64,000 bases of DNA from Thermoanaerobaculia bacterium (lineage in GTDB: Bacteria > Acidobacteriota > Thermoanaerobaculia > Multivoradales > J023). Positions 1-64,000 of the stretch are shown one piece after another; the stretch's first letter is position 1; every line of letters begins with the position of its first letter. The notes beneath the pieces were generated by a model. It saw nothing but the letters and a program-made list of their open reading frames with translations, did not search any database and was not told the DNA's origin. The DNA lies in assembly GCA_030431255.1 (NCBI GenBank), contig JAUIJL010000011.1, forward strand, positions 62,001-126,000, given 5' to 3'. Both the position numbers and the translations under genes were made by a program.

Positions 1-29
1 TTAGGGAGCCCGATCAGCTGAGCTGACGA

Positions 30-2936
30 TCACTTCCAAGCGAGGCGGATGCCGAGGCGCGCCACGCGTGGGCCGATGATCTGATCGACGAAGCCGGAAC
101 GGCTCGACGACACGTCGAACTCACGCTGCACCACGTAGCCTTCGTTGAACAGGTTGAAGACGTCCACGGAGAGGGTGATACCGAGATCACCGACCTGGAA
201 GTCTTTGTCCACACGAACGTCGGTGGTGATGATGTCGTCCACACGGTCACGACCCACGGTGGCCACCTGGATGTCCTTGGTGCCATCGGCGGTCGAGAAG
301 TTGTCCCAGAACCACGGCAGCGGGTAACCCTCGCGGCCGTTGATGTTGCCGGAGACGTTGATGCCCCAGGGCAGCTGGTACAGACCACTGACGTTGAAGG
401 ACCAGCGGCTGTTCAGGAACAGGTCGACGTTACCGGAGCCACCGGACTCTTCAGCGAAGATGGCGCCGTCGTTGTCGACGCTCCACTCGTGGAAGCTACC
501 GTTGTCGTTGTGGCCGTCGGTCGGATCGTCGAAGCGGCGGAACTCATCGCCGATGCTCCAATCCCAATCGTAGTAGGTGAAGTGGGCGCGCAGCATCCAC
601 TTATTCGACAGACGCTTGGTGGCGGAGATGGTGTAACCCAAGTACTCCGTGGAGCGGTCGGTGTTGGTCCAGAACACACCACCGGTGTCGGTGAGGTCGT
701 CACGGACGGTGAAGACCGGCGTGCTGAAGGTGGTGCCGTCCGGCAGGCTGCCGGTGACGGTGTCGGTTTGGACGTAATCCGAAGCTTGGACCCGAACCAA
801 GTTGCCGGCCGCGTCGCGGTACAGCGGGATCGAGTCGTAGTAGTCGTCGGCGTTACGCCAGGTGAGGGTGAAGCCACCCACGAACTCGGGCAAGAAAGCG
901 TGCTCGACGCCCAAGATCAGCTCTTGGGTGACGACCGCTTCGATGTCCGGATCGATTTGGTTCGGCGAAGACGCAGCCGTGGGATTCGCGGGGTCGAAAC
1001 CGACCGGCGCGAGGAACTCGTTCGGCTCACTGCTCTGCAGGATGCCGTCGCCGTTCACATCGGTGCCGGAGAAGACTGCGAACGCGTCGCTCAGCGGGTT
1101 GACCTCGGTGACGAGGGCGGTACCGAGCTGATCGGCGAAGTGGCTGTAGCTGGCCCGGAGCAGGGTCTTGCGATCCTCACCCAGGGCGTAGGTCAAACCG
1201 AGGCGCGGAACGATGTCGCTGAACTCGAAGTCCGGCTTGTTGCCGCTGAAGTCCAGAGCCGGCAAGAGGTTGGGAGCGAAACCAGACGCCGGAGCGTTGG
1301 AGACGCTGTTCTCACCCTCTTGTTGGTCGTAGCGCAGACCGAGGTTCACCGTCAGGCGATCTGTGGTGAAGGTGTCTTGCACCCAGAACGAGGTGTACTC
1401 GGTCTTCACGGAAACGACGCTGTCGCGCCAAGCCAACGCGGTGACCTCGCTGCCCGGTCCGGCGGAGCCGTCGGTCACCAGACCGTTGCCCGGAGCACCC
1501 CAGAGGGAGGTCTCTTCGGCGGTACGGTAGCTGTAACCGAACTTCAGCTCGTGGGACAGGGAGCCGGTGGTGAAGAACGAGGAGCCGTCGAGCTTGTAGC
1601 GCTCGGTCGGACGCTCGTTGTCGAGGAAGTAGTAGCTGCCGTGGGCAACGCCGTCGGCGTCGAACCAGGCTTGCGTGTCGCGACCACCCTTCGGCTCGAG
1701 GGCGAAGCCACCGAGCATCTCCGACCAGGAAGCGGTCAGGAAGAAGCTGGAGTTGAAGACGTGGGTGTCCTCAACCTTGGTCAGCGGGGAAGGACCGCTT
1801 TGATCCCAGGTGGTTTCCGGCGGACGGCTCGGACCGGCGCCACGACCGTTCTTGATCTTGTCGCCTTCGTTCCAGGTGTAGACGAAGGAGTTGGCGTCGG
1901 TGATTTGCGCGTTGAGCTTATAGGCCTCGTTGCGCAGCAGGGTGTTGTCCACACCACCGCCGAAGACGCTCTGGTTGATGTCGTTCTCGTCGAACGAGCC
2001 CCAGATCCAGATCCGGTCCTTCCACAGGAAGCCACCGACCTCGACACCGTATTGGGTGATGTCGTCGATCTGGTTACCGGTCAAGGACTCACCAGAAGCG
2101 GCCTGGCCCGGCGCGAGATCGCTCTCGTTCAGGTTGTCGGAGGACTGGTAGTCGTCTTTGGTGTTGTTGTAGGAGCCGGAGCCACGCCACTCGTTGGTGC
2201 CGCGCTTGGTCACCATGTTGAGCTGCACGCCGGGGGTCTGGATCTCGACGTCGGAGCCACCGGTGGAGAAGGACATCTCCTCGAATTGCTCGAAGCCGAA
2301 ATACGTGGAGGAGGCGCCCACCGCGGATTGATCGGTGATGTCGACACCATCGATCATGAATTTGTTTTGGGTGCCGTTGGAGCCGGCGCCGATGAAGTTC
2401 GGCTGCTGACCGGATTCGTTACCACCGACGTTGATGCGATCCATCAACACACCGGGGGTCTGGCCGGCCACGGCCCAGGGGTCGCGGGCGGTCGGGATCT
2501 TCTGCAGCTCGAGCTGCGTGACCTGAATGCCCTGGGTAATTTTGCGCTCGTCGAGGAGCGGGCTCTCGGTGGTGACCGTGATGGTCTCCTCAATGGCCGG
2601 GGAGAGCTGGATTGCGATCGTGGTGTTACGACCGACGCGAATGTTGATCGCCTCGTAGACCACGGTCGAGAAGCCTTCGAGGGAGGCTTCTAGTTGATAG
2701 TTGCCCGGGCTGAGACCGAGGAAACGGAACTCGCCTTGAGCGTTGGTGACCTGCACTTGGGCCGCGCCGGGGCCGGACAAGGTCACGGTGACGCCGGGAA
2801 GGGCCTCGCCGTTGTTGTCGGTCACGGTGCCGTACAGATTACCGCTCTGGGTCTGTGCCCAAGCGACGCCGGAGAGGATCAGCATCATGCCGACCATCAG
2901 CGCCAAGGGCCGACGCAAAGAGTTGAGGGTGCTCAT
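30..2936 (-). CDS. TonB-dependent receptor, Oar-like, with N-terminal carboxypeptidase-regulatory domain
   Basis: Outer-membrane receptor of about 968 residues. The order seen is a signal peptide (about residues 1-27, ending AWAQ), a carboxypeptidase-regulatory-like beta-sandwich (about 30-110, with GTVTDNNGEALPGVTV), a plug domain (about 120-240, with MIDGVDIT), then a long beta-barrel rich in aromatic and Asp/Asn residues ending in RLAWK. This architecture is typical of Oar/SusC-like receptors of Acidobacteriota, which take up large substrates with energy from TonB; the ligand cannot be read from sequence. The ATG at 2936 is preferred over upstream starts because GGAGGTG lies about 10 nt before it and the signal peptide starts there. 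No TonB, ExbB or substrate-binding partner is adjacent. Confidence 0.93.
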   Translation of the reverse strand: MSTLNSLRRPLALMVGMMLILSGVAWAQTQSGNLYGTVTDNNGEALPGVTVTLSGPGAAQVQVTNAQGEFRFLGLSPGNYQLEASLEGFSTVVYEAINIRVGRNTTIAIQLSPAIEETITVTTESPLLDERKITQGIQVTQLELQKIPTARDPWAVAGQTPGVLMDRINVGGNESGQQPNFIGAGSNGTQNKFMIDGVDITDQSAVGASSTYFGFEQFEEMSFSTGGSDVEIQTPGVQLNMVTKRGTNEWRGSGSYNNTKDDYQSSDNLNESDLAPGQAASGESLTGNQIDDITQYGVEVGGFLWKDRIWIWGSFDENDINQSVFGGGVDNTLLRNEAYKLNAQITDANSFVYTWNEGDKIKNGRGAGPSRPPETTWDQSGPSPLTKVEDTHVFNSSFFLTASWSEMLGGFALEPKGGRDTQAWFDADGVAHGSYYFLDNERPTERYKLDGSSFFTTGSLSHELKFGYSYRTAEETSLWGAPGNGLVTDGSAGPGSEVTALAWRDSVVSVKTEYTSFWVQDTFTTDRLTVNLGLRYDQQEGENSVSNAPASGFAPNLLPALDFSGNKPDFEFSDIVPRLGLTYALGEDRKTLLRASYSHFADQLGTALVTEVNPLSDAFAVFSGTDVNGDGILQSSEPNEFLAPVGFDPANPTAASSPNQIDPDIEAVVTQELILGVEHAFLPEFVGGFTLTWRNADDYYDSIPLYRDAAGNLVRVQASDYVQTDTVTGSLPDGTTFSTPVFTVRDDLTDTGGVFWTNTDRSTEYLGYTISATKRLSNKWMLRAHFTYYDWDWSIGDEFRRFDDPTDGHNDNGSFHEWSVDNDGAIFAEESGGSGNVDLFLNSRWSFNVSGLYQLPWGINVSGNINGREGYPLPWFWDNFSTADGTKDIQVATVGRDRVDDIITTDVRVDKDFQVGDLGITLSVDVFNLFNEGYVVQREFDVSSSRSGFVDQIIGPRVARLGIRLAWK

Positions 2937-3472
2937 CTTCTTCTTACACCTCCAGGTGGGGGTTGATAGTGCTCGAGACCGGGGTCTCAGGCCGTCACAG
3001 AGGACGTTCACAACAAACATCGTCTTTCAAACAGCAACTTCGAGGGGAGCGCTCACAGGCACGCTCGTCATTCGAAAGCTTGGGATCAAAAATCTGAAGC
3101 TCATCCCTTTTAATGGGCTGTTCGTCCCTTTATGCAAACTAGGGGCCATCGTTGAGCTCGATCAGAACCACATCTCTAAGTGTTTCAGGAACAGTAATTT
3201 GTGGCTAAAGCGTGTGCAGGGGTGGGGGACGAAAAATGGCCGGGATAGCGAAAAAATTCAGGGCCTTGAACGGCTGGAATCCAATACGGTGGAGTGGATC
3301 GATTGGAATGACCGAGCTGTGGGCTTGCGGGGCCTCTGCCGAAGTGTCTCCGGCCCGAAAGCCCTCTGCCGAGCAACCGTTGTAAGCTAAAGCTGGATCG
3401 TAGCTCGATAGAGCTGAAGAATGTGCTCGCGGTCATCAAAGTCCTTAAAGGCGAGGAGAAGGGGTCAACGTC
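2937..3472. other. Intergenic region between divergent genes, no gene seen
   Basis: About 535 bases between the divergent TonB receptor and TPR lipoprotein genes. Short open frames here lack family resemblance and ribosome binding sites. It should hold the promoters of both genes, but I cannot point to convincing -35/-10 pairs. Confidence 0.5.
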
Positions 3473-4666
3473 ATGGGCTCAGTGTTTCGGAAAGGTCTGG
3501 ATGCCAAGCAAAGTGGCTGGATTCTAGCGATCCTGTCGGGGATCAGTGTCCTATTTCTGTCCTGTTCCGAAAGCAGCACCTTCGATTCGTCTACCTACTT
3601 ACGTCGGCAGATCGCCGATCAATCCGACAAGAGATCCGCGGACGCGGTCCAGTTCCCCTTTGAGCTCGAGGGCGAAGCCCTCGAGGTCGTTCAGGCGAAG
3701 CTCAAACCCGTGGGTGACGCGAGGAGCCGAGCAGCTCGGATTCTCGACTACATCTTCCGGGGCCTGGATCTGCAATACGAGCTGGCTCCTACCCGTGATG
3801 CCAACGGCACCTTCAGTGAGCGCCGAGGCAACTGTCTCTCCTTCGTCAATCTCTTTGTGGCGGCGGGCCGCCAGATCCGAATCAATCCGTTCTACGTAGA
3901 GGTGGAAGATTACCAGCGTTGGGACCACCGCCAGGGAATGGTGGTGAGCCAAGGCCATATTGTGGCCGGTCTCTACATTGATGGAGAGCTTAGAACTTAC
4001 GACTTTTTACCCTATCGAGTCAAATCTTACCGCGATTTCGAGCCGATCGACGACCTCACCGCGACCGCCCACTATTTCAACAATCTCGGGGCCGAGGCGT
4101 TGCTCGCGGACGATCTGGAAATCGCTAAAGGGCACCTGGAGACCGCTGTGGCCGTGGATCCGACTTTCGTCAAGGCGTCCAATAATTTGGGGGTCTGGTA
4201 TGCGCGAAAGAACGAGCTCGACCGGGCGATCGGCATCTACCGAGATGCCCTGGAGGTGGAGCCGGGAGACGTGCCGCTGTTGATCAATTTGGCGCGGGCC
4301 TACCAGCGCCAGGGCAAGGCAGAAGAAGCGAGCGAAGCCTTGGCCCAAGTGGAAGGCGTGCACCACACCAATCCGTTCTTCTTCGTCTACAAGGGTGAGG
4401 TCGCTCTGGCAAATGGGAATTATGAAGAGGCTCTGATTCACATGCGCGACGCCCTGCGCACGGAAACGGAGGCTCCCGAGGTGCATGTGGGCCTGACCAA
4501 AGTCTATGTGGCGCTCGGGGAGGTGAAAAAGGCTCGTCATCACCTCCAGCGGGCTCTGGCGTTGGATGCCGGTCATCCCGAAGCGCGCAAGTTGCTCTAT
4601 ATGTTGAATCCGATGATGGATGACTCCGGCTCGGAGCAGGGGAAGTCGGAGAAGAACCGGAGGTAA
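3473..4666 (+). CDS. Transglutaminase-like / tetratricopeptide-repeat protein, probably membrane-anchored
   Basis: A 397-residue exported protein. An N-terminal hydrophobic stretch (about 16-30) ends in LSC, so Cys31 may be lipidated, although Phe at -3 is atypical for a lipobox. Residues 80-180 look like a transglutaminase-like cysteine fold, with Cys121 in GNCLSF, His162 in GHIVAG and Asp177 in TYDFLP forming the expected triad. From about 195 to the end there are helical TPR repeats (for example NNLGVWYARKNELDRAI). TPR plus this fold occurs in bacterial accessory proteins of unknown substrate; peptidase or scaffold roles are both possible. The start is supported by an AAGGGG stretch about 10 nt upstream. 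The next gene begins 3 nt after the stop, so the two are probably cotranscribed. Confidence 0.85.
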   Translation: MGSVFRKGLDAKQSGWILAILSGISVLFLSCSESSTFDSSTYLRRQIADQSDKRSADAVQFPFELEGEALEVVQAKLKPVGDARSRAARILDYIFRGLDLQYELAPTRDANGTFSERRGNCLSFVNLFVAAGRQIRINPFYVEVEDYQRWDHRQGMVVSQGHIVAGLYIDGELRTYDFLPYRVKSYRDFEPIDDLTATAHYFNNLGAEALLADDLEIAKGHLETAVAVDPTFVKASNNLGVWYARKNELDRAIGIYRDALEVEPGDVPLLINLARAYQRQGKAEEASEALAQVEGVHHTNPFFFVYKGEVALANGNYEEALIHMRDALRTETEAPEVHVGLTKVYVALGEVKKARHHLQRALALDAGHPEARKLLYMLNPMMDDSGSEQGKSEKNRR

Positions 4667-4669
4667 GCC

Positions 4670-6220
4670 TTGAGACCTTCAGATCCACTCGCCGTAGACC
4701 GATCTTCTGAGGGCTGGATCCCGCCGAGCCGGGCCTCGAGCCGCCGGCACCTGAGGTCCGGGGCCGCTCGCGTCGTCGTCGGCTTCTCGATCGGCTTGTG
4801 GATCCTCGGAGGATGTTGGCCCGGGGCCGCCGCCGGCGCCCCACAAGAGGCCGTCGCCTCGGGTCCTGAGCGAGGTGCGGGTTATATCGATCCCGGCTAC
4901 CTTCTGGTTCGGAACCTTCTCTCCGAGAGCCGAAAGGAGCGTCGCGCCGCCGCTGATCAGATTGTCCGAGCCGGCGACAAAGGGTTGGTCTTCGGCATCG
5001 TCGATGCTCTCTTCTTCATCCCCAATCCCTTGCGCAAGGAAGCGTTCGACGCTCTGGAAGGGCTGACCGGAGAATCCGCGGGGAAAAGCTATTGGGATTG
5101 GGTCGAGCTCGCCGGCCGCTTGGGCGAAGAGCTTCGACCGACCGCCGGCTACGACCGTTGGAAGGTCATTCTTCTGTCCAAAATCGATCCGGGTTACCAA
5201 GACATCCTCTACGAAGGCGCGCCGATGAAGATCCGCTTGGAGGAAGTGGTGCCGGGCGGCGTGCGAATCGACGGCATCCCCTCATTGGACGATCCTCCGA
5301 TGGTCAGCCCGGACGAAGCTCGATATCTAGACGACGACGAGCAGGTCTTCGGGGTGGTGGTCGGGGATCAAGCGCGGGCCTATCCGCTTCGCTTTCTGGA
5401 CTGGCACGAGATGCTCAATGATCGGGTCGGTGATCAGGCCATCACCCTCAGCTATTGCACCCTCTGCGGCTCCGGCGTGCTGTATGCCACGGATGTGCAA
5501 GGCGGGTCGGCTTGGCGGTTCGGCACCTCCGGGTTGCTGTATCGCAGCAACAAGCTGATGTTCGATCGTCGAACGCGCACCCTGTGGAGCAATCTCTACG
5601 GTGAGCCGGTCATCGGCCGATTGGCTGAATCGCCGGAGGACCATCGTCTGGAGATTCTGCCCATGACCCGGACCAGCTGGGCCGATTGGCGAAAGCATCA
5701 CCCAGCCACCCTGGTGGTTCAGCTGACCAAGGAGCTGAAAAAAGAGGGTCGAAAATTCGGTTTCGACTATCGTCCTGACAAGGCGAATCAAGCTCGGGAG
5801 GGGGTCAGCTTTCCGGTTTGGAAAAAGAACGACGCACTAGCACCCGAGACGGAGATTTACACCCTGAGATCGGGAAGCGCCGTGCGGGCCTATCCCCTGG
5901 AAGTGTTGCACGGGGCGAGGGTCGTCAACGACGTGGTGGGAGGCCGGCCGGTGGTGTTGGTGGCGGACCCGGAAAGCGGGGCCGTGCGCGCCTTCGACCG
6001 TCCGAGCGCGAGCGAATCCTTCGCTTGGAGCGACGGGCGGTTGGTGGACCATCTGGGCCGTTTCTGGCAGGTGGGTGACCAGCAGCTCGTGCCCGCGGGA
6101 TTCGAAGGGGAGGCCTTGGGACGACGGCCCGGGCACTTCGCCTTTTGGTTCGGGTGGTATGCGTTTTTTCCACGAACCGAGGTCTACGAGGGGCCGACCA
6201 CCGAAGCGCCGGAGCCTTGA
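4670..6220 (+). CDS. DUF3179 domain-containing protein
   Basis: A 516-residue protein. An N-terminal hydrophobic segment (about 35-50, with GLWILGGC) suggests export or a lipid anchor. The core matches DUF3179: ARAYPLRFLDWHEMLND, then LSYCTLCGSG with the conserved cysteines, and a second half repeating the fold (VRAYPLEVLHGARVVND). The function of the family is unknown; the CxxC pair suggests metal or redox chemistry, which is inference. The start codon is TTG at 4670: GGAGG at 4659-4663 lies 6 nt upstream and no better ATG fits. It follows the TPR gene by 3 nt and precedes the VWFA gene by about 33 nt, suggesting a three-gene transcript. Confidence 0.88.
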   Translation: MRPSDPLAVDRSSEGWIPPSRASSRRHLRSGAARVVVGFSIGLWILGGCWPGAAAGAPQEAVASGPERGAGYIDPGYLLVRNLLSESRKERRAAADQIVRAGDKGLVFGIVDALFFIPNPLRKEAFDALEGLTGESAGKSYWDWVELAGRLGEELRPTAGYDRWKVILLSKIDPGYQDILYEGAPMKIRLEEVVPGGVRIDGIPSLDDPPMVSPDEARYLDDDEQVFGVVVGDQARAYPLRFLDWHEMLNDRVGDQAITLSYCTLCGSGVLYATDVQGGSAWRFGTSGLLYRSNKLMFDRRTRTLWSNLYGEPVIGRLAESPEDHRLEILPMTRTSWADWRKHHPATLVVQLTKELKKEGRKFGFDYRPDKANQAREGVSFPVWKKNDALAPETEIYTLRSGSAVRAYPLEVLHGARVVNDVVGGRPVVLVADPESGAVRAFDRPSASESFAWSDGRLVDHLGRFWQVGDQQLVPAGFEGEALGRRPGHFAFWFGWYAFFPRTEVYEGPTTEAPEP

Positions 6221-6253
6221 AACGGTATGATTCAGGGCCAATTGGAGAAAAAC

Positions 6254-8494
6254 ATGAAACGTTTCGCCATCCGTCGCCAAGGTTCCGGAAGCCCACCCGA
6301 CCGTCGAATCGGTTTGTTGTGTAGCCTCTGCCTAATGCTGGCTTCGGCGCCCGCCGCGGTAGAAGCCCAGCCTCGGGGTGAAACCTTCGAAGGGAAATCG
6401 GAGGTGACCCTGATCGAGGTCCCGGTCAATGTGACCTCCAAGTCGGGGCAGCCGGTTCGCGATTTGACCGCCGACAACTTCCGCCTCTTCGACTCGGGGA
6501 AACCGCAAGACATCGTCGATATCGAGGTGGTGGATCTCGAGGTGCTCCAACCTTCACGGCGGGAGCTCAAGCGCACCGTCGATCAGCTGCCCTCGGTGGC
6601 CCGTCGGCATTTCCTGCTGCTCTTCGACCTGAGCTTTTCCCGACCGGCCAACATCATCAAAGCCCGCGAGGCAGCTCGTGAGTTGGTGCTCGAGCACCTC
6701 CACCCCACGGATTTGGCGGCGGTTGCCACCTTTTCGTTGGAGCACGGTCCACAGCTCTTAGTGACCTTCACACCCGATCGGGTTCAGCTCGCTCGGGCCA
6801 TCGAAACCTTGGGGGCGCCGGAGCTGTTGCGGCGGGGAGCGGTGGTGGATCCGCTACGGTTCGTCATCGATATTCCCGGAGCCAACGGAGAGCTGGCAGA
6901 CGAGAGCTTTGGTGAGCAAGGGGAATTCGATGCCGAGGAGGCGATCTCCCAATATCTGTCGGTGATCGAGTTTCAGCAGGAGAAGGCGCGAAAGTCTTAC
7001 GAGCGCGGGCGGATCACGACCTGGGCCAAGACCATGGGATCCACGGCGCGTTCCCTCGCGGCGGTGGACGGGCGCAAGCACGTGATCTACTTCTCCGAAG
7101 GTTTCGACGGTAGCCTCCTGCTCGGTCGAGACGCTTCCCGCAATGCCGCGGCCGCCGCCAGGGACCAAAGGCTTCGCGAGTCCGGAGCCATTTGGTTCGT
7201 GGATCAAGACGAGACCTTCGGCAATAGTGGTTTGCAGAGCGACATCGCCACGATGCTCGAAGAGTTCCGCCGCGCCGATTGTTTGATTCAAGCGGTGGAT
7301 ATCGGCGGTTTGCGGGTGGAAACCAGCATCCGAGGGCAGAGCTCGAACCTGGCCACCACCCGGCTCCACGACAATCAAGACGCGCTCTTCTACGTGGCGG
7401 ACGGCACCGGCGGCAGCCTGTTCGAAAATGCCAACAATTTGGGGCTGCAGCTGGAGTCGGTCTTGGACCGCAACTCGGTGACCTACGTCCTCTCCTTTTA
7501 TCCCAAGAACCTTAAAGCCGACGGCGAGTTTCACAAGCTGAAGGTGAAGACTGCCGGGCTTCCCCGGAGCACCCGAATCTCCCACCGCGCTGGGTATTAC
7601 GCGCCGCGGGAGTTCACCGACCTGCATCCCATGGAAAAGGCTCTTCTGGCTTCGGAGGCCATCGCCGCCGCCGCCCCGCGTGCGGACTTGGATCTCCAGG
7701 TCTTAGCCGCTCCGTTCCGGGCGTCTCCGGAGCTCGGATATGTGCCGGTGATTCTCGAAGTCGGGGGCAAATCCCTGCTCGCCGGTCAGCCGACGGATCT
7801 CTTGAGGCTGGAGCTCTATATCTACGCCACCAATCGGCGGGGTGAGATGCGCGACTTCGTCACCCAGGTCGTCTCCTTCGACCTGCAGCAGACCCGGGGC
7901 GCGATGGCCGCGACCGGCGTCAAATACTACGGGCATTTGGATTTGGTGCCCGACGACTATTTGCTCAGGGTGTTGGTGCGCAACAGCGATACCGGGCGGA
8001 CCGCGGTGGTCAGTCAGGACCTCTTAGTTCCGCCGTTCGAGCAACAACAACCGGGGGTTCTGCCGCCGTTCTTCCTCGAGCCCCCCAATCGATGGTTCAT
8101 GGTGCGGGAGCAGGGAGAGAACCAGGGCTCATTGGCTGAGCGGACATCGGTGGTCTATCCCTTCACCCTCGACGGCGTGCCCTTTGTGCCCATGGCCAGA
8201 CCCACCTTGACGCCAGGGGAGGCCTCGGAGCTGTGTTTGGTGGCCTACAACTTGGGCGAGGGCAGCCTGCGGGTGGACGCGGTGGTCAAAGGCGACGAAG
8301 GACAGGCGGTCGAGGGCGGGGTGTTCTCGCTGCTCGAACGGACCTTGACCGGCATCGACGGGGTCGACAAGCTCAGGGCTTCTTTCGACCCCGAAAACTT
8401 GGCGCCGGGAAGCTATGCCTTGGAGGTCGCGGTGACCAACACCGTCACCGGCGCGGTCGAAACCGGAAAGATCCCCTTCGAGGTGGCGGGTTAG
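6254..8494 (+). CDS. VWFA-related secreted protein (acidobacterial type)
   Basis: A 746-residue exported protein. The signal peptide (about 1-38, ending VEAQ) is followed by a short beta domain (EVTLIEVPVNVTSKSGQPV, DLTADNFRLFDSGKPQ) and then a von Willebrand factor A fold, starting FLLLFDLSFSR with a MIDAS-like DxSxS at about residue 124. This is the arrangement of the VWFA-related family that is expanded in Acidobacteriota. The C-terminal half (about 480-746) is beta-rich and may be a filament or receptor-binding part. The family's role is unknown; adhesion or scaffolding at the cell surface is plausible. The ATG at 6254 is chosen over 6227 because GGAGA lies 5 nt upstream and the signal peptide then begins MKRF. 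Confidence 0.85.
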   Translation: MKRFAIRRQGSGSPPDRRIGLLCSLCLMLASAPAAVEAQPRGETFEGKSEVTLIEVPVNVTSKSGQPVRDLTADNFRLFDSGKPQDIVDIEVVDLEVLQPSRRELKRTVDQLPSVARRHFLLLFDLSFSRPANIIKAREAARELVLEHLHPTDLAAVATFSLEHGPQLLVTFTPDRVQLARAIETLGAPELLRRGAVVDPLRFVIDIPGANGELADESFGEQGEFDAEEAISQYLSVIEFQQEKARKSYERGRITTWAKTMGSTARSLAAVDGRKHVIYFSEGFDGSLLLGRDASRNAAAAARDQRLRESGAIWFVDQDETFGNSGLQSDIATMLEEFRRADCLIQAVDIGGLRVETSIRGQSSNLATTRLHDNQDALFYVADGTGGSLFENANNLGLQLESVLDRNSVTYVLSFYPKNLKADGEFHKLKVKTAGLPRSTRISHRAGYYAPREFTDLHPMEKALLASEAIAAAAPRADLDLQVLAAPFRASPELGYVPVILEVGGKSLLAGQPTDLLRLELYIYATNRRGEMRDFVTQVVSFDLQQTRGAMAATGVKYYGHLDLVPDDYLLRVLVRNSDTGRTAVVSQDLLVPPFEQQQPGVLPPFFLEPPNRWFMVREQGENQGSLAERTSVVYPFTLDGVPFVPMARPTLTPGEASELCLVAYNLGEGSLRVDAVVKGDEGQAVEGGVFSLLERTLTGIDGVDKLRASFDPENLAPGSYALEVAVTNTVTGAVETGKIPFEVAG

Positions 8495-8526
8495 ATGGAT
8501 CTGAGGGTCAGAAACGGCCCTTTAGA

Positions 8527-8730
8527 GCGCATCCAGAAACCGGGTTTGCGAGCAAACATGAGGCTGGGTGGAGCGAGGACGGAAGCGGAGCTTGTCTGAG
8601 CGGCACAGCCTATGGTTCGGCTTAAGTTTTCCACATCAGTAACTTTCGACGGAACAGCACCGGTGGCGCGAGTTCGTAGTGACGCCCGCAGCCCACCCAG
8701 CCGACTCCCGGCGAGCCCGCTTATGGGTGG
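8527..8730 (+). repeat. Dispersed structured repeat, copy 1
   Basis: Copy 1 of a four-copy intergenic element (others at about 16350-16545, 29200-29430 and 37862-38088). Shared blocks include GCTTGTCTGAGCGG, a CCACATCAGTAACTT-like block and GGTGGCGCGAGTTCGTAG. The closing helix pairs 8562-8571 (GGCTGGGTGG) with 8693-8702 (CCACCCAGCC), 10 of 10. The other copies use a different but also self-complementary sequence at the same place. An inner hairpin is formed by AGCC...GGCT. It lies between two convergent genes, so it is unlikely to be a leader for either. The outer limits are approximate. Confidence 0.8.
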
Positions 8731-8753
8731 CGGGAGGTAGATTAGGTTGGAAG

Positions 8754-9434
8754 TCAGAGGCCGCCGTGGACGGGGCCGTGGACTAAGCTGGACTTCAGCT
8801 CGATGACGTCACCGTGCAGCTTGAAAACGGCGTCGCCGAGCAGGGTCAGACCTTTCAAGTCGGGATGGTGCTCGAGCAGCTCCCGGCCCGCGGCGCTGTC
8901 GGCGGTCACCGTTTGGGCGGCCTCGACCTCAGCGGCGGTCAAGCCGTCTTCCACCCATCTTCCATCCGTTTGCCGCAAGAAGAGCCGTGAGCCCATGAGC
9001 ACCGAGGTCGCGCCCTCGATATCTTCGACGATGGCCCCCTTCTCAGGTGCGTCGAAAATCACCTGGAGGTGGGAGTCCTGGTTGAGGTAGACCGCGAAGA
9101 GATAGACGATCACCGCCAGGGTGAAGACCAGGGCGAACATCAGGAAGTTGTTGGACGGCGTTTGGATGCCCGCCATGCCGGTTTCGATGCGATCCAACAA
9201 GCTTCTCTGCTCGCCGGCCAACGCGATCCGCCGCGCCACATGTTGATTGAGGGTCGGAGGTGGCGCCATCCGTTCGAGGTGGCGGAGGTTGGAAACCACG
9301 TGACGCATGCCCTCGACCTCTCGGCGGACGGATTCGTCCTCCTTGAGAAGCCGCTCGAAGCGCTCGGCTTCCTCCCCTTGGAGCTGGTCGTCCAAGTAAG
9401 CGGAGATGAGCTCGGCACGGGCCTGTTGACTCAT
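8754..9434 (-). CDS. Membrane anti-sigma factor
   Basis: A 226-residue protein starting with a helical N-terminal domain (LISAYLDDQLQGEEAERFERLL), as in anti-sigma factors, but without the HxxxCxxC zinc motif in that domain. A single transmembrane helix follows (about 97-118, FLMFALVFTLAVIVYLFAVYL) and a periplasmic domain of about 105 residues. It is expected to bind and hold the ECF sigma factor encoded 25 nt upstream. The periplasmic domain is presumably the sensor; its signal is unknown. Gene order sigma then anti-sigma is the standard arrangement. Confidence 0.8.
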   Translation of the reverse strand: MSQQARAELISAYLDDQLQGEEAERFERLLKEDESVRREVEGMRHVVSNLRHLERMAPPPTLNQHVARRIALAGEQRSLLDRIETGMAGIQTPSNNFLMFALVFTLAVIVYLFAVYLNQDSHLQVIFDAPEKGAIVEDIEGATSVLMGSRLFLRQTDGRWVEDGLTAAEVEAAQTVTADSAAGRELLEHHPDLKGLTLLGDAVFKLHGDVIELKSSLVHGPVHGGL

Positions 9435-9459
9435 GATGGTCTCGTTTCCAACCGTTTCT

Positions 9460-10074
9460 TTAGGGTGCTGTCTTTTCGAGCGCAGTTTTTTCGAGGATGA
9501 TCCTCAGCCGGTCTCGGCCGCGGGCGATTCGAGAGCGCACCGTGCCGATTCGAACCCCTAAGATATCCGCGATTTCATCGTAGCTCATTCCTTCGATATC
9601 CCGCAAAACCACGGCTTCCCGGAACTTCGGCTTGACCTGCCGCAGGGCGAGAGACACATGGCGAGCCGCGTCCTGGGCCAGGGTCCGCTCCTCCGGTCCG
9701 CGGGACGGATCCGTCAAGTGCACGCCGCCTTCTTCGGTCTCCTCGGCTAGGGGAGCCGTGGGGTAGCGATGCTTCTTTACCGAGAGCTTGGATCGACAAT
9801 AGTTGAGGGTGATTCGATAGATCCAGGTTTTGAGGCTGGATTTTCCGTTGAACCGACCCAGGTTGCGATGAATTCGCAAGAAAATTTCCTGGGTTAAATC
9901 CTCCGCCTCTTCCGGCGAGCCCGACATTCTCAGGCAGAGGTTGTAGACCAGGGCCGCGAATCGTGAGTACACCTCTTCGAAGGCTTCGGCATCACCGTAT
10001 CGGTGGCGCTCGACCAAATCCAAATCGGGGGTCGAGCTGAACAATCTTGGATCGACGGTGGTCACGGCATACAT
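9460..10074 (-). CDS. ECF RNA polymerase sigma factor
   Basis: About 204 residues with both ECF regions. Sigma-2 (about 20-90) contains YNLCLRMSGSPEEAEDLTQE and FNGKSSLKTWIYRI, the core- and -10-binding part. Sigma-4 (about 135-190) contains FREAVVLRDIEGMSYDEIA and a helix-turn-helix IGTVRSRIARGRDRL. It directs RNA polymerase to stress or envelope promoters, under control of the anti-sigma factor downstream. The ATG at 10074 (MYAV) fits family length better than the further upstream start at 10140; the ribosome binding site is weak in either case. Confidence 0.9.
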   Translation of the reverse strand: MYAVTTVDPRLFSSTPDLDLVERHRYGDAEAFEEVYSRFAALVYNLCLRMSGSPEEAEDLTQEIFLRIHRNLGRFNGKSSLKTWIYRITLNYCRSKLSVKKHRYPTAPLAEETEEGGVHLTDPSRGPEERTLAQDAARHVSLALRQVKPKFREAVVLRDIEGMSYDEIADILGVRIGTVRSRIARGRDRLRIILEKTALEKTAP

Positions 10075-10299
10075 CGTCTTTCGCTTTACCCGGGTTTCCC
10101 AACAATCGACACGGCTTCCCAGGGCGGGGGAAGGTGCCAACGGATCCTATCGTTAATGGCCCGCCGGAAATAGCACGTGTCCTGCGACAAGACCTCGTGA
10201 TGTGCACTCGCCGATTCCCGACGATCCTTCGGTCACGAAGTGGTAGACCCGTTCGGGTGTCGGTCGGTTCCGAAAATCAGCCTGTGGATCAGGGGTGGA

Positions 10300-12162
10300 T
10301 CAGGGAGAGTCCGCGACTTGCACGGGTTTGGGCAGGGCCGGCTGACCGTAATAGTCGAGAATGCCGTCGACGATCGCCGTCGCCACCCGTTGTCGGAAGG
10401 CCTTGGTGCGCAATAGGGCCCGGTCGTTGGGGTTGTTCATATTGCAGATCTCGAGCAGCAGCTTGGTAGGGACCTCGTTATATCGCACCACCGCGGGCAC
10501 GAACGGACGACATCTGCGGCATCGGATGATCCGGTCTCGGATCGGCTTCTCGCGATGCACCGCCAGCGAATGTCGCTTGAACGACGACAGCAGCTTAGTG
10601 GCCAATTGTCGCGAGAGGCCTTCGCTTCGGGTTCTCTCTTTCCACGAGAAGCTGACTCTCGGCCGTTCTTTGACTTCCCGTCGGCTGGAATAGACCGAGC
10701 CGGACTTGCCGAATGTCCCTTTAGTGAGGCTGGTGGACGGCACGTAGACCATGGCGCCGCGCAGAGAGTGGTGCAGGGAGTCGGCGTGAATCGACAAGAA
10801 AACCGTCTTCGCCGAGTCGCGGCTGGTTTTGACCGCCTTGCGATGGCGGCTATTGGCCAAATACCAGCGCAGATGGGCCGAAACCCGCGCGTCGCGGATC
10901 GGATACGGTGGATGGGTGAGCACCCGATGGCGGCGCGATCTCGGTAGCTCGTCACGATCCAGGACGCTAAATCCCTTGGCGTCGTCGATGGTGGTGGTGA
11001 TCACGTCCGCGGCAGTGGCCGCTTCCAACAGGCTCTTGGCCCGGAGCATGACGTCGTAAACGTAGACGCTCTCCCAGGTGCCCTGGTGGTTGGTGCCCGA
11101 GTCCTCGCCGCCGTGACCGGCATCGAGGATGACAGTGATGCCCTCGAGACGCGAAGCCCGGACCGTATTCGAATATTGGGCGCTGGCGGCCCGGTTCTTT
11201 TCCCACTCCTGACGGCGTGGATCGTTGGTCGGCAGGAACTCGGGTAGCAACATATCGAACGGGATTCGGACGGGCTGCCCCACGGGCATGTCGGTGACAT
11301 CGCGGATGCCGTTCAGATCCGCCAGCTCCTTGGCCAGCTGGTTGACCTCTTTGGCACGAACCGCGCCGATAAATCGAACCACCACCGCCGAGTAGAGGGC
11401 GTCTCCCCGCTCCAGTCGGTAGACGGCGTAATTGCCGGAGGCATCGGAATCGAAGGTCAGTCGGTGATCGGGGCTGGCACCTAAAGGCGCCCCTGGTGGT
11501 AAAGCCACCGGCGGCGGCTCGTCGTCCGGCTCGTCGTCCAGCGTCGGCTCCCCTTGCGGGCTCTGGCCGTCGGCGATTTGAGCCTGGGGCTCTTGAGGTG
11601 GGGCGGGCAGGGCGGCCTGAAAAGTCGGCAGCAACAAATGCTTCGGAATGAGCACAACCTGACCCGGGACCAAGCCGTAGTCGCGATTCATGCGATTGAA
11701 AGTGCCGATTTCTTGAAAGTGGGTGCCGGTGCCCGTCAGCCACTCCGACAGGGTCCACAGGCTGAGATCCCGAAAGCTGCCCGGGATCTTTACCGACCAG
11801 GCGTCGGATCTCCGCTGGGGCTCCGGAAACATGGCGCCGATGACCTTCAGCTGTAGATCGGGGGTCAGAACCTCATAGGGCACCCGATAGCGGACACCGG
11901 AGAGCAGGCGTCGGGGCCGCCGATTGGCCTGGGACACGGCGCGGGCAGCTTCGTCGGTGCCGGTGAGACGTCGGGTGAAGGCCAGGAGCCCCTCCCCTCT
12001 GAGGGGGGGCGCTTCGAGGTGCAGATGTTTTCCATCGACCAAGGCGGCCACCTGACCTTCACCCAGGTTTCGACGAATGGTTTCTCCGAGCGCCGCCGTG
12101 GCGGTCAAGAGCAAACCCACCAGCACGATCCAACCCGCCGCGCGACGGTTCCTAATGTCCAT
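10300..12162 (-). CDS. N-acetylmuramoyl-L-alanine amidase (Amidase_3) with LysM-like region
   Basis: A 620-residue exported cell-wall hydrolase. After a signal peptide (about 1-26, ending TAALGE) comes a region with LysM-like features (FNRMNRDYGLVPGQVVLIP, about 155-180), a Pro/Glu/Asp linker, a second such region, then the Amidase_3 domain from about 340. Zinc-ligand motifs are visible: VILDAGHGG (about 349), SIHADS, and LLEICNMNN with the catalytic Glu. It cleaves the bond between N-acetylmuramic acid and the stem peptide. The gene starts inside the end of gatA (11-nt overlap), so it is probably translationally coupled to it. Confidence 0.9.
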   Translation of the reverse strand: MDIRNRRAAGWIVLVGLLLTATAALGETIRRNLGEGQVAALVDGKHLHLEAPPLRGEGLLAFTRRLTGTDEAARAVSQANRRPRRLLSGVRYRVPYEVLTPDLQLKVIGAMFPEPQRRSDAWSVKIPGSFRDLSLWTLSEWLTGTGTHFQEIGTFNRMNRDYGLVPGQVVLIPKHLLLPTFQAALPAPPQEPQAQIADGQSPQGEPTLDDEPDDEPPPVALPPGAPLGASPDHRLTFDSDASGNYAVYRLERGDALYSAVVVRFIGAVRAKEVNQLAKELADLNGIRDVTDMPVGQPVRIPFDMLLPEFLPTNDPRRQEWEKNRAASAQYSNTVRASRLEGITVILDAGHGGEDSGTNHQGTWESVYVYDVMLRAKSLLEAATAADVITTTIDDAKGFSVLDRDELPRSRRHRVLTHPPYPIRDARVSAHLRWYLANSRHRKAVKTSRDSAKTVFLSIHADSLHHSLRGAMVYVPSTSLTKGTFGKSGSVYSSRREVKERPRVSFSWKERTRSEGLSRQLATKLLSSFKRHSLAVHREKPIRDRIIRCRRCRPFVPAVVRYNEVPTKLLLEICNMNNPNDRALLRTKAFRQRVATAIVDGILDYYGQPALPKPVQVADSP

Positions 12163-13639
12163 CCATCTCCGGTACGGGGGGAAGGGGCGTTGCGACCTCG
12201 AAGGCGTGGCCGACCTTCAACACGGTGGATTCATCCATGGGGCGACCGAGGATCTGCAAGCCCAAGGGCAGGCCGTCGCCGTCTAATCCGCTGGGCACCG
12301 AGAGCGCGGGCAAGCCGGCCAGGCTCGGGGCGGTGGTGAAAACGTCGGCTAGGTACATGGCCAGGGGATCGTCCAGCTTTTCACCCAGGGCGAAAGCACC
12401 GGTCGGCGAGGTCGGCGTCACGATGACGTCCACCTGTTCAAAAGCTCGGCTGAATTGGCGACTGAGGGCCCGTCGCACCGCTTGGGCGCGACCGTAGTAA
12501 GCCTCGTAATAACCGGAGGATAGAGCGAAGGTGCCGAGAAGAATTCTGCGCTTGACCTCGGGGCCCAATCCCTCGCTCCGACTGGCGACATAAGCTTGGT
12601 CGAGATGGGCGTCGCCGGATCGCCGACCGTAGCGCATTCCGTCGAGACGAGCGAAATTAGCGCTCGCCTCAGCGTTGGTGATGACGTAATAGCAGGCGAT
12701 GGCAGCTCCGAGATTGGCGACCGAGACGTTGCGAATCTCGGCGCCGAGCCGACGCAGAGTATCGAGGGATCGTTGCCAATCCTCAGCGGCGCCGCCGGTC
12801 AACGCACTGGTGTCGACCTGATCCATGATGCCCACCCTGACACCCTTCAGACTCGCGGCACCGGGCTCGGCGGCGATCCCCTCGACAGCGGATAGGTAGT
12901 TCTGCACCTCGGCGGGGTCCGAGGTGGCGTCGCGAGGGTCGAGGCCGGCCATGGTGCCCAAGGCGGCTGCCGCGCTGGGCACGTCGGGGGTGAGGGGGCC
13001 GATTTGGTCCGTGGAGGAGGCGAAGGCCACCAAGCCGAATCGGGAGACCCGTCCGTAGCTCGGTTTCAGCCCAACGATGCCGCAGAAGGAAGCGGGTTGG
13101 CGGATCGAGCCTCCGGTATCGGTGCCCAAGGCAAGGGGAAGGCCACAGGCCACGGCCGCTGCCGAGCCACCGCTGGAGCCGCCGGGCACACGCTCGAGAT
13201 TCCATGGATTGCGGGTTGTTTGAAAGGCCGACCGCTCGCTCGACGAGCCCATGCCCAGCTCGTCCATATTGGTGCGGCCGAAGATCACGGCGCCGGCGTC
13301 GAGCAAGCGCTGAACCGCGGTGGCCGAGAAGGGGGATACGTATCCTTCGAGAATGCGCGAGGCGCACGTCAGTGGATGACCGGCAAATGCGATGTTGTCC
13401 TTGAGCGCCACCGGCACGCCGGCGAACGGTCCGGGGTCCACTCCGTCGGTGACGTCTCGGTCCAGCCGCTCCGCCCGTGAGCGTTGGTGGTCGTAGATTT
13501 CGAGGAATGCACCGGTTTTGGGCTCGATACCGGTCATTCGCCCATGGAAATGGTCCCATACATCGACCGCGCTCAGGTCGCCCGACCGGACTCTCTCGCC
13601 GATCTCGAGAGCGGAAAGCTGTTCTAGTGAAGGATTCAT
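12152..13639 (-). CDS. gatA: Aspartyl/glutamyl-tRNA(Asn/Gln) amidotransferase subunit A
   Basis: A 495-residue amidase-signature enzyme that releases ammonia from glutamine for transamidation of Glu-tRNA(Gln) or Asp-tRNA(Asn). The Ser-cisSer-Lys triad is visible: Lys80 in PVALKDN, Ser155 in VPGGSSGGS and Ser178 in GTDTGGSIRQPA. Length and motifs are canonical. The ATG at 13639 overlaps the gatC stop as ATGA, the usual gatC-gatA coupling. gatB is not next to it and is not in this window. Confidence 0.97.
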   Translation of the reverse strand: MNPSLEQLSALEIGERVRSGDLSAVDVWDHFHGRMTGIEPKTGAFLEIYDHQRSRAERLDRDVTDGVDPGPFAGVPVALKDNIAFAGHPLTCASRILEGYVSPFSATAVQRLLDAGAVIFGRTNMDELGMGSSSERSAFQTTRNPWNLERVPGGSSGGSAAAVACGLPLALGTDTGGSIRQPASFCGIVGLKPSYGRVSRFGLVAFASSTDQIGPLTPDVPSAAAALGTMAGLDPRDATSDPAEVQNYLSAVEGIAAEPGAASLKGVRVGIMDQVDTSALTGGAAEDWQRSLDTLRRLGAEIRNVSVANLGAAIACYYVITNAEASANFARLDGMRYGRRSGDAHLDQAYVASRSEGLGPEVKRRILLGTFALSSGYYEAYYGRAQAVRRALSRQFSRAFEQVDVIVTPTSPTGAFALGEKLDDPLAMYLADVFTTAPSLAGLPALSVPSGLDGDGLPLGLQILGRPMDESTVLKVGHAFEVATPLPPVPEMDGH

Positions 13640-13941
13640 GATTTGGCGGCGCCGGCGGTGATCCGCGGGACGACCAAGAAGCCGTCCCTGGCCTCGGGCG
13701 CGTTGGCCTCGAAGAGATCCCGGTCCAGGCACTTGCCGAGGCGGTCCTCGGCCTCACGGGAGGAGGTCACGGGGTCGGTCCCTACCTCTTCGGCGGGCTC
13801 GGCTTCATAGTCGGAGAGCTGGTCGAAGTAGCCGACAATGGCGACCAAATCTTGGACCATGGCGGCTTCGTCTTCGGCGTCGCCCAGGCTGAGCCGGGCA
13901 AGTCGACTGATCTTGCGGACTTCGTCGAGATCGAGAGACAT
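13636..13941 (-). CDS. gatC: Aspartyl/glutamyl-tRNA amidotransferase subunit C
   Basis: A 101-residue subunit that links GatA and GatB. The N-terminal block (LDEVRKISRLARLSL) and the VGYFDQLSDYEAEPAEEV segment are typical of the family. It is placed directly before gatA with a 4-nt overlap and 15 nt after pilT, so all three are probably cotranscribed on the minus strand. Confidence 0.95.
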   Translation of the reverse strand: MSLDLDEVRKISRLARLSLGDAEDEAAMVQDLVAIVGYFDQLSDYEAEPAEEVGTDPVTSSREAEDRLGKCLDRDLFEANAPEARDGFLVVPRITAGAAKS

Positions 13942-13956
13942 GGGATTGAAGCCGAA

Positions 13957-15420
<1,464 letters not shown>

Positions 15421-15622
15421 GTACTCTCCTCGAAGACCGCCGCCTGGCTAGCGGGTGAGCGTGGCTGAGCCGCTTCGGGATTTCCGTCCACGGCTCAAGG
15501 GTGGGCCGCGAGGAGTTTAGCAGCGCCGAGGAAGGTTCGAAAAGAGGGCGTGCAGAGGAGATGCTCAATTTTGCTGAACGTAGGGACCCGAGATGCCTCC
15601 GGTTTCAAGTCCGCGAGCTGAG

Positions 15623-16276
15623 TCAGAACTTACGCATCAAACCAACCACGACCCCTTGGACCTTGACCTCGGAGGCGGGCACGATGATCGGCTCCATATT
15701 CGGGTGGGCAGGTTGGAGACGTACGTTCGCGCCGTCGGGATAGAAACGCTTCAGAGTCGCCGCGTCTCCGCCCACCAGCGCCACCACCATCTCTCCGGGA
15801 CGGGCCAGCTCTCGTCGCTGCACCACCACGAGGTCTCCGTCATGAATGCCTTCGTCGATCATTGATTCGCCCGCCACTTTGAGCACGAAGTGATTCGAGG
15901 TGGCGCCATCGAAGAGGTGATTGGGAACCGCCAGGGTTTCGGGGCTGGGCAGCGCTTCGATCGGCTGGCCGGCGGCGATAAGGCCCATGAACGGAACCTC
16001 GGATTCCGGGGTCATCTCCTTGCCGGGAACCGTCCTCAGCAGCTCCAATCCGCGTTTCTGATTCCAGTCGCGATGTAAGAAGCCTTTTTGCTGCAACAGC
16101 TTCAAATGCTTGTAAACCGTGCCGAAAGAGGAGTAGCCGAACTCGTCGCGGATTTCACGGTGGGTGGGGGAAATGCCGTGCTCACCTTGGTAGTCGGCGA
16201 TGAATTCGAGAATCGCCTTCTGACGTTCGGTAAGATAGGAGCCTGTCTGGTTGCGGGCTTGGTTTCGCGTGGTCAT
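15623..16276 (-). CDS. lexA: LexA repressor
   Basis: A 217-residue SOS repressor. The N-terminal winged helix (about 15-75, with TERQKAILEFIADY and SPTHREI) binds operators. The self-cleavage site is Ala102-Gly103 (LIAAGQP), with Ser138 (AGESM) and Lys176 (ATLKRF) as the catalytic dyad. RecA filaments trigger cleavage and derepress SOS genes. The ATG at 16276 gives family length; an upstream GTG at 16318 is in frame and cannot be excluded. A 10-bp palindrome lies about 60 nt upstream and could be an autoregulatory operator. Confidence 0.95.
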   Translation of the reverse strand: MTTRNQARNQTGSYLTERQKAILEFIADYQGEHGISPTHREIRDEFGYSSFGTVYKHLKLLQQKGFLHRDWNQKRGLELLRTVPGKEMTPESEVPFMGLIAAGQPIEALPSPETLAVPNHLFDGATSNHFVLKVAGESMIDEGIHDGDLVVVQRRELARPGEMVVALVGGDAATLKRFYPDGANVRLQPAHPNMEPIIVPASEVKVQGVVVGLMRKF

Positions 16277-16334
16277 GGCGAAATCATAGGCGGAATTGGG
16301 GCGTAAGTCAAGAGCCACGATGGAGCTAGTTGGT

Positions 16335-16344
16335 CCTACGTAGG
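16335..16344. promoter_or_regulatory. 10-bp palindrome upstream of lexA
   Basis: CCTACGTAGG is a perfect palindrome 59 nt upstream of the lexA start. LexA commonly represses its own gene, so this could be an operator, but it does not match the Gram-positive or proteobacterial LexA boxes and is short enough to occur by chance. Confidence 0.25.
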
Positions 16345-16349
16345 TTTCT

Positions 16350-16545
16350 TCCGGCTAAGTTGTCTCGGCGGGTCGGCGCGGCACCCTGCGCGCGTCGCTA
16401 CGAGCTCGCACCACCGATGAGGCTTCGCTGAAAGCTACTGATGCGGTGGATCTTAGCCCGATTCATCGGTTGAATCGCTCAGACAAGCTTCGCTTTCCGT
16501 GCTCGGTGCGCCGCGCCTTCCAGGTCCTCGAAGGCACTAAAATTG
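16350..16545 (-). repeat. Dispersed structured repeat, copy 4 (reverse orientation)
   Basis: Reverse-strand copy of the family seen at 8.6, 29.3 and 38.0 kb. On the minus strand the closing helix is GGCGCGGCGC (16517-16508) with GTGCCGCGCC (16384-16375), nine Watson-Crick pairs plus one G-T wobble. The inner hairpin CCGAT-GA-ATCGG is perfect. The copy lies between the divergent lexA and M16 genes and fills most of that 427-base gap. Confidence 0.82.
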
Positions 16546-16703
16546 GACGAAATCAAAGGCAAGCGACGACCGCTCTGGGCCGAAAGATTCCCGCCCGTCG
16601 GCCGCGGTCGCGCCTCGGCTGCGTTCCTTGACAGTCGCTCAGGGGGATCACTACACTGCCCTCCCGCCAATCCCGGCGGCCCTCCCCCGGATACGCCTGC
16701 TTC

Positions 16704-17975
16704 ATGACCACGGATCTCAGCTTCGATTTGGAGCGCCATACCCTCGGCAACGGCCTCAAAGTCGTTCTTCATCGCGATCGTCGCTTGCCTTTGGTGAGCA
16801 TCAACCTCTGGTATCACGTCGGCTCCAAGAACGAGGCTCCCGGCCGGACGGGATTTGCCCACCTTTTTGAGCACCTGCTCTTCCAGGGCAGCGAAAACGT
16901 CGGTACCAACGATCACTTCAAATATGTTCAGCAAGCGGGTGGTGTAGCCAACGGCTCCACGTGGTACGACCGCACCAACTACTTCGAAACGTTGCCGTCG
17001 CACCATCTGGATCGAGGGCTGTGGTTGGAGTCGGATCGGATGGGCTTCTTCCTCGGGGGGATTCACCAGGAGAAGCTGGACAATCAGCGTGACGTGGTGA
17101 TGAACGAGCGGCGCCAACGGGTGGACAACCAGCCCTATGGCCGAGCCTACGAGGTGCTTTACGAGCGCCTTTATCCGGAGGGGCATCCCTACAGCTGGCC
17201 GGTGATCGGTTATATGGACGACATCGCCGCGGCCCAGCTCCACATGGTCCAGGAGTTTTTCGAAACCTACTACGTGCCGAATAACGCGGTGCTGACCCTG
17301 GCCGGCGACATTGAATACGAAGACGCTTTGGCGCGGGTGGAGCGGTGGTTCGGGGATATTCCGGCGGGCCGACGACCGATCGAGCGACCGACCATGCCGC
17401 CGGTGGAGCCGACGGGGCAGCAGCGGGCGACGCTCGAGGACAACGTCAAGCTGCCCCGGGTTTACATCGCTTTTCCGGGGCCCCGATACGGAGATCGGGA
17501 TTGGTATGCGGCGGACCTGCTGGCCACGCTGCTGGCCAGTGGCAAGGCGAGCGTCTTCTACCAAGATCTGGTGGTCTCGGAGCATCTCGCCCAGGACGTC
17601 GCCGCATTCATCTTGCCGACCGAGGAGCCGTCGAGCTTCACGGTGATCTCAACGGGTCGGCCGGAGGTGGATCCGGAGGTGTTGGAGCGGGCGCTCATGC
17701 AACGGCTGACGGCCCTTTCCGACAAGCTCTTGGACGAATCCGATGTGGAGCGTGCGCGCAATCGGTTGCTGCGTTATCACTACACCGAGTTGCAGAATCT
17801 CTCGGAACGGGCCGACTCGATTTCGCAATTCACCACCTATTTCGACGATCCCGCGGGGGTCGCTCGGGAGATCGAGCGCTATCGCGATATTACCGCCCGG
17901 GATCTGCGTGATCTGGCAGCCCGTTTCTTGACGCTGGATCGGAGCGTTGTGTTGACGGTGGTGGGTGAATCCTAA
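16704..17975 (+). CDS. M16 family zinc peptidase, catalytic subunit type
   Basis: A 423-residue pitrilysin-family protein. The inverted zinc motif HLFEH (His53, Glu56, His57) and the distal Glu region (VVMNERRQRVDN) are intact, so it should be an active metalloprotease. No clear signal peptide is seen. It is followed by a second M16 protein without the zinc motif. Such active/inactive pairs form the two halves of a clam-shell peptidase (as in mitochondrial processing peptidase). I infer the pair cleaves peptides together; the substrate is unknown. Confidence 0.92.
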   Translation: MTTDLSFDLERHTLGNGLKVVLHRDRRLPLVSINLWYHVGSKNEAPGRTGFAHLFEHLLFQGSENVGTNDHFKYVQQAGGVANGSTWYDRTNYFETLPSHHLDRGLWLESDRMGFFLGGIHQEKLDNQRDVVMNERRQRVDNQPYGRAYEVLYERLYPEGHPYSWPVIGYMDDIAAAQLHMVQEFFETYYVPNNAVLTLAGDIEYEDALARVERWFGDIPAGRRPIERPTMPPVEPTGQQRATLEDNVKLPRVYIAFPGPRYGDRDWYAADLLATLLASGKASVFYQDLVVSEHLAQDVAAFILPTEEPSSFTVISTGRPEVDPEVLERALMQRLTALSDKLLDESDVERARNRLLRYHYTELQNLSERADSISQFTTYFDDPAGVAREIERYRDITARDLRDLAARFLTLDRSVVLTVVGES

Positions 17976-18054
17976 CGCCTCGCTATCGGTGAGCTCGTCA
18001 TCCGCCGTCGTTTTCGGTCCGCACACGGTCTGTAGCCTTTTCAGGAATCTAAAT

Positions 18055-19449
18055 ATGTCAGCCAAAAAACCCGTCGACAGGTCCGTTGTGCCCGCCGGAG
18101 GCTCGCCTCGACCTTTCTCCTTCCCGCAGGTGGCCTCGGTTCAGCTGGCCAACGGATTGAAAATTCTCAGCGTGCGCATGCCCGAGTTTCCCCTCGTCGC
18201 GGTGCAAATGCTGGTGCCTGCCGGCGGCCTGGCCAACCCCATGGACCGTCCCGGTTTGGCCGACGTGCACGGCTCCCTTCTGGAGGAGGGCACGAAGAGC
18301 TACACCAGCTCGGAGCTGGCCCTCGCCGTCGAGCAGCTGGGAGGCTCGATGGAGACGGGCGCCGGGTGGAACGTCGCCTTCGGGGATATCAGCGTGTTGG
18401 CGTCGAGCTTTGATCATGGGCTGGATCTCATCTCTGAGCTGATCCTCGGGCCGACTTTTCCCGAAGAAAAGTTCGACTGGGTCAAAGAACGGGCTTTGGC
18501 GGAGCTGATGCGTCGGCCCAGCCGGCCCAGCCTATTGGCCGACGATGTGTTCTCGAAGGCGGTCTACGACGGCACGGTCTACGGTTTTCCGGTCAAAGGC
18601 ACGCCCGAAGGGGTCGGCGCGATCACCCTCGACGAGGTAAAGGACTTCCACCATCGATGCGTGGTTCCCGAGGGCTCCAAGCTGATCGTCGCGGGCGATT
18701 TCGATCCCGACCATCTGCACCGGCGGGCCGAAGAGCTGTTCGGCGGTTGGGTTTCGGGCCTGGGCTCCGGAAAGAGCGGCTCTGAAAAGACCAGGTTCGA
18801 AACGCCGATCATCGAGCCCGTCCGGCGCGACGGGGTCGAGGTTTTCGTCGCCGACCGGAGCGGCGCGGCCCAGACCCAGATCCAAGTGGGCCACGCCGGG
18901 GTCAGCCGAAGTGATCCGGAATTCCACATCCTGATCGTGCTCAACGTGCTTTTGGGCGGCAAATTCACCAGCCGTCTGAACTTGAATTTGCGCGAGCGCC
19001 ACGGTTATACCTACGGGGTTCAAAGTAGCTTTGCCCGCCGTCTCGGGCCGGGACCCTTCACCATCCGCACGGCGGTGGCCACGGATATCGCCGGAGCAGC
19101 GGTCAAGGAGATCCTCTTCGAGCTCCATCGCTTGTGCGAGGAGCCGATTCCGGACGAGGAGGTTCGAGACACGCTCGACTATTTGCGCGGTGTGTTCCCG
19201 TATACGGTGCAGACCACCGATGATGTCGCCGGTCGATTGGAGAATCTGGCTATCTTCGACCTACCCCTCGACTACTACGACTTCTTCGCCCGGACCATCA
19301 GCACCTTGACCGCCGCGGACTTGGAAGCGGCGGCGCGCAAATTCATCCATCCCGATCGATTGGTGGTGGTCGCCGCCGGCCCGGCCGACGAGCTGGTGCC
19401 CCAGCTCGAGCCATTCGGTTCGGTGACGGTGGTTCCCCCGGCGGGCTAG
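18055..19449 (+). CDS. M16 family peptidase-like protein, non-catalytic partner type
   Basis: A 464-residue M16 homologue lacking HxxEH: the equivalent position reads HGSLLEEGTKSY. The C-terminal RERHGYTYGVQSSF segment keeps the Arg/Tyr pair that inactive M16 partners contribute to substrate binding. It is encoded 79 nt after the catalytic homologue, supporting a heterodimer. The ATG at 18055 has AGGA 8 nt upstream. Its last 4 nt overlap the convergent rmuC stop. Confidence 0.9.
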   Translation: MSAKKPVDRSVVPAGGSPRPFSFPQVASVQLANGLKILSVRMPEFPLVAVQMLVPAGGLANPMDRPGLADVHGSLLEEGTKSYTSSELALAVEQLGGSMETGAGWNVAFGDISVLASSFDHGLDLISELILGPTFPEEKFDWVKERALAELMRRPSRPSLLADDVFSKAVYDGTVYGFPVKGTPEGVGAITLDEVKDFHHRCVVPEGSKLIVAGDFDPDHLHRRAEELFGGWVSGLGSGKSGSEKTRFETPIIEPVRRDGVEVFVADRSGAAQTQIQVGHAGVSRSDPEFHILIVLNVLLGGKFTSRLNLNLRERHGYTYGVQSSFARRLGPGPFTIRTAVATDIAGAAVKEILFELHRLCEEPIPDEEVRDTLDYLRGVFPYTVQTTDDVAGRLENLAIFDLPLDYYDFFARTISTLTAADLEAAARKFIHPDRLVVVAAGPADELVPQLEPFGSVTVVPPAG

Positions 19450-20738
19450 TCGACCTCTTCAGAGCCGACCGGCACCCGCGGTCGATCGTCGAGGCTTTGC
19501 AAAGGGATCAAGGTTTGATCCGTGGCCGCGGTTTCCTCCAGCCGCCGAGCGGTGGGCAGCAGCCTCCGTTCGAAGGAGCCCACAGAGCGGTTGAAGCTGC
19601 GTACCGCTTGGTCCAAGCTCTTACCCACTTGCGATAAATGCCCGACGAAGGTTTGAAGCCGATCATGGAGCTCACGTCCGGTGGCGGCGATCCGCGCCGC
19701 GTCCTCGGCCACGGCGTGCTGGCGCCAACCCCAAGCGATAGAGCGCATCAGTGCCAATAGGGTGATCGGGGTCGCGGGCAAGACCTTCTGGGCCATGCAT
19801 TGATCCAAGAAGTCCGGCTGTCGCTCGAAGGCGGCGGAAAGCACGCTCTCGTTGGCCAGGAACATGACCACGAAATCCGGGGAGCCCGGCACGTTGCGCC
19901 AATAGGACTTGGCGGCCAGCTCCGCGACGCGCTGTTTGGTCGCCTTGAGATGCTCGTCCAACAAACGTCGACGGCGTTCGGGATCGTCCTCTTCCTGGGC
20001 GGCGAGGAAGGAGCTCATGGGGGTCTTGGCGTCCACCGGCAAGGACCGTCCCCCGGGCAAATAAACGATGAGATCCGGACGCTGACCATCGCTCAGGGTC
20101 GGTTGCTCCTCGAAATCGACCCGATCCGTCAAACCGGCCATTTCCACCAAGCGGCGCAGCTGGATCTCCCCCCAGCGTCCGCGGCGTCCGGGAGCGCGCA
20201 AGGTCTCCCGCAGCGCTTGGGCCGATTGACGTAGATCTTCCTGACTGGTGCGCAGGAGATCGATCTCGCGCAGGAGGCCGGAATAGGCACCTTGGCGCTC
20301 TTTCTCTAAGGATCTCACCTGCTGATCCAGCCCGGAGAGCTGGGCATTCAGGGGCGACACGAGGTTTTGCAGCTGTTGTTGGGAATGCTGTGAGAGGTCC
20401 GCGGTGCTACGGCGGAGCAGCTCGTCCGCCAAGTCGCGAAAGCTGAGCCGCATTTGCTCATCGGCGGTGTGGATCCAGGCCAGCTTTTCGGTCTCGGCAT
20501 CCCGTCGCGAGCGTTCCTGGGCGAGCTCGACGCGTAGCTGCTGAGCGGCCAGGGCCTCCGATTCCAATTGCTGCCGTCGCTGGTCCGCCCATCGCAGCCG
20601 CTCCCGCAAGGCCTGATGTCTGGCGCGGTGACCCCAGGCGGCGATCAGGCCACCGACCACCAATCCCACGAGAAAAAAGACCGTCGGATGCCAGACGGCT
20701 ACATCCCAAGGCAAGTCCTGGGCCGCGCTCGGAGTCAT
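19446..20738 (-). CDS. rmuC: DNA recombination protein RmuC
   Basis: A 430-residue protein with an N-terminal transmembrane helix (about 18-38, FFLVGLVVGGLIAAWG), a long coiled coil (about 45-165) and the RmuC nuclease-like domain (GRWGEIQLRRLVEMAGL, LPVDAKTPMSSF, SPDFVVMFL). RmuC limits inversions between short repeats in E. coli; its biochemical activity is thought to be nuclease-like. The gene starts 6 nt after the Ser/Thr kinase stop, so they probably share a transcript. Confidence 0.93.
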   Translation of the reverse strand: MTPSAAQDLPWDVAVWHPTVFFLVGLVVGGLIAAWGHRARHQALRERLRWADQRRQQLESEALAAQQLRVELAQERSRRDAETEKLAWIHTADEQMRLSFRDLADELLRRSTADLSQHSQQQLQNLVSPLNAQLSGLDQQVRSLEKERQGAYSGLLREIDLLRTSQEDLRQSAQALRETLRAPGRRGRWGEIQLRRLVEMAGLTDRVDFEEQPTLSDGQRPDLIVYLPGGRSLPVDAKTPMSSFLAAQEEDDPERRRRLLDEHLKATKQRVAELAAKSYWRNVPGSPDFVVMFLANESVLSAAFERQPDFLDQCMAQKVLPATPITLLALMRSIAWGWRQHAVAEDAARIAATGRELHDRLQTFVGHLSQVGKSLDQAVRSFNRSVGSFERRLLPTARRLEETAATDQTLIPLQSLDDRPRVPVGSEEVD

Positions 20739-20744
20739 GGGGAG

Positions 20745-22736
20745 CTAGCGAATACGGGTGGCGACAGCGCCGTCTTCGCCGACTCGGATCTCCAGGGTGC
20801 GAGTGGTGTCGGCGGGCAAGTCGGCGTCCATTTCCACGGTTTTGGTCGCTCCGTTGCGCCACACGTAGGTGCGAATCTTGAGCCCTTCGCCGGCGGTGAG
20901 GGTACCCGAGTGGGTCAACCGACCGGAAGACTTCACCTGACGTTTGATCAAGCCGCCGCTTTCTTTGGTGAAGCTGAATTTCTGGGTGAAGAACTTCGTG
21001 GGGCCGACGAAGACCGTCAAGCTTCCGTCGGAGACTTGAGAGAAGAAGTCGATTTTGAGCGTGGCTTTTTGCTCGGCCACGGCGGTCGGTCGAGTGGAAG
21101 TGGTCTCGGGCTCGGCCGTCGGTGCCACTGGACGTTTGCTGAAACGGTCCTTCACCCTGTCCTTGGCGCTCTTCAGGCGCAATTTCCCTTCTTCCGCCTC
21201 GGCCAGCAGGCGTTGACCCTCTTCGTCGTCCGGAGCGATTTCGAGGGCTTCTTGGGCTGCGGCAATGGCCTCGTCGTAGCGATCCGCCAGCAGCGCGGAC
21301 TGCGCCCGTCGCAGGCGGTCTCGCACCTTGGCCTCTTCGACGGTGAGATCGCCGTCGAGAATCATTTTCTCCGCGTCTTCCCGCAAACCCCGGATTTCTT
21401 TGTCTCCGGGCACGATGACCAGAGCTTGGTCGAAGAGCTCCACCGCCCGCACCGGCTCGCCGTCGGCCATCGCTTGCTTGCCTCGTTCCACGAGCGGTTG
21501 GTACTGGCTGCGCAGCTCCGCCTCGGGGTCGACGACTTGTTGGGCTGCGGCGTCGGCGGTGGTGGCCGGCCGCAGGGCGACGAAGGCCGCGGTGGCCAAC
21601 GCGCCGGCGACCAACAACGCGGCCGCCGCCATGATCATGCGCCGGGGTCCGGAGCCGTCGTCGGCTGCCGGAGAAGGCGGTTGCGGCGGCGGAGCCGGAA
21701 CCCCCGCCAACGTGCCGGGACGGATGGCGCCGCTGTTGGCGGAGACCGGGTACGGCATGCTGGCGGCGGATTGAATCGGTACCACCCCGGACGTCGATGC
21801 CGTGGCTTGGGGCGGTTGTGGCTGAGGTGTGGGTGGGGAAAGGAAGGAGGCGGTGCCACCCTCCCGCCGTTGAGCCTCGGTGGTGAATACCGCCTTGAGG
21901 TCCCGCGCCATTTCCGAGCCACGGGAGTAACGGCGAGACGCGTCCTTCTCCAGCGCTTGCTGCAAGACCGTGACCAGGCGATCGGGTAATCCGGCCACCA
22001 GCTCCTGGGGAGGTGTGAAGGCGTCGTAGACGATGCGGTGGGTGACCATGGTGAGGTTGTCACCCTGGAAGGGCTTCTTGCCGGTGATCATCTCGTAGAG
22101 CATGACGCCCAACGAGAAGATGTCGGCCCGGTGGTCGACCTCCTTGCCCTGGATCTGCTCCGGTGCCATGTAGTTGGGCGTGCCGAGCAGCTGGCCTTCG
22201 ACGGTGAGGTTGGAGGCGTCGACCCGGGCGATGCCGAAGTCGGTGATTTTCGCCTGCTTGTCGGCGGTGATGATGATGTTCGCGGGTTTGATGTCGCGGT
22301 GCACCACGCCCTTGGAGTGCGCGTAGTCGAGACCTTCGGCGATTTGGGCCACGATGTCGACGACGAATCGAATATCGAGCCGACCCTGGCGCTGCATCAG
22401 CTGCTTGAGGTCGGTGCCCTTGACGTATTCCATGGCGATGAAGAAATCACCGCCGTCCTCGACCACCACATCGTGGATGGTGACGATATTGGGATGGCTG
22501 AGAATGCCCGCGCTTTGGGCTTCGCGTAGGAAGCGCGCACGAAATTGCTCGGCGTCCGCGTCCTTAGCGGAGAAGCCGAGGCGGAAGGTTTTCAGCGCCA
22601 GCTGTCGGCCGATGAGGGGATCTCGGGCCAGATAAACCAGGCCCATGGCTCCCTTGCCGAGCTCGCCAATGATTTCGTAACGGCCTAGTTGATGAAGGGT
22701 CATGGCTCGATGAAGGTGTAGAAACTCCTGATTCAT
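20745..22736 (-). CDS. Ser/Thr protein kinase (PASTA-less), membrane-anchored
   Basis: A 663-residue Hanks-type kinase. It shows the glycine loop GKGAMGLVY, Lys49 (ALKTF), the catalytic loop HRDIKPAN (146-153), DFG at 166-168 and YMAPEQ. A Pro-rich linker, one transmembrane helix (about 370-390, MIMAAAALLVAGALATAAFV) and a TPR-like helical region follow, ending in a small beta domain. It should phosphorylate cytoplasmic targets in response to an extracytoplasmic signal. The start could be 22736 or the ATG at 22703; neither has an ideal ribosome binding site. Paired with rmuC downstream. Confidence 0.93.
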   Translation of the reverse strand: MNQEFLHLHRAMTLHQLGRYEIIGELGKGAMGLVYLARDPLIGRQLALKTFRLGFSAKDADAEQFRARFLREAQSAGILSHPNIVTIHDVVVEDGGDFFIAMEYVKGTDLKQLMQRQGRLDIRFVVDIVAQIAEGLDYAHSKGVVHRDIKPANIIITADKQAKITDFGIARVDASNLTVEGQLLGTPNYMAPEQIQGKEVDHRADIFSLGVMLYEMITGKKPFQGDNLTMVTHRIVYDAFTPPQELVAGLPDRLVTVLQQALEKDASRRYSRGSEMARDLKAVFTTEAQRREGGTASFLSPPTPQPQPPQATASTSGVVPIQSAASMPYPVSANSGAIRPGTLAGVPAPPPQPPSPAADDGSGPRRMIMAAAALLVAGALATAAFVALRPATTADAAAQQVVDPEAELRSQYQPLVERGKQAMADGEPVRAVELFDQALVIVPGDKEIRGLREDAEKMILDGDLTVEEAKVRDRLRRAQSALLADRYDEAIAAAQEALEIAPDDEEGQRLLAEAEEGKLRLKSAKDRVKDRFSKRPVAPTAEPETTSTRPTAVAEQKATLKIDFFSQVSDGSLTVFVGPTKFFTQKFSFTKESGGLIKRQVKSSGRLTHSGTLTAGEGLKIRTYVWRNGATKTVEMDADLPADTTRTLEIRVGEDGAVATRIR

Positions 22737-22836
22737 TGTAGGTGTTCTGCGGAGATCCCGTCAAACGGAGCGCGGTGAAATTCAGGGAAAAATCTTCGCC
22801 GTTCGGATCGGAAACAGAGATCTTGCTCCAGGGTGG

Positions 22837-22864
22837 TTCCACCGACGCGCGCGGATGTTATATT
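22837..22864 (+). promoter_or_regulatory. Possible sigma-70-like promoter of the EF-G-like gene
   Basis: TTCCAC at 22837-22842 and TATATT at 22859-22864 are spaced by 16 nt, 68 nt before the EF-G-like start. The -10 element is good but the -35 is only partial, so this is a weak call. Confidence 0.3.
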
Positions 22865-22931
22865 CACCGGCGTTTCATCTAGCTTTAAAAGACAGCCCTC
22901 ATGGATCGCGGACCCTTTAGGAGATTCCAGG

Positions 22932-25010
22932 ATGCAGGTGGATAGCCCGGCCAAGATTCGCAACATCACCCTTGCTGGACACGCAGACACGGGGAAGACC
23001 ACCCTGGCGAGCGCTGCCCTCTACACCAGCGGAGTTTTGAATCGCATGAACCGGGTGGAGGACGGCAATACCACCACCGATTTCGATCCCCTGGAAGTCG
23101 ATCGAGGCTATTCCATCGGTTTGGCGCCCTGCTTCATTCCTTGGAACAAACACAAAATAAATATCGTCGACGTGCCGGGCTCGGGCATCTTCGGAGTCGA
23201 GAGCCGGGCCGGTGTGCGGGCTACCGACGCCATGGTGTTGGTGATCAGCGCGGCCTCCGGTGTGGAGGTGATGACCGAGCGGATGTGGAATTACGCGGCT
23301 CGCATCGAGCAGCCGGTGATGATCCACATCAACAAGCTCGACCGCGAGAACACCTCCTTGGACGATGTTTTGGCCGGCATGAAAACGTCGTTCGGTGTGC
23401 CGGTGGTGCCACTGCAGGCGCCCATCGGATCCGAGCACGATTTCTCGGGGGTGGTCGATTTGATCACCGGCAAGGCCTACTCCTACGACCAAGACGGTGA
23501 CGGCAAAGGCAAAGAGATCGACGTGCCGGGGGATCTGGCCGATCAGGTCGAAGAATGGCGCAATCAGCTGATCGAGTCCGTGGCGGAGACCGACGACGAG
23601 CTGATGGAGGAGTATTTCGAGGAAGGCACGCTGACCGAAGAGCGGATGGTCGCAGGCCTAAAAGCAGCGATTATGAATCGCAATATTTTTGTCGCCACCC
23701 TCGGCTCTGCATTGCACGGCATCGCCACGGATGCTTTCTTGAGCACCGTCGAGCACCTGCTGCCCGATCCACTTGCCCGCGGTCAATACCCGGCATCGGA
23801 TATCGGAGGCGAGGCCATCGAGGTCGCCACCTCGGCCGATGGCCCGATGGCGGCCATGGTCTTCAAAACGTTGAACGATCCTTTTTCCGGAAAAATCAAT
23901 ATTTTCCGCGTGGTTCGCGGCTCTATTTCTTCCGATTCCTCGTGTTGGAACAGCCGCTCGGAGTCGGCGGAAAAGGTCGGCCAGCTGCTCCATATGCAGG
24001 GCAAACAAGGCGAAAGCACCAGCGAGCTGATCACCGGCGACATCGGCGGTGTCGCCAAGCTCAAGCACACCTTGACCGGAGACACCCTCTGCAGCAAGGA
24101 CAGCCCGGTGAAGCTGGAATGGATCACTATCCGTCCGCCGGCCATGTCCTACGCGCTCGAGCCGAAAGCCAAGGGCGACGAGGAGAAAATCGGTGATGCG
24201 CTCCATCGTTTGATGGAAGAGGACCTCGGCTTGGCCTCGGGCCGCGACTCCCAGACCAACGAGTTGTTGATCTCGGGCTCCGGACAGCTGCACGTGGAGC
24301 TGACCATCGCCAAGCTCAAGCAGCGCTACAAGGTGGACGTGGTGTTGCACCCGCCGAAGGTGCCGTATCGGGAAACCATTCGTCGCGCCGCCGATGGCCA
24401 CGGCCGCCACAAGAAGCAATCCGGCGGCCGCGGACAATTTGCCGATTGCAAGATCAAGATCGAGCCGTTGCCCGCCGGCGAGGACTTCGAATTCAAGGAC
24501 GAGATTTTCGGTGGCTCGATTCCCCAGCAATTCCGTCCGGCGGTGGAAAAGGGTGTGCTCGAAGCGCGGGACCGTGGTTTCTTGGCCGGATTCCCGGTGG
24601 TGGACTTCCGAATCCGCCTGCTGGACGGCCAATTCCACGACGTGGATTCCTCGGAAATGGCGTTCAAGGTCGCCGGCTCGCTGGCCTTTAAGGACGCCAT
24701 GGAAAAAGCTGGGGCAACGCTGCTGGAGCCGGTGATGTCGGTGGAAATCACCACCACCGAGGAATTCATGGGCGACATCATGGGCGACCTCTCCCAACGT
24801 CGCGGCAAACCCCAGGGCATGGAAGCCCAGGGCGAGAAGCAGATCATCAAGGCGATGGTGCCGATGGCGGAAATGCTCGACTACGCGCCGGCTCTCCGCT
24901 CCATCACCCAGGGACGCAGCCGCTTCACCATGGAATTCCACGGCTACGAAGAAGTGCCGCGCCAGCACCAGCAGAAGATTATCGAGGAATCGAAACGGGC
25001 CGACAGCTAG
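22932..25010 (+). CDS. Elongation factor G-like translational GTPase (EF-G2 type)
   Basis: A 692-residue five-domain translational GTPase. G1 is GHADTGKT (16-23), G3 is DVPGSGIF in place of the usual DTPGHVDF, and G4 is NKLD. The switch region reads EDGNTTTDFDPLEVDRGYSI, the signature of EF-G2/FusA2-like proteins rather than canonical EF-G, whose switch carries an ERGITI motif. Domains IV and V follow to the end (QRRGKPQGME). Such paralogues can act in ribosome recycling or stress; the role here is unknown. The ATG at 22932 has AGGAG about 9 nt upstream. Confidence 0.9.
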   Translation: MQVDSPAKIRNITLAGHADTGKTTLASAALYTSGVLNRMNRVEDGNTTTDFDPLEVDRGYSIGLAPCFIPWNKHKINIVDVPGSGIFGVESRAGVRATDAMVLVISAASGVEVMTERMWNYAARIEQPVMIHINKLDRENTSLDDVLAGMKTSFGVPVVPLQAPIGSEHDFSGVVDLITGKAYSYDQDGDGKGKEIDVPGDLADQVEEWRNQLIESVAETDDELMEEYFEEGTLTEERMVAGLKAAIMNRNIFVATLGSALHGIATDAFLSTVEHLLPDPLARGQYPASDIGGEAIEVATSADGPMAAMVFKTLNDPFSGKINIFRVVRGSISSDSSCWNSRSESAEKVGQLLHMQGKQGESTSELITGDIGGVAKLKHTLTGDTLCSKDSPVKLEWITIRPPAMSYALEPKAKGDEEKIGDALHRLMEEDLGLASGRDSQTNELLISGSGQLHVELTIAKLKQRYKVDVVLHPPKVPYRETIRRAADGHGRHKKQSGGRGQFADCKIKIEPLPAGEDFEFKDEIFGGSIPQQFRPAVEKGVLEARDRGFLAGFPVVDFRIRLLDGQFHDVDSSEMAFKVAGSLAFKDAMEKAGATLLEPVMSVEITTTEEFMGDIMGDLSQRRGKPQGMEAQGEKQIIKAMVPMAEMLDYAPALRSITQGRSRFTMEFHGYEEVPRQHQQKIIEESKRADS

Positions 25011-25062
25011 GTGCCCCCGGCTAGGTGCCCCCGGCTAGGCGCCCCCCGGCTAGGCGCCCCCG
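25006..25062. repeat. Four tandem 14-15 bp units at the end of the EF-G-like gene
   Basis: Four units of GCTAGGYGCCCCC(C)G run from 25006 to 25062. The first overlaps the last codons and the TAG stop of the EF-G-like gene, and each later unit repeats the same stop-containing sequence. This looks like slippage duplication. Confidence 0.8.
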
Positions 25063-25093
25063 ATTGGTTTACGAGATTGCACTTCCGGTCGTA

Positions 25094-25115
25094 GGGGCGG
25101 GGCTTGCCCCCGCCC
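25094..25115. repeat. GC-rich palindrome of REP/terminator type
   Basis: GGGCGGGG (25095-25102) pairs with CCCCGCCC (25108-25115) around a 5-nt loop, between the convergent EF-G-like and YceH genes. Such GGGGCGGGGCTTGCCCC-like palindromes are commonly dispersed in bacterial genomes. No T-run follows, so a terminator role is unproven. Confidence 0.5.
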
Positions 25116-25151
25116 GCCTGAAGCGTCGCCGATTGTTCTCACAAAGTGGCT

Positions 25152-25859
25152 CTAATCCTCCGTCAAATCCCCGAGACGAATGCGCAGAGCCTTGAGCTCA
25201 TCGCGCAGGGAGGAGACCTCGTCCTTGAGCTCCGCGACCTCGCCCTCTAGATCCTCCAACCGCTGCATCGAGGACGGTCCACGAGGGGCCGACGGTGCCG
25301 CGGAGGCGGCCGGTGCCGTCGCGGCGTTGGCGGCGGCTTGGGCCTCGGTTTCTTGGGGATCGTCCTCGCCGCATAGGTGGGCCCAACGGCATTCCCGCTG
25401 ACCGGGGCGACGGGGCAGCTCACAGACGAGGGCGTCCTCGTCGCCGGAAGCGAGATCCTGGAGCGTGCGCTCCACGTCTTGCACCGAGTCGAAATGGAAC
25501 ATCCGCTCCGAGCGGCTCTTGAGCTCGCCAGGGGTTTGGGGACCCCGCAACATCAGCAGGGTCATGACCGCCTTACGATCCGGGGTCAGGGACCAACGGC
25601 GATCCAATCGCTGCTCCCAACGCTCGGCTCGGGCGCCTTCACTCCGCCAAGTCAACACATCGAGCCGCAGGCGGTCGAGGGCCTCCACCACCTGGGTTTC
25701 GGTCAACGCGGTGACGGGCTCGCGATTGGTTTTTTGGTTACAGGCCGAGATGGTGGTCTTGATGGTCATCGGATATTGATCCGGCGTGGTCTGCTCTTTT
25801 TCCAGAAGGGCACCGAGCACGCGAATTTCAAAGAAGTCTAGGGGACGGGTGCGGGGCAT
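25152..25859 (-). CDS. YceH family protein (DUF480)
   Basis: About 235 residues. It matches the YceH/DUF480 family: RVLGALLEKEQTTPDQYPMTI and CNQKTNREP at the N-terminus, two winged-helix domains (RWSLTPDRKAVMTLLMLRGPQTPGELKSR) and LPRRPGQRECRWAHL. A C-terminal coiled coil (about 195-235) follows an Ala-rich linker. The function of the family is unknown. The ATG at 25859 has GGAG about 7 nt upstream, better than the start at 25898. Confidence 0.92.
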   Translation of the reverse strand: MPRTRPLDFFEIRVLGALLEKEQTTPDQYPMTIKTTISACNQKTNREPVTALTETQVVEALDRLRLDVLTWRSEGARAERWEQRLDRRWSLTPDRKAVMTLLMLRGPQTPGELKSRSERMFHFDSVQDVERTLQDLASGDEDALVCELPRRPGQRECRWAHLCGEDDPQETEAQAAANAATAPAASAAPSAPRGPSSMQRLEDLEGEVAELKDEVSSLRDELKALRIRLGDLTED

Positions 25860-26079
25860 ATGGAAGCTCCAGGCTGGTCTTGAGGTTGAGCGGATCATCC
25901 AGCCGAGCGGATGATCCCTAAAAGACTATCAGGGCTTGCCCCAGCTGCGTACCGCGGCAACTTTTGACCCGAGCTTGCGTACCTCAAGCTCGACCTGTGT
26001 TCGATTCGTGCCGGGCCGTTCCATGGCCTGGGCATCCGCTTTTCGTTTCACCCTCGACCGCGAAGGATGGAGCTAGCTT

Positions 26080-27693
26080 GTGAGAAGAGTGTTCAAAAAA
26101 CGAGTAGGCGGCGCTTTATGCGCGGCCGTTTTGGCGGCGCTGCCGGCCGTGCCTGCGTTTGCAGGTCAGGAGCCAGGGGTCCATGCCCTGACCGGCGCCC
26201 GCATCATTCCGGCACCTGGTGAGGTGATCGAGTCCGGGACCCTGGTGATCCGCAACGGCTTGATCGAAGCGATCGGAGCCGACGTGGAGATCCCGGCTGA
26301 GGCGCGGGTCTGGGAGCTCGAAGGCGCGACCCTTTATCCCGGCCTGATCGAGAGCTTCTATCCCCTGAGCTTGCCGATCCCGGAAGACGACGACATGGTG
26401 CCCCAAGGTGGGCACGAAAACCCGTTGGTCACCCCCGACCGCAGCGCTTTCCCGTACGCCCACGACGAAGACGCTTACGCCAAGTTGCAACAAGCGGGTT
26501 TCACCACCGCCGTGCTGGTGCCCAAAAGCGGCCTGTTTCGCGGTCGGAGCGTGTTGGTGAACCTCGGTGAAGGCGGGGTCGGCGAGCAGGTGCTGACCCG
26601 GGACCTGACCCAGGTCGCCCAGCTGGCCACTAGCGCCGACGGCTCGTATCCGGGCTCGCTGATGGGCTCGATCGCGCTCTTCCGTCAGACCCTGCTCGAC
26701 GCCCGCTGGCATGCCGCCGCCCAGAAAGCCTTCGAGGCCAATCCCCGCCAGCAGCGTCCGGAATACAACTCCGCGTGGGACGCTCTTTCCGAGGTGGCGA
26801 CCGGTCGCGAGCCGATCGTGTTGGAAAGCCAAAGCCCTCAAGATATCCATCGTCTGATCGCCCTGGCCGACGAATTCGGGCTCGACGCGATCCTGGTCGG
26901 CAACGGGCGGGAGTATTTGCTCGAAGGCCGGCTGGATACCGCGGGCCATCCGTGGATTCTGCCGGTGAGCCTGCCCAAGGCCCCGTCGGTGGACGAGGAG
27001 CATCCGGAAAAAGCCGATTTGATGGCCCTGCGTCATTGGGATCAAGCGCCGGCGAACGCCCAACGGTTGCTGGCCGGCGGTGCCACCGTGGCGTTCACCT
27101 CCCACGGCAGCAGCGATGCCAAGAAGATTCACGAGCATCTCGCCGTCGCCATCGAGCGGGGTCTGACCGCCGACCAAGCGTTGGCGGCGTTGACCACAAC
27201 CCCCGCGAAGATGTGGGGCATCGCCGATCGGGCGGGCACTCTGGAGGTCGGCAAGATGGCCAATGTGGTGGTCACCGAGGGAGACCTCTTCACCGACAAG
27301 GTCAAGATCACGGCCCTGTGGATCGACGGGGTGCACTCCGAGCTGAAGGAAATCAAACCACCGACGGTCGACCCGGCCGGATCGTGGGACATCACCATCG
27401 ATGCCGGCCCCGGCGGGCAGCTCCAGGTCTCCCTCGCCTTCACCGGCACCGTGGAAGATCTGAGCGGATCCGTCAGCACGCCCCAGGGCAGCCTGGCGAT
27501 GCTCGACGCCTCGGTGTCCGGAGAGTCGGTGGAGTTCTCCATCGATTCCACGCCGTTGGGCATGCCGGGCACGATTTCGTTCGTCATGTCGATTGACGGC
27601 GACACCTGCAGCGGCACCGGCGTCGCACCGCAGGGGGCCTTTACGTTCAAGGGAGATCGCGTCAGCGGTCCGAAACCGGAGGTGATCCGATGA
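26080..27693 (+). CDS. Amidohydrolase-family protein without HxH motif (first of three)
   Basis: A 537-residue secreted protein with a signal peptide ending AFAGQ. The amidohydrolase beta-sandwich (VHALTGARIIP, IEAIGADVEIP) is clear, but where the barrel should carry HxH after PGLID the sequence reads PGLIESFYPLSLP. The C-terminal part of the barrel (TTTPAKMWGIADRAGTLEVGKMANVVV) is intact. An extra C-terminal beta domain of about 100 residues follows. A non-catalytic or altered role is inferred. The GTG start has GGAG 7 nt upstream. The stop overlaps the next ATG as ATGA. Confidence 0.88.
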   Translation: MRRVFKKRVGGALCAAVLAALPAVPAFAGQEPGVHALTGARIIPAPGEVIESGTLVIRNGLIEAIGADVEIPAEARVWELEGATLYPGLIESFYPLSLPIPEDDDMVPQGGHENPLVTPDRSAFPYAHDEDAYAKLQQAGFTTAVLVPKSGLFRGRSVLVNLGEGGVGEQVLTRDLTQVAQLATSADGSYPGSLMGSIALFRQTLLDARWHAAAQKAFEANPRQQRPEYNSAWDALSEVATGREPIVLESQSPQDIHRLIALADEFGLDAILVGNGREYLLEGRLDTAGHPWILPVSLPKAPSVDEEHPEKADLMALRHWDQAPANAQRLLAGGATVAFTSHGSSDAKKIHEHLAVAIERGLTADQALAALTTTPAKMWGIADRAGTLEVGKMANVVVTEGDLFTDKVKITALWIDGVHSELKEIKPPTVDPAGSWDITIDAGPGGQLQVSLAFTGTVEDLSGSVSTPQGSLAMLDASVSGESVEFSIDSTPLGMPGTISFVMSIDGDTCSGTGVAPQGAFTFKGDRVSGPKPEVIR

Positions 27694-29180
27694 TGGCGCC
27701 GAAGTTGTTGAGCCGAGGCGCGAAAGTCGCCGTCCTATGTTCCGCGCTCGCGACCTCCGCGGGCGCTCAAGGGGTTTCCGAGCCGTCCGCTTGGATGGCC
27801 GAGACCCCCGAGCAGCCGGCGAGTGTCTTCGTGCACGACGCCACCATCTGGACCAGTGGGCCGGAAGGCAAGATCGAAAACGGCGACCTGTGGATCCGAG
27901 ACGGCAAAATCGCTGGGGTCGGCCGTGATCTCGAGGTGCCGTCCGGGGCCGATGTAATCGACGGCACGGGCAAGCACGTGACTCCGGGTTTGATCGACGC
28001 CCACAGCCATACGGCCATTTCCGGCAGCGTCAACGAAGGCACCCACATCACCACCGCCGAGGTTCGCATCGCGGACGTGATCAATCCCGACGACGTCAAC
28101 ATCTACCGTCAGCTGGCCGGTGGTTTGACCACGGTCAACATCCTGCACGGCTCCGCCAACTCCATCGGCGGGCAAAATGCGGTGGCAAAGCTGCGTTGGG
28201 GTAGCCCGGCGTCGGAGATGCTCTTTGCGGGCGCGCCCCAGGGCATCAAATTCGCGCTCGGCGAGAACCCCAAACAATCGAATTGGGGAGACGACGACAA
28301 CCCGAGATATCCCCAGACCCGTCAAGGTGTGGAGCAATCCATCCGGGAGCGCTTCCTGGCCGCACGGGAATATCAGAAGCGATGGAAGGCCTACAAAGCG
28401 GCCGGTGGCGCCAAGAGCCAGTTGGTGCCGCCCCGTCGCGACTTACAGCTCGAAGCGGTGGCCGAGATTCTCGACGGCAATCGCTTGGTGCACTCCCACT
28501 CTTACCGCGCGGACGAGATCCTGATGTTGTTGGGCCTGTCCAAGGAATTCGGCTTCACCATCGCCACCTTCCAACACGTTTTGGAGGGTTACAAAGTGGC
28601 CGACGAGCTGGCGGCCCACGGTGCCGGCGCGTCTACCTTCAGCGATTGGTGGGCCTATAAATTCGAGGTCATCGACGCCATTCCCCATAACGGCGCCATC
28701 ATGTGGGACCGCGGTGTCACGGTGTCGTTCAACTCCGACAGCGACGAGCTCGCGCGTCACATGAATTTGGAGGCCGCCAAAGCCGTCCGCTACGGCGGGG
28801 TCCCCGAGTCGGAGGCGCTCAAATTCGTCACCCTGAACCCGGCGAAACAGCTGCGCATCCACGATCGCGTCGGCTCGTTGGAAAAGGGCAAGGACGCTGA
28901 TTTCGTGATTTGGAACGGCCATCCCCTTTCGACCCTGAGCATGTGCGAGCAAACCTGGATCGACGGTCGGAAATATTTCGATCGCGAGCAGGATCTGGCG
29001 GCCCGGGAGGTTCTGGAGGCCGAGCGCCGTGCTTTGATCGACAAAGTGGTGGCGAGCAAGAAGTCCGCCGAAGAGGAAGACGGTGGGGAAAACGAAGAAG
29101 GCGGCGAAGAGGAGACTTCCGCCGAAACCGAAGGTGAGGATCCGGAGAGCTCGACCGATCCCGAGGAGGTGGCGCGATGA
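27690..29180 (+). CDS. Amidohydrolase, metal-dependent (second of three)
   Basis: A 496-residue secreted amidohydrolase. The signal peptide ends SAGAQ. The metal site is intact: LIDAHSHTA (HxH), VHSHSYRADE, QHVLEGYK and SFNSDSDE. The tail (about 445-496) is extremely acidic (Glu/Asp runs). The family hydrolyses amide or related bonds, and imidazolonepropionase-like dipeptidases are the nearest theme; the substrate is not readable. It is coupled to its neighbours at both ends (ATGA overlaps at 27690-27693 and 29177-29180). Confidence 0.92.
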   Translation: MMAPKLLSRGAKVAVLCSALATSAGAQGVSEPSAWMAETPEQPASVFVHDATIWTSGPEGKIENGDLWIRDGKIAGVGRDLEVPSGADVIDGTGKHVTPGLIDAHSHTAISGSVNEGTHITTAEVRIADVINPDDVNIYRQLAGGLTTVNILHGSANSIGGQNAVAKLRWGSPASEMLFAGAPQGIKFALGENPKQSNWGDDDNPRYPQTRQGVEQSIRERFLAAREYQKRWKAYKAAGGAKSQLVPPRRDLQLEAVAEILDGNRLVHSHSYRADEILMLLGLSKEFGFTIATFQHVLEGYKVADELAAHGAGASTFSDWWAYKFEVIDAIPHNGAIMWDRGVTVSFNSDSDELARHMNLEAAKAVRYGGVPESEALKFVTLNPAKQLRIHDRVGSLEKGKDADFVIWNGHPLSTLSMCEQTWIDGRKYFDREQDLAAREVLEAERRALIDKVVASKKSAEEEDGGENEEGGEEETSAETEGEDPESSTDPEEVAR

Positions 29181-29199
29181 GCCGCAAAAGCATTGGATG

Positions 29200-29430
29200 G
29201 AAACGCCTAGCTCAGCTCGGTCCAGTCCCAGCGTTTTCGAGGATCTGGAAGGCGCGGCGTACCGAGCACGGAAAGCGGAGACTGTCTGAGCGGCACAACC
29301 TTTGGGTCGGCTTAAGATCCACCACATCAGTAGCTTGTGTCGAAGCTGCGGCGGTGGCGCGAGTTTCGGAGCGACGCGCGCAGGGCGCCGCGCCGACCCA
29401 CCGAGAAAGCATTTCTGGATGGAACCCAGC
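29200..29430 (+). repeat. Dispersed structured repeat, copy 2, inside the 5' end of the third amidohydrolase
   Basis: Copy of the family found at 8.6, 16.4 and 38.0 kb. The closing helix is GGCGCGGCGT (29251-29260) with GCGCCGCGCC (29385-29394), nine pairs plus a T-G wobble. Similar AAAGCATT..GGATGGAA sequences sit on both sides (about 29186 and 29406), as if left by insertion. The element lies between the original ATGA-coupled start (29177) of the third amidohydrolase and its signal-peptide codons, and keeps the frame open. Confidence 0.85.
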
Positions 29431-29437
29431 TCGGGCC

Positions 29438-30703
29438 ATGGCTTGGGTCGCGGTGTCGGCCCTGATGACCCCCGCGCTGTGGGCTGGTGAGCTGACCGCC
29501 TTGGTGGGTGCCACCGTGCATCCGATCAGCGGACCGGCCATTGAAGACGGTGTCGTGTTGATGCGCGACGGTCTCATCGAAGGGGTCGGCAACGGCATCG
29601 AGGTGCCCTCGGACGCCCAGCGTATCGAGCTCGACGGCAAGCACATTTATCCCGGGTTCGTGCACCCGCTGACCCCCCTCGGCCTGTCCGAGATCGGCAG
29701 TGTTCGCGGGACCGTGGACACCCGTGAGATCGGCGACAACAATTCCGACATCCGCGCCGAGGTGGCGTTCAACGCCGACTCCTTGCGTTTGCCGGCCGCC
29801 CTCGCGGGAGGGGTGACCAGCGCCTTGGTATATCAAAACGGAGGTCTGTTCTCCGGCACCTCGGCGTTGATGCGTCTCGAAGGTTGGAATTGGCGAGACA
29901 TGATGATCGAGGCGCCGGTCGGGCTGCACCTGATGTTCCCGGCCGTGGTCGAAAGCGATGACGACGACGATGAGGAAGCCTCCGCGGCGGCCAAGAAAGC
30001 GCTCAAGGAGCTGAACCAATGGTTGGCCCGGGCCCGCGCCTACGGCAAAGCGGATCGCGCCGATCTCAAGGGCCTCGAAGTGAATCCCAAGCTGGAGCGT
30101 TTGGTGTCCTTGGTCGACGGCGAGCTACGGCTTTTCGTACACGTCTCCGGTCGATCCCAGATCGGCCAAGCCCTGGATTGGCTGGCGGAGCAGAGCTTCG
30201 GGGACGTCGTGCTGGTGCTCGACTACAACGCCCGCTACCTGGCCGATCGCCTGAAGGAAGCCGGCTATCCGGTGATCCTCAACGGTGTGCACGAGCTGCC
30301 CAACAATGCCTGGGAGCCCTACGACGCGGTCTACGGCGCCGCGGCCGCCCTGCACGAAGCCGGGGTGACCTTCTGCATCGGTGACGGCGGCAGCGGCTTC
30401 GGCTCGTCCAACGCCCGCAACTTGCCGTTCCAGGCAGCCATGGCCGTCGCCTATGGGCTGGATCGCGAGCAGGGGCTCCGTAGCATCACCCTGGGTGCGG
30501 CCGAGATCCTGGGAGTCGCCGATCGATTGGGCTCGTTGGAGCCGGGCAAAGAAGCCTCGTTGATGGTCACCAATGGCGATCCCTTGGAGTCCATCACCTC
30601 CATCGAGCAGGTGTTCGTGGCCGGTCGCAAGATCGATCCCGACGACAATCATCAACATCGTTTGTATCGGAAATACGCGGAGCGCCCGAAACCCGCGGAC
30701 TGA
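29438..30703 (+). CDS. Amidohydrolase-family protein without HxH motif (third of three)
   Basis: About 421 residues from the ATG at 29438, where a signal peptide begins (MAWVAVSALMTPALWAGEL). The same frame is open back to the ATG at 29177, which overlaps the previous stop as ATGA; that upstream part is repeat-derived, so either start may be used. The barrel start reads YPGFVHPLTPLGL, again without HxH, but YQNGGLFSGTSALMRL and the C-terminal SLEPGKEASLMVTNGDP match the first gene of the trio. It is therefore a second likely non-catalytic homologue. Confidence 0.82.
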   Translation: MAWVAVSALMTPALWAGELTALVGATVHPISGPAIEDGVVLMRDGLIEGVGNGIEVPSDAQRIELDGKHIYPGFVHPLTPLGLSEIGSVRGTVDTREIGDNNSDIRAEVAFNADSLRLPAALAGGVTSALVYQNGGLFSGTSALMRLEGWNWRDMMIEAPVGLHLMFPAVVESDDDDDEEASAAAKKALKELNQWLARARAYGKADRADLKGLEVNPKLERLVSLVDGELRLFVHVSGRSQIGQALDWLAEQSFGDVVLVLDYNARYLADRLKEAGYPVILNGVHELPNNAWEPYDAVYGAAAALHEAGVTFCIGDGGSGFGSSNARNLPFQAAMAVAYGLDREQGLRSITLGAAEILGVADRLGSLEPGKEASLMVTNGDPLESITSIEQVFVAGRKIDPDDNHQHRLYRKYAERPKPAD

Positions 30704-30754
30704 GCCCGGGAGCTCAAGCACTGACATCTGAGCACCGATATCAGAGAACTATTG

Positions 30755-30796
30755 CGATCAAAGGCTCGGCGGCTCGTTCCGCCGGGCCTTTGATCG
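30755..30796. terminator. Long hairpin between convergent genes
   Basis: Arms 30755-30772 and 30779-30796 form an 18-bp stem with one wobble around a 6-nt loop. The stem reads CGATCAAAGGC on one side and GCCTTTGATCG on the other, so the lower stem is AT-rich on both strands. It sits between the third amidohydrolase (ending 30703) and the sigma factor (ending 30818) and probably terminates both. Confidence 0.75.
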
Positions 30797-30817
30797 TCTG
30801 GACTCCGAAATGGGGGT

Positions 30818-31504
30818 CTAGATCATTCGGGGTTGAAGCTCACGGGCGAGCCAGCGCCGAGCGACCCGCCAGCCCCTCTCCACTGTAGCGAGTGAAACGT
30901 CGAGGACCTCGGCGATTTCCGGCAGAGTCAGCCCCACGAAGTAGCGAAGCTCGACAATCGATCGCTGGCGTTGGTCCAGGAGTGACAATCGATCCAAGGC
31001 TTGGTCCAGATTGAGTAGGGTCTCCGCATCGAGCCGCCCGTCGCCAGGCACCCCTAAAGCTTCTTCCAGCTCTACTTTTACCTGATTTGAGCCGCGTTTG
31101 GCCGTCAGCCGTGCCCGCGCGTGGTCGACGAGGATTTGGCGCATCAAGCGGGCGGAGAAGGCGAAAAATTGCCCTCGGTCGTGGAGGGCACCCACGGTAC
31201 CGTTGGCCAAGCGCAAATAGACCTCGTTGACCAAAGCCGTGGGCTGGAGGGTGTGCCCGGGATCTTCCCTGAGGAAGTAGTGTTGGGCCAGGCGCCGCAA
31301 GTCAGCGGTGACCTCCGGCATCAGCCTCTCCAACGCCTTGGGGTCGGCATTGTTCCAATCCTCCAAGATCGAGGTGATGTCCGCTTGAATCCGCTGTTGT
31401 TGGTGCCGAACGGTACCTTGAGTCGCAAGGCTGTGCGTGCCGTGGGCACGACCGCTGAGGGATTTGGGGGTGAAGCTTTGGGGCGAGTAGCTCTCTTTGC
31501 TCAT
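30818..31504 (-). CDS. ECF-type RNA polymerase sigma factor
   Basis: A 228-residue sigma-70 family protein of the ECF type expanded in Acidobacteriota and Planctomycetes. After about 40 poorly conserved residues come sigma-2 (EDPGHTLQPTALVNEVYLRL, MRQILVDHARAR) and sigma-4 (LDQRQRSIVELRYFVGLTLPEIA, SLATVERGWRVARRWL). No anti-sigma gene is next to it; the nearby histidine kinase is divergent. Its regulon is unknown. Confidence 0.92.
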   Translation of the reverse strand: MSKESYSPQSFTPKSLSGRAHGTHSLATQGTVRHQQQRIQADITSILEDWNNADPKALERLMPEVTADLRRLAQHYFLREDPGHTLQPTALVNEVYLRLANGTVGALHDRGQFFAFSARLMRQILVDHARARLTAKRGSNQVKVELEEALGVPGDGRLDAETLLNLDQALDRLSLLDQRQRSIVELRYFVGLTLPEIAEVLDVSLATVERGWRVARRWLARELQPRMI

Positions 31505-31948
31505 GGCTTCCTACCGGTGTAAAACGTGATGTCTGGTTCTCGGGCCCAAGGCGTCATGGCTCGAGATCTTGCAGGAATTCAAAGGCTCGCGTCGATCCTC
31601 GATGCTCAATGGGTCGACCTCGTGAGAGGCCTCCGGTGGATCTGGCCGCTTGCGTGGCGGTGCCGACGCGTTTCTCATGGAGAGGGAGTCGTCATCGATG
31701 TGTTTTGCCCGCGGATTTGACGGATTCTCGGCCATGCTCAGTCCGTTCCTAGCCGTCCGATTCCGTAAGATAGCTCCCAATGGGGCTGTGGTAGCCTCTC
31801 GGGATACGAAGAATGTGACCGTGATAAAGGACGCTTCGAGCTCGAACAAGGCTTCTTTCTCTCCACAGGCTCCTGGCGGTTCTCTGTCGTTGATTCGAGA
31901 AGAGATTTTATCTTCCATCTTTCCTATTTTTAGAAGGAGCCATTAAAT
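31505..31948. other. Intergenic region between divergent sigma factor and histidine kinase genes
   Basis: About 440 bases that should hold both promoters. A 135-codon minus-strand frame (31511-31918) is open but shows no family resemblance and weak codon bias, so I do not call it. AAGGAG at 31934-31939 is the ribosome binding site of the kinase gene. Confidence 0.5.
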
Positions 31949-33709
31949 TTGGGGATAAGTTCCTTATTCTCTCAGTGTATTGACTTCTTCGTTCCGGCGA
32001 AATACGCCGATCACCCCGACTTACTCTGGCGAGCACGACTCCTCATCATCACTGCTTGGTTGGGTTGCGCATGGGGCCCGTTCTTTGCGCCGGTCCACTA
32101 TTACCTGGCCGATTCGCCCCAGGCCGCCGTCGCTCTGCTGGTCGCCGGGGGGCTCGCCGCGGGCATTCCCCTGCTGTTGCTGACCACCGGCAGCCTGATC
32201 TTGGCGGGCAATGCGCTCTTTGCTGTTCTCTACGGCATCGTTTTGGTGGTCACCCTGGCCCGAGGTGGCTTCCCAGTGTCCGGCCTCATGTGGAGCATCG
32301 CCATTCCCATGCTGGCGATTTTCCTCTTGAATTATCGATCGGCCCTGGCCTGGTTGTTGCTCGTGGGCCTGAAATACTCCGTCCTCGGCATTCTCGTCGC
32401 TCGGGGAGCCATGCCGATTCGGATGTCGACCCAGGCTCAGCTGGTGATCGACGTGTTGGGGTTGCTGACCTTCCTCTTGCTGCTGGTGTCCATCGGCTGG
32501 ACCTATGAAACCCAGCGCAGCCGGGCCCTGGCGGCGGCGGAAGCGGCGGGTCGCGCCAAGACGGATTTTCTGGCCCGAATGAGCCATGAAATCCGCACTC
32601 CCATGAACGGGGTGGTTGGCATCGCGGGTCTGCTTTTGGCCACGGAGCAAACCCCCCGCCAAGTCCATTACACAGAGACCATTCGGCGGTCCGGTAATGC
32701 GTTGCTCCGCATCCTCAATGAGATCCTCGACTTTTCCAAGATCGACGCCGGCAAGATGGAGCTGGAACGGGAACCCTTCGAGCTCCGCCGGGAGCTCGAG
32801 CAAATTCGGGCTCTCTTCGTGCCGAGCGCGGAAGAAAAGGGATTGGAGCTCGGTTTTGAGATCGCCCCCGAGGTGCCTGAACGGGTGCTGGGGGACTCCG
32901 GACGCCTTCGACAGATCCTGATCAACTTGATCAGCAACGGTCTCAAATTCACCCAAGAAGGTCGCGTGAAGGTGGAGGTGGAGCTCGGCCGGGTTGGACA
33001 GAAAGGCTCGGAGGGGCGGCCCGCCGGGGAGCTCCATCGACTGTGTTTCACGGTGTCAGACACCGGCGTGGGCATAGAGCCCGTCGCCCTTCCCACCATC
33101 CTGGATCCGTTCACCCAAGCGGAGGAGTCCTCGGCGCGGCAATTTGAAGGCACCGGCCTCGGCCTGGCCATTTGTCGGCATTTGAGCGAGATGATGGGGG
33201 GCTCCCTCGAGGTGGAGAGCCGGGTCGGCGAAGGTAGCCGATTCTCATTTTCGGTGCTTCTGGAGGCGGTGGATCCCGATCAGCAGCCGGTGGAAAACGA
33301 GCCGTCGGCGCCGATTCTGGACGCCGGCCCCTTCCAAAACGGGCGGATCCTGGTGGCCGAAGACAACCCCATCAACCAAGAAGTCACCAGCTTCATGCTC
33401 GAAAGCCTCGGCTATCGAGTCGAGATCGCGGCCAACGGCGAGAAGGTCCTCCAAGCCCTCGACCGCGAAAGCTACGACCTCGTGCTCATGGATTGTCAGA
33501 TGCCGAATATGGACGGCTACGAAACCACCCGCCGTATCCGCGACCGCCCCGAGCTCGCAACCTTGCCCATCCTAGCCATGACCGCCAACGCCATGGCCGA
33601 AGACCGAGAGCGATGCCTCGCCGTGGGCATGAACGACTACGTGGCCAAACCCGTCCAGCCCGAAGAGCTGGCCGCGGCCATAGCCAGGTGTCTGAATCCT
33701 GGGGGCTAG
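31949..33709 (+). CDS. Hybrid sensor histidine kinase / response regulator
   Basis: A 586-residue membrane kinase. Five to six transmembrane helices lie in the first 185 residues with no PAS domain. HisKA has the H-box SHEIRTPMNG with His213, followed by a HATPase_c domain (NLISNGLKFTQEG, DTGVGIEP, GTGLGLAI). A receiver domain ends the protein, with Asp515 in LMDCQMPNMDG and a late Lys in YVAKPVQ. The membrane part probably senses the signal directly. The TTG start at 31949 has AAGGAG about 9 nt upstream. The output partner is not encoded beside it. Confidence 0.93.
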   Translation: MGISSLFSQCIDFFVPAKYADHPDLLWRARLLIITAWLGCAWGPFFAPVHYYLADSPQAAVALLVAGGLAAGIPLLLLTTGSLILAGNALFAVLYGIVLVVTLARGGFPVSGLMWSIAIPMLAIFLLNYRSALAWLLLVGLKYSVLGILVARGAMPIRMSTQAQLVIDVLGLLTFLLLLVSIGWTYETQRSRALAAAEAAGRAKTDFLARMSHEIRTPMNGVVGIAGLLLATEQTPRQVHYTETIRRSGNALLRILNEILDFSKIDAGKMELEREPFELRRELEQIRALFVPSAEEKGLELGFEIAPEVPERVLGDSGRLRQILINLISNGLKFTQEGRVKVEVELGRVGQKGSEGRPAGELHRLCFTVSDTGVGIEPVALPTILDPFTQAEESSARQFEGTGLGLAICRHLSEMMGGSLEVESRVGEGSRFSFSVLLEAVDPDQQPVENEPSAPILDAGPFQNGRILVAEDNPINQEVTSFMLESLGYRVEIAANGEKVLQALDRESYDLVLMDCQMPNMDGYETTRRIRDRPELATLPILAMTANAMAEDRERCLAVGMNDYVAKPVQPEELAAAIARCLNPGG

Positions 33710-33759
33710 CTGATGACCGCTCTTGGGGACGAATCTCAAACTGTCATAGAAGTGACTCG

Positions 33760-34188
33760 TTATCGATTCAAAATTGCCGCGACGAAGAAGACCACGAGTG
33801 CCGAAGGGAAACAGGCCAGCAGCAAACTGGTTAGATTGGAGGGCCCACCAAGTACGGAGTTGAGAATTCCCAGGAAGGGGCCACCCAGAAGTAGGTACCA
33901 ACCCGAATTTGCGACTTTGCGAGCAATTCGTCGCCGACGCTCTCTGGGGGCATCGATTACCTTCTGGAAAGCACGTCCTATTTCCCGGTGCGCCCGAAAA
34001 GCTGAAACAAGCGCAGGGCAATTGTCAGCTCTCTTCCACCTACGAGAAATCGGATCTCTAACGAGAGTTGAACCTTGGACTTTCCTTGAAATAATCCAGG
34101 CCCGAAGCTCCTCTAGAGTGAGCTCGTACTCACCATCTTCGAGCCTTGCCCTCCACCCTTCCTCAACTTCCTTGATCTTTCGAGCCAT
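33760..34188 (-). CDS. Small membrane protein with GYF-like N-terminal domain
   Basis: A 142-residue protein. The N-terminus (DGEYELTLEELRAWIISRKVQGSTLVRDP, split here as a GYF_2-like pattern followed by RWKRADNCPALV) resembles the DUF4339/GYF_2 domain that binds short peptides. Two hydrophobic segments (about 96-112 and 120-140) probably anchor it, with the GYF part in the cytoplasm. Codon use is less GC-biased than its neighbours. Function unknown. Confidence 0.7.
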   Translation of the reverse strand: MARKIKEVEEGWRARLEDGEYELTLEELRAWIISRKVQGSTLVRDPISRRWKRADNCPALVSAFRAHREIGRAFQKVIDAPRERRRRIARKVANSGWYLLLGGPFLGILNSVLGGPSNLTSLLLACFPSALVVFFVAAILNR

Positions 34189-34285
34189 GAACCGCCCCTC
34201 AATCTAAAAGCCATGTAACGCGGAAACCGTTGCTTGGCTGACTGGTATTGGGTAACGTCTCCGTCAAACTACCGAAGAATACCTC

Positions 34286-34489
34286 ATGAAGACTCTTCGA
34301 CTCGTCTTTGTTTCTGTGCTGTTGTTGGCGCTAGGAGCCCTGTCGGCGCCCGCTTCAGCCGAGGGGCCTTTCATCGAATATCAGGACGTTCCTGTTTACG
34401 TTGACGGCTACGGATATTGCGTGCTGCGCAAGACGACGATCACCATGCCCAGTGGAGATACCTACTACGACGAGCAGCTCATATGCTGA
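34286..34489 (+). CDS. Small secreted protein
   Basis: A 67-residue protein with a clear signal peptide (about 1-25, MKTLRLVFVSVLLLALGALSAPASA). The mature part is about 42 residues with two cysteines (one near residue 46, one terminal), which could pair. I do not recognise it. Its last 7 nt overlap the start of the next gene, suggesting coexpression. Confidence 0.6.
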   Translation: MKTLRLVFVSVLLLALGALSAPASAEGPFIEYQDVPVYVDGYGYCVLRKTTITMPSGDTYYDEQLIC

Positions 34490-35127
34490 CCTCGTTTTTT
34501 GTGGCCGCGACTGTCGTCTTAGCGGCCGTGGCACCGAGCCCACCTCAGGTCTCTGTAGACTTCTCGGAGGTCCGAGAGCACCTTCACGAAGCAAAATGGT
34601 CGAAGGCTAGGCGGGCGCTGAACCGTCTGATGATGGAGACCCTTGAGCAGGGTGGGCGACTGGACGGCGGCGATTTGGTGCAGGCCACCAGATTTCGTGC
34701 GTTGATCGAAGCGGGAGCCGGGAGCTCCGAGGACGCGGCTTTCTGGTGGCATGCGGGATTGAACCTTCAAGCCGACAAGGCGGATTCGTTCTTGGAGCTG
34801 ATTCCTGGAGAGCTAGCGAAACCGCTTCGAGACCTCGAGGTTCGGGCAAGCCAACCTCCGAAATCTCTCAAGATCAAACCCGTCAAACACCCCCCGGCTC
34901 AACCCACAGCTCTCGAACGCCTAGCCCGGCGAAAGCTGGTTGGAGTGGTCAAGATCGAGGCATTGGTGGGCTCGCGGCCGACCCAGCCCTTGTTGATTGA
35001 GGCCACGGTTCCAACCGCGGGAGTCTATGTCGCTTTAGATATGGTCAGCAGGCATCGAATTCCCCAAAAGCTTCGGGTTCAGCTGGGACCTACTCAAAAT
35101 CACATTGTTAGATTCCGAGGTGAGTGA
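34483..35127 (+). CDS. Secreted protein of unknown function
   Basis: About 214 residues from the ATG at 34483, where a signal sequence begins (MLTSFFVAATVVLAAVAP). The mature protein has a helical half (about 25-110, TPR-like: RALNRLMMETLEQGG, EDAAFWWHAGLNLQ) and a beta half (about 140-214: PLLIEATVPTAGVYVALD). It resembles TonB- or energy-transducing-like periplasmic proteins in layout only. It overlaps the preceding small secreted gene by 7 nt. Confidence 0.65.
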   Translation: MLTSFFVAATVVLAAVAPSPPQVSVDFSEVREHLHEAKWSKARRALNRLMMETLEQGGRLDGGDLVQATRFRALIEAGAGSSEDAAFWWHAGLNLQADKADSFLELIPGELAKPLRDLEVRASQPPKSLKIKPVKHPPAQPTALERLARRKLVGVVKIEALVGSRPTQPLLIEATVPTAGVYVALDMVSRHRIPQKLRVQLGPTQNHIVRFRGE

Positions 35128-35270
35128 GCGGTCATCAGCGATCCGACTGGCAAGAATCTAGACCCGCGTCTTGGCGCTGATCGAGATCTAGACCCGGACG
35201 GTGTTCGGTGGCGACCAACCTTCGAGACCCATAAAGATCTACTCGACTTATTGATCACTGATATACAAAA

Positions 35271-35298
35271 AAGGCCGACGGATTGCTCCGTCGGCCTT
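35271..35298 (-). terminator. Rho-independent terminator of the protease gene
   Basis: A perfect 12-bp stem (35271-35282 with 35287-35298, 4-nt loop). On the minus strand it is followed by a run of six T (35267-35272 as A on the given strand). It lies 22 nt after the protease stop. Confidence 0.88.
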
Positions 35299-35319
35299 CG
35301 CATTTGGGGTGATTGACTC

Positions 35320-37677
35320 CTATTCCGGTGTGGTCGTCAGGGTCAAACCGGAGTAGGTGGAGTAGGCGCGCACCATGATGTAGTACGTGCCGCTCGACGC
35401 GGGGTCGATCACGCAGCTCTCGTTGCTGCCGGAGGTGTAGCCGCGACAGTCGTAAGTGCTGGTGGTGGGGGCTGCGCCGAGGCGCACGTAGAGATCCGCG
35501 TCACCGCTGCTGCCCGAGGTGGTCACCGTGAGCTTGGAGCTGGTGGTGATCGCCTGGGTGAAGCTCTGCTCGTTGCCCGTGGAGCCGGACAAACCGCTCC
35601 AGGTTTGACCGGAGTCTCCGCCGCCCACGTCGTAGTCGGCGACCAGGGTCAATCCGGAGTAGGTGGAGTAGGCGCGGATCATGACGTGGTAGGTGCCGGC
35701 CGAGGGAGCCGCAAAGGTGCAGTTTTCCGCGTTGCCGGTCTTGTACGGACGGCAATCGTATTGACTGGTGGTCGGGGCGCTGCCGAAGCGCACGTAGAGA
35801 TCCGCGTCGCCGGAGCCGCCGGAGATGTCGAAGGTCAAGTTGGAGGCGCCGGCAGGAACGCTGAGGGTGAAGCTCTGCTCGTTGCCGGTGGATCCGCCGA
35901 GACCGGTGACCGGAACGCCCTTGGAGAGGCTGCCGCCACCGCCACCGCCACCGCCACCGCCACCGCCGCCGCCACCGCCACCGCCGCCGCCACCACCACC
36001 ACCACCACCGGTGTAGCTTCCTTCGAGGGAAACACCGGAGTAGGTGGAGTAGGCACGGATCATGACGTGGTAGGTGCCGCCTTGGGCGGGATCGATCGGG
36101 CAGGACTCGCTATTGCCGCCGACGTAGGGGCGGCAGTCGTAGGTGGACGTGGTGGGCGCGCTGCCGAAGCGCACGTAGAGGTCGGCGTCGCCGGTGCCTC
36201 CGGACATATCGAAGCTCAGATTCGAGGAGCCCGCGGGCACGTCGAGGGTGAAGAATTGCTCGTTGCCGGTAGATCCGGAGAGGCCGGTGACCGGCACGCC
36301 GTTGGTGAGCACGGTGGGGCCACCGCCACCGCCACCGCCACCGCCACCGCCACCGCCACCGCCAGTGGCGCAGGCCGGGGTATTGGAGCCGAGGTCGGCG
36401 AGCACGGCTTCGATCGGCACACCGAGGTTGTCGCAGCCACCGCAGTGGTGCAGGGCGACCACCAGATTGTCGCTGTAACCGAGCACCGGCGAGCCGGACG
36501 ATCCGCCCTGGGTGTCGGCGAAGTATCCGACGTCGAATCCGGAGCCGCCGCAGCGGCCTTCGGTGGTGCTGGACACCTTGGCGAAACCACCGTCCGACGA
36601 GTGGGACGACTCCATGGCGATGCGTTTGCCCCAGCCCGCGGGGTGTTGGGCGATGTAGATGCGCTCGCCCACGGTGGCGCCGCTGCTGCGCGCTTGTAGA
36701 TAGCCGTAGGTGTTGGAGAGATTGCCGGTGCCCGGCGGATCGACGAGCGCGTAGTCGAGGTTGGCGTCCACGGACACCAAGGTACCGCCGGAGGCTTCGA
36801 TGGTGCCGCCGCAAGCACCGCCGCTTCGGCAATCTTGGGAGCAGGACGAGCCCTCGGCCATGAATTCGAAGTCGATGTTGTTGAGCTCGCTTTGGCTGCC
36901 GATGCAATGCTCGTTGGTCATGATGTGGCCTTCGCAACCGATCAACCAACCCGTGCAGTGGATGTTACCGTTCTTGAAGAGTCGAGCCACGGCCCGGGCT
37001 TCGTTGTAGGCGTCCGGCTCGCTCGATTGATAACACTTGGCCTCGCGGGAGTCGTCGGTGCCGCAAATGGACTTCGCGTTCATGAAGTCCGGCTCGGGCA
37101 GCTGCATGGCCTCACCGTGACCGGCGATCCAATAGGCCTCGATTTCGTCGTTGCTGTAGCCCCGGCCGAAGTAGTCGATTTGCACGCCCCACGGCTCGGC
37201 CCGCAGCGCTTTATCGAAGGCCGCCGCGGGATTGGCGGAGAATAGCTCCAACACCACGGTGTCGCCTTTGATGTGGGTGGCGAAGAAACCTTCTTTGGAC
37301 ACGCCGAGGCCGACTCGGCCTTGATCGGTGTAGGTCCAATGCTGTGAGCCGTCCTCCGAACGCACCACCAGGACGTCGCCTGGAGGCAGGTTGAGCCAGG
37401 AGAAGTGGGGCGCGATGTAGGTGGCGCCGGGGAAGACGATGACATCCGACCAGGTGATCTGAGCGGCCTGCTTCTCGAGCCCCGGGCGAGCGTTCTTGTC
37501 GAGGCGCGCGTGGGGGTAGTAGTGGGTGGGCGTTCCGTATTCTTGGTAGACGTATTCACCGATTACGTTTTGCGCCGCGGCGGGCAACGTGATCAGGGAG
37601 CAGACCAGGGCCACGAGGGCGAAGAGCACGGCGGACCGCGCGTACGAAGGTCGATGCGAAACAACGAGCTTTTCCAT
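35320..37677 (-). CDS. Secreted trypsin-like serine protease with three PPC domains and poly-Gly linkers
   Basis: A 785-residue exported protein. After a signal peptide (ending TLPAAAQ) and a propeptide-like domain of about 185 residues comes an S1-type protease domain. The triad is visible as His in TNEHC, Asp in ANLDYALV and Ser in GGSSGSPV, with many cysteines. Three pre-peptidase C-terminal domains follow, each ending in an AYSTYSG motif. The first two are preceded by runs of about 15 and 27 glycines. The TTG at 37680 and ATG at 37677 are adjacent starts. It likely degrades extracellular protein. A terminator follows directly. Confidence 0.92.
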   Translation of the reverse strand: MEKLVVSHRPSYARSAVLFALVALVCSLITLPAAAQNVIGEYVYQEYGTPTHYYPHARLDKNARPGLEKQAAQITWSDVIVFPGATYIAPHFSWLNLPPGDVLVVRSEDGSQHWTYTDQGRVGLGVSKEGFFATHIKGDTVVLELFSANPAAAFDKALRAEPWGVQIDYFGRGYSNDEIEAYWIAGHGEAMQLPEPDFMNAKSICGTDDSREAKCYQSSEPDAYNEARAVARLFKNGNIHCTGWLIGCEGHIMTNEHCIGSQSELNNIDFEFMAEGSSCSQDCRSGGACGGTIEASGGTLVSVDANLDYALVDPPGTGNLSNTYGYLQARSSGATVGERIYIAQHPAGWGKRIAMESSHSSDGGFAKVSSTTEGRCGGSGFDVGYFADTQGGSSGSPVLGYSDNLVVALHHCGGCDNLGVPIEAVLADLGSNTPACATGGGGGGGGGGGGGGGPTVLTNGVPVTGLSGSTGNEQFFTLDVPAGSSNLSFDMSGGTGDADLYVRFGSAPTTSTYDCRPYVGGNSESCPIDPAQGGTYHVMIRAYSTYSGVSLEGSYTGGGGGGGGGGGGGGGGGGGGGGGGGGSLSKGVPVTGLGGSTGNEQSFTLSVPAGASNLTFDISGGSGDADLYVRFGSAPTTSQYDCRPYKTGNAENCTFAAPSAGTYHVMIRAYSTYSGLTLVADYDVGGGDSGQTWSGLSGSTGNEQSFTQAITTSSKLTVTTSGSSGDADLYVRLGAAPTTSTYDCRGYTSGSNESCVIDPASSGTYYIMVRAYSTYSGLTLTTTPE
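35936..36010. repeat. Triplet repeat encoding about 27 glycines
   Basis: A CCACCG/CCGCC microsatellite on the given strand encodes the second poly-Gly linker of the protease. Slippage would change linker length by whole residues. Confidence 0.85.
36318..36363. repeat. Triplet repeat encoding about 15 glycines
   Basis: A near-perfect CCACCG hexamer array on the given strand encodes the linker between the protease domain and the first PPC domain. Confidence 0.85.
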
Positions 37678-37861
37678 CAATCACATACCTCAGAAGGGAC
37701 CCCCATCCGGGGTCTTGAGTCATGGTGCCGATTGCTCGGCGAAGTCTCCCGATATCGGGAGCTGTGTTTGGGTGTGCCGAGCAGTACAGCAAGACCCTTG
37801 CCGGCTCGCGACGGCCGTCTTGCATTCAAGCCGAGATGTGGGTGTAAGCCTTGGATCTAGA

Positions 37862-38088
37862 GCCTGCTGGGTTCCGTCCAGGCTCGGCGTTTTCGAGGCT
37901 CTCGAAGGCGCGGCGCACCGAGCACGGAAAGCGAAGCTTGTCTGAGCGGTTCAGCCGATGGATCGGCCTAAAGTTCAACATATCAGCAACTTGCGGCGGC
38001 AATCAGTGATGGCGCGAGTTCGTAGCGACGCGCACAGGGCGCCGCGCCGACTCTTCGAGAATCCTTTTCTGGACGCGACCCTGCTAGG
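37862..38088 (+). repeat. Dispersed structured repeat, copy 3
   Basis: The best-preserved copy. Outer imperfect arms are 37862-37880 and 38069-38088. The closing helix pairs 37907-37916 with 38039-38048 (10 of 10). The inner hairpin is GCCGAT-GG-ATCGGC at 37954-37967. It fills the 525-base gap between the VOC gene and the protease gene. No ORF there is convincing. Confidence 0.85.
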
Positions 38089-38202
38089 GAAAATCGGAGT
38101 CGGTGGATCAGGAAGGGTGTCGATGGCGAGCGGGGTTTCTAGGCCGGTTGGAATTCTCTGTTCTGAGACCGTCGCGTCTCAGGGGTGAGAATGTCGGCGA
38201 CG

Positions 38203-39138
38203 CTAGACGGTCTGCCAGAGCTCCACGAGCACACCGAAGGGCGCCATGAGGGTCGTGACCCGGCCTTCGCCGAGAGCAGGGTGGGCGATCATGGCCGGCG
38301 CGGTGGTGATTCTGCCCCCGGCGGCGAGGCAATCAGCGGTGGTTTGCTCGATATCTGGGCAGTCGAAGCGCAGGCCGCAAATGCCTCGGCTGGGAGGCCG
38401 GACCTCGGGTTGCTGGAAGAGCTCGGGACGAAAACGTAGCAAGGAAACTCGCGACTGCCCAGTGGCGTCCCTGAGCGTCTCGAGCTCAAAGGAGGAGCCG
38501 GCGGGTAAGCCCATGGCCTTTTCCCGAGACGCGCCGTCTCGTTTGGAGCGCAACACAGAGCTGAATCCCAATCCTTCTTGAAGGAATCGGCTACAACCGT
38601 CCAGATCCGAGACCACGAATTGGGTTTCGAGGGGCTCGGTGACCCCGAAGTAGGGCGAGACGGTGCCGTCTTTCAAAAGACCGTGTGCGGGCTGGGCAAG
38701 AATCACGTACTCGCCGTCGTAGGCTCGACCGAAGGCGACCAATCGTCCATGTCGACGGGCCCGAGGTCCGCGGGGGCCGACGCGAATCGGCTCTGAGTGG
38801 AATTCCACGCCATTGCCGCTCAAGCGGTAGTAGGAGCGCAGGATGTCTTCCGTGGCGAAGAGAAGGCCGAGGGGGCCGTTGCGGGTGACGTCGAAGTCCG
38901 GTCGGGCGGGAAGGTCGAAGGTCGGGATCAATCGCAGCCGGGGGCTGGTCGGCAGGTCCTGGCGGCCGAGCACCACCACATTCAGATGCTCGTTGATATG
39001 CCAGAGCCGTTGGCAGGTCTCCGCCGGAATCATGCCCCGGGTTCGAATCCTGAGCCCTAGATTGTTGGCGTAGAAATCCACCTGCCGGCGAAGATGACCG
39101 ACACCGATGGTGATTTCCTTCAGACCCGAGATCCCCAT
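38203..39138 (-). CDS. VOC (glyoxalase/dioxygenase fold) family protein
   Basis: A 311-residue protein with two VOC modules. The N-terminal one (about 5-135) starts LKEITIGVGHLRRQVDFYANNLGL. The C-terminal one (about 165-311) includes TQFVVSDLDGCSRFLQEGLGF and ends MAPFGVLVELWQ. Members bind a metal through His/Glu and act as glyoxalases, dioxygenases or resistance proteins. The reaction here cannot be assigned. It stands alone, with no clear operon partner. Confidence 0.88.
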   Translation of the reverse strand: MGISGLKEITIGVGHLRRQVDFYANNLGLRIRTRGMIPAETCQRLWHINEHLNVVVLGRQDLPTSPRLRLIPTFDLPARPDFDVTRNGPLGLLFATEDILRSYYRLSGNGVEFHSEPIRVGPRGPRARRHGRLVAFGRAYDGEYVILAQPAHGLLKDGTVSPYFGVTEPLETQFVVSDLDGCSRFLQEGLGFSSVLRSKRDGASREKAMGLPAGSSFELETLRDATGQSRVSLLRFRPELFQQPEVRPPSRGICGLRFDCPDIEQTTADCLAAGGRITTAPAMIAHPALGEGRVTTLMAPFGVLVELWQTV

Positions 39139-39237
39139 GGCTGCTGCTTCGCCCCTTCTTGATTGGCCTCGGGCATGCTTCGGCCCTCACCGAGGACCTT
39201 TCTTCCCCTCGCTCGACGTCGATCCTATTCTGTGGAT

Positions 39238-41337
39238 CTATTCTAAAGCCAGAGGTGGGCCGAGCAGCTCGCTTTTCCGCTTCAGCAGACGAAGATTCAG
39301 GGTTTGGCTCGGCAGCTCCTCTTGGGCCGCGGTCAGCGCCGAGCCGTCGAGGGTCACGAGATAGTGGCCCGAGAGGGTGGCCCCCAATCGTCGAATGGCT
39401 TGGTCGGCGAAGAGGCGGGTGCGGTAGTACGCGCCACCGGTGGCGGCGGCCACGCTTTGCAGGCCGACCTCGAGGGAGTGGTAGTCCGCATCGGTGACGT
39501 CGAGCACGAAAACGGAGGTCCGGGCAGCTTCCAGCGCCTCGACCGCCGGTCCGTATTCGGAGGTCATTCGAACCCCTTCACGGCTGAAACGTCCGAGCCC
39601 CCAGCCCAGGTAGATCATGAGCTTCTCCCCGGGCACCTCGGCCATGGCTCGGGCGGTCAGCTCCAAAGCCTTTTCCGGTGAGGCGACCTTTTTGGCTTGG
39701 CGAGCATCCCAATGGGAAGAAAGGGCTGACGGCTCGTCCGAATGCCGCAGCCTGGGCATGGATCCGAAGCCGAGGGTGGTTTGACGCAAGGCTTCCGCGA
39801 TCTCTTGTCGGTCTCGCGACCAATCCAGCCAGAGCTTGAGGTGGGAATCGAAGCTCACCACCGCCACCTGGTCGTGGGGGCCCAGGGTTTCCAGAATCTT
39901 GTCGGCGCGATGCAACAGCCGTCGATGGCCGCTCTTGCGCACGGCTTCCAATGCCGATTGAACAAAGATCACCACCCGGCGTCCGACCGGTGGCGGTCTC
40001 ACGCCCAGGGCTTTGAGCTCGGCTCGGTCCAGGGGAGAGAGCTGCTCCGGCTCGTCGGCATCCACCCAACGCACGGCGACCACGGGAATGGGGCTCTTGC
40101 CCCAGGAAGCTTCGAAATCGTCGAGTTTGAGATCGCGCAGGGGAGCGCCCGAACGGTCGACGGCATAGATCCGAAAGCGCACCAAACGCACGGTGATCTG
40201 GTCGGTGAAAGTCTCTAGGTCGGATTCGGGAGTGTTCTCCTTCGAGCTTTCCGGGGGTGTCCACGTGTCGACCCGCTGGGCATGGTCCGGAAGCTCCGCA
40301 AGCCAACCCGTGCCCTCTTCCGTGCCTTTTTCTGTGTCTCCTTCCGCAATTCCTGGCGTATTGCCTTCTGTGGGCTCGGAAGGACCGGGCTCGGGATGCA
40401 ACGACACCCGGATGGTGGATTGGCCGGAAGTCTTTCGATCCGGGAGGTCGTAGCGGGGAACTTTACGCACGCTGAAGAGTGGTGTGGCCTTGGTGACCTC
40501 GATTCTGCGGATCCAAAGCCCCGGGTCGATCCACAGCTCCGTCTCCAGCAGACCGCCGTCGCGGGACAGCAATAGACGCCGACAGGTCAGCGCGTCGTCG
40601 GGACCGCAGGCAGCCTGGCCTTCGAGAGAAACCGCTTGCACGTCGGCGAAGGGTTGCGAAGAACCCGCCAAGGCCAGGGGAACGAGCAAGGTCTCGTAAC
40701 CGTCGATGCCCAATCCGTCGGCGATGGCGGCGGTCAAGGACCGTGCCTCTCGGTATTGATTCAGAGTGCTCTCGAATTCGAAAACCTTGTCCCCCTGGCG
40801 CCAAATCCGTCGCCAGGTCCCCCCGATCCGAAGCACCAGCTCAAAGGTGTCGTAGTGCAGCCGGGTTTGCACTTCGAGCTCTGGTTGACGACCCGACGGA
40901 CCGATCCGCTCGATGGTGCCGTGGTCTCGATAATGCCGCACGCCTCGATAGTGCCGCTCCACCCGGTCGAGCAGCTCGAAACCGCTCAAGGCGTGCTCTC
41001 CCGACTCCTCAGCCGTGGAGCCTGCCGGAAGTGCGCAGAGCCAGAAGAGCGCGGCAAACATCCAAGCCCAACACGCCTTGGGTGTCTTGACCTTAGCAGC
41101 CTGTGGCGGAAGTCTGGCGCCGGCGAGAGCTGCGAATTTTTCGTCGAATCGAGGCGCGAAAACCGCAGGCGATTCGGGAATCGTCGAGGTTTTCCAACGA
41201 AGAGTCGGCGGAAAAGGCGCGCTCGCAGCGCGGTGAGACTTTTGCCACAGGCTGTTAGGCGGGGTGGCCTCGGCGATCGTGGAACGGAAAGGAGTCGATG
41301 GTTTGGCTTGCAGGAAAGCTCGAGCTTCGGTCATCAC
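39238..41337 (-). CDS. VWFA-related secreted protein (second)
   Basis: Up to 699 residues. A hydrophobic segment at about 90-108 (WMFAALFWLCALPAG) looks like a signal peptide, so the true start may be the ATG at 41061 (about 607 residues), though no strong ribosome binding site is seen at either. A beta-rich N-terminal domain (about 115-300), an acidic Glu/Thr/Gly linker and then a VWFA-like domain (VVIFVQSALEAVRKSGHRRLLH, VVSFDSHLKLWLDW, VFVLDVTDADYHSL) follow. The MIDAS Asp-x-Ser is not evident, so metal binding is doubtful. Role unknown. Confidence 0.82.
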   Translation of the reverse strand: MMTEARAFLQAKPSTPFRSTIAEATPPNSLWQKSHRAASAPFPPTLRWKTSTIPESPAVFAPRFDEKFAALAGARLPPQAAKVKTPKACWAWMFAALFWLCALPAGSTAEESGEHALSGFELLDRVERHYRGVRHYRDHGTIERIGPSGRQPELEVQTRLHYDTFELVLRIGGTWRRIWRQGDKVFEFESTLNQYREARSLTAAIADGLGIDGYETLLVPLALAGSSQPFADVQAVSLEGQAACGPDDALTCRRLLLSRDGGLLETELWIDPGLWIRRIEVTKATPLFSVRKVPRYDLPDRKTSGQSTIRVSLHPEPGPSEPTEGNTPGIAEGDTEKGTEEGTGWLAELPDHAQRVDTWTPPESSKENTPESDLETFTDQITVRLVRFRIYAVDRSGAPLRDLKLDDFEASWGKSPIPVVAVRWVDADEPEQLSPLDRAELKALGVRPPPVGRRVVIFVQSALEAVRKSGHRRLLHRADKILETLGPHDQVAVVSFDSHLKLWLDWSRDRQEIAEALRQTTLGFGSMPRLRHSDEPSALSSHWDARQAKKVASPEKALELTARAMAEVPGEKLMIYLGWGLGRFSREGVRMTSEYGPAVEALEAARTSVFVLDVTDADYHSLEVGLQSVAAATGGAYYRTRLFADQAIRRLGATLSGHYLVTLDGSALTAAQEELPSQTLNLRLLKRKSELLGPPLALE

Positions 41338-41448
41338 CGGATCCTAGCAGTCCGTGGATTGGGTAAGGGTGATCTGACTCGGGTGGTTGGGCGTGAGGGG
41401 TCGATCGCAGAATGGGTGGGAGCTGAGCCGAGGTCGGCAGGAGGTGTA

Positions 41449-41523
41449 TGACCGAATTCGGCCAAGTGTCCGAATTCGGTCACTGCTTGGCCCTTGCTTT
41501 ATGGCTGTTCTGTACGAAATCGG
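41449..41523. promoter_or_regulatory. Cluster of CCGAATTCGG palindromic sites, operator-like
   Basis: TGACCGAATTCGG at 41449-41461 and its exact inverse at 41470-41482 form 13-bp arms around 8 nt. Each arm contains the self-palindromic CCGAATTCGG, with centres 18 bp apart. A degenerate third site, ACGAAATCGG, lies at 41514-41523. It is 112 bp upstream of the VWFA-related gene (minus strand). The layout suggests a dimeric repressor, which is not identified. Confidence 0.5.
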
Positions 41524-41997
41524 TCAGCTTTGCGGGCCATGGGTGTGATTCAGTGATCGATCTCGCCGAGGATCGATTTCTGACGACTTCTTAAATGTTG
41601 CCGTCAAGGACTTTAGGCCTTTTAGCAGCAGATTTTACCGATTATCCGCCAGCCTGGCATGTCATGTGCTTAGAGAAGGAGTCAGAGAGCGGGCTCCGAA
41701 ACGTGGGGTTCCGCGAAGGCCAAATTCACGGGCGATGGTCGCCGAGCTTCCCAGTCATACTTCACAGGGGGCGACCGACAAGCTCTTCATGGTCTTCCCG
41801 GAATTCCATGTTCTTCGGAGCACTTTTTTTGCCCGGAATTCTCGCTCTACAAGAGAGCTCAGCCCCAGATGATCAGTCCCGCACAGACTCGTCCTCGAGC
41901 GAGCAGGGATCTCCGAGCCTGTTTTCGCTCCTACTTGGTAAAGTTTTCTACCCATTGGAATGTGAAAGTGGTCGTGGTCTGAGGGATAGCGCGCGCC

Positions 41998-42025
41998 AAA
42001 AAAGAAGCCGGGCAAATGCCCGGCT
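41998..42025 (-). terminator. Minus-strand Rho-independent terminator with no assigned gene
   Basis: AGCCGGGC (42006-42013) pairs with GCCCGGCT (42018-42025). On the minus strand the stem is followed by TTC and six T (41998-42003). The nearest minus-strand gene upstream, the HAD phosphatase, ends 364 nt earlier, so this may end a long 3' UTR or a separate small RNA. Confidence 0.7.
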
Positions 42026-42388
42026 CATCGACAGGGGACTTTAGATATATCGGTTGCCGGAAGCGGGTTGCTCCGGTAAGATCTAGATCTTCAGAAATCT
42101 ATGACATCAAAGGCTTTGTGGGCATCGATTCCATGGGTCTGCGCAGTGCGAGCGTGCGCTACCGAATGTTTATTCGGAGACGTCCGATTCTGTGCATGGT
42201 CATGGAAGATGACCTGCTTCACGCGGGGGGCTAGCGTTGCGAGGATCCTATGATCTCAAGATGACGGTAAAGATTACGATTGATAGGTTTTCTACCGACT
42301 GTCCGGTGGGTTGCCAGGGTGGGCTGCCGGGGAGAGCAACCGGGTTGAGCTGCCGGGGCGAGATCCGCCGGCGTCCGCCGTGGGGAGA

Positions 42389-43069
42389 TCAGCGGAAGAG
42401 GGAAAATTGCAGGGAAGCTTGTTGGAGGTCGGGAAAGACCCAATCCGCACCGGCCTGCCGTAGGCTTTCGGCATCGGTAAAGCCGGTGGCGACGGCTAGG
42501 CAGCGGACCCCCGAGGCATGGGCACAGTCGATGTCGAGGTGGGTATCGCCGACGATCAGGACTTGGGGGGGCTCAAAGGCGTGGCCGGTGCGGCGTGCCC
42601 GGCTGAGGGCCACGGGCACCAGCTCGCGACGATCGAGACCGTCGTCACCGAAGGCGCCGACGGAAAAGAATCGATCGAGCTGAAAGCGCGACAGCTTGAT
42701 GCGCGCCCCGTCGCGCCAATTGCCGGTGAGCAACCCGAGCTCGATGTCGTCCCGGCGGCTCAGACGCTCCAAGAGCTCGACAACGCCGGGCAAGACCGTC
42801 ATTTCGGCGGGATCCAGGCGCTGCTCCAGCTTTTGTAGGTAGAGATTCCTCATGTCGGGGATCCGAGAATGGATCTCGCCGAGATTTAGACCCGCGCCGC
42901 GAACCATCTCGATCACCAGCAAAGAGTCGGTTTTTCCGGCAAAGCTGTAATTCTCAGGTTTGCGGAAAGAGCCGTAGATCTCCTTCAAGGCCTCGAGAAA
43001 GATATGACCGACCTGCCGGCCGCAGCTCAGCAAGGTGCCGTCGATATCGAAGAGCACGAGCTTTTTCAC
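42389..43069 (-). CDS. HAD-superfamily phosphatase
   Basis: A 226-residue HAD hydrolase. Motif I is LFDIDGTLL with the nucleophile Asp at about residue 8, motif II is LGLLTGNW, the Lys is in the AGADWV-preceding helix region, and motif IV is IVGDTHLDIDCA. The cap looks helical (type C1), as in phosphoglycolate-phosphatase-like enzymes. The substrate is uncertain. The start is GTG at 43069. It follows the PQQ dehydrogenase by 94 nt. Confidence 0.9.
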   Translation of the reverse strand: MKKLVLFDIDGTLLSCGRQVGHIFLEALKEIYGSFRKPENYSFAGKTDSLLVIEMVRGAGLNLGEIHSRIPDMRNLYLQKLEQRLDPAEMTVLPGVVELLERLSRRDDIELGLLTGNWRDGARIKLSRFQLDRFFSVGAFGDDGLDRRELVPVALSRARRTGHAFEPPQVLIVGDTHLDIDCAHASGVRCLAVATGFTDAESLRQAGADWVFPDLQQASLQFSLFR

Positions 43070-43162
43070 CCGGGCAGTCTACCAGGCGGAACCAAATGGA
43101 GCGATTTCGTGAGCGTTCGTCCCCGAGGGACAGACGCCGTGTCGGGGCTCACCTTGCCGCTT

Positions 43163-44794
43163 TCAGGGGCAATCCGGGAAAGCGAAGGTGTCAGAGACCG
43201 GTTGGAATGCTGCCCCCAGGGACTTCTCGTAGGTTCGGGTCGTTCCGGTTTGAGTGTCGAGAACCTCGATTCGGGTTTCCACGTCGGTCAAGCCGGCAAT
43301 GAAGACCCAATAGTGGCCGAAACCCTCGCAAGCATCGAGCACCTTGACGAAGAGCTCCGGGTTGTTCTCACCGAAGAACCAAAAGAAACCACCGTCACCG
43401 GTGAGATTCGAGCCTTCCGCTTCCGTGGGCTCGCCGTCCGCCACGCGCCAGGTGGCTCGGGTTTGGAATCGACCGTCGTTCAAACAAAGGGTGGTGGCGT
43501 CTTGCTCGCAGGAGCTGCTGCCGTCGCCGGGTTCGATGCCCAGGAGACGTCCGTCCGTGGTCACCATGTAGAGCTCGCCCTGGGTATCCTCGCCGAAAGC
43601 CGTCACCCTAGGGGCGCGCAGACCGGTGTCCATATGAGCCCAGGCCTCACCTTCCTGTATCGCGGCCCACAGGATGCCACTACAAAAGTCACCATGGATG
43701 TAGGCGCCGTCGAGCCCGGGCAGCTTTGAGCCGCGATAGACGAATCCGCCGATGACGGCGCAGCTCTCGCCGGTTTCGTATTCCAAAACCGGTGGTGTGT
43801 AGGCCGGGGAGTCGCACGGCGGTGGGGTGGAAGCGCAACCTGCCACATTCTCGAGGCAGAGGGTGCCTTCCAAGGTTTTCCAACCGTAGTTTCGCCCACC
43901 CGGGTCGTCTGCCGGCTGGAGGTTGACCTCCTCGCGGGAGTCCTCACCGACGTCGCCGATCCACAGATCACCGCCGACCCGGTCGAAGGAAAAGCGCCAA
44001 GGGTTGCGCAATCCGAGGGCCCACACGGCATCGGCAGCCCCTTCCACCCCAACGAATGGATTGGACGCCGGAACGCTGTGGAAGGGCGGCACCGCGGCCC
44101 CTTGGTCGACGTCGATGCGCAGAATCTTGCCTTGGAGGGAGGCGAGATCTTGGGCTGAGCAAAGGGGGTCGAAACCGGGACCGCTATCGCCGGTGGAGAT
44201 GTAGAGGAAGCCATCAGGACCGAAGGCCAGATGGTTGCCGTCGTGCTGACCCACGGATTGATCGATGGACAACAGCACCACCTCGGTCGAAGGATCGACG
44301 AAATTCGGATCTTTGGACACGGTGAATCGGCTGATCACCGTCTGTAGATCGCGATTGACGTAGAGCGTGAAGAGGAATTCAGTGCCGGCGTAATCCGGGT
44401 GGAAGACGAAGCTGTAAAAGCCGTCGAGGTCATTCTCGAATCGAACCCGCTCTCGAATATCCAGGAACGGGGTGGGGCGAAGGGCGCCGTCGGCGAAGAT
44501 CAAGATGCGCCCATCCCTCAGGCCGATGAACAGCCGCTCGTCCCCGGCATTGGCCAGGGACGTGGGCGTCTCGAGACCCGTGAGCAGCTCGTTGAGCTGC
44601 AGGTCCTGCAACAGCTCGGTGGGTAGCACCTTGGCCGCCCGAGCCTGCTCTGGACCCTCGGCGGCCTGCGGTTGGGCGGTGAGATGGGGAGCCGCAGCCG
44701 ACAGCCAGGCCAGGACTGCGACGGTCAATGCGGTTCCGACGATGGGCGGAATGCGATGTCTGCCTGATCTGCCGAATCTGCCTAGTGGGTCCAT
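43163..44794 (-). CDS. PQQ-dependent sugar dehydrogenase with C-terminal beta domain
   Basis: About 543 residues, exported (signal anchor about 15-40, TALTVAVLAWLSAAAPHL). The six-bladed soluble glucose/sorbosone dehydrogenase propeller is clear: LETPTSLANAGDERLFIGLRDG, FHPDYAGTEFLFTLYVNRD, HDGNHLAFGPDGFLYISTGD, NPWRFSFDR. The C-terminal 110 residues (LCLNDGRFQTRATW, FFWFFGENNPELFVKVLD, YWVFIAGLTDVE) form a beta module common in secreted proteins of this bacterial group. ATG at 44794 is preferred since GGGGAG lies 6 nt upstream. The BNR gene ends 77 nt before it on the same strand. Confidence 0.9.
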   Translation of the reverse strand: MDPLGRFGRSGRHRIPPIVGTALTVAVLAWLSAAAPHLTAQPQAAEGPEQARAAKVLPTELLQDLQLNELLTGLETPTSLANAGDERLFIGLRDGRILIFADGALRPTPFLDIRERVRFENDLDGFYSFVFHPDYAGTEFLFTLYVNRDLQTVISRFTVSKDPNFVDPSTEVVLLSIDQSVGQHDGNHLAFGPDGFLYISTGDSGPGFDPLCSAQDLASLQGKILRIDVDQGAAVPPFHSVPASNPFVGVEGAADAVWALGLRNPWRFSFDRVGGDLWIGDVGEDSREEVNLQPADDPGGRNYGWKTLEGTLCLENVAGCASTPPPCDSPAYTPPVLEYETGESCAVIGGFVYRGSKLPGLDGAYIHGDFCSGILWAAIQEGEAWAHMDTGLRAPRVTAFGEDTQGELYMVTTDGRLLGIEPGDGSSSCEQDATTLCLNDGRFQTRATWRVADGEPTEAEGSNLTGDGGFFWFFGENNPELFVKVLDACEGFGHYWVFIAGLTDVETRIEVLDTQTGTTRTYEKSLGAAFQPVSDTFAFPDCP

Positions 44795-44871
44795 GGGCGG
44801 CTCCCCGGTCGGTTCGTTGGAGGTCGTTCGTTGAGGACGTTCGTTGGTGGAATCCAGCAACGCTTCGCCGA

Positions 44872-47800
44872 TCACTCCTTCGACCAGGACGGCACGCGTC
44901 CCGGGGTCCATGGAGCTCCGGCGGCTTCGAGCTTCTGCTCGAGGGCGGGTAAGTCCTGCTCGACGACGCGCCGCAGATCCTCCAGCACCGGTCCGAAGAG
45001 ATCCGCCGCCCGTTCGTATTCCTCGTGCGCCGTGCCGGTGGGCGCCGACGACGCCGACCACGATCCTTCCACTACGGTGCCGATCCTGCCGCTGATGCCC
45101 GTGTGGGTCGGCTCGGAGGCGCGGGCGACCACCGCGTCGCCCACCAGGGCGATTTGCAGACGGCGCAGCTCGGCTTCCAATCGGTCGGCTTCCTCCGACC
45201 AGGTGAGCTCGGCCCCCGGAGTCTGGTGAATGGCTCGGGCCACATGGGCGACCCGCTCCGTGGCTTCCCCGTGGGCGGCGAGCGCCCCGAGCACGGCCCG
45301 CTGGAGCTCCGCTGCTTTTTGGTGGAAGGCCGCCGCCGCTTCCTGATCGTCCGCCGCCAGGGTGGCGAGACCAAGACTCTTCACCGTGAACGAACGCTCA
45401 CCGTGGTCGGTGCTTTCGCCCCGCACCACCGTCTGGAAGCTCACCGAATACTCGCCCGGCACCACCGGCGGACCCTGGACCGGCGAGGTGAACGGATCGA
45501 AGCTCTCCTGGGCGTGCAGGTCGATGGGGTTGGGCGCCGGATAGCGCAGGTCCCAGGCCACGCGGTGGAAGCCGGAGCCCGCGGGCCCTTCGAGACGCCG
45601 GATCACATGGCCGTCGGCATCGCGCACGGTGAGCACCACTTTGGGAGCCTTTTCATTTTTCTCCGCCCGCAGCTCGTCCCAGGTCGGGTAGGCCACCGGC
45701 TCTCCCGCCTCAACCAGCTCCTGTTCCTTTTCCTTGCGCTCAGCCTCCAGAGTTTTGAAGCCGTCCTTCAAATAGTAGGTAAAGACGGCTCCGAACGGAG
45801 GATTCTCCGCCATGTAGAAGTCATCGCCTTGGAAGGATTTGCCGGCAAGCCCCAGGGGCAAGGCCTCGTGGTAGGCCCAAGCGTCGCGGATGGAGAACGA
45901 TGCGAAGGCGTTCTCCAAGGTCTGCTCATCGGATGCTCTCAGGGCCGCGAGGTCGTCGAGCACGAAGAAACCCCGACCGAAGCTGCCGAGCACTAAATCG
46001 TCCACGACGTCTTGGATCACCAAGTCGCGGATCGCGACGGTCGGTACGCCACCCTTGAGCTGGACCCACGTCCCGCCACCGTCCGGCGTGAAAAAAGCGC
46101 CGAATTCCGTGCCCGCGAAGAGCAGCTCGGCCTTTTTCGGATCTTGCTCGACCGCGTAGACGGATCCGCGCTCGGGCAAAGCGCCGTCCCCGGTGCCCGA
46201 GATCGAGCTCCAGGACTTGCCGCGGTCCGTGCTCTTCAGCAGATAGGGCTTGAAATCACCCATTTTGTGGTTGTTGAAGGCCGCGAAGACCGTGTCCGGA
46301 TCGTGGTGCGAGGCCCGCACCCGATTGACGTAGGCGCGCTCGGGCACGCCCGGGAAGGTTTCGATCTTGGTCCAGGTGTCGCCGCCGTTCTCCGTCACGT
46401 GGACGAGACCATCGTCGCTGCCGACGTAGATCAAACCTTCGACCAAAGCGGACTCGGAGACGGTGACCAGGTTGCCGTAGATGGACGTGGATCGATTCTT
46501 CGAGACCGCGTCGATCGACCACACGCGATCCATGACCGGCAATTTGTTGCGGTCGAGATTGCGGGTGAGGTCGCCGGAGATGGCGGTCCAGCTCTGACCC
46601 CGGTCGTCGGACCGAAAGAGCCGGTCGGCACCGAAGTAGAGGCGGGTCGGCGAATGGGGGCTGATTTGCAGCGGGGCGTCCCAATTCCACACCAAAGGCG
46701 CGTCGTCGGGCCCAGTCTTGGGCTGGATGAGGGTGGTCTCACCGCTCGCTCGATCGAAGCGCACCAAACCGCCGTGCTGCCATTGGGAATAGACGATGTC
46801 CGGGTTTTCGGGATCCACCTGGGGTTGGAAGCCGTCGCCGCCCACGGTGACGAACCAATCGCTGTTGCGGATGCCGCTGGCGTGGTTCGTGCGCACCGGT
46901 CCGCCGAGGGTGAAGTTGTCCTGGGTGCCGCCGTAAACGTAGTAGAAGGGGCTCTCATTCGACACCGTCAAGCGATAGAACTGGGTGATCGGCAAGTTGC
47001 CGTAATACTTCCAGCTCTGGGCCTGATCCCACGACTCGTAGAGCCCGCCGTCACAGCCCGCCAGCAGGTGCTCGGGATTTTTCGGATCGATCCACAGGGC
47101 GTGGTTGTCCACGTGTTTGGATCGTTCGTTGATGCCGCTCCAAGTCTTGCCGCCGTCAGGGCTGACCTGCATCCAGGTGTCCATGCTGTAGACGCGGTCT
47201 GCGTCGTGGGGGTCGGCGATGATCTCTTGGTAATACTGAGGGCTGCCGGAGACATAACCCGAGCGCTTATGCCAGCTCTCCCCGCGATCCGTGGAGCGGT
47301 AGAAGCCGCCGCCGTCCGCCGCCTCGACGATGGCGTAGACGGTGTCTGGCTGGTCGATGCTCTGGGCCAAACCGATCCGGCCGATATCCCCGGAGGGCAG
47401 CCCGCGATTCACCTTGCGCCAGTTTTCACCGCCATCGGTGGATTTGTAGATGGTGCTCTCCGGCCCACCGTTGATCAACGTCCACACGTGACGTCGACGC
47501 TGGTAGGCCGCGGCGATCAACGTGTCTGGATCCCGCGGGTCCATCAGCAGGTCGGAGACGCCCGTATGCTCGGAAATCTCCAACGCGAGCTTCCAGGTTT
47601 TGCCGCCGTCGACGGATTTATACAACCCGCGCTCTCCGCCCTTGGACCACAGCGGGCCCTGGGCGGCGACGTACACCACGTCGGAATCCCTCGGGTCGAT
47701 GATGATCTTGGCGATGTGCTCGCTGTCCTTGAGCCCCATGTGGGTCCAGGAGGCGCCGCCGTCGAGGGATTTGTAGACGCCGTCACCGTAACCCACGCTG

Positions 47801-48252
47801 CGTTGGCTGTTGTTCTCGCCGGTGCCGACCCACACCACGTGGGGGTTGTGGGGGTCGAGGGTCACGCAGCCGATGGAATAGGAGCCTTGATCGTCGAAAA
47901 TCGGCTCCCAGGTGACGCCGTGGTTGGTGGTCTTCCAAACTCCGCCTGAGGACACCGCCACATAGAAGGTGTCCGGATCCTCGGGATGGACCGCGATGTC
48001 GGAAATCCTGCCCGAGGTGACCGCCGGGCCGATGCCTCGCAGCTTCAGGCCACTGAAGGTCGCGGCGGTGAGGGCGGTCTCCGGCTTTTCCGCCTCGTCT
48101 TTGGGCTTTTTCTTACCCCAAACGGGAGCGGTGGAGAGAAGCAACACGCCGAGCAAGAGGGCGATGGCGAAGGGCAGGGCATTGGAAAGTCTCGACGTTG
48201 GGCGCACGGGCGGCTTCCTCCAAAAGGCTTGATTTTCTGGTGAGGCGGCCAT
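44872..48252 (-). CDS. Large BNR/sortilin-like beta-propeller protein
   Basis: About 1126 residues, exported (hydrophobic segment about 26-46). At least six Asp-box blades are seen (GGVWKTTNHGVTWEPI, VYKSLDGGASWTHM, IYKSTDGGENWRK, FYRSTDRGESWHK, LLKSTDRGKSWSS), giving one or two VPS10/sortilin-like propellers. The C-terminal 300 residues include an Ig-like domain (GFHRVAWDLRY) and a coiled coil. These proteins are annotated as glycosyl hydrolases but usually lack a known catalytic site, and the ligand is unknown. ATG at 48252 is preferred over TTG at 48282. It precedes the PQQ dehydrogenase. Confidence 0.9.
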   Translation of the reverse strand: MAASPENQAFWRKPPVRPTSRLSNALPFAIALLLGVLLLSTAPVWGKKKPKDEAEKPETALTAATFSGLKLRGIGPAVTSGRISDIAVHPEDPDTFYVAVSSGGVWKTTNHGVTWEPIFDDQGSYSIGCVTLDPHNPHVVWVGTGENNSQRSVGYGDGVYKSLDGGASWTHMGLKDSEHIAKIIIDPRDSDVVYVAAQGPLWSKGGERGLYKSVDGGKTWKLALEISEHTGVSDLLMDPRDPDTLIAAAYQRRRHVWTLINGGPESTIYKSTDGGENWRKVNRGLPSGDIGRIGLAQSIDQPDTVYAIVEAADGGGFYRSTDRGESWHKRSGYVSGSPQYYQEIIADPHDADRVYSMDTWMQVSPDGGKTWSGINERSKHVDNHALWIDPKNPEHLLAGCDGGLYESWDQAQSWKYYGNLPITQFYRLTVSNESPFYYVYGGTQDNFTLGGPVRTNHASGIRNSDWFVTVGGDGFQPQVDPENPDIVYSQWQHGGLVRFDRASGETTLIQPKTGPDDAPLVWNWDAPLQISPHSPTRLYFGADRLFRSDDRGQSWTAISGDLTRNLDRNKLPVMDRVWSIDAVSKNRSTSIYGNLVTVSESALVEGLIYVGSDDGLVHVTENGGDTWTKIETFPGVPERAYVNRVRASHHDPDTVFAAFNNHKMGDFKPYLLKSTDRGKSWSSISGTGDGALPERGSVYAVEQDPKKAELLFAGTEFGAFFTPDGGGTWVQLKGGVPTVAIRDLVIQDVVDDLVLGSFGRGFFVLDDLAALRASDEQTLENAFASFSIRDAWAYHEALPLGLAGKSFQGDDFYMAENPPFGAVFTYYLKDGFKTLEAERKEKEQELVEAGEPVAYPTWDELRAEKNEKAPKVVLTVRDADGHVIRRLEGPAGSGFHRVAWDLRYPAPNPIDLHAQESFDPFTSPVQGPPVVPGEYSVSFQTVVRGESTDHGERSFTVKSLGLATLAADDQEAAAAFHQKAAELQRAVLGALAAHGEATERVAHVARAIHQTPGAELTWSEEADRLEAELRRLQIALVGDAVVARASEPTHTGISGRIGTVVEGSWSASSAPTGTAHEEYERAADLFGPVLEDLRRVVEQDLPALEQKLEAAGAPWTPGRVPSWSKE

Positions 48253-48372
48253 TCTACCGCCGACCGGGTGCTTCGTCTCCAATCCCGGACCGCAAAAGGC
48301 TCTACAAAGCGTTGGGCCCGACCTGTCGCCGCGAACCCCGTTTCGAGACCGATTCGGGTTAGGCTGAAGGCC

Positions 48373-49554
48373 ATGGATCGGGATCTACTGCTCATTGCGA
48401 CCGCCCTAGACGAGCCATCGGAGGACAGCCGTGAGGCCCTGGCCGAGCTGCTGGCACGGGACGTCGACGGCGCCCTGGCCCGACGACATCGGGTGTCGTC
48501 GGCCCTGGCGTTGCGGGTGTCGCGCTCGAGCGATCGCGGAGCCGTGTCCGGGCCCAAGGCTTATCGCATTTGGCGGCAACGGATGCGGGCGGTGTCCGCC
48601 CAACAAATGCATCTCGAAGCGGCCATGGCGGAGCTGGGAGAGGTCCTAGGGCAAGTCCCGTGGATCCCAATTAAGGGTATGGATCTGTGCTCCCGGGTCT
48701 ACGATCCGCCGGAAGAAAGACCGACCTCGGATTTGGACGTCTTGGTCGCCTCGGCGGATTTCGATCGCGCCCGAGATCGCCTGCGGTCGGCCGGTTGGAA
48801 GCCCCTGAACGCGGGACCCCGGTCGGAGCGCTATGTGCGCCAAGAAGGCTACGCGTGGCAAGCGAGGAATGCCGCGGGTGCGTTGTTGGAGCTGCACTAT
48901 CGCCTCTGGGGTTTGGTGGGGCCCGAGGTTGCCGACGCGCTCGTGGCGGCGGCTGAGCCTGACCCTTCCTTGCCCGGCGCCGGTCGACGCCTGCGCTTGG
49001 ATCACGCCTATTTGGTCGCGGCGGTCCATCTGTGGCTTGATCCGCCGCCGCGCGCCGCGTGCGCCTTCCGAGATCTCGAACGCATCGGCCGACGGGGACC
49101 CACCGAGCTGGGCAAGCGCATCGTCGCCGAAGCGGATCGATTCGATTTGCAGCTGCCGGTGCTCTGGGCGGCGGAGGTGACCTACCGGCTGTGGGCCGAG
49201 CCCACCAACGGCGCGGTGGTGGACGGCTTGCAAGGTCGGCTGCGACCGGTGGAGCGGTGGTGGTGGAAGCGAGTGGACGATCCGTCCGCGGTTTCCTTAT
49301 CCAAGCTGGTGTTGGCCCGGCACCTTTCCCGTCGCCGGGCTCGGCACGGGCTCGGGCGCAACATCTGGCGTCGACTGTGGGCCCATCCGGGCATCGTCGA
49401 ACAGGCCACCCATGGACGGTGGCCTTGGATCGGCCGTAGGATTTGGTATCAATGTTCGATCTTCGGCTGGGAGCGCCCCGCCGCTTGGTTATCCGCGTGG
49501 ATGAAACGGCGTGTGAGCTCCGGAGATCGCATCAGCCCTGAGCAGGAGCCGTAA
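48373..49554 (+). CDS. Nucleotidyltransferase family protein (NTP_transf_5-like)
   Basis: A 393-residue protein. WIPIKGMDL and RPTSDLDVLV show the GxxxL/D-x-D nucleotidyltransferase core, and LELHYRLWG follows. This matches the NTP_transf_5 family found in polysaccharide clusters. It may transfer a nucleotide to a sugar phosphate or act on a small molecule; the family is not well characterised. Its neighbours 7 nt downstream and beyond are a DegT aminotransferase and a sugar transferase, supporting a role in surface polysaccharide synthesis. Confidence 0.82.
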   Translation: MDRDLLLIATALDEPSEDSREALAELLARDVDGALARRHRVSSALALRVSRSSDRGAVSGPKAYRIWRQRMRAVSAQQMHLEAAMAELGEVLGQVPWIPIKGMDLCSRVYDPPEERPTSDLDVLVASADFDRARDRLRSAGWKPLNAGPRSERYVRQEGYAWQARNAAGALLELHYRLWGLVGPEVADALVAAAEPDPSLPGAGRRLRLDHAYLVAAVHLWLDPPPRAACAFRDLERIGRRGPTELGKRIVAEADRFDLQLPVLWAAEVTYRLWAEPTNGAVVDGLQGRLRPVERWWWKRVDDPSAVSLSKLVLARHLSRRRARHGLGRNIWRRLWAHPGIVEQATHGRWPWIGRRIWYQCSIFGWERPAAWLSAWMKRRVSSGDRISPEQEP

Positions 49555-49561
49555 GCAAGTC

Positions 49562-50800
49562 ATGCCTGAGCCGTCCGTGAAGGTACCGTTTTTTCGTCCC
49601 GAGCTGAACGACGCCGAGGTAGCGGAGGTGGTCGACACCCTACGCTCCGGCTGGTTGACCACCGGGCCCAAGACCGCTCGATTCGAGAAGGAATTTGCCC
49701 AAGCGGTGGGCGCCGATCACGCAGTGGCCATGAATTCGTGCACGGCTGCTCTGCACCTAGCGACCGTGGCTTTGGGTTTGCGGCCCGATCAAGCCGTGCT
49801 GATCCCCACCATGACCTTCGCCGCCACCGCCGAGGTGATCCGATACGCCGGCGCGGTGCCGATTTTGGTGGATTGCGATCCCGTGACCTTGGCGTTGGAT
49901 TTGGCGGATGCCGAGCGCAAGCTCGAAGCGTTGGGTCGGGGCGATTTACCGGAAGCGATCGATCGCGAGCTCGAGCCGGTGGGGCTGATTCCGGTGCACG
50001 TCGCGGGTTTGATGCTCGACATGCATGCGGTCAGCGCCTTTTGTGAGCGTCACAACCTGTGGTGCGTGGAAGACGCGGCCCACGCGTTTCCAGCCGCTTG
50101 GCGACCCGCCGACGGTGTCGAGTCCGACTGGCAGCGATGCGGCGAAGGGACCTCCCACGTCAGCTGCTTTTCCTTTTATGCCAATAAAACCCTAACCACC
50201 GGCGAAGGGGGCATGGCGACCACCGATGACGCCGAGCTTGCGGCGCAGATGCGCTCGCTGTCCCTGCACGGCCTGTCCAACGATGCCTGGGGTCGCTATT
50301 CGTCCAAAGGCGCGTGGGATTATCGAATCCTCGCCCCCGGCTATAAATACAACCTCACGGACATTGCTTCCGCTTTGGGATTGCATCAGCTGGCGCGCGC
50401 CGAGGAGATGCGTCTGCAACGCAAGGCCGTGGCCGAGCGCTTTTCCCGCGAGCTGGCCGAGGTGGACGAGATCGAGCTGCCATCCGATCCACCGAATCGC
50501 ATCCACTCCTGGCACCTCTACCAAATCCGCCTGCATTTGGATCGCTTGGATATCGATCGCGACACTTTCTTAGAGAAGCTGCGCGAGCGTGGCATCGGTT
50601 TCTCCGTGCATTGGCGTCCATTGCATCTCCATCCTTATTACCGCGAGCAATTCGGATGGCGAGCGGAAGATTTGCCCCAAGCCTCAGCCGTGTGGTGCCG
50701 AACCGTAAGCCTGCCGATCTTCCCGGCCATGACCTACGCTGAAATTTCAGCGGTGATCGGCGCGGTCAAGGATCTTTGCCGCGTCCATCGTCGTCGGTGA
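49562..50800 (+). CDS. DegT/DnrJ/EryC1/StrS sugar aminotransferase
   Basis: A 412-residue PLP enzyme that makes amino sugars from nucleotide-linked keto sugars. Conserved parts are PFFRPELNDAEVAEVVDTLRSGWLTTGP, MNSCTAALHLA, VEDAAHAF and FYANKTLTTGEGG, where Lys at about 209 should bind PLP. The sugar substrate is unknown. It is 7 nt after the nucleotidyltransferase gene and its TGA overlaps the next start as GTGA. Confidence 0.95.
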   Translation: MPEPSVKVPFFRPELNDAEVAEVVDTLRSGWLTTGPKTARFEKEFAQAVGADHAVAMNSCTAALHLATVALGLRPDQAVLIPTMTFAATAEVIRYAGAVPILVDCDPVTLALDLADAERKLEALGRGDLPEAIDRELEPVGLIPVHVAGLMLDMHAVSAFCERHNLWCVEDAAHAFPAAWRPADGVESDWQRCGEGTSHVSCFSFYANKTLTTGEGGMATTDDAELAAQMRSLSLHGLSNDAWGRYSSKGAWDYRILAPGYKYNLTDIASALGLHQLARAEEMRLQRKAVAERFSRELAEVDEIELPSDPPNRIHSWHLYQIRLHLDRLDIDRDTFLEKLRERGIGFSVHWRPLHLHPYYREQFGWRAEDLPQASAVWCRTVSLPIFPAMTYAEISAVIGAVKDLCRVHRRR

Positions 50801-51495
50801 CTGAGCTCGTCCCACCTCCGCGGCTTCGGGCCGGACTGCCCCGTTGGGTCGAGGTCCCATTGGCCGTCCTGGGTTTGGCGGTCACGTCGCCGATTCTCGT
50901 GATCGCGTCTCTGGCCGTGGCCTTAACTTCCCGCGGGCCGATCCTTTTTCGTCAACAGCGGGTCGGCCGAGGCGGACGTCCCTTTCCGTTGCGAAAGTTC
51001 CGCTCCATGCGCGTCCAAGCCGCCGATGGACCGAAAGTCACCTCCCGGGGCGACTCGCGGATCACCCCGGTGGGCAAAGCGCTGCGTGCCTCCAAAATCG
51101 ACGAGTTGCCGGAGCTGTGGAATATCGTCGTAGGAGAGATGTCCTTCGTCGGCCCGCGACCCGAGGTGCCGTCCTTCGTCGATCCAGAGGATCCCCTATG
51201 GCAAGAAGTCCTCACCGCGCGTCCAGGTCTCACGGATCCCGTCACCCTCCGCCTGCGCAACGAAGAGCAGCTCATGGCCCAAGCCGAGGCCGAAACCTCG
51301 GGAGATCGAGAGGAAATCTATCGGCACGTCCTGCTGCCGTGGAAGCTGCGCGGCTATCGCAACTACCTGCGCCGTCGCACGCCCTGGACCGACCTCAAGA
51401 TCATAGTCAGAACCCTGTGGGTGATCGTCAGGCCGTCCTCGGAGCCGTTGCCGAGCTGGGAGGAGATTGAATCGTCAGCGCGAGAAGTGCCGTGA
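50797..51495 (+). CDS. Undecaprenyl-phosphate sugar transferase (bacterial sugar transferase)
   Basis: About 232 residues. One N-terminal membrane segment (about 20-43, VPLAVLGLAVTSPILVIASLAVAL) precedes the cytoplasmic catalytic domain: GPILFRQQRVGRGG, PLRKFRSM, KIDELPELWNIVVGEMSFVGPRPEVP. It should move a sugar phosphate onto undecaprenyl phosphate at the start of glycan synthesis. The GTG at 50797 overlaps the aminotransferase stop (GTGA). Confidence 0.93.
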   Translation: MTELVPPPRLRAGLPRWVEVPLAVLGLAVTSPILVIASLAVALTSRGPILFRQQRVGRGGRPFPLRKFRSMRVQAADGPKVTSRGDSRITPVGKALRASKIDELPELWNIVVGEMSFVGPRPEVPSFVDPEDPLWQEVLTARPGLTDPVTLRLRNEEQLMAQAEAETSGDREEIYRHVLLPWKLRGYRNYLRRRTPWTDLKIIVRTLWVIVRPSSEPLPSWEEIESSAREVP

Positions 51496-51675
51496 TCCAA
51501 ACTCCAGCGCTGCTTGGATATCCTCGCGGCGGATATTTGGATAGTCCTCCAAAAGCGCTTCCATGGTATCGCCAGCGGCCAACGCGCCGAGCAGTGTGCT
51601 GACGAGAACGCGAGCTCAGCGGATCGTAGGTTTCCCGTGGCAAACCGCCGAGTCGATTTGGATTCTTTGCACCAT
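51475..51675 (-). pseudogene. DUF433 antitoxin-like gene with internal stop
   Basis: A 66-codon frame that begins MVQRIQIDSAVCHGKPTIR, then has TGA (51618-51616), then continues ARVLVSTLLGALAAGD..LLEDYPNIRREDI. DUF433 proteins normally read TIRGTRV here, so a Gly codon (GGA) has become TGA by one base change. No toxin partner of the DUF5615 type is seen downstream, where the sugar transferase lies. The last 21 nt overlap that convergent gene. The rest of the frame is intact, so the loss looks recent. Confidence 0.85.
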
Positions 51676-51759
51676 GATCGAGGTCTTTCTTTGAGCGTTG
51701 GGTTGATCATCGCAGGCAACGCCGATCTATCCGCAGGCTGCTAGACAACGGATGTGCTC

Positions 51760-52122
51760 TCAGGCGACAAGTCGAAACTGCGCGTTGATGACGTCCCACG
51801 GCGCGATGAGCAGGCCATCCTCGTCACGCCCAATTAGATCGACTCGCTCAAGCTCTGAGCAATCCACGTGAACGTTTTTGTAGTCCCGGCCGAGGTGCTT
51901 CGACAAAGCCATTACACTCGACGGGCCGACGGCTCGCAACGCCTTCAGCAGCTCGAAGCGCTTCGGCGTCAACACCGACATCAAGAGGCTTAGATCCTCG
52001 AAGCTCAGATGAACCTCGGGCTCGATTTCCTCACCCGCCTCAGCGCGGCGCCATACATCCAGGAACCGATCATAGTCGGCTTGTTCGTCTTCCACGCCCA
52101 CATGAATCTGGTTTTTACTCAT
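51760..52122 (-). CDS. tumA: TumA/HVO_A0114-like putative DNA-binding antitoxin
   Basis: About 120 residues. The winged-helix core reads TPKRFELLKALRAVGPSSVMALSKHLGRDYKNVHVDCSELERVDLI, typical of HVO_A0114/TumA-like transcriptional antitoxins. The N-terminal part is acidic. The start ATG at 52122 overlaps the end of the toxin gene by 8 nt, the usual toxin-first order for TumE/TumA. It likely represses the operon and neutralises the toxin. Confidence 0.82.
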   Translation of the reverse strand: MSKNQIHVGVEDEQADYDRFLDVWRRAEAGEEIEPEVHLSFEDLSLLMSVLTPKRFELLKALRAVGPSSVMALSKHLGRDYKNVHVDCSELERVDLIGRDEDGLLIAPWDVINAQFRLVA

Positions 52123-52417
52123 CGGAACCCCGCAGTTGATCGATGTCATTCCGAAAGTCGGCAAGGAGCTTCTCGACGGACAAGAACCGGTAGAGCTCCT
52201 CTCGGTCGCCGTAGTGGCGGTGGTCGCCCTTGCCCCGCTCGTTGTCGTAGCGCACCAAACACTCTTCCTCCGTGCCGTAGTAAAGGCGGTACTTCAAACC
52301 ATGGGGCCGCTCGGCATCGGCTTCGGGCAGCTTCCAGATTACCATCTCGCGAATGGCACCATCGGCGTATACGCGCTTGTTGCGAAGGAGCAGCTTCGCC
52401 TTCATATGGTATACCAT
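52115..52417 (-). CDS. tumE: TumE-like toxin (DUF6516)
   Basis: About 100 residues. DGAIREMVIWKLPEA, LKYRLYYGTEEECLVRYDNE and KGDHRHYGDREELYRFLSVEKLLADFR match the TumE/DUF6516 toxin family. The ATG at 52417 has GAGG about 9 nt upstream; an in-frame ATG at 52405 is also possible. The start is covered by a 12-bp palindrome that may be the operator. Confidence 0.82.
   Translation of the reverse strand: MVYHMKAKLLLRNKRVYADGAIREMVIWKLPEADAERPHGLKYRLYYGTEEECLVRYDNERGKGDHRHYGDREELYRFLSVEKLLADFRNDIDQLRGSDE
52406..52417. promoter_or_regulatory. 12-bp palindrome at the start of the toxin-antitoxin operon
   Basis: ATGGTATACCAT is a perfect palindrome at the toxin start. A dimeric antitoxin such as the TumA-like protein could bind it for autorepression. 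Binding is inferred from location only. Confidence 0.5.
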
Positions 52418-52613
52418 GCCATAGGCCTCGGAGTGAGGTCAAGCTACCGCGAGTTGGCTTTCCTGGCGACGCGATCGACGTCTTCGGGGAGGGCGCCCTT
52501 GAGAAGGCTTCGCATGCTCCAGAATTCTTGTCTCAAGAAAATCGAGAGAGCTGAGCCCGTCGTGCGTCATTCCTGTTGACCGACGCCCTGAAGGCGTCGC
52601 GATCAGGGAGCCA

Positions 52614-55070
52614 ATGATGCGCAAGCCAGTTTTTGATCTTTGGAACGACATTCTCTTCGCCGCGCGATCCCTGTGGCGTCGGCCTCGCTATGCCGTCGGA
52701 ATCGTCGTGGTGCTGGCGGTGGGCATCGGCACCACGGTGGGCATCTTCACCTACTTTTCCTATCTGCATTTCTCCTTCATTCAGGCTCCGTCACCCGAGG
52801 AGGTGTTTTGGATCCGAGGCAAAGGTGACGACGCCTTTGGCACGGGTCTCAGCTTTGCGGACTTCCGCGAGCTCGACAAAGACGCTTTAGGCCTTGCGGA
52901 GCTGACCGGCGGTCGCGTGTTCGGCGCGTCCTTGCGGCGGGCCGATCGAAATACCTTCCATTGGGGTCGCGGGGTGGAAGGCGACTACTTCCAACTTTTC
53001 GGGTCCCGACCCCACTTGGGCCGATTGTTGAATCCAGCCGACGACCGGGCCGGAGCCGAGCCGGTTTTGGTGTTGAGCCATCTGCTCTGGACCCGGCAAT
53101 TCAACGCCGACCCCGACATCGTGGGAACCACCGTCGATCTCGTAGGGCTGCACCCGGCGACGGTGGTGGGCGTCGCACCCAAAGGTTTCCAGGGAGCGGG
53201 ATTGGCGACGGCGTTTTATGTTCCGATTGCGCAGGTCAAGACGAAAATTATTGGGCTGGACGACCCTAAGAATGTTTGGACCGCGGTGCTCGCCAGAGTG
53301 GCCGAAGGGGTGTCGCCGGCCGAGGTCCGAGAACGGATCGCGTCCTTCTCTTCCGCCCTCGACGAGCACTCGCCCCGAGCCGACGGACCCCGCGAGCTCT
53401 TTCTGTCGCCGGCGGAAAGTTTCTCTGGTCCCCAGCTGTCCGATGATCCGTTGGTTCGAGGCTCTCGCCTGCTGATGGCGGCGGTGATGCTGTTTTTGAG
53501 TCTCGCCTGTTTCAATGTCGCCAACTTGATGGCGGCCCGGGCCGAAGCCCGTCGTCGAGAGCTCAGCATCCATGCATCCCTAGGGGCGGGCAGCTTTCGC
53601 ATCGTCCGACGTTTGTTGCTCGAAGGTTTGATGCTGGCGGCTTTGGGAGGAGCTCTGGGCACGCTTTTGACCCATGCCGTGGTGAAGGTGCTCAACGGCT
53701 ATTTGATCAGCGCCAATCCCGTGGGTCTCGGGGATTGGGGGGCCGGCTCCAGCATTCACGCTTCCGAGCCGCTGGCCCGCTTTTTCTTGATCTCGGTCAC
53801 GTTGGCGGTGGCGGTGCTGAGCTCGACTCTGCCCGTGCGATCGGTGTTGCGGCGGAATTTGGTGGCGGGCTTGACCCGCACCTCGGATCAAGGGCCGGGT
53901 GGCGGACGGCGTCTCGGCCGAGCCCTGGTCGTCTTTCAAATGGCCCTGTCGGTGATGTTGGTGTTCGGTGCGACCCTGCTGGTGCGTACGTTCATCACCG
54001 TCACCGATCGAGATTTGGGCTTCAGCCTGGAGCGGAGATACGTCACCATGGTCCACTTTCCCGAGGTGGACACGGCGGACGCTGAGCACCCCCAACAACT
54101 CAATTTGAAACGATTCGATGAGCTGCTGCAAGAGATCAGACAGATGCCCGGCGTGCGATCGGCGGCCTCTTTGACCCACGTGCCACCCGGATATTTGCGG
54201 TCGGCGGAGATGGCGGGTGAGAGCGGTGGTGAAACCCTGGATGTGACCTACAACACCGTTTCCGACGGCTATTTCGAGACCCTGGAGATACCCCTCCTGA
54301 TGGGTCGCGATTTCGGCGCGAGGGACCGCGAAGCTACGGCTCGAACCGTGGTCGTCAACCAACTGGCCGCCGATGCGCTGTGGCCGAACCAAGACAGCCT
54401 CGGGAAGAGTCTTTGGCTGCTCGATGGGCAAGAACAGACCCGTTTCGAGGTGATCGGGGTCAGCGCCCCGGCCCACGACTCCCGCCTAGACCTCGATACC
54501 CAGCCCACGGTCTATTTTCACTACCATCAGAGGGGCTCGGTCCGGTTCGGCGTCTTGGCACACGCCCAGGGACCATATCTGGCGAGCTTTGCCCGATTCC
54601 TGCGCGACCGATACCCGGATCTCTCCATCCGCGACGCCCAGCCGCTCGCCGAGCAAGCTCGCAGGGCCGGTGTGGACCAAAAAATGCACTCCGAGCTGTC
54701 TTCGGCCTTGGCGGTCTTCGGTCTGATGCTGGCCGCGATCGGCGTCTTCGGAGTGACTAGCCACGACGTCGGTCGCCGCCGTCGAGAGATAGCCGTCCGC
54801 CGGGCGATGGGAGCCACTCGAGCATCGATCCGTGGTCTGGTGTTGAAAGATACGGGGAAGCTGCTGATGTGGGGGCTCGGCTTGGGCTGGTTGGGCGCCT
54901 GGATGTCCATCCGGTGGATTCGCAGCATGATCTTCGGCGTCGAGCCTCTGGATCTTTGGTCGTTTGGAATCACGGCCGTATGCCTCGTCCTAGTCGCCTT
55001 CACCGCGGTGTGGTTTCCCGCCCGGCAGGCGTCGAGAACGGAGATCGTGAAAGAGCTCGGTCGGCAGTAA
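52614..55070 (+). CDS. ADOP-type ABC transporter permease (FtsX/MacB-like)
   Basis: An 818-residue permease with two FtsX-like modules. The N-terminal helix (about 25-48, AVGIVVVLAVGIGTTVGIFTYF) is followed by a MacB-like periplasmic domain (about 55-280), then four helices, a second periplasmic domain (about 450-660) and four more helices. The RRREIAVRRAMGATRASI motif near the C-terminus and the duplication are characteristic of ADOP proteins of Acidobacteriota. No ATP-binding partner is encoded next to it, as is usual for this family. AGGGAG lies 3-6 nt before ATG at 52614 and 52617. Confidence 0.93.
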   Translation: MMRKPVFDLWNDILFAARSLWRRPRYAVGIVVVLAVGIGTTVGIFTYFSYLHFSFIQAPSPEEVFWIRGKGDDAFGTGLSFADFRELDKDALGLAELTGGRVFGASLRRADRNTFHWGRGVEGDYFQLFGSRPHLGRLLNPADDRAGAEPVLVLSHLLWTRQFNADPDIVGTTVDLVGLHPATVVGVAPKGFQGAGLATAFYVPIAQVKTKIIGLDDPKNVWTAVLARVAEGVSPAEVRERIASFSSALDEHSPRADGPRELFLSPAESFSGPQLSDDPLVRGSRLLMAAVMLFLSLACFNVANLMAARAEARRRELSIHASLGAGSFRIVRRLLLEGLMLAALGGALGTLLTHAVVKVLNGYLISANPVGLGDWGAGSSIHASEPLARFFLISVTLAVAVLSSTLPVRSVLRRNLVAGLTRTSDQGPGGGRRLGRALVVFQMALSVMLVFGATLLVRTFITVTDRDLGFSLERRYVTMVHFPEVDTADAEHPQQLNLKRFDELLQEIRQMPGVRSAASLTHVPPGYLRSAEMAGESGGETLDVTYNTVSDGYFETLEIPLLMGRDFGARDREATARTVVVNQLAADALWPNQDSLGKSLWLLDGQEQTRFEVIGVSAPAHDSRLDLDTQPTVYFHYHQRGSVRFGVLAHAQGPYLASFARFLRDRYPDLSIRDAQPLAEQARRAGVDQKMHSELSSALAVFGLMLAAIGVFGVTSHDVGRRRREIAVRRAMGATRASIRGLVLKDTGKLLMWGLGLGWLGAWMSIRWIRSMIFGVEPLDLWSFGITAVCLVLVAFTAVWFPARQASRTEIVKELGRQ

Positions 55071-55082
55071 CCGCGACGGATT

Positions 55083-55649
55083 GTGCGCTACCCATTCGCG
55101 GTCCTCTCTAAGGTCGATCAGCCGAAAGAGGCCGTCGCTGCTTTGTCGCGCTTGCGAGAGGGCCAGGAAAGAGCCGTCGTGGTCGGAAGCCGGGGGCGTG
55201 AACCTCGGCTCGTTCGATGCTCAGGGCATCATCGCTTCGAAGGCTCGGAGAGTCGGCTGCCAGTTGCCGCCGTCGCCCTGCGGGCCGGCCGTCTCGATGA
55301 AGCCCGGCAACGTCTTGGGGACATCGCACCGACCTCGCTCTCAGCCGCGGACCGAGAGGGCTTCGAAAATCTAGTGACCGGTCTCGACCGGGCCGAGCAA
55401 CGGGAGAGCTTGATCCAGGAGCATCGACGGCATCTGCAAGACGACGATCTTCTGGGCGCCCGGGACGCGGCGAGAGCTCTCACCTTGGTCACTTCTGGAG
55501 CCGACCGCGAATCCTGGGAGCAGCGCTGCGACCAGCTCCGTCGGCAGATCCAGGAGGCTTGGCGGGTCGAAATCGAGCCGACCCGCCTTCCCCTCGCCGA
55601 CATGGTCGGTTTATCGTTCCTCGCTCGGAAGACCCCCAATATTGGTTGA
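55083..55649 (+). pseudogene. 5' part of a TPR-containing gene, probably frameshifted
   Basis: The frame encodes a TPR-like region (AVALRAGRLDEARQRL, HLQDDDLLGARDAARALTL) up to a TGA at 55647-55649. The coding similarity continues without a break in the neighbouring frame from about 55600 (SEDPQYWLTEDGCC), so one base has probably been lost around 55590-55620. The first 60 codons overlap a 67-bp repeated segment and are not convincing coding sequence. It is the start of the gene later broken by the IS66 element. Confidence 0.55.
55202..55268. repeat. Direct repeat, left copy
   Basis: 67 bp, matching 59906-59969 except for a few substitutions and a 3-nt indel. On the minus strand both copies read as a protein end: GNWQPTLRAFEAMMP stop here and GNWQPTLRAFESML stop there. 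The repeat brackets the broken TPR gene and its IS66 insertion. Confidence 0.75.
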
Positions 55650-56926
55650 CTGAAGACGGTTGCTGCCTCTTTTTCTCGGAAGCCCGGGACCGATGGCTGT
55701 TGATTCTTCAAGTCGATCTGCCGAGCCAATCCGTGACCTCGCAGATCTCGCTGCAAACGCCGGAGCCTATTGGACGATACAGCAAATTCTTCATCACCGA
55801 GGAGACCTATTGCATCGTCGGCGAAGAGCATTTTCTCGAGCTCGATCGGGAGGATTGGTCCATCGCGCGCTGGCGATCTCTTCGCGAGTTGGTTCCAGAA
55901 ACGGCCATCATCGAGACCACTTTTCTGGTCCCTGGGTCATCGTGTCTCTGGATGTCCTTTCGAGCGCATACCAGTAGTCTCGAAGAGACTCACATCGTGG
56001 ATGTCGACAGTTGGCGAGCCAACCGCCGGCTGGAGAAGGGCTACTTCGCACCCTTTTCGGAGCGAGACCAGCCCGGCGTCTTCAGCTACCACGAGCACGG
56101 CAGGGTGTTCTCGGCGAATGGTGTTCCGAACACGGATCTCGAGCTGCCATGGGGATGGGAAGTCCATGCCGTGACCGCTGGGACAGAGGATCGGTATCTA
56201 TGGCTGACGTTGGTCCGCCTCGATCTCCCCGACGAGTCTGAGAGCTCGCGAGTGGAGGTTGTCGAATTCGATCGACAGGGCAGAGGGCAGGACAGATTTC
56301 GCCGGCTCCTTCGGCTGGATGCCTTCGAAGATACCGGTTTTGTCATGGCGAGCGATTCGGACGCCGGCATCGGTTTCATCATCTACCAAAGCCCAGAGGT
56401 CCGAGATGATCACAACCTATGGAAGCTGGTGGCCTTCTCCCGAGATCGGAAGGCGGTTCTTTACGACGTGCCCATCCCCTCAGAGGCGGTTCTGGTCCAA
56501 GACTGGCGTGCTCGTCATGTCGCCTTGGTCTGCTCTCGAGACCCGGTGACCATGGCATCTCTCGGGCCACACCCTCCGGCCATGGATCTTGCTTCCGACC
56601 AGGAGCCGTCAAAGCCGAGTAGGGCCCTCTCCGCTCTGCATGCCCCGTTGCTCAACGGCCCCACCGCCCCCGAGGTCAATGCCGCCGTGCTGGCGATGGC
56701 CGGCAGCTTTGCCGGTCTCAGCGCTTCGAAAATCGCGCTGAAGATAGAGGAGATGGCACGAAAAGAGATGCAAGTGGATATCGCCTGTCTCGCTTTGCGG
56801 CGCCTTCACCCCGAAGCCTCGGCGTGGCAATCGTTGGTGCAGACCTTGGCCCGAGAGCGCTCGGAAGACGTGGGTCTGGCGCTGATCGCTGCCACTGCAG
56901 ACTCCGACGACGCTGAATGGGAGTAA
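55559..56926 (+). pseudogene. Central part of a TPR/beta-rich gene, cut by IS66
   Basis: A frame of about 455 codons ending in the IS66 terminal repeat (stop formed by GTAAGCG). The product is beta-rich (FITEETYCIVGEEHFLELD, LWKLVAFSRDRKAVLYDV) then helical (ALAAATADSDDAEWE). Removing the IS and one target duplication restores the frame directly into the segment after the IS (EWEGVHAWLAGKDPES). It is therefore a disrupted gene, not a gene that ends here. Family not recognised. Confidence 0.8.
56915..56922. repeat. Target-site duplication, left copy
   Basis: GAATGGGA, repeated exactly at 59352-59359 on the other side of the IS66 element. Eight base pairs is the usual IS66 duplication length. 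Confidence 0.95.
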
Positions 56927-56991
56927 GCGTTCGGCAAACCCCACCTTCCTTCAGAGCCAACAGTCCGCGATGATCCGGGTCGGAGGTAACC

Positions 56992-57354
56992 ATGACTCAG
57001 GATCTACGAGAGATTCAGACTCGACGAAGGCGCGGAGAATCATTCTGGCGACGAACGTTTCTGGCCCAGAAGAACAGCGGCCTGTCGCAACTGGAGTTTT
57101 GTCGGCGTAACGATCTGGCCATCTCGACTTTTCAGTCTTGGAGACGGCGTATGCGCGGGAATTCCGACGAGCCTGAGACCACCGTCGAATTCGTCGAGAT
57201 CCCGACCATGCCCGCGCCAGGCCCAGAGCAGGCAGACGAATACGGGTTCGAGTTGATTTTTCCGAACGGCCTTCGGTTGAAGCTGCCTTCGCAGGTCGAG
57301 GGACGGGATTTGGCCGAGGTGCTGTGGGCGTTGCAGGTGGCCGGCTCATGCTGA
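56992..57354 (+). CDS. tnpA: IS66 accessory protein TnpA
   Basis: A 120-residue protein with an N-terminal helix-turn-helix ([30 protein letters not shown]), as in the TnpA of IS66 elements, which supports transposition. GGAGG lies 6 nt before the ATG. It overlaps tnpB by 7 nt. Confidence 0.95.
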
Positions 57355-57698
57355 TGCTCCCACCTTCGGTCCGAGTGTTCATCGCCACCGAGCCGGCCGA
57401 CATGCGGTGCGCCTTCGACGGCTTGACGGCCCGCGTGCAACACATTTTGGAGCGGGATCCGTTCTCCGGCCACCTGTTCGTGTTCCGCAACAAACGAGCC
57501 GACCGAGTAAAGATCTTGTTCTGGGATCGATCCGGATTCGCGCTTTGGTACAAACGTCTCGAAAAGGGAACGTTTCGATTTCCGGACGGCTCTGAAAAGG
57601 CCACGGAAGTGGAGGCGGCGGAGCTGGCGTTACTGTTGGAGGGGATCGATTTGCGGGGCGCTCGAAGACATCCGAGATGGCGCCGAAAAGTGGTCTGA
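57348..57698 (+). CDS. tnpB: IS66 accessory protein TnpB
   Basis: A 116-residue protein typical of IS66 Orf2/Tnp[51 protein letters not shown]. It is required with TnpA and TnpC for transposition. The start overlaps tnpA, consistent with coupled translation. ATG 57354 is an alternative start. Confidence 0.95.
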
Positions 57699-57747
57699 AA
57701 AGGTTTCTAAAACGGGCTCGGAATGATAGATTTCGGGGGTCGAAATC

Positions 57748-59283
57748 ATGGTCGAGCCCACTTCCATCCCCGATGACCCCGCGCTGCTCAAGCCCTTGGT
57801 GCGTGAGCTTTTCGCCGAGCTGAGAAAGTCTCAGCGACGGGAAGAATCGTTGCAGGCCAAGGTGGACGAGCTGGCCCGGAAATTGTTCGGTCGCAAGACC
57901 GAGAAGCTGGATCCGAATCAGCTCGCCTTGATCGATTTCGAAGCCTTGGGTCTCGAAGCTCCCACCCCGGCCGAGCCTGAGAAGGACGAGACCCCGGCCA
58001 AGCCGCGTCGTCGCGCCAAACGCAAACGCCCCAGCAAAGAGTTGCCTCGGCGCCGTGTGGAGCATCCTCTGCCCGACGAAGAGCGCATTTGCCCATGTTG
58101 CGACGAGGTGATGCCGGCCATTCGTGAAGAAATTCACGAGCAGATCGACTACAAACCGGCGTCGTTCGAGGTGATTGAAAACGTCACCTTCGTCTACGGC
58201 TGCCGAAAGGGTTGCGACGAGAAGATCGTCAGCTCCACCAAGCCTCCCCAGATGGTGGAAAAGGGTCTGCCCGGCCCGGGCTTCTTGGCCCATGTTGTGG
58301 TCTCCAAATATTGCGACCATATTCCGCTCCATCGCATGGAAGGCATCCTGCGGCGCCAAGGCGTCGAGATTCCTAAAACGACCCTTTGCGGATGGATCAA
58401 GGAATGCAGCGAGCGGGTCGAAGGCCTGCTCGGAGCCCTCAAAAAGGAGTTGTTTCGCTCCGCCGTCGTCGCCACCGACGACACCACCGTGCCGGTGCAG
58501 AAAAAGGGCGGCGCTTACTCCGGTCGGCTGTGGGTCTATATCGGCGATCTCGACCACCCGCTGGTGCTCTACGACTATTCGCCGACCCGAGAAGGAGAAG
58601 CGCCGAGGACTTTTCTCGAAACCTACGGCGGCTACCTCCAAGCCGACGCCTATTCCGGTTACGACCAGCTCTTCAAGCCCGATCGGACGCCCCGAATTCA
58701 AGAGGTCGGGTGCTGGATGCATGCCCGAAGATATTTCTACGAGGCCTCGCTCAAGGACAAAGGCTTGCCTTTGGAGGCCTTGGCGATGATCCGCGAGCTG
58801 TTTCGATTCGAGAAAGCGGCGACAGACTTTTCCCCCGATCAACGGCTCGCCCTGCGCCGAGAAAAGGCCGTGCCGGTGCTCGACACCATGAAGACATGGA
58901 TGGAAAAACATCGGCACACCGTGCTGCCCAAGAGCCCGTTGGGCAAGGCGTTGACGTACGTCACCAACCAATGGGACGCACTGTGCCGATACACCGAAGA
59001 CGGTCGATTGGACATCGACAACGGTCGATCGGAACGGATGCTTCGGCTGATCGCCGTGGGGCGGAAGAACTGGCTGTTCGCCGGCAACGACGCCGGGGGC
59101 CGTCGCGCGGCGGGCATGTACAGCCTGGTGGGAACCTGCCGCTACCACGGCTGGGATCCCTTTGCCTACCTGGTCTGGCTTTTCGAGCGCCTGCCCAGTC
59201 GGCCCGAAGATCGTCTGTTGGAGCTCTCGCCGCTGGCCTGGGCCGCCGAGAACGGTCTCACGTCCAATCTGATCTCGCAGTAG
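57748..59283 (+). CDS. tnpC: IS66 family transposase TnpC
   Basis: A 511-residue transposase. A coiled-coil N-terminus (AELRKSQRREESLQAKVDELARKLFGRK) precedes a zinc-finger-like CPCCDEVM, and a DDE core with Asp in VVATDDTTVPV, Asp in LQADAYSGYD and Glu in DNGRSERMLR. The C-terminus is the IS66 tail (YHGWDPFAYLVWLFERLP). It is intact and of full length. Confidence 0.97.
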   Translation: MVEPTSIPDDPALLKPLVRELFAELRKSQRREESLQAKVDELARKLFGRKTEKLDPNQLALIDFEALGLEAPTPAEPEKDETPAKPRRRAKRKRPSKELPRRRVEHPLPDEERICPCCDEVMPAIREEIHEQIDYKPASFEVIENVTFVYGCRKGCDEKIVSSTKPPQMVEKGLPGPGFLAHVVVSKYCDHIPLHRMEGILRRQGVEIPKTTLCGWIKECSERVEGLLGALKKELFRSAVVATDDTTVPVQKKGGAYSGRLWVYIGDLDHPLVLYDYSPTREGEAPRTFLETYGGYLQADAYSGYDQLFKPDRTPRIQEVGCWMHARRYFYEASLKDKGLPLEALAMIRELFRFEKAATDFSPDQRLALRREKAVPVLDTMKTWMEKHRHTVLPKSPLGKALTYVTNQWDALCRYTEDGRLDIDNGRSERMLRLIAVGRKNWLFAGNDAGGRRAAGMYSLVGTCRYHGWDPFAYLVWLFERLPSRPEDRLLELSPLAWAAENGLTSNLISQ

Positions 59284-59351
59284 CCGGAGTCGGAGTAGAG
59301 CGCTCCGCGGACGGATCTTGCTCATGGGGGTGGGGTTTGCCGAACGCTTAC

Positions 59352-59359
59352 GAATGGGA
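59352..59359. repeat. Target-site duplication, right copy
   Basis: GAATGGGA, identical to 56915-56922. Confidence 0.95.
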
Positions 59360-59921
59360 AGGTGTGCACGCATGGCTGGCGGGCAAAGATCCCGAATCTC
59401 TCGACGATAGGCGACGTTGCGACGTTCATCACCTTTTGGGACTTTCCCTCGTGCATTTGGGAAAGCCTGTCGAGGCCGTGCAAGAGCTCAAGAGCGGCAT
59501 GCGGCTCGAAGGGGCGCGTTGGCTCGAGCCGGTGCTCGCCTTGGCGGAGGCTCTGGCGCAACCGGTCGGAGTCGGTTCGGAGGATTCGGGGATCCGGCGC
59601 CTGATTTCCGCCATCCGCATCGGCGACCAGGCTTTGCAAGAGAACGACCTCGAAGCTGCGAGGGCGGCTCTCGACCAGCCGGTGGTCTGGGAGGCCGCCG
59701 AAGCCCAGTCCGCGGCCCGCCTCGCCGAGCTCTACTTGCGAGACCAGGCAGCCTCGACCTTCCATCGACGCCACGCCCTGGCGCTCTATCTACAGGTTTA
59801 TCCTCCGGCGACGATCGGCTACAAGAATTTGTCGATGTTGGAGCCTGCCTGGCAGCAACCTCGATTGAAAGAGCTCGCTGAACGAGCCCGTGCCTGGTTG
59901 GATGGACCTCGGCTCGGTTGA
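59352..59921 (+). pseudogene. 3' part of the TPR gene cut by IS66
   Basis: About 189 codons in one frame, continuing the interrupted gene: EWEGVHAWLAGKDPESLDDRRRC, then TPR-like helices (HHLLGLSLVHLGKPVEAVQEL, LEAARAALDQ, ARLAELYLRDQA) to a TGA. Without its 5' part it has no ribosome binding site of its own that I can see. Confidence 0.8.
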
Positions 59922-59969
59922 TGCTCAGAGCATCGATTCGAAAGCTCGGAGAGTCGGCTGCCAGTTGCC
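59906..59969. repeat. Direct repeat, right copy
   Basis: 64 bp, matching 55202-55268. It overlaps the 3' end of the broken TPR gene. The minus strand reads LGPRPEGDDYARAGQEAMK then GNWQPTLRAFESML stop (59925-59927), a likely relic of another gene's end. Confidence 0.7.
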
Positions 59970-60122
59970 TTTCATGGCTTCTTGGCCGGCTCGGGCGTAG
60001 TCGTCACCCTCGGGGCGTGGTCCTAGCCGAATGAAGGGCTGCGCCGACCGGGAGCCGCGCCGGGTGCTCAAGGGCAACCTGGCCGGCTTAGGGCTCGTCG
60101 TAATTGTCCGAATCCCGAGGTC

Positions 60123-61406
60123 TCAGGGAACAGTCGAGCTCCAGGCTTCGGTGCCGCCGGATTCGAAGCCGTCGCAGAAGACGACGCCCGCAGGGAATCG
60201 GCGGGCGAAGAGCTGCCAGGGCCCGGTGTGGGAGGAAAGCCAAGCCGCGACACCGTGCCCTCCGGGACCGAAGTCCAGGTCGGCGGCGTATTGGCTGCCT
60301 TGGCTGATGCTCGAAAGCACCGCTTCGGGTCCCTCGGCAGGAGCTCCGGAGTCTTCGAAGCTGCGGTACCACATGTTCAGATTCCCGGTCATCGAGTCGT
60401 CGCCTTCCCAGGTCACGGTGGCCTGCCCCAAGGAGTTGAAACCGACTCTGGCTCGGTCCTCGGAAACGACTTGGGTTGCGACCGCGATATCGCCCGTGCG
60501 GGGCGTGCCGTCCGCATCGAATATCCGAAGCCACACCTGGTCGTCCTCGGGAGCCACGGCTTCGTCGTTCCAGACCACGGCGAAGACCCCGTCCGAGCGA
60601 ACGCCGAGAAAGGGATTTTTCTGCGTGCCCGCCGTCATCTCGTTGACCGAGAATTCCCCTCCGACGGGTTGACCCGTGCTGTCGAGACGGCGGCCGAACA
60701 CGCCGTCTTCCGAGCCGTCTTGGGCGTAGCTCTCCCACACCACGACGAAATTGCCGTTGCTGTCCGAAGCGATATCGGCGTCTTCTTGGTCGCTGAGGGT
60801 GACCTCATTGATCATAAAGGGTGCGCCCACCGGCGAGCCGTTCGAGTCGAACCGCCGGCCCCAGAGGTCCTCGTCCGCGGGAGGGCCTCCATTCAGCTCC
60901 CAAACCACCAGGAAACCCCCGCCCGCCAACGGCGCGACCACGGCATCGTTGTCGTCGCCCGTGGCGCTGGTGCTGATCATGAATTCGTCCCCCACCTTCT
61001 GACCCGCGCTGTCGAGGCGCTGGCCGAAGATGTCCCGCGGCGACTCTGGAGGATCGGTGTCCCAGACCACCACGAAGGTGCCGTCCACGAGGGCAGCCAC
61101 ATCGGGATCCTCCTGGTCGAAAGTCGTACCCGTATTCACCACGATCTCGGAGCCCCCGACGTCGTCATCACTGAAAAATCGAGCCGCGATGGCCGTCCCG
61201 TCGCCGTCCGTGTTGATGGCCTCCCAAGCCACGACAAACGAGCCGTCGTCCTGGACCGCGACGGATTGGAAGAAGGGATCGCTGGTGGTGTTGACGTTGA
61301 CCTGAAAGTCGGTGCCGACGGGAGCGCCCGAGGAGGCGGCCCACTGGGGTGTCGTCAGAATCAGGAGCACGGATAGCCGAAGGGTAAGCTGTAGGCATTG
61401 AGGCAT
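60123..61406 (-). CDS. Secreted repeat protein with DGFESG-type C-terminal tail
   Basis: A 427-residue protein with a signal peptide (about 1-25, LRLSVLLILTTPQWAASS). The mature part is about six repeats of 50 residues, each with FVVVWE or VVVWD and RxFDSxGxPVG, probably a beta-propeller. It ends VFCDGFESGGTEAWSSTVP, a tail also seen in the gene at the right edge of this window. The ATG at 61406 has GGAG 6 nt upstream and is preferred over the TTG at 61418. The ligand is unknown. Confidence 0.88.
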   Translation of the reverse strand: MPQCLQLTLRLSVLLILTTPQWAASSGAPVGTDFQVNVNTTSDPFFQSVAVQDDGSFVVAWEAINTDGDGTAIAARFFSDDDVGGSEIVVNTGTTFDQEDPDVAALVDGTFVVVWDTDPPESPRDIFGQRLDSAGQKVGDEFMISTSATGDDNDAVVAPLAGGGFLVVWELNGGPPADEDLWGRRFDSNGSPVGAPFMINEVTLSDQEDADIASDSNGNFVVVWESYAQDGSEDGVFGRRLDSTGQPVGGEFSVNEMTAGTQKNPFLGVRSDGVFAVVWNDEAVAPEDDQVWLRIFDADGTPRTGDIAVATQVVSEDRARVGFNSLGQATVTWEGDDSMTGNLNMWYRSFEDSGAPAEGPEAVLSSISQGSQYAADLDFGPGGHGVAAWLSSHTGPWQLFARRFPAGVVFCDGFESGGTEAWSSTVP

Positions 61407-61457
61407 TGGGTTCTCCAAGTGACGGATGTATTGAAAAAGCGGCCGACTGAATAGCCG

Positions 61458-61690
61458 TCACTTTGAGAGGCGCAGGCCGCACAAGATTGCGCCACTTTCG
61501 TAGCTGTTCAATTGCGCTGTTCGCCAGCGGAAGAAGATCCGGGCTAGGAGGCCCATTCTCTCATCACCGGGCAGGGCAGCTCGGATGGGCGAATTCTTGT
61601 AGTGCCGAAGATTTCGGGTCACGATCACATCCGCCTTGGCGGCCATGGCGGCGGCCACCTGCAGGGCATTCTCGAAAAAGGAGCTTGCTC
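61458..61690 (-). pseudogene. Truncated PIN-domain (VapC-like) toxin remnant
   Basis: The frame shows FFENALQVAAAMAAKADVI then VTRNLRHYKNSPIRA, the C-terminal third of PIN-domain toxins (acidic helix, then ADVIVTRN and the last strand). Everything before it is missing: a TGA lies just upstream in frame. No antitoxin is adjacent. The remaining C-terminal 35 codons look unrelated to the family. Confidence 0.65.
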
Positions 61691-61745
61691 GGCCTGATCA
61701 GCCGGCAACCTTTTTCAACCTCGAACGGTGTGAGCCGTTGAAATC

Positions 61746-61772
61746 ATGCCGGTCGTGACTCACGACCGGCAT
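61746..61772. other. Perfect 12-bp hairpin upstream of the selenoprotein gene
   Basis: 61746-61757 pairs with 61761-61772 around ACT. A smaller hairpin, AACGG..CCGTT, lies just before at about 61726-61741. No T-run follows on either strand, so its role (terminator, operator or relic) is open. Confidence 0.6.
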
Positions 61773-61878
61773 CGTGCTTTGGACCGAGTGTTCCGGCTTC
61801 TGTTCGGCATGTGAGATCATGGCCGCGACGAAACGTACGCCCGACAACCTACCTGACAGCCACGATGGGAAGCCCACC

Positions 61879-62409
61879 ATGAGCCCAATAGCCGAGCTTG
61901 AGAATGTAACCGCCTTGGATCTCACGGGAGAGCCCGTTCGATTGGGAGATCTCTGGCAAGAAAAAACCGCGGTGCTCGTTTTCGTTCGCCACTTTGGGTG
62001 AATGTTCTGCCGCGAGCAAGTCGCGCAGTTGCGTGACATCAACCCTCAAATTGAAGCCGCGGGCGCCGAGCTGACCGTGATCGGCAACGGCAATAAAAAG
62101 CAAGCCGCCTCGTTCGCTGCGGAGCGAGACCTCAAATTTAGATTGCTCACCGACCCGGGTCTGCGCAGCTACAAGGCCGCGGACCTCAAGCGCTCGGTGA
62201 CGTCGACCTTCCGACCCAGCTTGGTGGCGAACGGCGCCCGGGCGATGAAGGCCGGATTCCGCCAGGGCATGGTCCAGGGTGACGCCTTCCAACAAGGGGG
62301 CGCGTTTGTCGTCGCCAAGGGCGGTGAGCTGCTCTTCGAGCAACGCAGCGACGTGGCCGGCGATCACGTGGAGACGGACGCGCTTCTGGCGGCTCTGGAC
62401 GTTGGATAG
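61879..62409 (+). CDS. Peroxiredoxin-like (AhpC/TSA-type, PRXL2-like) protein, predicted selenoprotein
   Basis: A 176-residue thioredoxin-fold protein. After LDLTGEPVRLGDLWQEKTAVLVFVRHFG comes TGA (61999-62001), then MFCREQVAQLRDINPQIEAAGAEL and an intact family C-terminus. PRXL2-like proteins have FGCxxCRE here, so TGA replaces the first Cys and is best read as selenocysteine, giving FG-U-MFC. A bulged stem-loop at 62007-62028, with a G-starting loop 15 nt after the TGA, fits a bacterial SECIS element. It should reduce peroxides or disulfides. The start is ATG at 61879, with ATG at 61819 as an alternative. A nonsense mutation is the other possibility. Confidence 0.82.
62002..62039 (+). promoter_or_regulatory. 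Predicted bacterial SECIS element
   Basis: CTG (62007-62009), a bulged C, then CGCGA pairs with TCGCG and CAG (62021-62028) around the loop GCAAG (62016-62020). ATGT (62002-62005) can pair with ACAT (62036-62039) as a lower stem. It starts directly after the TGA with the apical loop 15-19 nt downstream, as in known bacterial SECIS hairpins. Confidence 0.65.
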
Positions 62410-62427
62410 CGGTCAATAAAAAGCCAC

Positions 62428-62688
62428 TCAGTCCAGCTCGAAAGGCTCCCATCCCTCCGAGGTCGACAGCCGCGGAGGGATATTCTCGAACTGCCGTATG
62501 TTCAAAAGCTCGTCGATGCGGGGCAATAGATTCTCGCCGGGTTGCTCGCGGAGCTTTCGTTGCATACGAACGTCTTCTTCCGTCGTCGGAATGTCCCGTT
62601 CCGGATCAAAGAGCTCAGAGAGTTCGCTGGATCTCGTCGTATCGGTCGAGGAGGCCGTGTTTTTCGAATTGGTGGCGTATTTCGTCAT
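62428..62688 (-). CDS. Small protein overlapping the nucleotidyltransferase gene
   Basis: About 86 residues from ATG 62688, with AGGAG 6 nt upstream. It is polar and acidic (ERDIPTTEEDVRMQRKLREQPG, LLPRIDELLNIRQFENIPP). Its first 74 nt overlap the end of the nucleotidyltransferase gene in another frame. The pair has the size and coupling of a toxin-antitoxin module, but I do not recognise the family. Confidence 0.72.
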   Translation of the reverse strand: MTKYATNSKNTASSTDTTRSSELSELFDPERDIPTTEEDVRMQRKLREQPGENLLPRIDELLNIRQFENIPPRLSTSEGWEPFELD

Positions 62689-63145
62689 GGTCGACTCCTG
62701 GTAGGGAAGCGAGGTAACGGATGTCGGCAAGATCTTGGAATGTGCGGCCCGGGTCGCTTTTGATCGCGAGAACTTTCATCGCAATGAGGTGCTCCGGCTT
62801 CGGCACCATCACGGGAATACCACGTGGCCCTGTTCGTATTTCGGCCTTATCGAAGATCTGATCGCGGGTTGAACCTCGAACGTAGAGAAAATCGATCCGT
62901 CCACGGATAGGATTCTGGTGTAGGTGATTGGAATAGGCCGCCGAGCAGTGAAGGGTCTCGAATCCCAGCTCTTCCAAAAAGCTCACAATATCTTCTTGGG
63001 CGTTGATATCGACGACTAAGTCCAGGTCCAAAGTCGTGCGTGCGAAGCCGTACGCGGCCAAGGCCACGCCCCCAATCAACGCCCAGGAGTGCTGCCGGGC
63101 ATCAAGGAAGTCTTTGAGATCTTGTAGGTTGCGGCCGAAGTCCAT
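62615..63145 (-). CDS. Nucleotidyltransferase (AbiEii/MNT-like)
   Basis: A 176-residue protein. LIGGVALAAYGFARTTLDLDLVVD gives the GG and DxD of a minimal nucleotidyltransferase. PKPEHLIAMKVLAIKSDPGRTFQDLADI is the usual C-terminal part of AbiEii/DUF6036-like toxins. Such enzymes modify tRNA or proteins as toxins or serve in phage defence. It overlaps the small gene downstream by 74 nt. Confidence 0.88.
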   Translation of the reverse strand: MDFGRNLQDLKDFLDARQHSWALIGGVALAAYGFARTTLDLDLVVDINAQEDIVSFLEELGFETLHCSAAYSNHLHQNPIRGRIDFLYVRGSTRDQIFDKAEIRTGPRGIPVMVPKPEHLIAMKVLAIKSDPGRTFQDLADIRYLASLPGVDHDEIRHQFEKHGLLDRYDEIQRTL

Positions 63146-63557
63146 CCTATGCTTTCAATCGGTTCGACTATCACCGGTGTATCGGCCTATTTTAAGCGGC
63201 CGAATGAAAATTCGGCATACCCGGCCGGCTACCGTTTGAGCTTACTGGCTCTCGGATCGGCCCGCAATGAAGAGATCCTAGGAAGCCGCCTAAGGTCAAG
63301 CACGTAGGAACCCGCCAGAGATGTGCAACCAGCTCAGTCCCAGCTCATTCAAAGACCAAAGAAATTTGGCAGAGCTCTTGAAAATGAGTCGGTAGGTCCC
63401 ACAAAAATGCCGCCGGTCCCCTTGAGACAAGAAGAGCCGGCGGCTTAGGAGCGACCCACGAGGGGGGCGCGCAATCCGGGCTCGGGGTTTGGGCTCCGAG
63501 CCGAAGAAGGAATCGAGGCCGAACGAGGCTTCCCGTGCCGTCACGGGAAGCGTTCGA
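63146..63557. other. Intergenic region, no gene seen
   Basis: About 410 bases. It contains the hairpin at 63409-63444. Short frames such as 63296-63544 (-) show no family resemblance. Confidence 0.5.
63402..63444 (-). terminator. Terminator-like hairpin of the right-edge gene
   Basis: GCCGCCGG (63409-63416) pairs with CCGGCGGC (63437-63444) over a 20-nt loop. On the minus strand it is followed by ATTTTTGT. It lies about 115 nt after the stop of the gene that runs off the right edge. Confidence 0.6.
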
Positions 63558-64000
63558 TCAGGGGGTCGTCGACGACCACCGCGAGGTGTCGCCCGTCTCG
63601 AAGCCGTCCTCGAAGATGAGGTCGGTCAACACTAGGTCGTCCACCAGGATGGTGATCTCAGCGGCGGAATTGGCCAAGCTGAGATCCAGGCTGCACAGAG
63701 CCGAGACCGTGCCGGCCGGCGCCTCGAAGGTCCAGGTCGGCAAGGGCTGCCAGCCGCCGTTGACCGCGGTGAACACCTCGTCGTTGGTTTCCGTCATGGT
63801 CGCAGCGCCGGTGCAGTCCGCCTGGGCGTAGAGCTCACACGTCCGGCCGACGGTGACGTCGGTTTCCAGATCCCGAATCCACACCTCGGCCCCGAGCTCG
63901 TAGCCGCCCACGCGGTCCATGGCCACGCATTGGCCGAGGGAGTAGTCCGTGTTGGCCAGGTCGTTGTTGTAGAAGACCGCCGCGCCGGAGACCCGGGCGC
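63558..64000 (-). CDS. Secreted protein with DGFETG-type C-terminal tail, 5' end outside the window
   Basis: The last 146 codons of a minus-strand gene that is open to the right edge (ARVSGAAVFYNNDLANTDYSLG at the border). The visible part is one or more beta-rich domains with cysteines (GQCVAMDRVGGYELG, CELYAQADCTGAA). It ends LIFEDGFETGDTSRWSSTTP, matching the tail of the gene at 60123-61406. Function not assigned; likely extracellular. Confidence 0.8.
   Translation of the reverse strand, partial: ARVSGAAVFYNNDLANTDYSLGQCVAMDRVGGYELGAEVWIRDLETDVTVGRTCELYAQADCTGAATMTETNDEVFTAVNGGWQPLPTWTFEAPAGTVSALCSLDLSLANSAAEITILVDDLVLTDLIFEDGFETGDTSRWSSTTP

Follow-up and report, generated by a model that had tools for sequence, protein, structure and literature searches.

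RESULTS

A dispersed repeat lies in frame within the third gene of an amidohydrolase operon

How does a dispersed repeat come to lie within the 5′ end of an enzyme gene with the reading frame left open, and where does the protein then begin? The locus that raises these questions is in the 64,000-nt window (the whole stretch of DNA analyzed here), which comes from a genome assembled as 54 contigs with a total of 10.19 Mb. Gene 1 (26080–27693), gene 2 (27690–29180), and gene 3 (29177–30703) form a consecutive amidohydrolase operon on the plus strand, as identified from ORFs, translations, and Pfam (PF01979/PF07969 for gene 3), with an ATGA overlap at each junction (27690–27693 and 29177–29180). 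The gene 3 start codon at 29177–29179, which we take as ancestral from the sequence and from related loci, overlaps the gene 2 stop and lies 7 nt downstream of a Shine-Dalgarno AGGAGG (29164–29169); comparable start contexts are found in several related loci. From 29177 the frame runs open past an internal ATG (29438) as far as the stop at 30703, giving 508 aa, and the first 15 codons from this internal ATG (29438–29482) encode the hydrophobic signal-peptide segment MAWVAVSALMTPALW. A first-pass annotation of this DNA had held that the 29177 start overlaps the gene 2 stop just as at the junction of genes 1 and 2, that a repeat separates this start from the signal-peptide codons at 29438, and that all 87 intervening codons are open. 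Sequence and translation confirmed each of these points, and other copies of the repeat family were located in the genome.

We interpret the locus as an in-frame insertion of a mobile miniature element into gene 3, with a probability of about 0.82. The sequence shows the insertion and the open frame directly; that the element arrived by transposition is inferred.

The inserted DNA has the anatomy of a miniature inverted-repeat element

The inserted DNA belongs to an interspersed repeat family, of which the window contains three further copies. Two of these were recovered by search, alignment, and model, namely 8519–8740 (plus strand, stem type GGCTGG, between convergent genes) and 16337–16560 (minus strand, stem type GGCGCG, between divergent genes); the remaining one, at 37864–38086 (plus strand, stem type GGCGCG), was recovered by search, alignment, model, and 6-mer test and is flanked by target copies CTGCTG/CTGCTA. 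Separately, the window contains GCCACC runs and longer imperfect direct repeats at 35339–36379, within the minus-strand ORF 35320–37680. Across the 10.19-Mb genome, a covariance model built from 36 core sequences identified 43 full-length cores and 3 weak ones, and blastn returned at least 42 matches, with 40 of 106 candidates scored. The 39 copies that were aligned measure 222–237 nt with both target copies included.

Judged on these alignments, the repeat is a miniature inverted-repeat element of ~213 nt with imperfect terminal inverted repeats and a target duplication of ~6 bp (consensus TAGCTA). It combines the features by which MITEs are recognized: terminal inverted repeats, target-site duplication, and short length with many dispersed copies. 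Where they are better preserved among the 39 aligned copies, the termini read GRTTCCRTCCAG .. CTGGAYGGAAYC; they are imperfect in the gene 3 copy and have decayed in others. In gene 3, family alignment, genome search, and net length place the element at 29214–29426 on the plus strand (213 nt, or a net insertion of 219 nt with the duplication). Its left terminal inverted repeat is AGCTCGGTCCAG at 29214–29225 (consensus GGTTCCGTCCAG; 9 of 12) and its right one is CTGGATGGAACC at 29415–29426. Between them lies the structured core at 29238–29396, in which helices 1 and 2 are fully paired (16 of 16 pairs), according to the covariance model and pair checks.

Target duplications were assessed by comparing the 6-mers on the two sides of each copy. 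Left and right 6-mers agree at five or more of six bases in 16 of the 39 copies, compared with 3.7 expected from mismatched pairs, and at four or fewer in the other 23; the mean match of 3.33 exceeds all 2,000 permutations, the largest of which reached 3.03. For gene 3, the duplication is best read as TAGCTC at 29208–29213, from the alignment and 6-mer test, and CAGCTC at 29427–29432, from the 6-mer test. These agree at five of six bases and would give a net gain of 219 nt, or 73 codons. The joined flanks then read MSRKSIGWKRLARAMAWVAVSALMTPALWAG in one frame (MSRKSIGWKRLARAMAWVAVSALMTPALWAGELTALVGATVHP..), which looks like a normal signal peptide leading into the enzyme, and the predicted empty site runs ..CGCCTAGCTC directly into GGGCCATGG.. 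(..CGCCTAGCTCGGGCC..). Two points count against this reading: the left terminus of the gene 3 copy departs from the consensus at 3 of 12 bases, and a rival pair, CAGCTC/CAGCTC, matches at six of six bases.

The flanking similarity is partly the end of the element itself

The first-pass annotation had also pointed to similar AAAGCATT..GGATGGAA sequences flanking the repeat. The similarity exists, at 29187–29202 and at 29406–29424, where three extra bases separate the halves; as a target duplication of the insertion it had to be given up, because the apparent right copy belongs to the right end of the element itself, with only the left copy outside the element, and because the duplication test backs the TAGCTC/CAGCTC 6-mers. 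The left-flank sequence, AAAGCATTGGATGGAA (29187–29202, plus strand), resembles the element's right end with an alignment score above those of all 19,580 random 28-mers from the window, and is possibly the remnant of an older copy. Element-end resemblance at p < 0.02 was found in 7 of 86 flanks, with ~1.7 expected. The left flanks that passed were those of the gene 3 copy, L041 (right end), L022 (right end, weaker, p 0.003), and L030 (left end), and the right flanks were those of L012, L030, and L035. Such end-like sequences just outside the target copies suggest repeated insertion at one spot. Since each copy carries the preferred target in its flanks, insertion beside an older, mostly lost copy would be one explanation of the similarity.

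Most related loci have no room for the 87 codons

We compared 19 related loci, measuring from the first ATG of the frame to an aligned conserved block, with GTG starts left out; some of these loci are just 37–43% identical and may be paralogues. The first ATG lies 67–109 residues before the block in 16 of the 19, and the other 3 have no ATG in the range scanned. Among the nine loci at 47–57% identity (L045–L053), eight give 74–102 residues and L051 has no ATG. In gene 3 the distance is now 157 residues, and subtracting the 73 inserted codons gives 84. The nearest orthologues are 51–57% identical, and the comparison is thus one with related loci rather than with a second strain of the species. 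Conservation of the 87 codons as protein in relatives had been named in advance as the observation that would count against an insertion; given the start-to-block spacings of 16 of 19 loci, the codons are not conserved protein in the loci examined.

Two other accounts of the inserted stretch can be weighed against this evidence. One would take the 87 codons as an old, genuine extension of the protein whose resemblance to the repeat is secondary. Apart from the open frame we found nothing in its favor, the sequence occurs at more than 40 places, most frames are interrupted by stops in the 39 copies examined, and related loci with a usable start leave no space for it; we consider it refuted within the loci examined and otherwise of negligible probability. 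The other account accepts the element and takes the exact CAGCTC pair (29213–29218 and 29427–29432) as the true duplication, giving a net length of 214 nt and a frame restored later by another change. Its six-of-six match has to be set against a left terminus that must be ~5 nt short, a poorer fit to the TAGCTA consensus (4 of 6 versus 5 of 6), and joined flanks that contain stops and are out of frame with the enzyme, though related loci use a start in that position. We judge it quite unlikely, and retain the 219-nt insertion.

The open frame could have survived by chance

In the gene 3 register, 4 of the 39 aligned copies are open, the gene 3 copy included, and 6 of 39 are open in any forward frame. 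Net length is divisible by three in 14 of 39 copies. Divisibility and an open frame (six frames counted) coincide in three, namely the gene 3 copy, L040, and 8519–8740, two of which are the copies found inside ORFs. The consensus of three close copies (L009, L010, and L013) is itself open in the gene 3 register, and when 41 differences, an upper bound on the changes since insertion, were simulated from it at the same divergence, 17% of the sequences stayed open. We had considered the open frame as proof of selection; with 4 of 39 copies and 17% of simulations open, it is weak proof, and, as the close-copy consensus was open from the outset, no selection on the peptide is shown. The frame of gene 3 would have survived because 219 nt corresponds to 73 codons, inserted in a register with few stops among the close copies.

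Translation probably still begins at the ancestral start

The annotation had left two options for the start of the protein, at 29438 or at 29177 with an internal signal peptide, and the longer form proved the better supported. The match to AGGAGG is 6/6 at 29177 and 3/6 at both 29438 and 29354. As the Shine-Dalgarno sequence and the stop-start overlap are both still present, gene 3 is most likely still translated from 29177, even with a codon-usage gene caller placing the start at 29438.

Two rival readings concern translation and the fate of the protein, and both are compatible with an in-frame insertion. Translation might now start within or after the element (GTG 29354 or ATG 29438), leaving the repeat as a mostly untranslated structured leader. 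The codon-usage model speaks for this, as do the hydrophobic segment directly after 29438 and the very stable single-strand fold of the repeat (−93 kcal/mol). The stability is, however, what composition alone leads one to expect (z −1.26; 20 of 200 shuffles at least as stable), the AGGAGG matches at both internal starts are poor beside that at 29177, and a protein begun at 29438 would have no basic residue ahead of its hydrophobic stretch; we regard an internal start as doubtful, at well below even odds. Alternatively, gene 3 could be turning into a pseudogene, with an open frame that is down to luck and an enzyme that is not exported or not made. The 17% of simulated copies open by chance would allow for this, whereas the 421 codons after 29438 are free of stops and can be aligned with orthologues over almost their whole length (e.g., residues 11–419 and 15–420), and we think decay of the gene unlikely. 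We favor read-through from 29177 on the strength of its intact initiation signals.

A sequence of events consistent with these observations can be proposed. A transposase acting in trans would have moved the non-autonomous element into TAGCTC, 31 nt inside gene 3, duplicating ~6 bp for a net gain of 219 nt (73 codons), and the frame would have survived in the register largely left open by the element's close copies. Ribosomes would load at 29177 and read through the element, so that the signal-peptide n-region would grow from ~14 to 87 residues, mostly hydrophilic and basic (18 K/R and 5 D/E), ahead of an unchanged hydrophobic segment. The product would carry a 73-residue insertion in the n-region of its signal peptide, for which export, anchoring, or an extra internal start are all conceivable.

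The core of the element shows signs of selection on structure

In the aligned cores, 97.4% of cells form standard pairs, compared with 29–51% in slid controls, with the structure having been derived from the same sequences, which favors this percentage. Thirteen pairs show double changes against 7.7 in shuffles, and such cells number 81 against 25.4, a tally of sequences rather than of events. The 5′ side of helix 1 among the 36 cores is GGCGCG in 21, GGCTGG in 10, and GGCCCA in 3, with two singletons, and each major type has a matching partner. That helix 1 comes in three or more sequence types, each with a partner able to pair with it, suggests selection on structure, as far as covariation in the alignment can indicate. 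The core also has conserved motifs such as GTCTGAGCGG.

Copies of the family are often placed at stop codons

Gene context was determined using a simple codon-usage gene caller. Of 43 copies, 17 are flanked by convergent genes, 21 by genes that share one direction, and 4 by divergent genes, with the remaining one (L040) inside a called ORF; the gene 3 copy was counted as between genes, as the caller starts gene 3 at 29438. Boundaries are approximate for four of the 43 (L065, L102, L103, and L105), and insertion may have shortened some neighboring genes. In 23 of the 43 copies (e.g., L039, L010, and L028), a neighboring gene terminates close to the outer edge of the target copy, with its stop codon at −3 to +9 nt; counted by gene, 25 of 55 facing 3′ ends have their stop in that range. 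Control points in the window were at a called stop in 4.9% of 2,905 random intergenic positions and, outside copies, in 4 of 73 places that differ from TAGCTA by at most one base and in 6 of 55 CTAG sites. The latter two controls do not support the idea that the target motif alone accounts for the pattern. The motif, with TAG on both strands, explains part of the excess, and survival after insertion or a further preference must therefore add to it.

The gene 3 copy is an exception to the stop-codon pattern, and is one of two copies among 43 that lie in frame inside protein genes. The other, L040:2459-2681 (G000:C44), is in frame inside a GAF_2-domain protein (P0004) with a transmembrane-like segment and is flanked by the 6-mers CCGACA/CGGACA. 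L110, a homologue in a genome of the host's family, is without residues matching the L040 insertion. This comparison gives thin support, as two alignment rows (L107 and L108) look misframed and homologue L109 has a different, longer stretch at that place.

The family was found in a single genome among those searched

Run with stricter filters on 149 genomes sampled from the phylum, the covariance model matched none of the 148 besides the host's own. A blastn search using one GGCTGG-type copy likewise found none in 58 relatives, including the one other genome of the genus, though this query is less sensitive than the model, having scored just 13 places in its own genome. No match was found in plasmids (query, one GGCTGG-type copy) or in phages (query, the gene 3 copy), no exact pattern match in viral contigs, and no match in the window to Rfam at the gathering score. 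The literature searched, by text and not by sequence, yielded no description of the family.

Terminus-pattern searches of the host genome did not find an autonomous partner. No full-length autonomous element was recognized at the five new places with terminus matches, which comprise a full copy (L065), a truncated one (L067), an internally deleted one (L068), and two instances of another repeat (L064 and L066). A second terminus search, in which 100 of 112 places were judged by eye, gave no new inward-facing pair closer than ~4 kb. The other repeat (L066:3750-4085 and L064:4068-4329) is different in sequence and has the family's terminus; in L066 an internally deleted GGCTGG-type element is attached to it, the composite having target copies TAACTA/TAACCA. 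At L067:3968-4023 we observed a ~55-nt copy without its 5′ part and with CTAGATAGC on both sides, as if it had inserted truncated. This observation prompted us to consider retro-type mobility, which we did not adopt because truncation at the other end also occurs (beside L030) and because the two-terminus composite of L066 looks to have moved as a unit.

DISCUSSION

The gene 3 locus would be a clear example of a host protein that has gained a peptide from a selfish miniature element, at a position where export is sensitive to change. From the wider family one may read a simple rule by which a mobile repeat could multiply in a bacterial genome without breaking genes, namely insertion at stop codons, and the compensatory changes in its stem suggest a role for RNA or single-strand structure in the element. 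A broader picture, which we offer only tentatively, is that of a mobile element with a selected interior structure, at least three sub-lineages of which have rebuilt one stem from different bases. Inserting at stops beyond what the motif predicts, it would regenerate the stop through its duplication and so spread with little harm; the gene 3 copy would then be an escape that survived through its fit in length and frame, giving an exported enzyme with a 73-residue n-region insertion.

In general form the family resembles other bacterial MITEs, which have terminal inverted repeats and a target duplication but no transposase, in its inverted termini, target duplication, short length, and many dispersed copies. 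It differs in its TAGCTA target, in the stop codon at the insertion point of 23 of 43 copies, and in a core stem kept by compensatory change over at least three sequence types. The covarying core and the stop-codon position are its more unusual features.

Landing in frame in the export-signal region of an enzyme is, by comparison, a rare accident of a type known in other bacteria. Miniature elements fused in frame with bacterial genes are described in PMC10969869 and PMC2229807, most often for Rickettsia palindromic elements (RPEs), which as short palindromic mobile repeats in frame inside protein-coding genes are like the element in gene 3. As portrayed in those accounts, RPEs are shorter (105–146 bp or ~150 bp), and nearly half of the first-reported ones are inside ORFs, versus 2 of 43 copies in the present family; the distinction is drawn from description, not sequence. 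In-frame fusion with genes is also reported for the miniature elements ERIC, Correia (107-bp form), and YPAL/RU-2 (PMC2229807), and intragenic ERIC copies are reported in PMC10969869. The closest parallel in position is a YPAL fusion that forms part of a predicted signal peptide (PMC2229807). Compared by description and not by sequence, YPAL supplies part of the signal peptide, whereas the gene 3 element splits an existing n-region. In-frame miniature elements are thus already known from Rickettsia RPE, ERIC, and Correia, and the gene 3 copy adds another.

Follow-up and report, generated by a model that had tools for sequence, protein, structure and literature searches.

The window, the whole 64,000-nucleotide stretch of Thermoanaerobaculia DNA analysed here, contains a gene for a 176-residue redox protein which very probably is a selenoprotein, with an in-frame TGA codon read as selenocysteine (Sec), a reading to which we assign a probability of about 0.96. 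The frame extends from the ATG at 61879 to the TAG ending at 62409 and is interrupted solely by the TGA at 61999-62001, which occupies the first position of a CxxC motif (RHFG-U-MFC). The glycine before this codon and the MFCRE after it are as the initial annotation described, and the similarity to known proteins crosses the TGA. With the TGA read as a residue, the product matches the Pfam families AhpC-TSA_2 (7e-17), AhpC-TSA (1.9e-12) and Redoxin. The NCBIfam model NF040769, "SelL-related redox protein" (cut-off: 120 bits), is matched over residues 8-172 at 127.9 bits when Cys replaces Sec, and the gene scored 118.8 bits against this model when the genome was searched in six frames. Every one of the 40 aligned proteins also matches NF040769, and the only invariant columns of that alignment, reading the TGA as C, are R37, H38, U/C41, C44 and G141. 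A further in-frame ATG upstream, at 61819, would add 20 residues if used; similarity to the homologues begins near 61879. A promoter scan found nothing, and no operon partner is evident among the neighbouring genes. Feature coordinates are collected in Table 1.

Table 1. The probable selenoprotein gene, its motif codons, the two competing hairpins and the selD gene of the source genome
Feature	Position	Strand	Evidence
Probable selenoprotein gene, 176-aa SelL-related / AhpC-TSA_2 (PRXL2-like) redox protein, Sec = residue 41	61879..62409	+	Profile matches, alignment, predicted fold
In-frame TGA, proposed selenocysteine codon, U41 of RHFG-U-x-F-C	61999..62001	+	TGA or Cys codon in 53/53 aligned genes
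TGC, Cys44, second residue of UxxC, probable resolving cysteine	62008..62010	+	Kept as Cys, or as second TGA in L075-L077
Probable SECIS hairpin, 7-bp stem GUCGCGC/GCGUGAC, apical loop AGUU 62027-62030	62020..62037	+	Covariation, energy
Stem proposed earlier, TGC-C-GCGA / GCAAG / TCGCGCA; competes with 62020-62037, probably not functional, at most a minor fold	62008..62027	+	No covariation beyond shuffles
selD, itself a selenoprotein gene	L021 1399-2802 (G000:C48:70921-71844)	-	TGA at classical site, strong hairpin

Homologues were taken from the order, from GTDB genomes and from the phylum, and were read with TGA open. The codon aligned to 61999 is TGA in 33 of 53 genes (the gene itself included), TGC or TGT in 20 and any other codon in none, which argues against a chance occurrence of the TGA; this count leaves out a more distant paralogue in the source genome (L024), which also carries TGA. 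The alignment across the TGA, put forward in the initial annotation as a check on selenocysteine, thus displays Cys/Sec exchange with no third residue. A TGA is a single base away from TGC and TGT, and a mutated or misread cysteine codon would leave a dead or truncated gene or a sequencing error. This explanation is contradicted by the conservation of the codon, with the same TGA found in 32 other genes of separate genomes, as well as by the intact frame on both sides and the conserved downstream motif residues, and its likelihood is negligible. A reading of the TGA as tryptophan, or by unspecific suppression, is just as implausible: no support for it was found, the aligned residue in the non-TGA relatives is always Cys and never Trp, and the genome carries a dedicated tRNA-Sec with the anticodon TCA. 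Two separate products, namely a 40-aa peptide ending at the TGA and a 135-aa protein restarted at the ATG at 62002, are suggested by the position of this ATG immediately 3' of the TGA, from which a table-11 gene finder would call the 135-aa ORF. The ATG is, however, not conserved, being replaced by ATC, ATT, CTG, CCG or GTC in relatives, and the protein made from it would lose the first beta strands and the motif residue, rendering this alternative very improbable.

The initial annotation inferred that the Sec machinery must be encoded outside the window. All of its components are present elsewhere in the source genome (10.19 Mb; 54 contigs; 98.8% complete), namely SelA (1.4e-113), SelB (358.7 bits; cut-off: 242), SelD (359.6 bits) and a tRNA-Sec (72.7 bits) with the anticodon TCA, on which Infernal and ARAGORN agree. 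The absence of selA, selB or selC had been named as grounds for rejecting selenocysteine; with SelA, SelB and tRNA-Sec in the genome, the reading is not refuted in this way. The selD gene likewise carries an in-frame TGA that must be decoded, situated at the classical site (KTCG-U-AAKL) with a strong hairpin 3' of it. Two additional AhpC/TSA-like genes with an in-frame TGA were observed in the source genome, L024 (1315-2259, reverse strand; G000:C35 near 467030) and L025 (1330-2115, reverse strand; G000:C45 near 460926). Their motifs are RGTW-U-PFC and RGYW-U-PFC, respectively, and they are probably two more selenoproteins. The lineage of the source genome uses selenium widely.

Among the TGA-containing genomes from outside the order, 15/15 have both SelA and tRNA-Sec above the cut-off. 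Co-occurrence of TGA and SelA within the order is uninformative, as 65 of the 71 genomes there have SelA above the cut-off. No SelA match was obtained in two of the TGA genomes: G023 (82% complete), which also has no tRNA-Sec above the cut-off, and G032 (69% complete), in which tRNA-Sec is present; genome incompleteness is the presumed cause. Of the Cys homologues sampled from the phylum, the nearest is L059 (47% identity); its genome, G424, matches SelA only partially, at 24 bits, and yields no tRNA-Sec above the cut-off. Cys homologues also occur in G165, G190 and G228, yet these genomes carry the Sec machinery, indicating that the family does not strictly require Sec. A second TGA occupies the other motif position in L075, L076 and L077, giving UxxU (ULPU/ULLU), and these genes, from bacteria of the same phylum, appear to encode SelL-type double-Sec forms. 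The sole other member of the genus in the sample, G006, has SelA and no match to the gene, which makes the distribution of the gene patchy. The plasmid records searched contained weak partial relatives only.

The bacterial SECIS model calls for a G near the start of the apical loop, at a distance of some 16-37 nt from the UGA. Directly 3' of the UGA, where bacterial selenoprotein genes have their stem-loop, a hairpin is found at 62020-62037 (arms: 62020-62026 and 62031-62037) with a G in its apical loop and a distance of 25 nt from UGA to loop. This hairpin is most likely the SECIS element. It is situated 12 nt downstream of the stem with a GCAAG loop proposed in the initial annotation, in which 62008-62015 pair with 62021-62027, and the two compete because the sequence TCGCGCA is common to both. 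The upstream stem is a possible fold and has all seven of its pairs in roughly half of the TGA genes, yet the sequence of the gene favours the downstream hairpin (pair probability: 0.85 versus about 0.15; energy: -11.7 versus -8.2 kcal/mol).

Covariation likewise distinguishes the two. Across 27 TGA genes in an ungapped alignment, the 62020-62037 hairpin has four pairs, or 12 cells, changed on both sides, and its covariation score of 0.328 was reached by none of 500 shuffles, which make no correction for relatedness, and by no slid version. In the same alignment 94.7% of its cells are paired, a percentage biased upward by the removal after inspection of six genes (L043, L060, L065, L068, L070 and L071) that do not keep the 7-bp register; these genes point to a displaced SECIS element in some family members. 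When all 33 TGA genes are included (21 distinct arm pairs), the matching of the arms exceeds that in all 5000 shuffles, again uncorrected for relatedness (p 0.0002). EAVQVH or QAVQVH replaces HVAQLR in L061 and L069, and the hairpin GCGGUGC-AGGU-GCAUCGC still forms there, the stem sequence changing along with the protein sequence. The covariation of the upstream stem is, by contrast, at the level of the shuffles, and this stem is unstable in L061, L069 and L075-L078, in which the downstream hairpin persists. Neither stem covaries significantly when the 16 close sequences of the order are taken by themselves, and the signal for 62020-62037 emerged only after genomes from the wider phylum were added. 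That Sec is inserted by means of the GCAAG stem, an alternative that concerns the placement of the SECIS element and not Sec itself, is hence unlikely.

Folding was also compared against synonymous recodings based on the codon usage of the window alone. The gene by itself gave a marginal result (z -2.0; p 0.047). Taken together, the TGA genes were more stable than their recodings (mean z -1.61; n=31), unlike the Cys genes (mean z -0.26; n=20; Mann-Whitney p 1.1e-4). An Rfam scan of 61700-62500 at a permissive threshold returned chance matches only, and as such no Rfam SECIS family applies. The proposal of the initial annotation that the TGA encodes selenocysteine is thus upheld by the Sec machinery, the Sec/Cys exchange and a covarying hairpin just 3' of the codon in TGA genes, albeit with the SECIS element placed at 62020-62037.

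The AlphaFold2 model of the product, with 39 homologues as the alignment (pLDDT: 96.3; pTM: 0.92), has a predicted thioredoxin-like fold, in which a strand (residues 30-35) is followed by a helix (residues 42-60) directly after U41. The redox pair is therefore predicted where a central beta strand gives way to the next helix, as in thioredoxin-fold peroxiredoxin-like (PRXL2 / AhpC-TSA_2) proteins. The best-matching PDB fold is that of human prostamide/PGF synthase (9usa; TM 0.82); PrxQ/Bcp peroxiredoxins (PrxQ; TM 0.69) and ResA come next. Residues U41 and C44 align with the two cysteines mutated in 9usa (C44S/C47S), and the placement of UxxC where PRXL2-like proteins have CxxC, as initially annotated, agrees with the alignment of U41 to the first Cys of the human enzyme.

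If decoding follows the usual bacterial pathway, Sec-tRNA(Sec) would be made by SelA and SelD and delivered by SelB, which would bind the mRNA hairpin just 3' of the UGA, most likely that at 62020-62037, with the ribosome reading the UGA as selenocysteine. The product would be a peroxiredoxin-like redox enzyme of the thioredoxin fold with a UxxC active site. The selenolate of U41 may attack the substrate, potentially a peroxide or a disulfide, after which Cys44 would resolve the intermediate, forming a selenenylsulfide that a thioredoxin-type donor would in turn reduce.

The gene is flanked by an AbiEii-like nucleotidyltransferase gene on the opposite strand, while an IS66 element lies further upstream. 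The former region (62428-62730 and 62615-63145, reverse strand) encodes the nucleotidyltransferase (PF08843) together with a small ORF that overlaps it; the two may form a toxin-antitoxin pair. The IS66-type insertion element (57324-57698 and 57748-59283, forward strand) comprises a transposase (PF03050) and a probable small accessory ORF. Two further predicted proteins, encoded on the reverse strand at 60123-61418 and 63558-63926, end in similar C-terminal motifs, FCDGFESGGTEAWSSTVP and FEDGFETGDTSRWSSTTP, which perhaps represent a shared sorting or attachment signal; the 60123-61418 product has no Pfam match.

Standard annotation would split or truncate the gene, giving the 135-aa ORF from 62002, while the correct reading adds a well-supported predicted Sec enzyme with a testable candidate SECIS element. 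The relatives include UxxC, UxxU and CxxC versions of the same protein, and are as such useful for understanding why Sec is kept or lost. Knowledge of Sec decoding is unchanged by this gene.

Several known families resemble the product. SelL, as cited from Shchedrina et al. 2007 in PMC3473315 and PMC2398784, is a diselenide selenoprotein with a UxxU motif. The product shares with SelL, as there described, the peroxiredoxin-like character and two redox residues two apart, and UxxU occurs in its relatives L075-L077; however, its own motif is UxxC with a single Sec, in place of the two-Sec UxxU that these citing papers give for SelL proper. Selenoprotein U, or PRXL2, includes SelU3, the prostamide/prostaglandin F synthase (PMC3473315). 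SelU3 (PDB 9us9 and 9usa) has an aligned CxxC and a Prx-like2 thioredoxin-like domain and provides the best PDB fold match, but is about 25% identical to the product, and the human protein has Cys; prostaglandin chemistry is unsupported for the product. Bacterial peroxiredoxin-like thiol:disulfide oxidoreductase selenoproteins (UxxC/UxxU) and an AhpC/TSA family selenoprotein (PF13911/cd02970, AhpC-TSA_2; UxxS) have been tabulated (PMC9312934, PMC13188914). Both belong to the same superfamily as the product and have Sec at the same motif position, the PF13911/cd02970 entry differing in its UxxS from the UxxC observed here.

The closest correspondence is with NF040769, which the product matches over its whole length, with Sec at the first motif position in the product. 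No paper naming NF040769 was found in the literature searched, and the 2026 review and table of bacterial selenoproteins (PMC13188914) do not mention it; the existence of a model and a name indicates that the family is known to curators. We tentatively suggest, at somewhat less than even odds, that these proteins constitute a SelL-related subfamily, not separately named in the published bacterial selenoprotein lists consulted, in which the Sec form (UxxC or, in certain genera, UxxU) predominates within one phylum and has been long kept, with a recurrent 7-bp SECIS element bearing an AGUU or AGGU loop. The gene described here is a new addition to an already known family of bacterial selenoproteins.
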